The position numbers were made by a program, and so were the translations under genes. Below the pieces are notes generated by a model that was not told the DNA's origin, searched no databases, and saw only the letters and a list, made by a program, of their open reading frames with translations. A stretch of DNA of 30,491 bases. Origin: a virus. Below, in pieces: positions 1-30,491 of this stretch (positions are counted from its first letter, which is position 1; the number at the start of each line of letters is the position of its first letter). The stretch spans positions 1 through 30,491 of the IMG/VR virus record IMGVR_UViG_3300045284_000094. The stretch is one strand, 5' to 3'.

Positions 1-102
1 GCGCTCGTCGATGTAGCGCGCTACGTCGGCCCAGACGGCGCGCGCCTCGTCCACCAAGCGCCATTGCCCAGCCCTGACCCGTTCCCAGCGAAGTGTCTGC
101 AT
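1..102 (-). CDS. Hypothetical protein, N-terminal fragment cut by window edge
   Basis: The reverse strand opens with ATG at 102 and stays open to the window edge (34 codons). The peptide begins MQTLRWERVRAGQWRLVDEA and is not recognised. A GGGAGG ribosome site lies 5 nt before the ATG, which supports this start. Upstream lie two copies of the repressor operator and a promoter-like TTGCAA-17-TAAAAG, so the gene is probably under the same repressor that controls the lysis/lysogeny switch at 439-1108. Its position, transcribed away from the switch, would suit an integration, excision or lysogenic-conversion gene, but nothing in the 34 residues shows this. Confidence 0.6.
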   Translation of the reverse strand, partial: MQTLRWERVRAGQWRLVDEARAVWADVARYIDER

Positions 103-124
103 GGCGGCCTCCCGATTTGAGGAG

Positions 125-169
125 GCATACTTTTAGCGCAAGTGAAATTTCATTGCAAGCGAAATTTTA
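125..169 (-). promoter_or_regulatory. Leftward promoter with two repressor-type operators
   Basis: On the minus strand TTGCAA (159-154), a 17-nt spacer and TAAAAG (136-131) make a sigma70-like promoter pointing at the gene ending at 102. Two direct copies of GCAAGYGAAATTTYA (138-152 and 155-169) cover the spacer and -35. The 18 bp GCGCAAGTGAAATTTCAT (136-153) recurs exactly, inverted, at 839-856 in the repressor/Cro gap. An operator inside a promoter spacer implies repression by the XRE protein encoded at 439-792. The binding itself is inferred. Confidence 0.6.
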
Positions 170-195
170 GATGGAGTGAAAACGCCAGTCAGCGC

Positions 196-206
196 GGTGC
201 GTTGCG
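196..206 (+). promoter_or_regulatory. GGTGCGTTGCG motif, copy 1 (before tRNA-like gene)
   Basis: First of eight copies of the 11-mer. The motif ends 29 nt before base 1 of the tRNA-like gene at 236. The flank ACGGT after the core is shared with copy 3 at 7214. The TTGCGA inside it could be a -35; no convincing -10 is seen at the usual distance here. Confidence 0.5.
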
Positions 207-235
207 ACGGTATTTCAGTATGAGAGAAATGGCGC

Positions 236-314
236 GCGCCCGTAGCTCAGGTGGATAGAGCGGTTCCTTCGAAGGGTCCAGGTCGCGGGTTCAAGTCCCG
301 CCGGGCGCGCGCCA
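236..314 (+). tRNA. tRNA-Arg-like gene with irregular anticodon arm
   Basis: A cloverleaf can be drawn: acceptor GCGCCCG (236-242) with CGGGCGC (302-308), D-stem GCTC/GAGC, T-arm GCGGG-TTCAAGT-CCCGC (285-301) and a terminal CCA at 312-314. The 5' sequence and the A at position 20 of the D-loop resemble bacterial tRNA-Arg. The anticodon arm is odd. Standard numbering gives loop TTCGAAG with a stem holding two mismatches. Shifting one base gives stem GGTTC/GGGTC (three G-T pairs), loop CTTCGAA and anticodon TCG (269-271, Arg), but leaves no base 26 and a 6-nt variable loop. The acceptor can extend to 12 perfect pairs (231-242 with 302-313), which puts CCA two bases late. It may be a divergent phage tRNA, a decaying copy or an attachment-site remnant. 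Confidence 0.65.
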
Positions 315-395
315 AAGTCCAAATAGCATCAATAGATTGCGATTTCCACGCCTTTTCACCCGAAAAACAACCATCCCAAGAAAGTTGCAATTGAT

Positions 396-415
396 GCAAC
401 CCCGAGTGGGGTTGC
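396..415 (-). terminator. Hairpin after the repressor gene
   Basis: A perfect 8-bp stem GCAACCCC/GGGGTTGC with a 4-nt loop lies 24 nt beyond the repressor stop in the leftward direction. Only a weak T-rich tail (CTTTCTT) follows on the minus strand, so Rho-independent termination is likely but not certain. The rest of 316-438 shows nothing else. Confidence 0.5.
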
Positions 416-438
416 GAAGAACAGGAGCCAATCCCAAT

Positions 439-792
439 TCAGGCGACCTCGTCCTCTCGCAGGGCGCGGAGGAGGCGGATCGCCTGCTTCCGTTGATTTG
501 GCTTGAGGCTTTCCCAAATCGACCACGGAGCCTCCAAATCCAGGGGGTTGCGCATCAGTAGGTCGGCCGGCTCACATTGGAGAGCGTCGGCAAGGGCCTC
601 AAGCGTGTCTTGGCTATAGCCATATTCCCCGCGCTCGATCATCGACAGGTTCCCGACCGACATATCGACGCGCGCGGCAAGCTTTTCTAGCGTGAGGGTT
701 CTGTGTTTGCGCCACTGCCGGATGAAAGTTGGGCGACGCGGCGAGGATTTAAACCGGGGGAAGACCTTCTGCTCGATTCGCCTTTTAGGCAT
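439..792 (-). CDS. XRE-family phage repressor (CI-like)
   Basis: A DNA-binding regulator of 117 aa, inferred to be the lysogeny repressor. Residues 24-71 form an XRE helix-turn-helix: FIRQWRKHRTLTLEKLAARV, then SVGNLSMIERGEYGYSQDTL and EALADAL. The following CEPADLLMRNP is typical of short Rhizobiales XRE regulators; there is no peptidase (LexA/CI-type) domain, so induction would not be by self-cleavage. The ORF is open much further upstream, but that stretch overlaps the divergent gene and is ignored. The start at 792 gives MPKRRIEQ; an in-frame ATG at 822 would add 10 residues. Neither has a good ribosome site. It lies divergent to the Cro-like gene at 887, with operators between them, the classic switch layout. 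Confidence 0.85.
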   Translation of the reverse strand: MPKRRIEQKVFPRFKSSPRRPTFIRQWRKHRTLTLEKLAARVDMSVGNLSMIERGEYGYSQDTLEALADALQCEPADLLMRNPLDLEAPWSIWESLKPNQRKQAIRLLRALREDEVA

Positions 793-838
793 AGCGAATT
801 TTGGCCGAGGCGATGGGGGCATATCCACACATGTGGAA

Positions 839-878
839 TGAAATTTCACTTGCGCAGAAATTTCATTTGGGCTAAAAC
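839..878 (+). promoter_or_regulatory. Switch operators and rightward Cro promoter
   Basis: TTGCGC (850-855), a 17-nt spacer and TAAAAC (873-878) form a rightward promoter 8 nt before the Cro-like ATG. The operator TGAAATTTCACTTGC (840-854) covers the -35 and a second AGAAATTTCATTTGGGC (857-873) fills the spacer. The first is an exact inverted copy of the operator at 136-153. The palindrome CACATGTG (828-835) lies between these sites and the repressor start. Repression of early transcription by the leftward XRE protein follows by analogy with lambdoid switches. Confidence 0.65.
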
Positions 879-886
879 CCTCCACC

Positions 887-1108
887 ATGCGGCTCGCTGA
901 GTATCTAGAGGCCAAGGGGATCAAGCGCATTGATTTTGCGCGGGAGATCGGCGTCACACCCGGCTGGATCACGTCGCTTTGCGACGGCAGCGGATGGCCA
1001 TCCCGAGACGTTGCCGAGAAGATCGCTGCGGCGACCGCGGGCGATGTCACGCCGGACGATTTTCTGCCGGGCCCCGACGCGCCAACACCCGCCGAGGCCC
1101 GCGCGTGA
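887..1108 (+). CDS. Cro-like small HTH regulator
   Basis: A 73-aa protein, first gene of the rightward early unit. Residues 1-50 fit a Cro/YdaS-type helix-turn-helix: LAEYLEAKGIKRIDFAREIG, then VTPGWITSLCDGSGWPSRDV, AEKIAAAT. The acidic/proline-rich tail (DVTPDDFLPGPDAP) is what small phage Cro-like proteins often carry. No Shine-Dalgarno precedes the ATG and the putative -10 ends 8 nt upstream, so the mRNA may be leaderless or nearly so. The role (shutting off the repressor and committing to lysis) is inferred from the divergent arrangement. Confidence 0.75.
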   Translation: MRLAEYLEAKGIKRIDFAREIGVTPGWITSLCDGSGWPSRDVAEKIAAATAGDVTPDDFLPGPDAPTPAEARA

Positions 1109-1310
1109 TCGGGGAACTGCAGCACTATTCCCACGGCGCCCTCCCGGAGCACTCAACGGGAAAATGGCGCGGCCATCGTTGCACATCTTTGGTTCCGGGC
1201 AAGCGCTGCCCTGCCATGCGCGCGGGCGTGACGGTGAATCATGGGGACACACGAAACCGTGAAGGAATAGGCCTAAGTCGGTACTTTGGTAGCGTCGGGA
1301 GCGTCGGGTC

Positions 1311-1532
1311 ATGCTCGAATCATGTGCGGCGGAACCGCGGCGGTCCACAGCCGCGGCGGAACAATCGTGCGCGTTCGGAACAATTGTTCTCGCCTTGTGG
1401 CCGGACGACCCGGCCGCGCAGCTCGCCAAGCGCGCCAAATGCAGCAAGCGCGCGGCCAACTTCTACATCAACGGCAAGCGTAAGCCCTCCGCGCGTGCGG
1501 TAGCGGCGATCGTCGTCGAGATCGTCGCCTAG
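1311..1532 (+). CDS. Small HTH-like DNA-binding protein
   Basis: A 73-aa ORF whose second half (from about residue 30, LWPDDPAAQLAKRAKCSKRA then ANFYINGKRKPSARAVAAIV) looks like a compact helix-turn-helix: two helices, then a basic turn and a final helix. The first 25 residues look less natural and overlap a palindrome, so the true start may be further in, for example the TTG at 1395. It would be an early regulator. No family name can be given. The 202 bases between this ORF and the Cro-like gene hold no convincing gene. Confidence 0.55.
   Translation: MLESCAAEPRRSTAAAEQSCAFGTIVLALWPDDPAAQLAKRAKCSKRAANFYINGKRKPSARAVAAIVVEIVA
1358..1389. promoter_or_regulatory. GAACAATTGTTC palindrome with upstream half-site repeat
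   Basis: A perfect 12-bp palindrome (1378-1389) is preceded, 19 nt upstream and centre to centre about two helical turns away, by a second GGAACAAT (1358-1365; again at 1377-1384). The pair overlaps the start of the small HTH gene, as an autoregulatory operator would. Confidence 0.4.
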
Positions 1533-1575
1533 TTCCTGTCGCGTTGCGTCCAGCCCTACCGATGGAGCAGCGCGC

Positions 1576-1941
1576 GTGCCTGCACGCCGACAACGGCCGG
1601 AACAAGCCCTGCAGCGCGCCGTGTTCGCGCACCTGAGACAGCGCGCGGCGCCAGGCGTGTTCGCATTCCATGTGCCCAACGGCGGCTACCGCAAGCCGGT
1701 GGAGGCCGCGATCATGAAATCGCTCGGCGTGCGCGCCGGCGTGCCCGACGTGATCGCCATCCACCAGGGCCGCGTCTACGGGCTCGAACTCAAAGCCGAC
1801 GGCGGGCGGCCCACACCGAAACAACTGGAAGCCGTCGCGCAGATGGAAGCGGCCGGCGCCTATTGCTGCATCGCGCACGGACTCGACCGCGCGCTCGCCA
1901 CGCTCGAACAATGGGGGCTGCTGCGTGGCCATGCAGCGTAA
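1576..1941 (+). CDS. VRR-NUC domain nuclease
   Basis: A 121-aa single-domain nuclease of the VRR-NUC type (PD-(D/E)XK fold). The motif is clear: PNGG at 34-37, GVPDV at 55-59 with catalytic D58, E71-L-K73 in GLELKADGG, and Q83 in TPKQL. Stand-alone VRR-NUC proteins are common in phage replication regions and are thought to process branched or free DNA ends during recombination or replication. The start is GTG at 1576, with TGGAG about 9 nt upstream. The 3' end overlaps the next small gene by 11 bp. Confidence 0.85.
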   Translation: MPARRQRPEQALQRAVFAHLRQRAAPGVFAFHVPNGGYRKPVEAAIMKSLGVRAGVPDVIAIHQGRVYGLELKADGGRPTPKQLEAVAQMEAAGAYCCIAHGLDRALATLEQWGLLRGHAA

Positions 1942-2059
1942 GCAACGCCGCCCGCGCTCGGTCGCGATCTCGCGCGCCGCCTCCATCAAGGCGTGGAAAA
2001 CGCGCAAGAAAATGCAGGCAGTGCGACGTGAAACCTTGGCGGCGAAGGAAGCGGCGTGA
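1931..2059 (+). CDS. Small basic protein of unknown function
   Basis: A 42-residue ORF (MQRKQRRPRSVAISRAASIK, continuing to KEAA) lies between the nuclease and the methyltransferase. Its ATG is inside the end of the nuclease gene and its TGA overlaps the methyltransferase ATG (TGATG at 2057-2061), so it looks translationally coupled on both sides. About a third of residues are Arg or Lys, suggesting nucleic-acid contact. It has no recognisable family. Confidence 0.55.
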   Translation: MQRKQRRPRSVAISRAASIKAWKTRKKMQAVRRETLAAKEAA

Positions 2060-2697
2060 TGGCCCAGAACCGCTCACATGCGGTCATGGCGCAGCGTGCC
2101 GAGCCGCACGATAGCCTGGATTTTTTCCCGACGCCGCCGTGGGCGACCCGCGCGCTGTTCGAGTACTGCATCAACGTGGTGGCGCTGCCGGTGTGGGAGC
2201 CCGCCTGTGGCAACGAATCGATGGTACGCGCCATCGTGGAATACGGCGCGCCGGTGTGGGCATCCGACGTGCACAACTACGGCACCGGCCACGTCGTGCA
2301 CGACTTCCTGCAACCCTACATCCATCCGGAAATCATGCCGTATCCGGAGTGGATCATCACCAATCCGCCCTTCCGGCTGGCCGAGCAATTCGTGCATCGC
2401 GGCCTTGAAATCGCCTCGCGCGGCGTCGCTATCCTGGTGCGCAGCGTCTTCATCGAAAGCGTCGGCCGGTACGAGAGCCTGTTCCGCGATCGACCACCCG
2501 CCCTAATGGCGCAGTTCGTCGAGCGCGTGCCGATGGTGAAAGGCAGGCTCGATAAGGTCGCATCGACCGCGACAGCCTACTGCTGGCTGGTCTGGACCGT
2601 CGAGCCGGTCAAGGAAACGCGGCTGGCATGGATTCCGCCATGCCGCGCCAAGCTTGAGCGCGACGCGGATTATCTGCCTGCGCGGGAGGCCGCATGA
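2059..2697 (+). CDS. Phage DNA N6-adenine methyltransferase-like protein
   Basis: A 212-aa protein with class I SAM-dependent methyltransferase features. DFFPTPPWATRALFE (21-35) is the usual lead-in of phage adenine methylases. EPACG (47-51) corresponds to the SAM-binding loop, ASD (68-70) is the acidic end of strand 2, and NPPF (102-105) is the catalytic motif of N6-adenine (or exocyclic amino) methylases. It would modify phage or host DNA, possibly against restriction. No partner restriction enzyme is nearby. The start at 2059 overlaps the previous stop; an in-frame GTG at 2056 is the alternative. The end overlaps the next gene as ATGA. Confidence 0.8.
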   Translation: MAQNRSHAVMAQRAEPHDSLDFFPTPPWATRALFEYCINVVALPVWEPACGNESMVRAIVEYGAPVWASDVHNYGTGHVVHDFLQPYIHPEIMPYPEWIITNPPFRLAEQFVHRGLEIASRGVAILVRSVFIESVGRYESLFRDRPPALMAQFVERVPMVKGRLDKVASTATAYCWLVWTVEPVKETRLAWIPPCRAKLERDADYLPAREAA

Positions 2698-3524
2698 ACC
2701 GTCCTTGGATGCCGCTCTACGTCGCCGACTATCTCGCCGACACCGCGCATCTGAGTGCGGCTGAGAGTGGCGCATATTTGCACATCATCATGCACTACTG
2801 GCTGAACGACGGTCTGCCCGACGACGACCGCAAGCTGGCGCGCATCGCGCGCATGTCGGATCGGCAATGGGCGGCTGCAAAACCCACTATTTCCGAGTTT
2901 TTTGACGAGGGATGGAAGCACAAACGCATCGACGCCGAGCTTGCAAGGGCCTCCGACATTTCCAACAAACGGCGTGCATCTGCACAGCAAAAGCACAGCA
3001 AAAGCACAGCAAGTGCACCTGCAAATGCAGAGCAATTGGATACACACGCGCGCGCGGGCTTACCTTCACCTTCACAGTCACAACCACAAAGAAAAGAATC
3101 AGAAGAAAGGGGAGAACCGCGCGCAATCGCGCTCGCCTTCCCCTTCGATCCATTCTGGCAGCTGTTTCCGAACAAGGTCGGCAAGCGCGACGCCGAAAAA
3201 GCCTTTGAGCGCGTGAGAAAATCGGGCGCCGTGACCATCGAAAACCTGATGGCCGGGCTCGATCGCTACATCCGCAAAACCGATGACCGCCCGTGGTGCA
3301 ATCCGGCCACGTGGCTCAACCAGGGCCGCTGGGACGACCAGCCCGCAACGGTGGAATCCAATGGACAGCAGCGATCAGTTTTGGCGGCGGCCGACCGAGC
3401 AATCGAGCACTTCGGCGGGACCGAAGCCGCCCGAGCCTACGTCCCGGGCTCAGAAGGACCCAAGCCGCTCAGCCTGGATTTCGGCCCAAGCCAAGCTGGT
3501 GTTCGGCTCATATCGAAGGGATGA
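2694..3524 (+). CDS. DUF1376 / O-like replication initiation protein
   Basis: A 276-aa protein. Residues 1-88 match DUF1376 (MPLYVADYLADTAHLSAAES, HYWLNDGLPDDDRKLARIAR), a domain at the N-terminus of phage replication proteins. Residues 93-145 are a polar, low-complexity linker (Ser, Gln, Lys, Ala). Residues 148-216 (FDPFWQLFPNKVGKRDAEKA to WCNPATWLNQGRWDD) are the C-terminal module common in phage replisome-organiser proteins. It would bind the origin and recruit helicase functions. It starts with an ATGA overlap. The linker coding sequence is lower in GC and carries 11-bp repeats (see 2974-3116). The last 164 bp overlap the next gene out of frame. Confidence 0.8.
   Translation: MNRPWMPLYVADYLADTAHLSAAESGAYLHIIMHYWLNDGLPDDDRKLARIARMSDRQWAAAKPTISEFFDEGWKHKRIDAELARASDISNKRRASAQQKHSKSTASAPANAEQLDTHARAGLPSPSQSQPQRKESEERGEPRAIALAFPFDPFWQLFPNKVGKRDAEKAFERVRKSGAVTIENLMAGLDRYIRKTDDRPWCNPATWLNQGRWDDQPATVESNGQQRSVLAAADRAIEHFGGTEAARAYVPGSEGPKPLSLDFGPSQAGVRLISKG
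2974..3116 (+). other. Candidate replication origin inside the replication gene
   Basis: Within the linker-coding part of the DUF1376 gene, the unit GCACAGCAAAA repeats at 2982, 2993 and, ending differently, 3004. The 11-bp period is not a multiple of three, so the repeat is kept at DNA rather than protein level. Small dyads flank it: GTGCA-TC-TGCAC (2974-2985) and CTGCA-AA-TGCAG (3019-3030). An A-rich purine stretch follows (3085-3112). Iterons plus an AT-rich run inside the initiator gene is the layout of the lambda origin within gene O. Function here is inferred. Confidence 0.4.
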
Positions 3525-4002
3525 CTTCGCCGATCCGGACAGCTTTTTGCTGCAGCTCGGCATGGTGCTGGAACGCTATTCCGACGATATCATTCGCGAG
3601 GTGACGAGCCCGGTCACCGGCGTTCAGCGGCGCTCGAAATTCCCGCCGGCGATCGCCGAAATGGTGGAGGCCTGCGACGATGCACAGGAGCGCGCAAACC
3701 GGTTCCGCAGCTACGCGCAGTTGGGCCGCACCACGTTCCGCCGCGGCATGCGGCCCATCGACAGTTCGCCGGGCGCTTGGGCGCAGCTGTTCGTGCCCAC
3801 CACCTCGGAACGCTATGCCGAGATGGTGGAGCGCGCCGCCAGTGCCAATCCGCGTGAGTGGCGATACGACAATGCCAAGGGTGGCATCTGGGTCACATCG
3901 CTGTGGTGGGATGAGGCGCCGTCGGCGCGCCGCGTCACCGTCGCCGATCTCGAGCGGCTGTACCAGCGCCAGAGCGTCGACCAAGCGGGGACCCAGCCAT
4001 GA
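3361..4002 (+). CDS. Conserved phage protein, probably replication-associated
   Basis: A 213-aa protein of a kind often found beside DUF1376 genes in alphaproteobacterial phages. The recognisable part is residues 40-105: LVFGSYRRDDFADPDSFLLQ, then DDIIREVTSPVTGVQRRSKF and PPAIAEMVEACDDA, the repeated-helix pattern seen in small replication accessory proteins. No enzymatic motif is visible. The ATG at 3361 has GGTGGA upstream, and the gene starts inside the preceding one in another frame; longer in-frame starts would lie in low-quality sequence. The 3' end overlaps the next gene by ATGA. A helicase-loader role is a guess from position. Confidence 0.65.
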   Translation: MDSSDQFWRRPTEQSSTSAGPKPPEPTSRAQKDPSRSAWISAQAKLVFGSYRRDDFADPDSFLLQLGMVLERYSDDIIREVTSPVTGVQRRSKFPPAIAEMVEACDDAQERANRFRSYAQLGRTTFRRGMRPIDSSPGAWAQLFVPTTSERYAEMVERAASANPREWRYDNAKGGIWVTSLWWDEAPSARRVTVADLERLYQRQSVDQAGTQP

Positions 4003-4295
4003 TTCCCGCCGTCCTTCTCGCGCTGCTGGCGCTGGTCACGTGCACGGCAACCTCAGCCGAGCGGGTGTTCTGGCGCGAAGGGCCCATCACCATTGAGGCG
4101 CAGCTCAACACCGCGCGGCCCCAGCCGATCGGCCGCATCGTCTACATCGACGCCGCCGGGTTTGCGTACCGCGACGGCATCCCGGTGGACGAGCTCGACC
4201 GGGCACAGCTGCTCGACCTCGTCACCGAACTGCTCGAATACGAAATGGCGCTGAGCTGGCCGCCCGAGCCGCCGGCACCGCGGCGCAAGCGGTGA
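3999..4295 (+). CDS. Small exported or membrane-anchored protein
   Basis: A 98-aa protein starting at an ATGA overlap. Residues 1-20 (MIPAVLLALLALVTCTATSA) are a hydrophobic signal-like segment with a plausible cleavage after TSA; Cys15 is not in a good lipobox. The mature part has a β-rich stretch (TIEAQLNTARPQPIGRIVYI) and an acidic helix, ending PPEPPAPRRKR. Function is unknown. An exported protein in an early operon might alter the host envelope, for example superinfection exclusion, but there is no direct evidence. Confidence 0.6.
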   Translation: MIPAVLLALLALVTCTATSAERVFWREGPITIEAQLNTARPQPIGRIVYIDAAGFAYRDGIPVDELDRAQLLDLVTELLEYEMALSWPPEPPAPRRKR

Positions 4296-4298
4296 CGG

Positions 4299-4733
4299 AT
4301 GAAGGTTCTGGCCGAGATCACGTCGGATCAAGGGTTGCTGGACGCGCTGCGGGCGCAGGCCGACACGCTTGACGTGACGCGCGATTCCATAGACCGCGAG
4401 GCCGGCTTCACGCCAGGCTACGCCTCAAAGCTCCTCTCGCCACGCCAGATCAAGCGGTTTGGCGGCATGTCCCGCTATGCCCTGATCGGCGCGCTGGGCG
4501 CCAAGCTGGTCCTGGTTGAGGAGGTTCGAATCAGGACGAAACTGGAAAAACGCCGCGTGAAGCCCGGCATGCTTGCCGTTAGCGTCGGTCGCGGCAAGCA
4601 TCGCATGATGAGCAAGCGGTTTCTGCGCAAGATCGCGCCGCGCGGCGGCAACATGCGGGCTCACAATCTCACGCCGCGCCGGCGCAAACAGATCGCCCGC
4701 AAGGCCGCAAGGGCGCGCTGGGGGCGGAACTGA
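4299..4733 (+). CDS. Putative DNA-binding protein, HTH plus basic tail
   Basis: A 144-aa protein beginning 3 nt after the previous stop. Residues 20-75 (ADTLDVTRDSIDREAGFTPG, YASKLLSPRQIKRFGGMSRY) read as a helix-turn-helix that recognises sites through the YASKLL helix. The C-terminal half is very basic (KRRVKPG, RMMSKRFLRKIAPR) and ends RKQIARKAARARWGRN, a motif seen at the tail of small DNA-binding phage and antitoxin-like proteins. It is likely an early or middle regulator; its target is unknown. The stop overlaps the next start (TGATG). Confidence 0.65.
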   Translation: MKVLAEITSDQGLLDALRAQADTLDVTRDSIDREAGFTPGYASKLLSPRQIKRFGGMSRYALIGALGAKLVLVEEVRIRTKLEKRRVKPGMLAVSVGRGKHRMMSKRFLRKIAPRGGNMRAHNLTPRRRKQIARKAARARWGRN

Positions 4734-4930
4734 TGCGACAAAGCAAGCTTAAACGGTTCACGCGCGTGCAGGACTTCGGCCGCGAACTGCGCGGCCTCGG
4801 GGGCTTGCAGACATCGCACATCCGCGCGCTTAAGGGCAGCAAGATCGGACCAGCCAATGCAGGCCGACGGCTGAGCAGTGCTGAGCGCAAGGCCATCGAA
4901 GATCAGATGCGCAAGGATGGCAAACTGTAG
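4733..4930 (+). CDS. Small protein of unknown function, end of early operon
   Basis: A 65-aa basic protein whose ATG shares its A with the preceding stop. Sequence such as FGRELRGLGGLQTSHIRALK and SSAERKAIEDQMRKDG suggests helices but matches no family I recognise. It is the last gene of the rightward early unit; 22 bp further the leftward cassette ends head-on. Confidence 0.5.
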   Translation: MRQSKLKRFTRVQDFGRELRGLGGLQTSHIRALKGSKIGPANAGRRLSSAERKAIEDQMRKDGKL

Positions 4931-4952
4931 GGGTGCGGCCGCAAAAGGCGCA

Positions 4953-5159
4953 CTAACGCCGATGCTCGGCAAGGGCCTTGCGCCACATCTTGAGCAGCGT
5001 GGCCTTGCGCATCCGCTCGCACGCTATGCCGTCGCGCTTGGCCCAATAGCCCACAAGCTGGCGCGACACGCCGGCGAGCTCCGCGACCTCGGACTTGGAC
5101 GCCATGCCTTGGGCCAGGAGCGACAAGGCCGCGCGTTCCGTGATATCCTGTGTTGTCAT
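4953..5159 (-). CDS. Small HTH protein (homeodomain-like)
   Basis: A 68-aa leftward protein. Residues 18-45 (QGMASKSEVAELAGVSRQLV, GYWAKRDG) are a good helix-turn-helix with the recognition helix SRQLVGYWAKR, followed by a basic helix ending KMWRKALAEHRR. The ATG at 5159 has an AGGAG ribosome site 9 nt upstream; the longer ORF in this frame is discarded. It is the last gene of the leftward cassette, separated from the others by a strong hairpin, and could be transcribed separately. It may regulate the cassette or the facing early operon. Confidence 0.7.
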   Translation of the reverse strand: MTTQDITERAALSLLAQGMASKSEVAELAGVSRQLVGYWAKRDGIACERMRKATLLKMWRKALAEHRR

Positions 5160-5209
5160 CGCGTGCGCTCCTCGGTGTCCTAGCGGGCCCTGTTGAGCCG
5201 TGGTGACAT

Positions 5210-5243
5210 GGGCCCGGGACGCCAATCCCGGGCCCGCTTTTTC
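5210..5243 (+). terminator. Strong hairpin terminator between leftward genes
   Basis: A perfect 10-bp stem GGGCCCGGGA/TCCCGGGCCC (5210-5219, 5226-5235) with a 6-nt loop is followed by GCTTTTTC on the plus strand. It therefore stops rightward transcription coming from the early operon after it has run antisense through the 4953-5159 gene. The stop codon of the leftward gene 5242-5466 directly abuts it, so it may also stop or slow leftward transcription. Confidence 0.8.
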
Positions 5244-5466
5244 ATCGCTTGCGCGCCATGTCGACGAGATCGGATTGCGCCGAGTCGTCGCTGAAAAGCC
5301 CAATATCCATGGGCTTTTGTGGTGAAGCATCCGAAAACCCAATTCGCCAATAAGGACACGCTGGCCGCTCGCAGCGATACACGCCGCCGGCGCGGATCGT
5401 CATGTCTTTGCGGCACGTGGGGCATTCGTTTGGCCCCAGCGGCAACTCCTGTTGACCAGGCAGCAT
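5242..5466 (-). CDS. Small zinc-ribbon protein
   Basis: A 74-aa protein with two knuckles, ECPTCRKDM and YRCERPACPYW, giving CxxC...CxxxxC spacing typical of a zinc ribbon. After it comes an acidic, flexible tail ending SDLVDMARKR. The ATG at 5466 shares its A with the stop of the upstream gene (TGATG), which decides this start over in-frame ATGs at 5481 and 5493. It likely binds nucleic acid or a protein partner; the specific role is unknown. Confidence 0.65.
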   Translation of the reverse strand: MLPGQQELPLGPNECPTCRKDMTIRAGGVYRCERPACPYWRIGFSDASPQKPMDIGLFSDDSAQSDLVDMARKR

Positions 5467-5711
5467 CACAAGCCCTCCCATTGATCGCCGCACACGTCGA
5501 AACGAAACGCGGCCTTTACGTCAGCATATCGGGCCTTGGCATCGGCCGCGATCACCGCAAACGGGCAGGCGCCGCCTTCCGGGTCCTCGTCTGACCGCTT
5601 GCGTTGCCAGGACACATGGCAGCCCACGGCTAGACCACGGTTGCGGCGCGCCGCGGCGATGGCCTTCCCCTCGTTCATGCGATCGAGGAAGTGGAACCGT
5701 CGGCGGCTCAT
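5466..5711 (-). CDS. Hypothetical phage protein
   Basis: An 81-aa protein beginning MSRRRFHFLDRMNEGKAIAA. It has two Cys (GCHVSW and GGACPF) and a third near the end (FDVCGDQWEGL), possibly metal-binding, but no recognised domain. The ATG at 5711 overlaps the upstream stop as ATGA, and a longer reading into the upstream gene is rejected. Its place between two coupled genes indicates the same transcript and perhaps a shared role. Confidence 0.55.
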   Translation of the reverse strand: MSRRRFHFLDRMNEGKAIAAARRNRGLAVGCHVSWQRKRSDEDPEGGACPFAVIAADAKARYADVKAAFRFDVCGDQWEGL

Positions 5712-5968
5712 GACACCACCGCCTTTACTTGATCGTAAAGCGGATGACCGGGCACAAGCCGGATGCAATCACGCTCGAAGTAGTCCGTTTGCGCGTCGCT
5801 GTTGTTCTCGATGGCGAACGCAGCGCGGACCTCAGCCGGGAAGCTGTAGCGCTTTGGACTGATCTTAATGGTGGCAGGATCGACGCCCGCAATCCACGGG
5901 CCCGCGCGGTACGTGACGCCCACGCGCTTGCCGTCGACGGTGATAAAGCCTTTGCTGATCTTGATCAT
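5708..5968 (-). CDS. Hypothetical phage protein
   Basis: An 86-aa protein beginning MIKISKGFITVDGKRVGVTY, suggesting a β-rich N-terminus, with a helix later (PAEVRAAFAIENNSDAQTDY). AGGAG lies 7 nt before the ATG. The 12-bp leader CTCCTAGCGGTT (plus-strand reading, 5975-5986) recurs exactly before the next upstream gene at 6271-6282. No family recognised. Confidence 0.55.
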   Translation of the reverse strand: MIKISKGFITVDGKRVGVTYRAGPWIAGVDPATIKISPKRYSFPAEVRAAFAIENNSDAQTDYFERDCIRLVPGHPLYDQVKAVVS

Positions 5969-6011
5969 TTGAAGCTCCTAGCGGTTTGCCCCGCGCCAAC
6001 GGGGCTGATGG

Positions 6012-6263
6012 TTAGATGGTGGTAGGCAGCGCCTCGAATTCGTCTGATGGCGCCAACGCATCGGCTATCCAGCCCTCCGCGACCTTGGCGACCATCGTGC
6101 TATGCGAAATGCGCTGGCCATTGACCATAAACACGCGATACCACTTGATTTCCGCGCGCCGCCCAGCGTTGTGGTCGCGGTAGATCGCCAAGCGGTTGCC
6201 GGTAGCCTTGTGCCGAATGCGAACGATGCAATCGGATCGATCGGTGATTCTTACGTGCGCCAC
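6012..6263 (-). CDS. Hypothetical phage protein, first gene of leftward cassette
   Basis: An 83-aa protein (VAHVRITDRSDCIVRIRHKA, then IKWYRVFMVNGQRISHSTMV). Alternating polar and hydrophobic residues suggest a small β-sheet protein. The start chosen is GTG at 6263, with AGGAG 7 nt upstream; a longer ORF to 6368 would run through the promoter region and is rejected. It heads the leftward unit of 6263 to 5242. Function is not recognised. Confidence 0.55.
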   Translation of the reverse strand: MAHVRITDRSDCIVRIRHKATGNRLAIYRDHNAGRRAEIKWYRVFMVNGQRISHSTMVAKVAEGWIADALAPSDEFEALPTTI

Positions 6264-6302
6264 TGGGTATCTCCTAGCGGTTAGAAGGCGACGCCAATCG
6301 CC

Positions 6303-6349
6303 TTTACAAATGTCAAAATACACGAATGCGATCTTTTGACAAGTGTAAA
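6303..6349 (-). promoter_or_regulatory. Leftward cassette promoter with inverted-repeat operator
   Basis: An inverted repeat, TTTACAaaTGTCAAAA (6303-6318) against TTTTGACAagTGTAAA (6334-6349), 14 of 16 positions paired, has a 15-nt spacer. On the minus strand TTGTCA (6342-6337), 16 nt and TATTTT (6320-6315) form a promoter within the repeat. The stretch is AT-rich against its neighbours. A regulator dimer, possibly phage-encoded, is expected here. The remainder of 6264-6436 holds nothing else except copy 2 of the 11-mer. Confidence 0.5.
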
Positions 6350-6430
6350 ATCGCATGTCGCGTGTCAAGCAATCAATTAGGGCAGCGGAGATGCGCGTCT
6401 AAAGCCCAATAACCGCGCGGATTTGCAAAC

Positions 6431-6441
6431 GGTGCGTTGCG
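6431..6441 (+). promoter_or_regulatory. GGTGCGTTGCG motif, copy 2 (before small terminase)
   Basis: Same 11-mer, with ACGGTGCGTTGCGAGCA shared over 17 bp with copy 5 at 13031. No start codon sits 30 nt downstream. The small terminase ORF is open through the motif, and a TTG start at 6437 would lie inside it, so the real start is probably later. Confidence 0.45.
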
Positions 6442-6559
6442 AGCAAGCCACACATTCGGGCAATCCATCGCGCGTCCCGCATCGCGCCCGCGCTCTTTTC
6501 CTTCCGCAGGGAGCAAAGCGACCGAGGACCAGCGAAGCGAGCAAAGGCGAGCAAGCGCA

Positions 6560-7120
6560 GTGCAGGTCACACAAGCTTCGCAGTTGCCCGCTGTTCAACC
6601 AGCTCACCAGCGCACCAACGAGCCTAAGCCGGTCAAGATCACCGGCAAGGTCCGTGACGCCATCAACGCCATGGTGTGGGACGCGCTCCCACGCAAGCAG
6701 GCAGCCGAAAAGGCTGGTATCAGCGAACACGGTCTCTACAAGGCTCTGCGCAAGCCTCCCGTGCGCGCGTTCTATCTCAGCGAGTTGGAGGTGTTGCGAA
6801 CCAGCGAACGAGCGCGAAACATTCACACGCTTGCCGAGGTTCGCGACCAGACCACCAACCAGATGGCGCGGGTGCAGGCCGTCAAGGCGCTCGAACAGCT
6901 TGAAGACGTTCAACAATCCGCAGGCGCTCGGCACCAGTCGCCAGGCTTTGTGATCAACATCATCAGTCCGAGCGGCGGCGGCACCTTAAGTGCGCATCAA
7001 GCACAGATCGAGCCTAAGACGTTGAAAACGCTCGATGCAGACAGTTATCAGGCTGATAACGAGGCCCCGCCCGGGGGTGGGGGCGGGGGGAAAATCGGCG
7101 CGCGCTCCGACCGCTGGTAA
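6560..7120 (+). CDS. Putative terminase small subunit
   Basis: From GTG 6560 the product is 186 aa. Its core (KITGKVRDAINAMVWDALPR, KQAAEKAGISEHGLYKALRK, then AFYLSELEVLRTSERARNIH) is a homeodomain-like helix-turn-helix followed by long helices, the layout of small terminases that recognise phage DNA for packaging. Proteins of this type sit near terL in alphaproteobacterial phages, here 2 kb upstream. The C-terminus has GFVINIIS and ends in a six-glycine run coded by a G-rich tract. The start is uncertain: the frame is open to TTG 6437, but that region looks non-coding and contains copy 2 of the 11-mer. A non-terminase DNA-binding role remains possible. Confidence 0.6.
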   Translation: MQVTQASQLPAVQPAHQRTNEPKPVKITGKVRDAINAMVWDALPRKQAAEKAGISEHGLYKALRKPPVRAFYLSELEVLRTSERARNIHTLAEVRDQTTNQMARVQAVKALEQLEDVQQSAGARHQSPGFVINIISPSGGGTLSAHQAQIEPKTLKTLDADSYQADNEAPPGGGGGGKIGARSDRW

Positions 7121-7135
7121 GTCGCTCACGCAACT

Positions 7136-7167
7136 GGCGCCCATTTCTTCCGGGGCCTGATTTTTTT
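7136..7167 (+). terminator. Probable terminator after small terminase
   Basis: GGCGCCC (7136-7142) pairs with GGGGCC (7152-7157) with one bulge and a 9-nt loop; seven T follow at 7161-7167. It lies 15 nt after the small terminase stop and before copy 3 of the 11-mer, consistent with a transcription-unit boundary. A competing fold uses the T-run as a loop (CCGGGGCC with GGGCCCGG). Confidence 0.5.
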
Positions 7168-7213
7168 GGGGCCCGGATATTTCCGGAAAAATTCGGTGCA
7201 CGGCCTGTCGCTC

Positions 7214-7248
7214 GGTGCGTTGCGACGGTTGTCTGACATCTGCATCGT
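7214..7248 (+). promoter_or_regulatory. GGTGCGTTGCG motif, copy 3, with possible -10
   Basis: The motif (7214-7224) ends exactly 30 nt before the ATG at 7255. TTGCGA (7220-7225), 17 nt and CATCGT (7243-7248) would be -35 and -10, placing transcription start about at the ATG. The flank ACGGT is shared with copy 1. It would serve the terminase operon (7255-10626 and beyond). Confidence 0.5.
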
Positions 7249-7254
7249 GCGGGG

Positions 7255-7434
7255 ATGGTTGATCGTCCCGAGCATCCGAGCAAGCGCCCGATCCGCCGCG
7301 AGAGAACGTGCGGCCGCGGTTATTGGAACACGCCGAACGTGGGTCCGCAGACGCCGCGCCTGCAACAGCCCCAGCCCAAGGACGCCATCGGCTTCGGCGT
7401 CCGTCACGAGCTGCGGGCCGAGGACGACGAATGA
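7255..7434 (+). CDS. Small basic protein, first gene of terminase operon
   Basis: A 59-aa ORF (MVDRPEHPSKRPIRRERTCG, then GYWNTPNVGPQTPRLQQPQP, ending ELRAEDDE). It is supported by a start exactly 30 nt after the 11-mer, as for the genes at 17004 and 27392, and by an ATGA overlap with the next gene. There is no Shine-Dalgarno at a usable distance: GGGG touches the ATG. Proline- and arginine-rich, likely unstructured; function unknown. Confidence 0.6.
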   Translation: MVDRPEHPSKRPIRRERTCGRGYWNTPNVGPQTPRLQQPQPKDAIGFGVRHELRAEDDE

Positions 7435-7619
7435 CCGACACCGCGGCCTTCCCCGACGACATCCCGGCCGAGCTGCGCACCGAGCGGGTCACGATCCGGC
7501 TTGAGCCTGAGTTGCGGCGCGCGGTGCGGGCGGCGGCGGCGCGGGAGAGCCGCAGCGAGAGCGGGTTCGTGCGCAAGGCGCTGGTCGACCGGTTGAGCGG
7601 GGAGGGGGCTGATGGCTGA
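7431..7619 (+). CDS. Ribbon-helix-helix (CopG/Arc-like) protein
   Basis: A 62-aa protein. TERVTIRLEPELRRAVRAAA gives the β-strand and first helix, and ESRSESGFVRKALVDRL the second helix of a ribbon-helix-helix DNA-binding dimer. The start at 7431 is set by the ATGA overlap with the upstream gene; the longer reading is discarded. It could regulate the late unit it lies in. No toxin partner is apparent, although the next small gene is unknown. Confidence 0.75.
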   Translation: MTDTAAFPDDIPAELRTERVTIRLEPELRRAVRAAAARESRSESGFVRKALVDRLSGEGADG

Positions 7620-7815
7620 CACGGCGGACCAGGTTCGGAACTATGCCCCGCCGGCGCCGCCGGTCGAGCCCGATTACTACAACGGGCTGGCGCGCGAGCT
7701 CGTGGTGCTGGCGATGAACCGGCTGGGCCGCGGCGACGATGTCAAGGTGCGCGCGTTCCTGGACGCGGCGCGCCACATTTTGGACCTGGACCGGATGGTG
7801 AAGGTGCGGAAATGA
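7612..7815 (+). CDS. Small helical phage protein
   Basis: A 67-aa protein overlapping the ribbon-helix-helix gene by 8 bp, with a GGAGGGGG ribosome site. After a proline-rich start it has YYNGLARELVVLAMNRLGRG and VKVRAFLDAARHILDLDRMV, two amphipathic helices. No known family. It is coupled to neighbours at both ends. Confidence 0.6.
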   Translation: MADTADQVRNYAPPAPPVEPDYYNGLARELVVLAMNRLGRGDDVKVRAFLDAARHILDLDRMVKVRK

Positions 7816-7940
7816 AAGACCACATCGCGACCGGCTGGCGCCGGCATCGGGTGACGCGCGGCCCTTTCGGACGGCGGCGGCCGAGCGCCTGGATGCGGTT
7901 TGCGCCGAGGCGGTGGAAAAATTCGGAGGTGCGCGCATGA
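7812..7940 (+). CDS. Very small basic protein
   Basis: A 42-aa ORF (MKDHIATGWRRHRVTRGPFG, ending WKNSEVRA) with ATGA overlaps at both its start (7812) and end (7937). A quarter of residues are Arg, and there are three Trp. The perfect coupling on both sides is the main support; a purely chance ORF in GC-rich sequence cannot be excluded. Confidence 0.5.
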   Translation: MKDHIATGWRRHRVTRGPFGRRRPSAWMRFAPRRWKNSEVRA

Positions 7941-8188
7941 CGGATCGATTGGCCGAGAAGCTGGCGCGGGCCGCCGGTGTCGCGCAGCGGGCGACGGCGA
8001 AGATCGAGGAGCGCGCGGATGCGCTGATCGCGCGGGAGACGGCGATCGAGGGGCGCACCAACGCCGTGTTCGCGCCGCACGAGGGCATCCTGGCCGCGGC
8101 CGAGAAGGGGCTGGACGACGTGGAGGCGAAGTTGAAGCTTCTGAGCAACGACCCTTTGGCCGGCTCAGGGAATTCGTCGGGAGCGTGA
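7937..8188 (+). CDS. Small coiled-coil phage protein
   Basis: An 83-aa, mostly helical protein (AEKLARAAGVAQRATAKIEE, then DALIARETAIEGRTNAVFAP) with a C-terminal heptad pattern (AAAEKGLDDVEAKLKLL). GGAGG lies 7 nt before ATG 7937, which decides this start over the upstream GTG at 7913. Probably a dimerising accessory protein; role unknown. Confidence 0.6.
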   Translation: MTDRLAEKLARAAGVAQRATAKIEERADALIARETAIEGRTNAVFAPHEGILAAAEKGLDDVEAKLKLLSNDPLAGSGNSSGA

Positions 8189-8191
8189 GAC

Positions 8192-8446
8192 ATGAACGGC
8201 GGCCGTTTTTCTCACAACGCCCGGGATGAGGCCCATGCACGCGCTGTGCTGGCCCGCAACGCTGCCAATCTCCCAAAATCCGTCGTAGCGCAGCTTTCGG
8301 CGGCTCTTGACTGCATCCCGATCTACAAAGACGGCATTGTCACCTTGCGCGCGGAATGGTGCCTGCCGGAGAAACGGGCAGAGCCGCCGTATGAGGTCGC
8401 CGCCTACGCGCGCGTCTCGGTCGAATTCATGCCGGTGAATGAGTGA
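8192..8446 (+). CDS. Hypothetical phage protein
   Basis: An 84-aa protein with GGGAG upstream of the ATG. The N-terminal half is helical (RDEAHARAVLARNAANLPKS), the second half likely β (PIYKDGIVTLRAEWCLPEKR, YARVSVEFMPVNE). No recognised family. Its stop overlaps the next gene. Confidence 0.5.
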   Translation: MNGGRFSHNARDEAHARAVLARNAANLPKSVVAQLSAALDCIPIYKDGIVTLRAEWCLPEKRAEPPYEVAAYARVSVEFMPVNE

Positions 8447-9107
8447 GGGCTTGATGCCGGAACTGAACGACACCGTCGAATTCCACAAAATACCGCCGGC
8501 GTTCGTCGAGACCTACCGCCGCGAGCTGTTGGATTGGGCCGCGAATTTTCGGAGCATCGGGCCGGTGCTTGAATTGAAGCTGCTGCGCGTGCCCGGCGAC
8601 AGCGTGCTCGACCTTGGCTTTGTGGAGCGCGCGACCGTCATGTGCGAGCCGCGCCAGGAATCTGCCGACAAGGTGAAATTGGTGATTTCGCCGGCGTCCG
8701 GCTTCGACATCGAGATCATTCAGCAGCACACCGATCGCCTGCCGCAGATCAGGGCGGCGCGCGCGGTGGCGGCGCGCCGCTGGGCCAACAGCAATGTTCC
8801 GGTGGCGGTGGTGTTCGAGCGCATACCCGACGCCTTCCTGGTCCATTACCAGACGCAATTCCAGACCTGGGGCGCCGAATTCAAGGATCGCGGCCGCCGC
8901 TGCGCCATCCGCCTGGAGCGCGCGCCGGGCGAAAAACCGCAGAAGGACGAGGAGGGGCGCGACATCATGGAGGGCGTCTGGTTCGACGCCACGGTCGATT
9001 ACGAGAACCCGGCCGCACCCAAGCTCGTCGTTCGCCCGGCCAGCGCCTTCGCCGAGGAGCAGATCGAAAAGCATCTGCGCAAGATGAAGCCGCATTGGAA
9101 CGACTGA
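8439..9107 (+). CDS. Two-repeat phage protein before large terminase
   Basis: A 222-aa protein of unknown function built from an internal duplication. Residues 13-101 (VEFHKIPPAFVETYRRELLD, VPGDSVLDL, KVKLVISPASGF) align with 124-217 (VVFERIPDAFLVHYQTQFQT, APGEKPQKD, PKLVVRPASAF). Each unit predicts strand-helix-strands. The ATG at 8439 overlaps the previous gene by 8 bp; ATG 8454, with GAGG upstream, is an equally good start giving MPELNDTV. It ends one base before the terminase GTG, so it may act with packaging or head assembly. Confidence 0.6.
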   Translation: MSEGLMPELNDTVEFHKIPPAFVETYRRELLDWAANFRSIGPVLELKLLRVPGDSVLDLGFVERATVMCEPRQESADKVKLVISPASGFDIEIIQQHTDRLPQIRAARAVAARRWANSNVPVAVVFERIPDAFLVHYQTQFQTWGAEFKDRGRRCAIRLERAPGEKPQKDEEGRDIMEGVWFDATVDYENPAAPKLVVRPASAFAEEQIEKHLRKMKPHWND

Positions 9108-9108
9108 G

Positions 9109-10626
9109 GTGACCGACCCCGACGATCCGCGCCGGCATTTCCAGGTCCAGGGCGGCACCAAGCTCTGCGACTTCATCATGTCGGATCGCGGCGTCGACGT
9201 GATCGAAGGCCCGCTCGGTTCCGGCAAGACCCACGGCCTGTTCGCGCGGCTGATGCGGCATGCCCAGCAGCAGCGGCCGTCGACACTGGACGAGTTGCGC
9301 AAGACCCGTTGGGCCGTGGTGCGCAACTCATATCCCGACCTGAAACGCTCGACGATTCGGACGTGGAACGAGATCGCGCCCGAGCACGTCTACGGCAAGA
9401 TGAACTGGTCGGTGCCGCCGTCGCACCGGTTGCGCTGGGACGACATCCTGATCGAGATCGACTTCCTGGCGCTCGACAAGCCCGAGGACGTGCGCAAGCT
9501 GCGCTCGACCGAATACACCGGCATCGTGTTCAACGAACTGCAATACATCGACAAGGCGATCTTCGACGAGGCCGACAGCCGGCTACGCTATCCGCCGCGC
9601 AGCGAGGGCGGCGCCACCTGGCGCGGTATCTTTGCCGACGCCAATGCGCCGGACGAGGATCACTGGCTCGCCATCATGACCGGGCAGGTCGACCTGCCGC
9701 CTGGCCTGACCGACGAGGACGCCGCGGCGCTGGGCAAATGGCCGGAGGAATGGGGCTTTCACCTGCAGCCGCCGGCGCTGATCGAGGAGATGGACCAGCA
9801 GGGCCGCGTCACCGGCTACAAGGTCAATCCGCACGCCGAAAATATTCAGAACCTCGACCCCGACTATTACTCCAAGCAGATCATCGGCAAGACCAAGGCC
9901 TGGATCGACTCGCGCCTGATGGTGCGCGTGGTGCTGGTGGTCGAGGGATCGCCGGTCTGGCCCATGTTCCGCGTCGAGACCCATGTATCGCGCGACGTGC
10001 TGGTGCCGAACCCGAACTATGACGTTGCGGTCGGGCTCGACTTCGGCCGCCAGCCAGCCGCGATCGCCGGCCAGAGCATCAACCAGCGCGCGCTCATTCA
10101 GAACGAATTGATCGGGCACAACGAGGGCGCAGTGACGTTCGCGCCGAAAGTGAGGCGCTGGCTCGCGCTGAACTATCCGACGACACCGTTGGATAAAATC
10201 CAATTCTGGGGTGACCCGAAGGGCCAGGACAGGACCCAGAACGACGAGCGTACCGCCTACGAGATTTTCGAGGCACACGGGATGAAGGTGCGCGCGCCGC
10301 CGAACCTCAAGCAGAACATGATCGAGACCCGCGTCGGCGCGGTCGCGGCGCTGCTCGGCGAGATGTATGACGGTCGCCCGCGGTTCGTGCTGTCGCCGAA
10401 ATGCTTCAAGCTCAAGGTCGCGATGGCCGGCCGCTACTTCAATGAGAAGGACGAGACCGGGATATTGAAGCCCAACAAGGGCCCCTATTCCAATCCGGCC
10501 GACGCGCTGCAATATCTGGCGCTCGGCATGGGCGAGGGTCGCCGGATGATGGGGCGCGCGCCGTTCGACCAGGTCGGGCCGGTGCAGGTCTATAAGCGCA
10601 AATCGATGCGGAGGGTGACGGCGTGA
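9109..10626 (+). CDS. terL: Terminase large subunit
   Basis: The 505-aa packaging motor. Walker A is GPLGSGKT (34-41); the Walker B region is GIVFNELQYI (138-147) with E143 as the likely catalytic acid. The C-terminal RNase H-like nuclease begins VAVGLDFGRQP, with D311 as a metal ligand, and continues through WGDPKGQDR. Length fits podovirus terminases. It cuts concatemeric DNA and drives it into the prohead through the portal at 11271. The start is GTG 9109, one base after the previous stop; no good ribosome site, so coupling is likely. The stop overlaps the next GTG (GTGA). Confidence 0.93.
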   Translation: MTDPDDPRRHFQVQGGTKLCDFIMSDRGVDVIEGPLGSGKTHGLFARLMRHAQQQRPSTLDELRKTRWAVVRNSYPDLKRSTIRTWNEIAPEHVYGKMNWSVPPSHRLRWDDILIEIDFLALDKPEDVRKLRSTEYTGIVFNELQYIDKAIFDEADSRLRYPPRSEGGATWRGIFADANAPDEDHWLAIMTGQVDLPPGLTDEDAAALGKWPEEWGFHLQPPALIEEMDQQGRVTGYKVNPHAENIQNLDPDYYSKQIIGKTKAWIDSRLMVRVVLVVEGSPVWPMFRVETHVSRDVLVPNPNYDVAVGLDFGRQPAAIAGQSINQRALIQNELIGHNEGAVTFAPKVRRWLALNYPTTPLDKIQFWGDPKGQDRTQNDERTAYEIFEAHGMKVRAPPNLKQNMIETRVGAVAALLGEMYDGRPRFVLSPKCFKLKVAMAGRYFNEKDETGILKPNKGPYSNPADALQYLALGMGEGRRMMGRAPFDQVGPVQVYKRKSMRRVTA

Positions 10627-11075
10627 TCCGCGTCGTCGAAGGCCCGCTGATTTCGCAACCCCTCATCTGGAATCTCGTATTCGAGCGCAAGTCGCTGTCG
10701 TGGTGGTCGCATCTCGCGCTCGGCCGCTACAAGCATGTGCGCGCCTACGGCTATGTGCCGTTCCTGCATGTCTGGCAGTTCGTCGACATCGGGCTGCGCG
10801 GCTTCGACGTGTTCGTGGCCGCCGACGGCGCGCCGGCCAATGCCGTGATCAGGACATGGATCGAGCACGCCGACGTGCTGCGGATTGCGCCGCGCCGCGA
10901 CGGCGTCCGCCGCCTGCCGGTGCTGGGCTGGTGCGTGCCGGCGATGCGCCGGCTGACCGGCGTTCCCGGTGGTGCGTTGCGGCCCGACGCCTTTTTCGCA
11001 GAGTGCCTTCGAAACGGTGCCACGCCGTTCGAGGCCATCGATGGACGCCCCGAAATATCGACAGCCCGCGCTTGA
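10623..11075 (+). CDS. Conserved phage protein after terL
   Basis: A 150-aa protein of a type often found beside podovirus terL genes. Recognisable blocks are LSWWSHLALGRYKHVRAYGY (25-44), WQFVDIG, LGWCVPAMRRLTGV (101-114) and GGALRPDAFFAECLRNG (116-132). H38 and C104 recall a cysteine-hydrolase-like fold, but no activity can be claimed. GTG start overlapping the terminase stop. The codons for G117-R120 are copy 4 of the 11-mer, with codons (GGT, TTG) that are rare in this gene. Its last 35 bp overlap the next gene. Confidence 0.6.
   Translation: MIRVVEGPLISQPLIWNLVFERKSLSWWSHLALGRYKHVRAYGYVPFLHVWQFVDIGLRGFDVFVAADGAPANAVIRTWIEHADVLRIAPRRDGVRRLPVLGWCVPAMRRLTGVPGGALRPDAFFAECLRNGATPFEAIDGRPEISTARA
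10971..10981 (+). promoter_or_regulatory. GGTGCGTTGCG motif, copy 4 (inside a gene)
   Basis: The copy lies in coding sequence, reading Gly-Ala-Leu-Arg. It shares GCCC after the core with copy 6 (16963). TTGCGG, 16 nt and CAGAGT (10999-11004) would place a transcript start about 30 nt before ATG 11041, leading into the portal gene. Confidence 0.35.
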
Positions 11076-11271
11076 CCCCGCCTATGCGCAACTCATGGCG
11101 GACAGCAAGCAGCAGGATATCGACGCCATCCAGGCGCGCGTGCGCGGCGACACCGCCTCGCTGACAGCCCGCTACGGCACGCTGACCTCCGGCGATAATG
11201 CCGGCATCCTCGCGCGCTACGGCGCGCAACTCGCCATGGCCGGCGCCGGCACCATGCCCAGGACCGCGTGA
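11041..11271 (+). CDS. Small protein before the portal
   Basis: A 76-aa protein (MDAPKYRQPALDPAYAQLMA, then QDIDAIQARVRGDTASLTAR, ending MPRTA). The C-terminal GDNAGILARYGAQLAMAGAG is helical and hydrophobic. GAGG lies 8 nt before the ATG, which sits inside the end of the preceding gene. The TGA overlaps the portal ATG. Function unknown, probably a structural or assembly accessory. Confidence 0.6.
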   Translation: MDAPKYRQPALDPAYAQLMADSKQQDIDAIQARVRGDTASLTARYGTLTSGDNAGILARYGAQLAMAGAGTMPRTA

Positions 11272-12899
11272 TGGCGAAGCAGCCGGCGCCCGCGCAGCCC
11301 GAAAATACGCTTGAGCGCGAGGCCAACGACCGGCTGCACGAGGCGCAGCAACGCAAGAACGTGCGCGTGGTCGACTACAAGGAGGCCTATTTCTTCGCCG
11401 CGCCCGACCGCCAGCGCCAGATCAGTTCGCAGTCGCAGCCCTCGACCACGCCGATGTTCGACGCGCCCGAGCTCAACACCGACCTGGCATTCCAGCTCTG
11501 CGCCGATTTCACCACCGAGGTGATCAACACCTATCTGCCCGAGGCGCAGAACTGGTGCGAGCGCAAGGCCGGCGAGGGCGTCAGCGAGGACGCGTTCAGC
11601 GCGGTCGCCGACGAGGTGCGCGCCGCCGACAAGAAGATTTTCGAGGCGATCCGGGCGTCGAATTTCTATTCCGAGATCGCCAAGGCGTTCAATCCCGACC
11701 TCGCCATCGCCGGCACCGGGCTGTTCATCGACCGTCCGCGGCCGGGCCAGCCGATCCAGGTGCTCGCCGTGCCGATGCGGGAAATGGAGATCAACCTCGG
11801 CCCCGACGGCGAGAACGACGACCGCTTCATCGTCAAATACACCCGCAATTCCTACGTGCAAAAGCTGGTCGGGCCCGGTGCCTGGGCCAAGGTCGGCGCC
11901 GAGCTCAAGGCCAAGATCGCGGCCAAGCCGGCCGAGCGCACCGAAGTGCGCTGGGGCTGGTGGCGGCTGTGGGAGGACGTGAGCGACGAGGTCTGGCAGC
12001 ACGTCATCATGATCGGCGAAAAGCTGATCGACAGCGCGGTGCTCAAAGGCGAGGGCTGCTGCGCGTTCCTGGTGATGCGCTTCAACCCGTCGGCGGACTG
12101 GCCGTGGGCGATCGGGCCGATGATCCAAGGCCTGCCGACCTTGCGCCAGGTCGACGAGTGGGAGCGGCAGATTCCCGAGGCGGTGGAGCGCGCCACAAAC
12201 CCGGCGATCAAATATCCCGACGACGGCGTGACCAACGTCGAGCAGGGCTTGGAGGCCGGCAAGGGTTATCCGACGCGGCCCGGCAGCGGTCCCGACTTCG
12301 GCCCGATCTATCAGCAGCCGTCGATCGACCCCGCCATCGTCGACATGGACCGCAAGGAGCACCGGCTCAAGAAGACGTTCTATTGCGACCACCCCGAGCA
12401 GACCGGCGACACGCCGCCGACCCTGGGGCAATGGCTCGACGAGTTGGCGCGGATGCAGCGCCGCATCGGCACCGCCGGCTACTCGTTCTGGCGGGAAGGC
12501 CCGATGCGGATTTTCCTGCGGTTCAAGTACCTGCTTGAAGTGGCCGGCACCATCAAGGCGGTGGCCGACAAGTCCGGCCGCATGGTCTCGACCCAGCCCT
12601 ACAATCCGACGCAGCGCGCCGCCGAGCAGCAGGAGATCGCGACCGCGGTACAGTGCGCGCAGATCATGGGGCAGATGTTCCCGGAGGAATTCAAGCTCTG
12701 GATCGACGGCAAGCTCACGATGCAGGCCTTCATCGCCAAGATGCGGACTTCCGGGCTGCTCAAGATGCGCAATCCGGAGGAGGTTGAGAATGCGCTCGGC
12801 CAGATCAAGCAGCTCGTGATGGGGCGCCAGCGGCCGGGCGAGCCGTCTGCTCCGAGCGCGGCGCCGACGCAGGGAGCCGGTGCACCGGCGGCGATATGA
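11271..12899 (+). CDS. Portal (head-tail connector) protein, T7-type
   Basis: A 542-aa protein fitting the podovirus head-tail connector family. Typical features are the N-terminal EREANDRLHEAQQRKNVRVV, the crown/stem helices (PQ-rich IYQQPSIDPAIVDMDRKEHR), and the C-terminal helical barrel (QQEIATAVQCAQIMGQMFPE). It forms the dodecameric ring at one capsid vertex through which terminase pumps DNA and to which the tail attaches. ATG 11271 shares its A with the preceding stop; an in-frame GTG at 11268 is the alternative. It is followed by ATGA overlap with the next gene. Confidence 0.85.
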   Translation: MAKQPAPAQPENTLEREANDRLHEAQQRKNVRVVDYKEAYFFAAPDRQRQISSQSQPSTTPMFDAPELNTDLAFQLCADFTTEVINTYLPEAQNWCERKAGEGVSEDAFSAVADEVRAADKKIFEAIRASNFYSEIAKAFNPDLAIAGTGLFIDRPRPGQPIQVLAVPMREMEINLGPDGENDDRFIVKYTRNSYVQKLVGPGAWAKVGAELKAKIAAKPAERTEVRWGWWRLWEDVSDEVWQHVIMIGEKLIDSAVLKGEGCCAFLVMRFNPSADWPWAIGPMIQGLPTLRQVDEWERQIPEAVERATNPAIKYPDDGVTNVEQGLEAGKGYPTRPGSGPDFGPIYQQPSIDPAIVDMDRKEHRLKKTFYCDHPEQTGDTPPTLGQWLDELARMQRRIGTAGYSFWREGPMRIFLRFKYLLEVAGTIKAVADKSGRMVSTQPYNPTQRAAEQQEIATAVQCAQIMGQMFPEEFKLWIDGKLTMQAFIAKMRTSGLLKMRNPEEVENALGQIKQLVMGRQRPGEPSAPSAAPTQGAGAPAAI

Positions 12900-13258
12900 C
12901 CGACGAAATCGACGACGACGCGATCAAGGAAGCCTGGGACGCCATCGCGCGCACGCCCGCCGGCGCCGTGGCGTACGGCCACATGCAGCGGGTCGCGATC
13001 GGGCTGCTCGCCACCCCCGACCCCTCCGACGGTGCGTTGCGAGCAGAATTCGGCCGCCGCAGTCTCGCGCACGATCTGATGCGGCTCATGCGCAAGGGAA
13101 TCGACGAAAGTGGCGGACGATCCGGCAAATCCAGCGGCAAGCGCAGCGAGCGCCTCCTCGTCTTCCGCGTCCGCGAGCCCGTCAGCGTCAGCCGCCGCGA
13201 ATCCGCCCGCGACCACATCATCCGAACAGACCCGGAGCTCAAGCCCCGGGGCGGCTGA
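12896..13258 (+). CDS. Bbp19-like small phage protein
   Basis: A 120-aa protein beginning with an ATGA overlap. Residues 12-75 (EAWDAIARTPAGAVAYGHMQ, then EFGRRSLAHDLMRLMRKGID) resemble the short Bbp19-type family found between portal and capsid genes in BPP-1-like phages. The remaining 45 residues are Arg/Ser-rich and overlap the scaffold gene in another frame for 149 bp; they are probably not conserved and may reflect loss of an earlier stop. Residues GALR (46-49) are coded by copy 5 of the 11-mer. Confidence 0.6.
   Translation: MTDEIDDDAIKEAWDAIARTPAGAVAYGHMQRVAIGLLATPDPSDGALRAEFGRRSLAHDLMRLMRKGIDESGGRSGKSSGKRSERLLVFRVREPVSVSRRESARDHIIRTDPELKPRGG
13031..13041 (+). promoter_or_regulatory. 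GGTGCGTTGCG motif, copy 5 (inside a gene)
   Basis: This copy reads GGT-GCG-TTG-CGA in frame (Gly-Ala-Leu-Arg). It shares 17 bp with copy 2. TTGCGA, 17 nt and CAGTCT (13060-13065) would start a transcript about 40 nt before the scaffold GTG, feeding the capsid genes that are needed in quantity. Confidence 0.35.
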
Positions 13259-13928
13259 GCCCGCCAAGCGCCCGGCCTACGTGCCAGAAGCGCATTGGGA
13301 TGCCACCGCCGGCAAGGTCAAGGACGAGGGCGCGCTCGCCAAATACGTCAACGACCACGTCGCATTCAAAGCCGCCGAGGACTCGCGCCGGCTCACGCTC
13401 CCGCAGAAGCCGGAGGACTACAAGCTCGAGCTTTCCAAGAACTTCAAGGCGCCGCAGGGCGTCGAGTTCAAGCCGAACGAAAACGATCCGGTCCTGCCGT
13501 TGGCGCGCGCGTTCGCGAAGAAATACGAGCTCTCGCAGGATGCGTTCTCCGAACTGGTCGACCTGCACGCCGCCGGCCAGATCGGCACCATGGAGACGAT
13601 CAAGAACGCCAAGGCCGCTGAGCTGCAGAAGCTCGGCGCCACCGGCACCGCGCGCATGGACGCCGCGATGACCTGGCTCAAGGCCCAGGTCGGCGAGGAC
13701 CTCGGCAAGCATTTCACGCAATTCCTCTACACCGCGCAGCAGGTCGAGGCGATCGAGAAGCTGATGGCGAATTTCCGCACCCAGGGCGCCGGCTCCTACA
13801 CGCCGCAGCACGGCGAGGAGCGCACGCCGGGCAAGGTAAGCCAAGAGGAATATGCCGCGATGAGCCCGGGCGAGCGGCACGAATACGCCAAGAAATTCCC
13901 GCAACCGCACATCAACGGCGGACGTTAA
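13110..13928 (+). CDS. Capsid scaffolding protein
   Basis: A 272-aa acidic, helical protein in the scaffold position between portal and capsid. Residues 1-50 are low-complexity Ala/Ser/Pro. Then come YVPEAHWDATAGKVKDEGAL, a PQKPEDYKLEL strand typical of scaffolds of this type, long helices, and a basic C-terminal stretch (GERHEYAKKFPQPHINGGR) of the sort that contacts capsid protein. It shapes the prohead and is lost on maturation. The GTG at 13110 has AAGGGA upstream; its 5' part overlaps the previous gene out of frame. Confidence 0.8.
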   Translation: MADDPANPAASAASASSSSASASPSASAAANPPATTSSEQTRSSSPGAAEPAKRPAYVPEAHWDATAGKVKDEGALAKYVNDHVAFKAAEDSRRLTLPQKPEDYKLELSKNFKAPQGVEFKPNENDPVLPLARAFAKKYELSQDAFSELVDLHAAGQIGTMETIKNAKAAELQKLGATGTARMDAAMTWLKAQVGEDLGKHFTQFLYTAQQVEAIEKLMANFRTQGAGSYTPQHGEERTPGKVSQEEYAAMSPGERHEYAKKFPQPHINGGR

Positions 13929-13939
13929 GGAGCTAAATC

Positions 13940-14896
13940 ATGGCCACTGGTCTGATCACCGTCGGCGAATATGCGAAGGGCCTCGCCAATGAGGACATCC
14001 GCAAGGTGCCGATCGAGATGTTCGCGAAGTCGGCCGACGTGTACGACGCGCTGCCGTTCGAGGGCCTCAAGGGCTCGGTGTTCCAGTTCTACCGGCAAGC
14101 CGTCCTGCCGGTGCCCGGCTTCCGCGGCATCAACGAGACCTCGACCTCCGGGCACGGCACCATCACGCCGCTGCAGGAGAACACCGCGATCATCGATCAC
14201 GACATCGATGTCGACCGCGCCATCATCCGCCGGCACGGGCCGGAACGCCGCACCACCGAAGAACAGATGGGCATGACCGCCTTCGGTCAGCTCTGGGTCA
14301 CCACCTTCGTGTCCGGCGACCAGTCCACCAATCCGCGCGTGTTCAACGGCTTGCAGCAGCGCTCCGGCAAGTACGGCCGCACCTCGCACAACTCGGCCGC
14401 GTCCGGCGGCGCCGCGCTGTCGCTGCTCAAGCTCGACCAGGCCATCAACCTCGTCAACGGCGCGACCCACATCTTCGCGCCCTACGATTCGCGCCCGCTC
14501 TGGATTCAGGCGGCGCGCACCTCGGCGCTCACCGGCTTCGTCATGCAGACGTTCGGTGGCGGCGGCGAGACCGATGTCGGCGGCCTCAAGATGAGCTACG
14601 CCGGCCTGAAATTCCTGTGGGGCTATCCCAAGGACGATCACCCGGCGCCGCTGCAGTTCAACGAGGTGGCATCGGGCGGCGGCTCGGCCGTCACCGCCTC
14701 GCTCTACATCATGGCGCTCGGCGCCGGCAAGCTGCGCGGCCTGCAACTCGCGCCGATGGAAGTGGTCGACCAAGGCTTGCTGGAGAACGGCATCACCTAT
14801 CGCACGCATCTGTCGTGGGATTGCGGCGTGGTCGACGAGCACAAGTACTGCCTGCAACGCTTCGATAGCTGGACCAACGCCGCGATCGTCGCGTAA
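13940..14896 (+). CDS. Major capsid protein
   Basis: A 318-aa protein following the scaffold, with the strongest ribosome site in the region (AAGGAG, 9 nt before ATG). It begins MATGLITVGEYAKGLANEDI and continues through YRQAVLPVPGFRGINETSTS and DHDIDVDRAIIRRHGPERRT. This looks like the BPP-1/GP7-type major capsid proteins, a branch of the HK97 fold. Position between scaffold and cement genes agrees. About 415 copies would build a T=7 shell if typical. Confidence 0.85.
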   Translation: MATGLITVGEYAKGLANEDIRKVPIEMFAKSADVYDALPFEGLKGSVFQFYRQAVLPVPGFRGINETSTSGHGTITPLQENTAIIDHDIDVDRAIIRRHGPERRTTEEQMGMTAFGQLWVTTFVSGDQSTNPRVFNGLQQRSGKYGRTSHNSAASGGAALSLLKLDQAINLVNGATHIFAPYDSRPLWIQAARTSALTGFVMQTFGGGGETDVGGLKMSYAGLKFLWGYPKDDHPAPLQFNEVASGGGSAVTASLYIMALGAGKLRGLQLAPMEVVDQGLLENGITYRTHLSWDCGVVDEHKYCLQRFDSWTNAAIVA

Positions 14897-14923
14897 CGGC
14901 GCCGAACACCAAGGAGACCCCAG

Positions 14924-15391
14924 ATGGGTGACCGGACCTATAGCTTCGACGCCAACCTTCTGCTGTCCGACAACGCGGCGGCCTACACCGTCGACGGCTA
15001 CGCGCAGGTTGGCGGCGCCGACGCGATCCTCGACCTCGGCGGCAACCAGGGCGCCTCGCCGGCGCAGCAGGCCCGCATGGACGGCATCGTCGTCATCGAC
15101 GTGACCGCGATCGACGTGGCCTCGGGCGACGAGCTCTATCGGCTCAAGCTGCTGGGCGCCAACGCCGCGACCTTCCTGGCGCCGCGCGTGCTCGCCGAAA
15201 TGACGCTGGGCAAGGGCACCGCCAAGGTTCCGAGCTCAACCCTCGACGACGGTACCGGCCGCTACGAGCTGATGTTCGCCACCGAGCAGGCCAACACCAA
15301 GTACGAATTCCTCAAACTGTACGTTGATGTGGCCGGCACCACGCCATCGATCGCCTTCCAGGCCTTCGTCGCCGTCCTGCCCGAGCCATAA
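14924..15391 (+). CDS. Bbp16-like capsid cement (decoration) protein
   Basis: A 155-aa β-rich protein right after the major capsid gene, with AAGGAG before the ATG. The N-terminal RTYSFDANLLLSDNAAAYTV and the central IDVTAIDVASGDELYRLKLL, followed by GRYELMFAT and YEFLKLYVDVAGTTPSIAFQ, fit the Bbp16-type cement proteins that bind the outside of BPP-1-like capsids and hold them together. Confidence 0.75.
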   Translation: MGDRTYSFDANLLLSDNAAAYTVDGYAQVGGADAILDLGGNQGASPAQQARMDGIVVIDVTAIDVASGDELYRLKLLGANAATFLAPRVLAEMTLGKGTAKVPSSTLDDGTGRYELMFATEQANTKYEFLKLYVDVAGTTPSIAFQAFVAVLPEP

Positions 15392-15403
15392 GGGAGCCGC
15401 GCC

Positions 15404-15997
15404 ATGACCGAAAAGATTTGGGACTTGATGCCGGATGGCGGCGGCCCGCCGGTGCAGATCATCGTCGGCAATCCGAGCGAAGCCATCGCCGCGCACCCGG
15501 AGCGTTATACGCGCCAGGCACCGGACGGCACGGCGCAGGCCGCGCTTGCCAAGGTCGATATCGACAAGGCCGCGGCCCGCGCCGCGATCGAGCAGAAAAA
15601 GCGGGACAAGCTTGCCGCAATCGGCAAGGAGCAAAGCGAAAAGCTCGCCGCCATCGACAAGGAGCAGGCCGAGGCAAGGACGGCCGCGCTTGCAAAACAG
15701 CGCGAGGAAGCCGCCAAGAAAGCCGAGGAATCCGGCGAAGTGCCGTCCCGCGAGGGCGAGAAGGCGGCGATCGAAGCCGAAGCCGCCGCTGCCGCCGAAC
15801 TGGCACAGCACGAGGCCGATCAGGAACTTGCCGCGCTGGAGGCCGGAGCGCCGTACACCGAACCGGCCGCACCAGTGACGGCGTCCGAGACCGACGCCGA
15901 GCGCGCCGCCCGCCTTCGCAGTCCGCCCGCTGAGACCGAGGCGGAGCGGCAAAGGCGGCTTGCCGCCGAGACGCGCGCCGGTGGAACGCGGGCATGA
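15404..15997 (+). CDS. Long coiled-coil phage protein
   Basis: A 197-aa protein with AGGGAG before the ATG. Residues 1-45 look folded (WDLMPDGGGPPVQIIVGNPS); residues 50-190 are an almost unbroken Ala/Glu/Lys-rich helix with repeats of KLAAIGKEQSEKLAAIDKEQ and a Pro-rich break at about 150. Its end overlaps the next start (ATGA). It is likely a structural or minor head protein; the function is unknown. Confidence 0.6.
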   Translation: MTEKIWDLMPDGGGPPVQIIVGNPSEAIAAHPERYTRQAPDGTAQAALAKVDIDKAAARAAIEQKKRDKLAAIGKEQSEKLAAIDKEQAEARTAALAKQREEAAKKAEESGEVPSREGEKAAIEAEAAAAAELAQHEADQELAALEAGAPYTEPAAPVTASETDAERAARLRSPPAETEAERQRRLAAETRAGGTRA

Positions 15998-16275
15998 ACA
16001 AGCCGCTGCCCCACATTCCGCGCAAGTACATCAAGCCCAACGGCAAGGTGGACTTGTGGGACGTTCTGATCGAGCGCGGCCCGGTCAGGGTCGAATTCAC
16101 CACGCTGCTCGCGCGCGAGGCGCTGGCGCGTGACCCCGATCGCTTCAAGTTCGACCTGCCGAAGGGCGTCAAGCCAGGCGAGTTGCAGCTTGAGGCCGAC
16201 GAGCGGGCCCGCGCCGACGCCGAGTCCGACGATACCGAGCCGCCTGATCCCGTCTATGGGAGGAAACAAGCATGA
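15994..16275 (+). CDS. Small phage structural-region protein
   Basis: A 93-aa protein coupled by ATGA to both neighbours. The first 60 residues (HIPRKYIKPNGKVDLWDVLI, RVEFTTLLAREALARDPDRF) form a compact strand/helix unit, followed by an acidic tail (ERARADAESDDTEPPDPVYG). No recognised family. Confidence 0.55.
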   Translation: MNKPLPHIPRKYIKPNGKVDLWDVLIERGPVRVEFTTLLAREALARDPDRFKFDLPKGVKPGELQLEADERARADAESDDTEPPDPVYGRKQA

Positions 16276-16853
16276 TCCGCCTTCTCCGTCTTGCCCTCGC
16301 CGCGCCGCTGGCGCTGACTTTGCTCGCCCCGGTCACGCCGGCCGATGCCGCCTCGGCGGTGATGTGCCGCCCGGCCGCGGTCGGCGCCGCACCCGGGCCG
16401 GGCCGCTGGGTCGCGGCCGCCAGTGGCACGGCCTACCAACTCGACAATCAGGGCTGCGCCGTCATCGCGCAAGCCGATATGGGCGACGCCGCGGCCTCCG
16501 GCCTGACGCAAAGCTCGGCGCTGCGCTCGTTCGTGTTCACCACCGGCGTCCTGACCGGTACGACATCGATTGCGCTTCCGTCGCTGCCGGCATCGGCCTA
16601 TATCCGCGAGATCATCGTCGACAACTCGACCGCCAACGCGGTGACCGGCGGCATTGATATCGGCACTACGGCCGGCGCCGCCGACGTGGTTTCGGCGCTG
16701 ACCTGCGGCGCCAACTGCCTGACCTTCGTCGGTGATGTCGCCCTGCTCAAACGGGTGTTCTCCAAGACCGCCCAGCAGGCGTTGTTCATCCTCGGCCACA
16801 CCGCCGGCAACTCGGCCAACCTCAACGTCACCATCGTTTTCGGCTACTTCTGA
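16272..16853 (+). CDS. Secreted or surface protein in head operon
   Basis: A 193-aa protein with a clear signal peptide: basic start, hydrophobic core and Ala-X-Ala site (LALAAPLALTLLAPVTPADA, cleavage near 26-27). The mature part is Gly/Ala/Thr-rich and β-prone (TSIALPSLPASAYIREIIVD) with Cys pairs that could form disulfides in the periplasm (MCRP...GCAV and LTCGANCLTF). A Sec signal on a protein from a virion operon is odd; it may be a decoration or receptor-binding protein with a host-derived N-terminus, or an envelope protein. It is coupled to the previous gene by ATGA and closes the head unit before the terminator. Confidence 0.65.
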   Translation: MIRLLRLALAAPLALTLLAPVTPADAASAVMCRPAAVGAAPGPGRWVAAASGTAYQLDNQGCAVIAQADMGDAAASGLTQSSALRSFVFTTGVLTGTTSIALPSLPASAYIREIIVDNSTANAVTGGIDIGTTAGAADVVSALTCGANCLTFVGDVALLKRVFSKTAQQALFILGHTAGNSANLNVTIVFGYF

Positions 16854-16862
16854 TCGCCATAT

Positions 16863-16959
16863 ACGGCGCGGCTCGCGCCGTGACTGACTTGGCCCGGGTA
16901 TCCAGCCGGGCTAAGACGCCTGCCTCCCTAAACTCGGGCGCTTCGGCGCCCGTCCTTTT
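16863..16959 (+). terminator. Three stacked hairpins ending in a terminator
   Basis: After the secreted-protein stop come, in order, hairpin ACGGCGCG-GCT-CGCGCCGT (16863-16881, 8 bp), hairpin CTTGGCCCGG/CCGGGCTAAG (16888-16915, 10 bp, one G-T) and CGGGCGC-TTCG-GCGCCCG (16935-16952) followed by TCCTTTT. The last, with its UUCG loop and T-run, is a good Rho-independent terminator of the head operon. The first two have no T-run, so the whole may be a small structured RNA or a 3'-end stabiliser. Confidence 0.75.
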
Positions 16960-16962
16960 GGC

Positions 16963-16997
16963 GGTGCGTTGCGGCCCTAAAACCGGCGGCGCACCGT
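16963..16997 (+). promoter_or_regulatory. GGTGCGTTGCG motif, copy 6, with possible -10
   Basis: The motif (16963-16973) starts just after a terminator and ends exactly 30 nt before ATG 17004. TTGCGG, 17 nt and CACCGT (16992-16997) mirror copy 3. It would drive the tail and ejection operon. Confidence 0.5.
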
Positions 16998-17003
16998 CGC
17001 GGC

Positions 17004-17714
17004 ATGTCCTTTCAATGGCCCGTCGCGAAGCTCGATCTCATCAACCGCGCGCTGGCGATCACCGGCGACAATCTGGTAGCGGTCCTGGAGGACGGCTCCG
17101 ACGAATACAACGTCTGCTCGCCGGCCTATGAGGACGGCCTCGCGGTCCTGATCGAGGAGCACAATTGGGGCTTCTGCACCAAGGTGGCGACGCTCGTTCC
17201 GTCGCCGACGGCGCCGGCCGACACCGATTGGGACACCGCCTATCCGCTGCCCGCCGATCTCATCCACATCGTCTGGGTCAAGATCAATCTCAACACCACC
17301 GACCCAGCCGCCACGCTGGTCAACAATCCGACGCTGTACGACATCCTGAACGGCCAGCTGGTGGTGAACGCGCAGGGCGGCCCGCCGCCACCGGCCACAC
17401 CGGTTACGCCCGCCGCCGTGACGATGAAATACGCCTCATCGGACAATGCCGATCCGGTGGTTGGCACGCCGCTGTTCGTGCGCGCGCTCAGCCTCTACGT
17501 CATGGCCGGCATCTACCGCGGGCTGCACGAGGACGCCGGCAACGCCGACAAGATGTTTAAGGCCGCCGAGGCGATCGCGCAGCGCGCCCGCACCCGCTAC
17601 GACCAACAGAAGCCGAAGCGCGATCTCTGGCGCTCGCGCATCTCGTCGGCGCGCCGCGTGCGCCGGCCGCATTGGCCGAGCGGGATTTACGATAGTTCCG
17701 GCTGGCCGGACTGA
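17004..17714 (+). CDS. Tail tubular protein A-like (gp11-type adaptor)
   Basis: A 236-aa protein. The start KLDLINRALAITGDNLVAVL, the long central β part (YPLPADLIHIVWVKINLNTT) and the C-terminal helix (LFVRALSLYVMAGIYRGLHE) match the podovirus adaptor family (T7 gp11). It joins the portal to the tail nozzle. It has no ribosome site, whereas neighbours at 13940, 14924, 15404 and 17728 have strong ones, which fits a leaderless start at the first gene of a new transcript. Confidence 0.8.
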   Translation: MSFQWPVAKLDLINRALAITGDNLVAVLEDGSDEYNVCSPAYEDGLAVLIEEHNWGFCTKVATLVPSPTAPADTDWDTAYPLPADLIHIVWVKINLNTTDPAATLVNNPTLYDILNGQLVVNAQGGPPPPATPVTPAAVTMKYASSDNADPVVGTPLFVRALSLYVMAGIYRGLHEDAGNADKMFKAAEAIAQRARTRYDQQKPKRDLWRSRISSARRVRRPHWPSGIYDSSGWPD

Positions 17715-17727
17715 AGGGGGCTGACCG

Positions 17728-19974
17728 ATGCCCTCGGAGCTCAAGGGTCAAACCGATTTTTCCGCCGGCGAGATCGATCCGGCGGCGAAGCGCGACAACA
17801 AGAATCCGCTGGTGCTGGCCGGCGTCCGCCAGGGCGCCAATTTCCGCATCCTCAACACCAAGGGCATGCAGAACCGCTCGGGGCGGCGCGCGCTGTTTCG
17901 CGCCAGCGTGCGCACCGAGGAATTCCTGATCGCGCCGGGCGTGACCTATTATCTCAATTTTGGCAATGGCACGATCGACATCCTCAATTCCAGCGGCACC
18001 TCGGTGTTCGCCGAGGTGCGGCCATGGAGCGCCGCGACTGCGAAAAACGTGGTCTGGGCGATCTACGACAAATCGATCTACGTCACATTCGCCGGCATGG
18101 TCCCGCGCATCTATACCTGGGATGGTGCGACGACCTGGACTGCCGCCGATTTTGCCGAGCAGGTCATCGGCAGCCAGAAGCGCACGCTGTTCTACCGCCT
18201 GGCGCCGAAAGGCATCACCATGTCGGTCGCCGGGACGGCTGGCCCGGTCAACATCACGTTTTCGGCGAATGTTCTGGTCGCCGGCATGGTCGGGACGCGC
18301 ATCCGCTTCAACGGCAAGCAAATGACCATCAACAGCGTGACGAACGGCGTACTCGGCAACGCTACTTTCAACGAAGGATTTGCCAGCAACCGGCAGACAC
18401 TTACGTTCGCGGCGTTTTCATATACGCCGACGGTTGGAGACGTGCTCAGCGGCGGACCGTCCGGCGCATCAGGTCAGGTTATTTCGGTGGCAGCACCAAG
18501 CTGCGTTGTCGAATTGACAAGCTCGGCCCGCTTCATTGTACCCGACAAGGTTTTCGATGGCGGCAATTTTGTAGGCATTACCACCGCCGTTGCCGATGCC
18601 GCGCCGGCGGCGTCCGTCATTTGGGATCAGGAGGTGATGAACACCTATCAGGGCTGGCCCGCGTCGGTGTTCGTCGATCAGAACCGGCTCGGATTTTGCA
18701 ATTTCCCGTCGGTGCCGGGCGGCATTGCATGGTCGGCGGTGATCAACTTCTCCGATTTCTATCCTGATGCGTTTGCGACTGATGGCTTGGCGACCGATGC
18801 GATCTTTGAAATTGCGCCGAACAAAAGCCAAGTGCTCTATGTCGTCCCCGGCTTGGACGCCTCGGAATTCGTGTTCTGCGACAACCGGCTCTATTACATT
18901 CAGATCACGCCAGCAAACCCGCTGCGCCCCGGCTCGGTCGGCTTCAACGCGATCAGCGAGGACGAGTGCGGGCAGGTGCAGCCGCGCCGCGCCGGCGAAT
19001 TCATCCTCTACACCACCGGCGGGCTCAACCAGTTGAAGGCGGTGCGCGTGTTCGGCGCCTATACCCGGGCCTACAAGGTCGACGACCTGACCGAGCTGCA
19101 CGCGCACCTGTTCACCAGCATCACCGCCATCGCGATCATGACGGCGTCGGCCAGCTTCGCCGAGCGCTACGCCTTCATCCTCAACGCCGATGGCAGCGTG
19201 ATTTGCGGCAAATACAGCCTCGACAAGAACGGCGAGCTCGAGGGCACCATCGGCTGGACGCCGTGGACCGGCAACGGCACCGTCAAATGGGTTTCGTGCA
19301 AGGGCTCGAACATCCTGTTCACCACCAGCTACGCGCCGGGCGGCATCGCCGCGGTGCAGATCGCCGAGCTGCTCGACGACAGCCGCTATCTCGACGGCTC
19401 GCAGCTCTACAACACGCAGCCGGCCGGGCTGCCGATCCCGGGCGGCAAGGGGCCGCTGTGGTGGCTCGCCGGCGGCACCGTCGACCTGATGGACGGGCCG
19501 CTCGGCACCCGCATGATGGGCACCTACGTGATCGACGCCAACGGCTTCCTGGTGCCGCAGAACAACGGCGGCGAGGACTTCACCAGCGTCAATCTGGTGG
19601 TCGGGCAGGCCTGGACCGCCACGCTGGAGCCGTTCTGCCCGCCGTCGCCGGCCGGCGACGACAAAGAGCAGCGCATGAAAAAGCGCCGCATCAAGCGCGC
19701 GCAGGTCAACGTCGCCAATTCCAGCGGCTTTGTGATGCAGCGGCTCTACAGCGGGCAATCCGGGCCGCAGCTCCCGGCCAACGGCACCGTGATGTCGATC
19801 CGCCGCATCACCACCTGGAATCAGGGCGAGGACCCGACCCAGCCGCCGCCGCTGCGCGAGCAGTCCTATAGCGACCGGCCGCTCGGTCGCTCGCACGATC
19901 CGCGCTGGGCGCTTTCAAAAGATACCCCGGGCCCGCTGACGGTGCTCGAAATTACCCTTGAGCCGACGGTGTAG
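17728..19974 (+). CDS. Tail nozzle protein (gp12-type tail tubular protein B)
   Basis: A 748-aa protein with AAGGGGG upstream. The N-terminus (LKGQTDFSAGEIDPAAKRDN, then GARLQNGANFRILNTKG-like GVRQGANFRILNTKGMQNRS) is the usual opening of podovirus nozzle proteins that form the β-propeller tube below the adaptor. Residues about 168-304 look like an inserted β-rich domain (IRFNGKQMTINSVTNGVLGN) whose codon use is less GC-rich than the rest. Length is near that of T7 gp12. It guides DNA and ejection proteins through the tail. Confidence 0.8.
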   Translation: MPSELKGQTDFSAGEIDPAAKRDNKNPLVLAGVRQGANFRILNTKGMQNRSGRRALFRASVRTEEFLIAPGVTYYLNFGNGTIDILNSSGTSVFAEVRPWSAATAKNVVWAIYDKSIYVTFAGMVPRIYTWDGATTWTAADFAEQVIGSQKRTLFYRLAPKGITMSVAGTAGPVNITFSANVLVAGMVGTRIRFNGKQMTINSVTNGVLGNATFNEGFASNRQTLTFAAFSYTPTVGDVLSGGPSGASGQVISVAAPSCVVELTSSARFIVPDKVFDGGNFVGITTAVADAAPAASVIWDQEVMNTYQGWPASVFVDQNRLGFCNFPSVPGGIAWSAVINFSDFYPDAFATDGLATDAIFEIAPNKSQVLYVVPGLDASEFVFCDNRLYYIQITPANPLRPGSVGFNAISEDECGQVQPRRAGEFILYTTGGLNQLKAVRVFGAYTRAYKVDDLTELHAHLFTSITAIAIMTASASFAERYAFILNADGSVICGKYSLDKNGELEGTIGWTPWTGNGTVKWVSCKGSNILFTTSYAPGGIAAVQIAELLDDSRYLDGSQLYNTQPAGLPIPGGKGPLWWLAGGTVDLMDGPLGTRMMGTYVIDANGFLVPQNNGGEDFTSVNLVVGQAWTATLEPFCPPSPAGDDKEQRMKKRRIKRAQVNVANSSGFVMQRLYSGQSGPQLPANGTVMSIRRITTWNQGEDPTQPPPLREQSYSDRPLGRSHDPRWALSKDTPGPLTVLEITLEPTV

Positions 19975-19976
19975 CC

Positions 19977-20480
19977 ATGGGCGAAGCGGTCAATCTCAGC
20001 AACATGAACGTGTCGCCCTCGGCCGGTGGGGGCGGCGGCGTCGCGGCGGGGCCGCTGTCGATCGCCTCGCTCGGGCTGTCGGCCTATTCGTCGATCGCCA
20101 AGGGCCAGGGCACGCAGGCCGCCGACCAGATGCAAGCCGAGCGAGCCGAGCGCGCCGCGGCGTTCGGCAAGTTGCAGGCCGGGCTCACCGACACTGTGAT
20201 GCGCGAGAATCTCAATACCACGCTCGGCAACATCGAGGTGATCCGCGCCGCGTCGCACATCGACCCGACCTCGCCGACCACGGCCGCGATCGAGGATCGC
20301 CAGAGCATGATTTCCGACCGCCAGCGCACCGCCGCGCTGCTGTCGATCAAGAGCCAAGTGAGCGAGGACGAGGCCAGCGCGAAATATCTCCGCGATGCCG
20401 GCGACTACGCGCTCAGCATGGGCTACCTCGACGCCGGCGTGAAGATCGCGGGCGGCGTCGGCAAGGCGTTTACAGCATAA
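19977..20480 (+). CDS. Internal virion/ejection protein, small (gp14-like)
   Basis: A 167-aa protein two bases after the nozzle stop. A glycine-rich N-terminus (SAGGGGGVAAGPLSIASLGL) leads into long helices (QAADQMQAERAERAAAFGKL) and ends LDAGVKIAGGVGKAFTA. This pattern and position match the small internal virion proteins that form the outer-membrane channel during DNA ejection. The TAA overlaps the next ATG (TAATG). Confidence 0.65.
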   Translation: MGEAVNLSNMNVSPSAGGGGGVAAGPLSIASLGLSAYSSIAKGQGTQAADQMQAERAERAAAFGKLQAGLTDTVMRENLNTTLGNIEVIRAASHIDPTSPTTAAIEDRQSMISDRQRTAALLSIKSQVSEDEASAKYLRDAGDYALSMGYLDAGVKIAGGVGKAFTA

Positions 20481-22729
20481 TGGCCGAGCTCCCCACCATC
20501 AACAACGCCGTGCCGCAGGTCCAGGCGCCGCAGCCGCGCGTCTCGCCGGGGCAGGCCGCGTCGCCGTACCTGGAACTCGCCAGCACGCTCAACGACGCCG
20601 CCAAGGAAACCGGCGATGTCTCGAAACTGCTTGCCCACAACGAGGGCCTGAAGGCCGTCACGCGCGATGAAGCCGGCAACGTCCAGGTGCAACGTCCGCC
20701 GATCGTGGGCGACGCCGCTATCCACTATCAGCATGCCGTCACCATGGCGGCGGCGGCGGATGGCGAGGCCGTCGCCCGCAACGATTTCATCGACCTGCGC
20801 AAGAAATTCGAGGACGACCCGGAGGGGTTTCGCAAGGCGGCAAAATCCTATCGGCAGGAGAAGGTCGGGCAATACGAGAAGGCGGCCGGGCCCGATGTCG
20901 GCCTGACGCTCGGCCGCACCATCGACAGCCTCGCGACCGAGAACTATCGCGGGCTGCTCAACCGGAAAGAGACCCGCGACCTGAACCGCGCCACGGATTC
21001 GATCCAGGCGCAGATCGAGACCACCAAGAACGAGTTGTTCGCCATCGCAGCCGGCGGGGACCAGACCTCGCCGGAATACACCCAGCGTTTGCAGAAGATC
21101 GGCGCGCTGTGGGGCCAGTTGCGCGACAACCCGCGCCTCGCCTTGCCGCAGCAGCGCATCGATTTCGAAATGTCGCAGCTGCAGTCGCAGCTTTATGTCG
21201 CCGGACTCGACAACCGCATCGGGAAAATCCAGGCCGAGAAGGGATTGGAAGCGGCGCTGGCCGAGGCGCACAAGGTGCGCACCGACCCGACCCTCAATCT
21301 GTCGCCGGGCGTGCGCTACTCGACCTACAACCAACTGCTCGGCAGCATCAGCCAGCGGGTGAACGGTCAGAAGGCGGTCGATCAGGTCGTGGCCGAGGAC
21401 ATCAAGTCGCTGGCGCGGCTGGGCGAGGAGGGCCACACCGCGACGCCGGAGCGCATCGCAGCGGTGCGGCAGGCCGTGATCGCCAGCAAGAATCCGGCGC
21501 TGGTCGGCGCGCTGCAGGAGGTCGAGGCGGCGCAGCCCGTGATCGCGGCCTGGCAGAAGATGAGCCCGGCGCAGCTCGACGCCAGCCTCAATGATCTCGA
21601 CCGCACCATGCGCGAGGACGGCGCGTCGGAAAACATGCAGCGGTTGCACAAGATCGGCACCACGCTGCTCAAGAACATGCGCGAGGGCATCAAGTCCGAC
21701 CCGATGGGCTGGGCCAGCCGCACCGGCGCCGTCGGCGTGACGCCGATCGATTTCGCCGCGCCCGACGCGGTGCCGCAGATGCAGACCCGCGTCGCCACCG
21801 CCGAGACCGTGGCGGCGCACTACGGGGTGACACCGTCCTATCTGCGCCCGGACGAGCGCGCGATCATCGAAAGCGTGGCGGCGAAGGGCGGGAAGCCAAT
21901 GCTCGAAGTCGCAAGCATGTTGGTCAACGGCTTCGGCGACCGCGCATCGGCCGTGTTGGGCGAGATTTCGAAGGAATCGCCCGCGCTTGCTCACATCGGC
22001 GGGCTCTTAACCGGAAACCTATTCGGCGGCGGCTCGCCCGCTTTCGCAAGAGATGTGGCAGAAGGAACCGCGCTGCGGCAAAACCCGGACGCTGCAAAAC
22101 TATTGCCGCATTGGGTGCAAAAGCCGAGCGACAAGGTTTATCAGTTCGAGATCAATCGGAAGGTCGACCAGTACGGCGACGCCTTCCTGATGGTGCCGGA
22201 TAACGGGCGCGCCGCCGAACAATCGGCCAAGACAGCATTCGCGGTGCGCGCCATGCGCAACGGCTATGACCCGCAGAGCATCGACACTGGTGGTTCGGTC
22301 AAGGCCGCCTACAACAAAACGCTGCAAGAGGCGGCTGGCGCGACCTTCTCGCCTGACGGGACGCAATACGGCGGCGTGGCGGCTTACAAGAAGGGTGGAG
22401 ACTGGTTTTCGAATTTCAAGGTGATCGTGCCGGGGCAAATCCGCACTGATCGCTTCAAGGAAGTCATCGGCTCGATCAAGGATGACGATCTGCGGCTGAT
22501 GCCGATCTCGCCTGAGATGGCGCCAGGCAAGACGGCCACCGCGCGTGAGTTGCAAAACGCGGTGCCGGTGGCGGTGCGCGGCGGCTATCGTTTCGCGGTC
22601 GGCGATCCGGCGTCAGATGATCCGAAATGGATCAGGGGCGCCGACAATCGGCCGTTCGTGCTCAATCTCGACCGCCTTGAGCCGGAATTGCGCAAGCGCG
22701 TGCCGGGTGCCTACGCGGGCGGGCGGTGA
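20480..22729 (+). CDS. Internal virion/ejection protein (gp15-like)
   Basis: A 749-aa, mainly helical protein beginning MAELPTINNAVPQVQAPQPR. The frame is open further upstream (to 19958), but that part overlaps the previous gene and looks non-natural, so the TAATG start at 20480 is chosen. Blocks such as FEDDPEGFRKAAKSYRQEKV and SYLRPDERAIIESVAAKGGK are typical of large podovirus ejection proteins that are stored in the capsid and form the periplasmic tube. No lysozyme or transglycosylase motif is visible. It is coupled to the next gene by TGATG. Confidence 0.7.
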   Translation: MAELPTINNAVPQVQAPQPRVSPGQAASPYLELASTLNDAAKETGDVSKLLAHNEGLKAVTRDEAGNVQVQRPPIVGDAAIHYQHAVTMAAAADGEAVARNDFIDLRKKFEDDPEGFRKAAKSYRQEKVGQYEKAAGPDVGLTLGRTIDSLATENYRGLLNRKETRDLNRATDSIQAQIETTKNELFAIAAGGDQTSPEYTQRLQKIGALWGQLRDNPRLALPQQRIDFEMSQLQSQLYVAGLDNRIGKIQAEKGLEAALAEAHKVRTDPTLNLSPGVRYSTYNQLLGSISQRVNGQKAVDQVVAEDIKSLARLGEEGHTATPERIAAVRQAVIASKNPALVGALQEVEAAQPVIAAWQKMSPAQLDASLNDLDRTMREDGASENMQRLHKIGTTLLKNMREGIKSDPMGWASRTGAVGVTPIDFAAPDAVPQMQTRVATAETVAAHYGVTPSYLRPDERAIIESVAAKGGKPMLEVASMLVNGFGDRASAVLGEISKESPALAHIGGLLTGNLFGGGSPAFARDVAEGTALRQNPDAAKLLPHWVQKPSDKVYQFEINRKVDQYGDAFLMVPDNGRAAEQSAKTAFAVRAMRNGYDPQSIDTGGSVKAAYNKTLQEAAGATFSPDGTQYGGVAAYKKGGDWFSNFKVIVPGQIRTDRFKEVIGSIKDDDLRLMPISPEMAPGKTATARELQNAVPVAVRGGYRFAVGDPASDDPKWIRGADNRPFVLNLDRLEPELRKRVPGAYAGGR

Positions 22730-24333
22730 TGTTCGATTTGATGCAGCAGCGCGATGACGGCCCGCTCACGTTCGCCGAGCCGAACGAGGGTGCGAGCTAC
22801 GGGCAATATCTCGCGACGGCTGCGCAGTTGTTTTCGACGCCGCAGGCCGCGGTCACGCATATCGGTCTCCAACTCGCGCGCGATCCCGCCGTCTACGGCA
22901 ATCTGTTCCGGTCGGCCGAGCGGCAAACCATGCTGGTCGACACCATCACATCCGGCAATATCGCCACCGAGCAGGCTTACGACCGGCGCATCGCTACGAT
23001 CAAGACAGCAACCGGCATCGAGTTGCAAAATCCGCTCCGGGGCGGCCTGACCGCGCAGATGATCGAACGCGCGCGCGCAGGCGACCTCGCCGAACCTGAC
23101 AGCGGGACAGACCCGGCCGCGCTATTCGATCAGCAGCTTGCGCAACTACGCGAGAAGCATCCCGACAAGCTCGACGCGCTGACCTTCGGCGACATCGGCG
23201 AGGAGGCGCGCGCCATCGCCAAGGGCGCCGAGCACGAATATGAGGCCGCGCGCAAGAACCCGAAACTCGACCCGGCCACGAGCCTCGTCACGCAATTCGG
23301 CGGCGCGATGTGGGGCCAGCGCCGCGACCCGCTATTCGTCGGCTCGCTGTTTGCCGGGCCGACCTCGGCGGTGGGCAAGACGGCGGTGGCGCGGGTGGCG
23401 ACCTCGGCGGTGTTCCAGGGCCTCTACAACGTCGGAATTTCGGCACTCGAACAGCCTGCCGTGCAGGCATGGCGCGCGGAGATCGGCGCCAAGTCTGGCG
23501 TGATGCCCGCGATCGAGAACGTCGGCATGGCGTTCCTGTTCGGGCTGATCCCCGGTGCGGCGTTCCGCGGTATCCACGAGGCGAGCCAGGCGGCGGTGCG
23601 GCGCACCCTCGCCGGCGTGCCGGAGCGCGGCGACACGGAAATAGCCCTTAAGGCGGTCAGCAGCGAGGAGCCGCAGGCTGCCGCCGTCCGCATGGGCGAG
23701 GACATGGCCGACGCCGATAAGGCATTCCTGCCGCGCAAGCCCGCCGATGTGGCGCCAGAGTTGCACGACGACCTGACCGCTGCCGCGCTGAAACGCGCGG
23801 ACGATCCGGTCAATCAGCCGTCGCCCGAGGCGGTGGCGTATGTTGAACGCACTGCCGATCAACGCGAGATGGATTTGCTTCGCCGCACCATTCAGCAGGG
23901 CGAGGAACAATTGGCGACGGTCCAAGGTGAGCGCCCGCGTGCGGTTTTTGAACAAGAATTGTCCGGCCTTCGGCAAAAACTGGCCGACATGGAGCGCCGC
24001 GCCGAGCCTGACCCCGAAATCGCGGCCCGCGTCGCCGAGGCTCAGCCGCAAAATCTCCACGAGGCCCAGATGGCGGCCACCGAGGCCATCGAGGAGCGCG
24101 GCAACCGGCAGGCCATTGCGCGGACAACCGAGGAATTGGAGCGAGATAGGTTGCCACCGCCCGAACCGCCGCCGGAAGGCGTGAAGCCGCCGCCCGCGTC
24201 ATCGAAAGACCCGCTCGACAAAATCCCGATAACCCGCGACGACGGCACGCCGACGCTGGTTTCGGCACAGCAGGCAGCGCGCGCTGGCGAGAAAGAGACA
24301 AAACTTGCCGCGCTGATCCGGGAGTGCAAATGA
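22729..24333 (+). CDS. Internal virion/ejection protein with membrane-prone middle
   Basis: A 534-aa protein. Residues about 200-240 (DPLFVGSLFAGPTSAVGKTA to GLYNVGISALEQ) and 264-280 (GMAFLFGLIPGAAFRG) are hydrophobic and could cross the host inner membrane after ejection. From about 380 on it is coiled-coil (LRRTIQQGEEQLATVQGERP), then Pro-rich near 490. No catalytic motif is seen. ATG 22729 overlaps the preceding stop. It is likely one of three proteins sharing the job done by T7 gp15-16. Confidence 0.65.
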   Translation: MFDLMQQRDDGPLTFAEPNEGASYGQYLATAAQLFSTPQAAVTHIGLQLARDPAVYGNLFRSAERQTMLVDTITSGNIATEQAYDRRIATIKTATGIELQNPLRGGLTAQMIERARAGDLAEPDSGTDPAALFDQQLAQLREKHPDKLDALTFGDIGEEARAIAKGAEHEYEAARKNPKLDPATSLVTQFGGAMWGQRRDPLFVGSLFAGPTSAVGKTAVARVATSAVFQGLYNVGISALEQPAVQAWRAEIGAKSGVMPAIENVGMAFLFGLIPGAAFRGIHEASQAAVRRTLAGVPERGDTEIALKAVSSEEPQAAAVRMGEDMADADKAFLPRKPADVAPELHDDLTAAALKRADDPVNQPSPEAVAYVERTADQREMDLLRRTIQQGEEQLATVQGERPRAVFEQELSGLRQKLADMERRAEPDPEIAARVAEAQPQNLHEAQMAATEAIEERGNRQAIARTTEELERDRLPPPEPPPEGVKPPPASSKDPLDKIPITRDDGTPTLVSAQQAARAGEKETKLAALIRECK

Positions 24334-26852
24334 GCGCATTCAACAATTGCATTCTGTCCGCGCAGAAGCAGGGCGAGATTTCCGAGGAGCAGGCGGAATC
24401 TCTAATGGCCCGCTATGCCGAACACTTGCGTGCCCGTGCCGCGGCTGGCGACCGCGACCCGGAAGGTGCAGCCAAGGCGGCGATGGCGAGCGAGATGGAT
24501 CAAGAGGCCGCGATCAAACAGGCCATCGCGAACGGACAGATCGCCGCGCAGAACCGCATCCGCGCCTTCGCCGAGGGCTATCGCAATCTCAATGGTAATT
24601 CCAGCGCGTTCGAGGCGTTCGCCGCGCTGATGGAAAGTCAGGCGCAGGGCACGACCTCTTGGCGCTATCGCGCCGAAGCCATTGCTCGCATGACACAGGC
24701 CGAAGTGGCGGACTATCTATCGAATTTCCGGCGCTCATTTTTCAGCGGCAAGCGCATGGACAAGCCGGGGATCGAGAATGTCGTGCGCGAGATGCGCGGC
24801 GAGGCGACCGGCAGCCCGCAGGCGAAGGGCATGGCCGACGCCATGGAGCAGGCATTCGAAAAACTGCGCCAGAAGTTCAACGAGGCGGCCGGCTTCGAAG
24901 CCATCGGCAAGCTCGATTACGGGTTTCTCCCACAGCATCACAGCCCGGCTGCGTTGCTCAATGTGCCCGGCAAAACGGCGGCCGAGAAATACGCCTTCTG
25001 GCGCGACAGGGAACTGCCGCGGCTCGACCTCGACAAGATGAGGGACCCGCTGACCGGTGGCCACCTGACGCCGGAACGGCTCGAGGAGGTGCTGCGGGCC
25101 TCGTGGAACCGCATCGTCACCGGCGGATGGTCCGATCGTGAGCCGTCGGCGGCGCCGTTCGGCACCGGAGCGCTCGCCAAGCAGCGCAGCGACCATCGGT
25201 TCCTGCATTACAAGACGGCGGATGATTGGATCGCGTCAGACCGCGAATTTGGCAGCGGCGACCCGACCAAGGCGATGTTCCAGCACATCCGCAACATGGC
25301 GCACGATATTGCCGCCATGGAGACATTCGGGCCAAACCCGAATGCGACCGTAAACTGGATGAAGCAGGTTGTGCAGAGCGAAGTCGCCAAGTCGATCACC
25401 GGCGAGCCGTCGCTACACACCGGGAAGGCAAACGAGGATACTGGCAACCGGCTGGCAAACCGGCTGCAAGCCATCTATGACGCGGTGCGCGGACCTGAAA
25501 TTATCTCAAGCCGGCTCGCCGCAGGATTCGCCGACGTGTCGAACGTGCTGACTTCGGCCTATCTTGGGGCAACGTCAATTCTTGCCGCGGCCACCGACCC
25601 GTTCATCGACAATGCCGCGCGCCGGCTCAACGGTTTGCCACACTGGAAGGCACTCACCGGCATCGTGCATGCGATGCGCAGCGCTCAGACTCGCGAGCAG
25701 GCGGTGCGCTCCGGGCTCGGCATGGACGACTTTCTGCATATCATGGGCAACGAGGCCCGCTATGCCGGGACGCTCGGCGGTCATGAAGTGACAAAATGGC
25801 TTGCCGACCGCACCGTGACGCTCAACGGCCTCAACGCTATCACGCAAGCCCGCAAGCACCGTTTCGGGATCGACTGGCAGGCGATGGCCGCCGACCACGC
25901 GGGCGAGACCTGGGCCGAACTTGGCAACAGCAACGCCTATTTCCGACGATCAATGGAAAATTACGGCTTCACCGAAAAGGACTGGAACAACCTGCGCAAG
26001 ACCGAACTGCATATCCCAGCCGAAGGCAGCGCCGGCTATCTGCGGCCCGCCGATGTCAAGAACAGCGACCTCGGTGTGCGCTATCTCGGGATGATCCTGG
26101 GCGAGACCGAGCGCGCGGTGCCGACGTCGACCATGCGCTCGCGCTCGATCGTCACCTCGAACCTGCAGCGCGGCACGGTCTGGGGCGAGATCATCAATAG
26201 TGGCCTGCAATTCAAGTCGTTTGCGCTGTCGTTCACCGGCCTGCAGATGCAAGCGATCAAGATGGAACTGAATCAGGGCGTTGCCCAGGGTGCCGCCTAC
26301 GCCGCGGCGCTATTCATCCCGCTCACGCTCGGCGGCGGCATGGCCGTGCAGTTGAACAACATCGCCAACGGTAAGGATTTGCAGCCGATGGACCCGACCA
26401 CGGGGCAGGGCCTCAAATTCTGGCTGCAAGCACTGTTCAAGGGTGGCGGCCTCGGCCTCCTCGGCGATTTCATTTTTTCCGACCTCACCCGGTTCGGCGC
26501 CACGCCGGCCGAGCAACTGAGCGGCCCGACAATCTCGCTCGCGTCCGACGCCATGTCGCTGACGGTCGGCACCGCGCAAAAGGCGCTCACAGGACAGAAA
26601 ACCCACTTCGGTCGAGAGGCCGTTCGCAAGGTCGCCCGCAATGTGCCGATCATCTCGTCGCTGCCCTACACGCGGGCGGCCTATCAGCGCCTCGTGGTCG
26701 ACCAGCTCCAATATCTGACCGATCCCGACGCGCACAAATACTTCCGCGAGCAGGAAAAGCGCATGCTGCGCGAGACCGGGCAGTCGTATTTCTGGCGCCC
26801 CGGCGAGACCAGCCCCGAGCGCGCGCCGGAATTCAGCCAGGCGGTCAAGTAG
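24330..26852 (+). CDS. Large internal virion/ejection protein (gp16-like)
   Basis: An 840-aa protein. KLDYGFLPQHHSPAALL (about 190-206) is a block recognised in podovirus internal virion proteins, often in the non-enzymatic part of gp16-like proteins. Hydrophobic segments near 655-678 (YAAALFIPLTLGGGMAVQLN) and 705-715 could insert in the inner membrane. GGAG sits 6 nt before ATG 24330, which overlaps the previous stop as ATGA. Here the lytic transglycosylase domain usual at the N-terminus of T7 gp16 is missing. Confidence 0.7.
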   Translation: MSAFNNCILSAQKQGEISEEQAESLMARYAEHLRARAAAGDRDPEGAAKAAMASEMDQEAAIKQAIANGQIAAQNRIRAFAEGYRNLNGNSSAFEAFAALMESQAQGTTSWRYRAEAIARMTQAEVADYLSNFRRSFFSGKRMDKPGIENVVREMRGEATGSPQAKGMADAMEQAFEKLRQKFNEAAGFEAIGKLDYGFLPQHHSPAALLNVPGKTAAEKYAFWRDRELPRLDLDKMRDPLTGGHLTPERLEEVLRASWNRIVTGGWSDREPSAAPFGTGALAKQRSDHRFLHYKTADDWIASDREFGSGDPTKAMFQHIRNMAHDIAAMETFGPNPNATVNWMKQVVQSEVAKSITGEPSLHTGKANEDTGNRLANRLQAIYDAVRGPEIISSRLAAGFADVSNVLTSAYLGATSILAAATDPFIDNAARRLNGLPHWKALTGIVHAMRSAQTREQAVRSGLGMDDFLHIMGNEARYAGTLGGHEVTKWLADRTVTLNGLNAITQARKHRFGIDWQAMAADHAGETWAELGNSNAYFRRSMENYGFTEKDWNNLRKTELHIPAEGSAGYLRPADVKNSDLGVRYLGMILGETERAVPTSTMRSRSIVTSNLQRGTVWGEIINSGLQFKSFALSFTGLQMQAIKMELNQGVAQGAAYAAALFIPLTLGGGMAVQLNNIANGKDLQPMDPTTGQGLKFWLQALFKGGGLGLLGDFIFSDLTRFGATPAEQLSGPTISLASDAMSLTVGTAQKALTGQKTHFGREAVRKVARNVPIISSLPYTRAAYQRLVVDQLQYLTDPDAHKYFREQEKRMLRETGQSYFWRPGETSPERAPEFSQAVK

Positions 26853-26856
26853 CGGC

Positions 26857-26867
26857 GGTGCGTTGCG
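26857..26867 (+). promoter_or_regulatory. GGTGCGTTGCG motif, copy 7 (head of the structured gap)
   Basis: The motif begins 5 nt after the ejection gene stop. TTGCGC, 16 nt and CAAGAT (26885-26890) fit the same promoter pattern. Transcription would begin near 26898, in a gap with no protein gene, so it may drive a structured RNA. Confidence 0.4.
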
Positions 26868-26986
26868 CCGCTTCCCGCCCCAGCCAAGATGCACGCGCTC
26901 TGTCCCATTGAGCTCGCCGGGCCGCGGGTGCCAGGTCTTCGGACCCTTCGGACCTACTGAGTGCCCACCCGGCGGTGAAAATAGGT

Positions 26987-27017
26987 GCGCCGGTCAGGTG
27001 ATCAGACCTGCCGGCGC
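26987..27017 (+). other. 12-bp hairpin with one bulge in the long gap
   Basis: GCGCCGG-T-CAGGT pairs with ACCTG-CCGGCGC around loop GATCAG. The stem is the strongest in the gap. There is no T-run after it, so it is not a classical terminator. Confidence 0.6.
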
Positions 27018-27062
27018 TGATCGCGGTGCCGAGGACTAAAAGCCGCGACCGAATGCGCCCGA

Positions 27063-27077
27063 TGTAACACTGTTACA
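27063..27077. promoter_or_regulatory. TGTAACACTGTTACA operator-like dyad
   Basis: Perfect 7-1-7 inverted repeat in a locally AT-rich spot inside a GC-rich gap. Its form matches binding sites of dimeric repressors such as TetR-family proteins. The regulator is not identified; a host factor controlling the tail-fibre region is one option. Confidence 0.45.
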
Positions 27078-27350
27078 TTCCCCGCGCAACGACCTGCCAA
27101 GCGCTGTCCCGCAACGATCACGGGCCCGGCCGATCCGGGGGCAAAGCGCGGGGCTATTCCCCGGCCCGGGCAAACGCGGACGGCGCTATGCCCGCATCCA
27201 GGACTTGAACGGCAACCTCCTCTGCATGGGCTCATGCAGGCCGGGCGTCTGGCCCACGACACGGGCATCCTGGGTATACGCGCTATACCGGTCTCCTCAG
27301 CACCGCTTGGCTCTCTCAGCCGGGATAGCGGGGAGCGGGCTATGGGTGAC

Positions 27351-27384
27351 GGTGCGTTGCGGCTCGGCCGCCCGTGGGCATCCT
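27351..27384 (+). promoter_or_regulatory. GGTGCGTTGCG motif, copy 8, with possible -10
   Basis: The motif (27351-27361) ends exactly 30 nt before the tail-fibre ATG at 27392. TTGCGG, 16 nt and CATCCT (27379-27384) give the same layout as copies 3 and 6, one base offset. Confidence 0.5.
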
Positions 27385-27391
27385 GCCGGTC

Positions 27392-30300
27392 ATGCGCAGG
27401 TTCGCCGCTGGCCTTCTCCTCGCTCTCGCGCTGATCGCCCCTACGGCGGCGCTGGCCCAGGTCTGCCCCGCCGTCGCGGCGCTGCCCGACAGCGAGCGCC
27501 GCGTAGCCTATGCGCCGTCGGCCTCGACGGGCCCATTTTCGGTCACGTTCGCCCTATTAGGCGACGGTACCGACTATGGCGCATGGGCAGAAGTGTTCCT
27601 CAATGGCGTGCGCCTCACGCCGGTCACCGATTGGCAGCTGACGATCCCGAGCGGCACGCTGGCGACCGCATGCCGGCCGATCACCAATGCCTCGATCACG
27701 TTGACCAATGCGGCCACCGGTACGCTGCAGATCGTCGGGGCGCGCCGGCCGCGCCGGACCTCGCAGTTCCCGGAGAACGCCGGGGTCTCGGCGCGCAACC
27801 TCAATCAGGTCATCACCGACATCACGGCGCAGAACCGCGAGACCTGGGACAAGATCAACGACGTGAGCGGGCGCGGGCTGTTCTCGCAACCCGGCAACGT
27901 GCTTGGCGCGCTGCCGCTGCCCACGTCCTGCGCCAACCGTTTCCTCGGCTTCGATGCGACGGGGCTGATACCGCAATGCCTTGCTGGCGGCGCCGGCAGC
28001 GGCAATGTCGTTGGTCCGCTGACCTCGACCATCGGCAACGTCGCGATCTGGAATAACGCGACGGGAAGCCTGCTGGCGAACAGCACCGTTCCCATTACGC
28101 GCCTGACCGCGCTTACCGATACCGACGTGTTCCTGGTTGGCGGTCAGAGCAACGCCATCACATGGCCATCGCTCACCGGCCCGACCACGCCAGCCGGCAA
28201 AGTGCTGCAATACGCCAGCGGCGTGATTTCCGATCTTTCCACGATCGGCGGGCCGTGGACGGAGTTCGGGCTGACTTGGTTCAATGCGACTGGGCGGCGC
28301 GTCCTGTTCGTCATGGCCAGCATCACCGACAGCGGTCAAATTTCAGTCAATGCCGGCGCTGGCGGCAGTTGGGACATCGGCGTTCCCGGCTCTGATTACT
28401 TTCTCTCGCTTCCGCTGCTGACCAGCGGTCTTGCCGCCGCTACCGCGGCCGGCTACTCGCCAGTCTATCGCGGTGTCTTGTGGGCGCAGGGCGAGAACGA
28501 CGCGCACGGCATCAATATCGGCACCGTGGGCGCGACCAAGGCCAACTATAAGGCCGGCCTCGTCGCCATGATCGCGAAGTATCGCGTCGACCTCGCGCTG
28601 CCGGCGATGCCGTTCTACATCTTCCGAACCGGCGTCAACACGAGTGAATTTCCCAGCACCGGCTATCAGCAGGTCCAGGCCGCACAGGAGGAAGTCGCGG
28701 TCGCCGATCTCAATACGCGCGTGGTGTTCTGGGATGCGGCGGATTATCCGACCCTCGGGATGACGACTGGAGCGCCGCCGATCCACTACACGCAAGCCGG
28801 CTACAATCGCATGGGGCAGGTCGGCGCCGCCAATATCCTCTCCGCAACGGCACCCGACACCTTCCGTCCCAACGGCGACAATCTTTATTGGTCGCGCGGC
28901 TCGGTTCTCATCAGCCCGAATCTTTCGGCGCTGCCGGCTGCCGCCGGGCTTCCGCTTCTTCGGCTGGCGAATGCCGATGCGATACAGACGCTCCAGCAGA
29001 TCGATTCCTTCGGAGCGGCAGTCGGCTCCTTTCTGTTGTTCCGTCATGCCAATGGCACCGGGATAGCGCCAACCGCCCTGACCTCGGGTCAGCTGATCGG
29101 CGGCGCCATATTCGACGGCTATGGCGCGACCGCATTCCCGGCGTCTGCCAAAGCCGCGCTGTTCGGCTGGGCTGCGCAGAACTGGAACGATGTCAATCAG
29201 GGCACGTTCCTGACGCTTGAGACGACGCCCAACAATTCGACCACGCGGACGGAGGCCGTTCGCATCCAGAACAGCGGCGGCGTGTCGGTGGGAACGACGA
29301 TTGATCTAGGCATAGGAACGCTTCTGGCGCTCAACAAGCTGTCTGCCGGTCTCAATGGAACGGTGACCGGCCAAGTCATCATCAACGGCCTTACGTCCGG
29401 CTCGGTCGTGCAGACATCGCAGGCCGTGGCTGGAACGCCGACCGTGACGTGGGGCACCAACAGCGGAACGCCGGTCGTTACCGCGACCGCTCCGCTGGCA
29501 ATCGCTGCCGCGACTGGCAATCTCACGATTTCGGCCATTCCGCTTTCATCCCTGGCCACGCAGGCGGCCAACACCGTCGTCGGCAACGCCACGGCGGGTG
29601 CGGCCGCGCCGACTGCGCTGTCGATGCCATCGTGCAGCACGGCCGCCAGCGCGCTCAATTGGACGACCAATACCGGATTCGGTTGCAACACATCGATCAC
29701 CGCCGCCGCCGTCCCGGTTGGCGGCATTACCGGCCTCGGCGCAAACGTCGCGACGTTCCTTGCAACGCCATCGTCCGCCAATCTCGCGGCGGCCGTTACG
29801 GATGAAACGGGCACGGCGGGAAATTTGGTGTTCTCTAATTCGCCGACCTTGGTGACTCCTGCGATTACGACCAGCGCGACAATCACCAGAACCGGCGTGG
29901 GCGTGACTTCCGCCGATGGCGCTGTCCTTCAAAACACAACCGCTGCCGCCGCTGGCGCGCAGCAGTGGTCACCGCGAACGCACTATATCGCCCAAGGATG
30001 GAAAACCGACGCAACTGCTGGATCGCAGACCGTCGATGCCATCGTAGAATTGCAATCAACTCAAAGCACGTCTACGCCGTCTGCTTCACTTGTTACGTCG
30101 ATCCAATTAAACGGCGGCGGTTACATTCCAATCACAGGAGTTGGGCTGCTCGCCAGCAACGGCAATGCTTTTCTGCAGTTCAATAGTCCGACATCGAAAA
30201 ACTCAAACCTGATCTATTCGGCAAATTCCGTCAACAAATGGTACGTCCAGAATCAGGGCGATACGGCCGACGCCTACCGCATCCTCAACAGCGATGCGAA

Positions 30301-30491
30301 CGGCAACGCTGTCCAGATGTCTCTTGCACAGGTCGGCGCCGCTACATTCGCCGGATATGTGCAAACAGGGGCGGTTGCAGTTGCTTCACTTCCGGCCTGC
30401 GGTGCGGGCACCAAAGGCGCGCGCCATTTCGTAACCGACAGCAATGCGGCATCGTTTACGGCCGGGATCGGCGCCGTCGTTGCGGCAGGCG
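27392..30491 (+). CDS. Tail fibre/spike with signal peptide and SGNH esterase domain (partial)
   Basis: The frame stays open from ATG 27392 to the window edge (1033 codons, no stop). Residues 1-23 form a signal peptide (RRFAAGLLLALALIAPTAAL, Ala-X-Ala). Residues 40-180 look like a virion-attachment module (GPFSVTFALLGDGTDYGAWA, ENAGVSARNLNQVITDITAQ). From 245 to 475 there is an SGNH/SASA-type esterase: GGQSN with Ser253, WAQGEND (364-370) and IHYTQAGYNRMG with His465. It likely deacetylates host surface polysaccharide. After that come Ala/Thr/Gly-rich shaft repeats (NTVVGNATAGAAAPTALSMP, then FSNSPTLVTPAITTSATIT) seen in alphaproteobacterial phage fibres. No ribosome site precedes the ATG. 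Confidence 0.8.
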   Translation, partial: MRRFAAGLLLALALIAPTAALAQVCPAVAALPDSERRVAYAPSASTGPFSVTFALLGDGTDYGAWAEVFLNGVRLTPVTDWQLTIPSGTLATACRPITNASITLTNAATGTLQIVGARRPRRTSQFPENAGVSARNLNQVITDITAQNRETWDKINDVSGRGLFSQPGNVLGALPLPTSCANRFLGFDATGLIPQCLAGGAGSGNVVGPLTSTIGNVAIWNNATGSLLANSTVPITRLTALTDTDVFLVGGQSNAITWPSLTGPTTPAGKVLQYASGVISDLSTIGGPWTEFGLTWFNATGRRVLFVMASITDSGQISVNAGAGGSWDIGVPGSDYFLSLPLLTSGLAAATAAGYSPVYRGVLWAQGENDAHGINIGTVGATKANYKAGLVAMIAKYRVDLALPAMPFYIFRTGVNTSEFPSTGYQQVQAAQEEVAVADLNTRVVFWDAADYPTLGMTTGAPPIHYTQAGYNRMGQVGAANILSATAPDTFRPNGDNLYWSRGSVLISPNLSALPAAAGLPLLRLANADAIQTLQQIDSFGAAVGSFLLFRHANGTGIAPTALTSGQLIGGAIFDGYGATAFPASAKAALFGWAAQNWNDVNQGTFLTLETTPNNSTTRTEAVRIQNSGGVSVGTTIDLGIGTLLALNKLSAGLNGTVTGQVIINGLTSGSVVQTSQAVAGTPTVTWGTNSGTPVVTATAPLAIAAATGNLTISAIPLSSLATQAANTVVGNATAGAAAPTALSMPSCSTAASALNWTTNTGFGCNTSITAAAVPVGGITGLGANVATFLATPSSANLAAAVTDETGTAGNLVFSNSPTLVTPAITTSATITRTGVGVTSADGAVLQNTTAAAAGAQQWSPRTHYIAQGWKTDATAGSQTVDAIVELQSTQSTSTPSASLVTSIQLNGGGYIPITGVGLLASNGNAFLQFNSPTSKNSNLIYSANSVNKWYVQNQGDTADAYRILNSDANGNAVQMSLAQVGAATFAGYVQTGAVAVASLPACGAGTKGARHFVTDSNAASFTAGIGAVVAAG

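Follow-up and report, generated by a model that had tools for sequence, protein, structure and literature searches.

The question raised by this locus is what occupies the gap at positions 26853-27391, which runs from the stop of a virion gene to the ATG of a tail-fibre gene at 27392 and bears copies 7 and 8 of a repeated 11-mer at its flanks. The analysed window is the whole of IMG/VR record IMGVR_UViG_3300045284_000094, 30,491 bases in length. Its genes include a repressor-like HTH gene (439-1152, minus strand), a DUF1376 replication gene and genes for the terminase large subunit, a portal protein of the podovirus head-to-tail connector type, the major capsid protein and tail proteins; the phage looks like a temperate, short-tailed one, from a lineage known mainly from metagenomes. 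No close DNA relative of the window was present in the named phage collection, and a search for DNA homologues of the gap in named phages found none. The sequence-only reading had described the gap as the longest gene-free stretch of the genome. This holds for the late region, where the next gap is 210 nt, but not for the early part, which has longer stretches without confident ORFs. An early-region stretch of this kind holds a conserved small-terminase-like gene (6413-7117) that was missed by codon bias. The features discussed below are as follows, L075 being a related viral locus.

24324-26852, plus strand: upstream neighbour, gene for a large virion structural protein (phrog_684, E 1e-141)
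26857-26867, plus strand: 11-mer copy 7, with the 9-mer GTGCGTTGC at 26858-26866 as the -35-like element of the putative cassette promoter
26886-26891, plus strand: -10-like box AAGATG of copy 7 (score 4.23, top 1.1% of random positions)
26937-26954, plus strand: two tandem copies of CTTCGGACC, inside a stretch of ~90 nt that is absent from L075
26982-27094, plus strand: conserved RNA core with hairpins A, B and C, defined by the match to an L075-only model, fold z-score and pair counts
26987-27017, plus strand: hairpin A, GCGCCGGUCAGGU...ACCUGCCGGCGC, nearly unchanged in L075
27018-27051, plus strand: hairpin B, three pairs of which are altered on both sides relative to L075
27054-27088, plus strand: hairpin C, which includes the dyad at 27062-27078
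27096-27351, plus strand: 3' part of the cassette, conserved (z 7.5 and 0 of 300 shuffles when aligned globally with L075)
27351-27361, plus strand: 11-mer copy 8, -35-like element of the putative tail-fibre promoter, with the -10-like box CATCCTGC at 27379-27386
27392-30491, plus strand: tail-fibre gene with an N-terminal signal-peptide-like segment, extending past the end of the record (homologues in 45 viral loci)

The gap was confirmed, and it is both non-coding and conserved. None of its six frames shows coding bias, which was +0.14 to +0.52 in 9 of 10 reference genes, and no frame is common to the gap and its counterpart in L075. A decayed gene was also considered and rejected, given the lack of coding bias and of any credible protein match in relatives. 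The tandem 9-bp repeat and the dyad (ATGTAACA-C-TGTTACAT) that had been described are both present. Folding of the whole gap, by comparison, lies within the range of dinucleotide-shuffled controls (z -0.65 on the plus strand and -1.10 on the minus strand) and was dropped as evidence; the expected excess of structure is confined to one part. A sliding fold scan of the gap picked out approximately 26951-27100, and the segment 26960-27110 has a z-score of -3.60, with 0 of 200 shuffles equally stable, a value that alone is only suggestive because the scan took in a few dozen windows on two strands.

A homologue search recovered 45 loci with the tail-fibre N-terminus. L075 alone among them has a full equivalent of the arrangement, namely the motif, 465 nt without genes, the motif again and the tail fibre. 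Its gap is homologous to that of the window (85% identity over 48 nt, E 2e-7, and three shorter collinear matches) and has the same fold architecture (z -3.92, 0 of 200 shuffles). When a covariance model was trained on L075 only, its best non-self match was the window core 26982-27094, at full length and with 34.6 bits (E 1.2e-5 within the window and 3e-4 across 746 kb). Between the two viruses hairpins B and C keep their pairing despite changes on both sides, the covariation that had been proposed as a check. Another record, G002, has the promoter followed by the first two hairpins, A and B (74% identity to L075 across 69 nt), and is reached by the L075-only model with an E-value of only 0.63; a further model, R2, is no independent test of G002 since it includes that sequence. 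In an alignment that takes in G002, 14 of 34 pairs show both-side changes and 95% of cells pair; 0 of 500 shuffles reached this count and slid controls gave at most 3, although such counts lean toward structure because the alignment was fitted to it. The bias is greatest in hairpin C, where a plain sequence alignment would set the letters differently. Even without hairpin A, the B and C part out-folds 297 of 300 shuffles in the window and 298 of 300 in L075.

Homology, structure and paired changes are thus computed results, and since a fold with changed letters recurs in a distantly related virus, the core is probably a real RNA that is put to use. The proposal of a new phage RNA is favoured by the L075 gap, by the both-side pair changes and by the promoter fit of copy 7, but it narrows to ~114 of the 539 bases that are structured and has one full and one partial homologue. 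A closing helix, P0, is doubtful, as the predicted start falls within it in L075 and G002. Several further candidates were set aside. A match to hairpin A in Sinorhizobium pSymB lies within a CDS in one of two plasmids and was judged to be chance, because the hairpin-A pattern recurs in long open frames of four contigs (L175-L178), which lack the promoter motif and are not matched by the model. L174, picked up by the promoter-plus-hairpin pattern, was likewise attributed to chance.

The gap does not reach the gathering score of any Rfam 15 family, and the Rfam comparison that had been suggested returned nothing for it at E-values up to 5. L075 has sub-threshold hits only, to the SAH riboswitch (17 bits versus 37) and to Termite-flg (19.5 versus 40).

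Conservation extends beyond the structured core. The 3' part (27096-27351) has no structure beyond chance (fold z -0.41) and no reading frame common with L075. In aligned columns, the window and L075 are 82% identical in the RNA core and 78% in the 3' part, both generous figures because they come from a gapped global alignment with gaps omitted. The tail-fibre proteins of the two viruses are 59% identical, and their fourfold sites 46% identical; composition alone predicts 41.5%, so synonymous sites are saturated. The virion-side upstream genes are unrelated. The most economical interpretation is that the non-coding cassette is under selection. Alternatively, phages may have exchanged the cassette more recently, which would itself imply mobility.

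How such an RNA would be transcribed is suggested by the 11-mer. It occurs in exactly 8 copies in the window, all on the plus strand, whereas shuffled controls, with one mismatch allowed, gave a mean of 2.2. The larger relative records contain 7-8 copies of the core 9-mer GTGCGTTGC, almost all in one sense (8/0, 0/8 in a reversed contig, 8/0 and 7/0); in L006, two divergent copies of the motif each face their own gene. Across 19 relative loci, an ATG lies exactly 31 nt after the 9-mer in 16 of 52 cases, and the next best of all 9-mers reaches 4. Among 116 distinct sites of the motif RGTGCGTTGC, the spacing to ATG is 31 nt in 41, 33 nt in 13 and 32 nt in 6; the pattern was noted as well at window positions 7215, 16964 and 27352. 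Alignment of the 41 sites revealed a second conserved box at -12, -11, -8 and -7 from the A of the ATG, and a C at -1. Sites without an ATG at +31 often read on as AAACGGGAG...ATG, that is, a short leader with a ribosome-binding site. In one named phage, Microcystis phage Mwe-JY08, two genes are preceded at the same distance by the variant GTGCGTTGA.

This computed pattern predicts that the 11-mer serves this phage lineage as a -35 promoter element and that many late mRNAs are leaderless: by the -35/-10 geometry, the first transcribed base would be the A of the ATG. The -10 matrix for scoring copies 7 and 8 was trained on a set that excluded the window. Against this consensus of relatives copy 7 is well founded as a promoter fit, which supports the earlier suggestion that it would transcribe the gap, with a predicted start at ~26898. 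The -10 box of copy 8 scores 7.09 (top 0.015% of random positions); the -10 sequences of the L075 and G002 RNA promoters score poorly on the family matrix. No sigma-70 region 4 protein matched over the cut-off in 7 records, which may be incomplete, while controls matched; PF00940 (T7-type polymerase) also gave 0 matches in the 7 records, and its positive controls gave none either. An early protein of 144 amino acids (window 4299-4733), without a Pfam match and conserved in G002, G007 and a MAG contig, is a candidate activator of the late promoter. In the open-access literature, no paper was titled on this promoter. The closest known repeats are the SAS elements of Cluster K mycobacteriophages, GGGATAGGAGCCC, which lie right at the start codon and have been proposed to act in translation initiation (PMC3203893). 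They too are short, asymmetric and repeated around a dozen times in each genome, and most share one orientation and lie 5' of gene starts. The 11-mer differs from them in sequence, in standing 31 nt before the ATG, in its -10-like partner and in its promoter-like behaviour. By the 31-nt rule, late mRNAs should be leaderless in a wide group of phages, Mwe-JY08 among them, a point that may outrank the gap itself in general interest.

The place of the cassette between virion and tail genes is a variable slot, whose neighbours in relatives were labelled from their translations. In the closest relative, L002, whose virion protein is 64% identical, the two genes are ~42 nt apart with one promoter copy between them; standing just past the stop and 31 nt before the ATG, it matches copies 7 and 8 at once. 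In L029 the slot contains a gene for a secreted 120-aa protein together with a second copy of the promoter. Elsewhere it holds an 87-aa ORF (L070), an HNH-like gene (L081), another gene (L078) or a small secreted protein (L053), and in L071 and L061 a different leader common to both (74% over 154 nt). In G002, the gene 3' of hairpins A and B encodes a small secreted protein rather than a tail fibre; together with the unrelated upstream genes of L075, this indicates a module that is not tied to one neighbour. With nothing, small genes or another structured leader in the slot of relatives, the RNA looks like a moron-style cassette. As with morons, it is present or absent among relatives at one place, and its own promoter would be copy 7, with counterparts in L075 and G002; a simple scan found no terminator of its own in the cassette. 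L075 does have a strong terminator-like hairpin (4914-4942, 13 pairs followed by TTTTTT) within the first tail-fibre codons, and the scan saw no such hairpin at the equivalent position of the window. The L071 and L061 leader (L071 4539-4700, L061 4823-4980) has a long hairpin, CUCCAGGCGCCCGG/CCGGGCGUCUGGAG in L071, that can likewise be drawn from the differing letters of L061, though the minimum-energy fold of L061 is another. It is possibly a second phage RNA.

Taken together, these data suggest the following explanation. Copy 7 would start an RNA at ~26898 that carries the three-hairpin core and the conserved 3' stretch, and copy 8 would start a separate, leaderless tail-fibre mRNA beginning at the ATG of the gene. 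The cassette, in a slot that in relatives takes different small modules, often accompanied by a copy of the promoter, would then be a moron with an RNA product, which may base-pair with RNA of the host or the phage, or bind a protein. We infer transcription, start points and independence from the tail-fibre gene from these patterns, and consider the chances about even that the product is a non-coding RNA made late and acting apart from that gene. The +31 position coincides in L075 and G002 with the first G of GCCGG in hairpin A, which would put the start of the RNA at this hairpin, and stable small RNAs often begin at a hairpin; in the window, ~90 nt including the tandem repeat lie between the predicted start and hairpin A.

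A less likely reading is that the RNA is a cis-acting 5' leader that controls tail-fibre expression, with a tail-fibre mRNA starting at copy 7 and copy 8 giving a second, leaderless mRNA. No terminator was found between the core and the tail-fibre gene, so the RNA may run on into it; the 3' part is conserved up to copy 8 as well, and the window and L075 share the tail fibre as downstream gene. Such a leader, however, would be bypassed by copy 8, hairpins A and B stand 5' of another gene in G002, and the RNA is absent from most tail-fibre relatives. We favour a role of its own for the RNA because copy 8 gives the tail fibre its own, better-scoring promoter and because the L075 and G002 RNA would start at hairpin A.

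Other readings do without a functional RNA. It is improbable that the palindromes are protein-binding or recombination sites acting as DNA: the dyad at 27062-27078 is perfect, hairpin A is a 12-pair inverted repeat and the slot is a hotspot of module exchange, but part of the stem of hairpin B is wholly changed yet still pairs, which a protein-binding site would not need, and a promoter lies directly 5' in L075 and G002. A decayed or merely inserted module without function would explain its absence from L002, with 42 nt between the motif-bearing genes, and from most relatives; we regard this as very unlikely in view of structure kept in the window and L075 and of non-coding sequence that can be aligned beside saturated synonymous sites. 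Hardly credible is a short leaderless or non-ATG peptide, for which an ATG at 26890 opens 23 codons: the predicted transcript start is downstream of that ATG, no frame has coding bias and none is common with L075.

The nearest functional parallel found for an RNA with its own role is provided by AgvB and AsxR, Hfq-binding anti-sRNAs at the moron site of lambdoid prophages (PMC4104026). RNAs of this class are 51-60 nt long, have conserved 3' ends and are encoded 3' of PR' (PMC4104026). Both cases concern phage-borne small RNAs in an accessory-module slot; compared by description, they have no evident sequence relation. The gap core, at ~110 nt, falls outside that size class with its conserved 3' region, and it has three hairpins, lies between virion and tail-fibre genes, has another promoter and no terminator that could be found. 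A new RNA family that spreads as an RNA-only moron, with the lineage promoter, three hairpins and late action in trans, in a lineage making many leaderless late mRNAs from one bipartite promoter, is a tentative reading, at less than even chance. Phage small RNAs are hardly known outside a few model systems, and morons have mostly been described as protein genes. Here, an RNA cassette conserved within a variable slot, together with a promoter whose location would predict the first transcribed base, offers exact and cheap predictions of transcript ends and of leaderless tail-gene mRNAs.

Other copies of the motif showed features of their own. In copy 1, the +31 position and the start of a tRNA-Arg gene (236-310; window 197-310) are no more than 1 nt apart, as though the tRNA were transcribed with no leader; the match may be chance because the -10 score there is unremarkable. 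Copy 2 is followed by a leader conserved in three phages (window 6463-6520; L028 9067-9110; L022 ~1776-1740, minus strand) that has GCGCTCTTTTCC or similar, resembling an antitermination boxA, 5' of a small-terminase-like gene. Two copies in the head module, at 10972-10980 and 13032-13040, have no ATG at +31; their equivalents in L016, L019, L021 and L024 are at conserved places, and they are possible internal promoters for portal and scaffold genes. Finally, the tail-fibre proteins of the group open with a segment resembling a cleavable signal peptide, MRRFAAGLLLALALIAPTAALAQ (window 27392-27460), which is unusual for a phage tail fibre.
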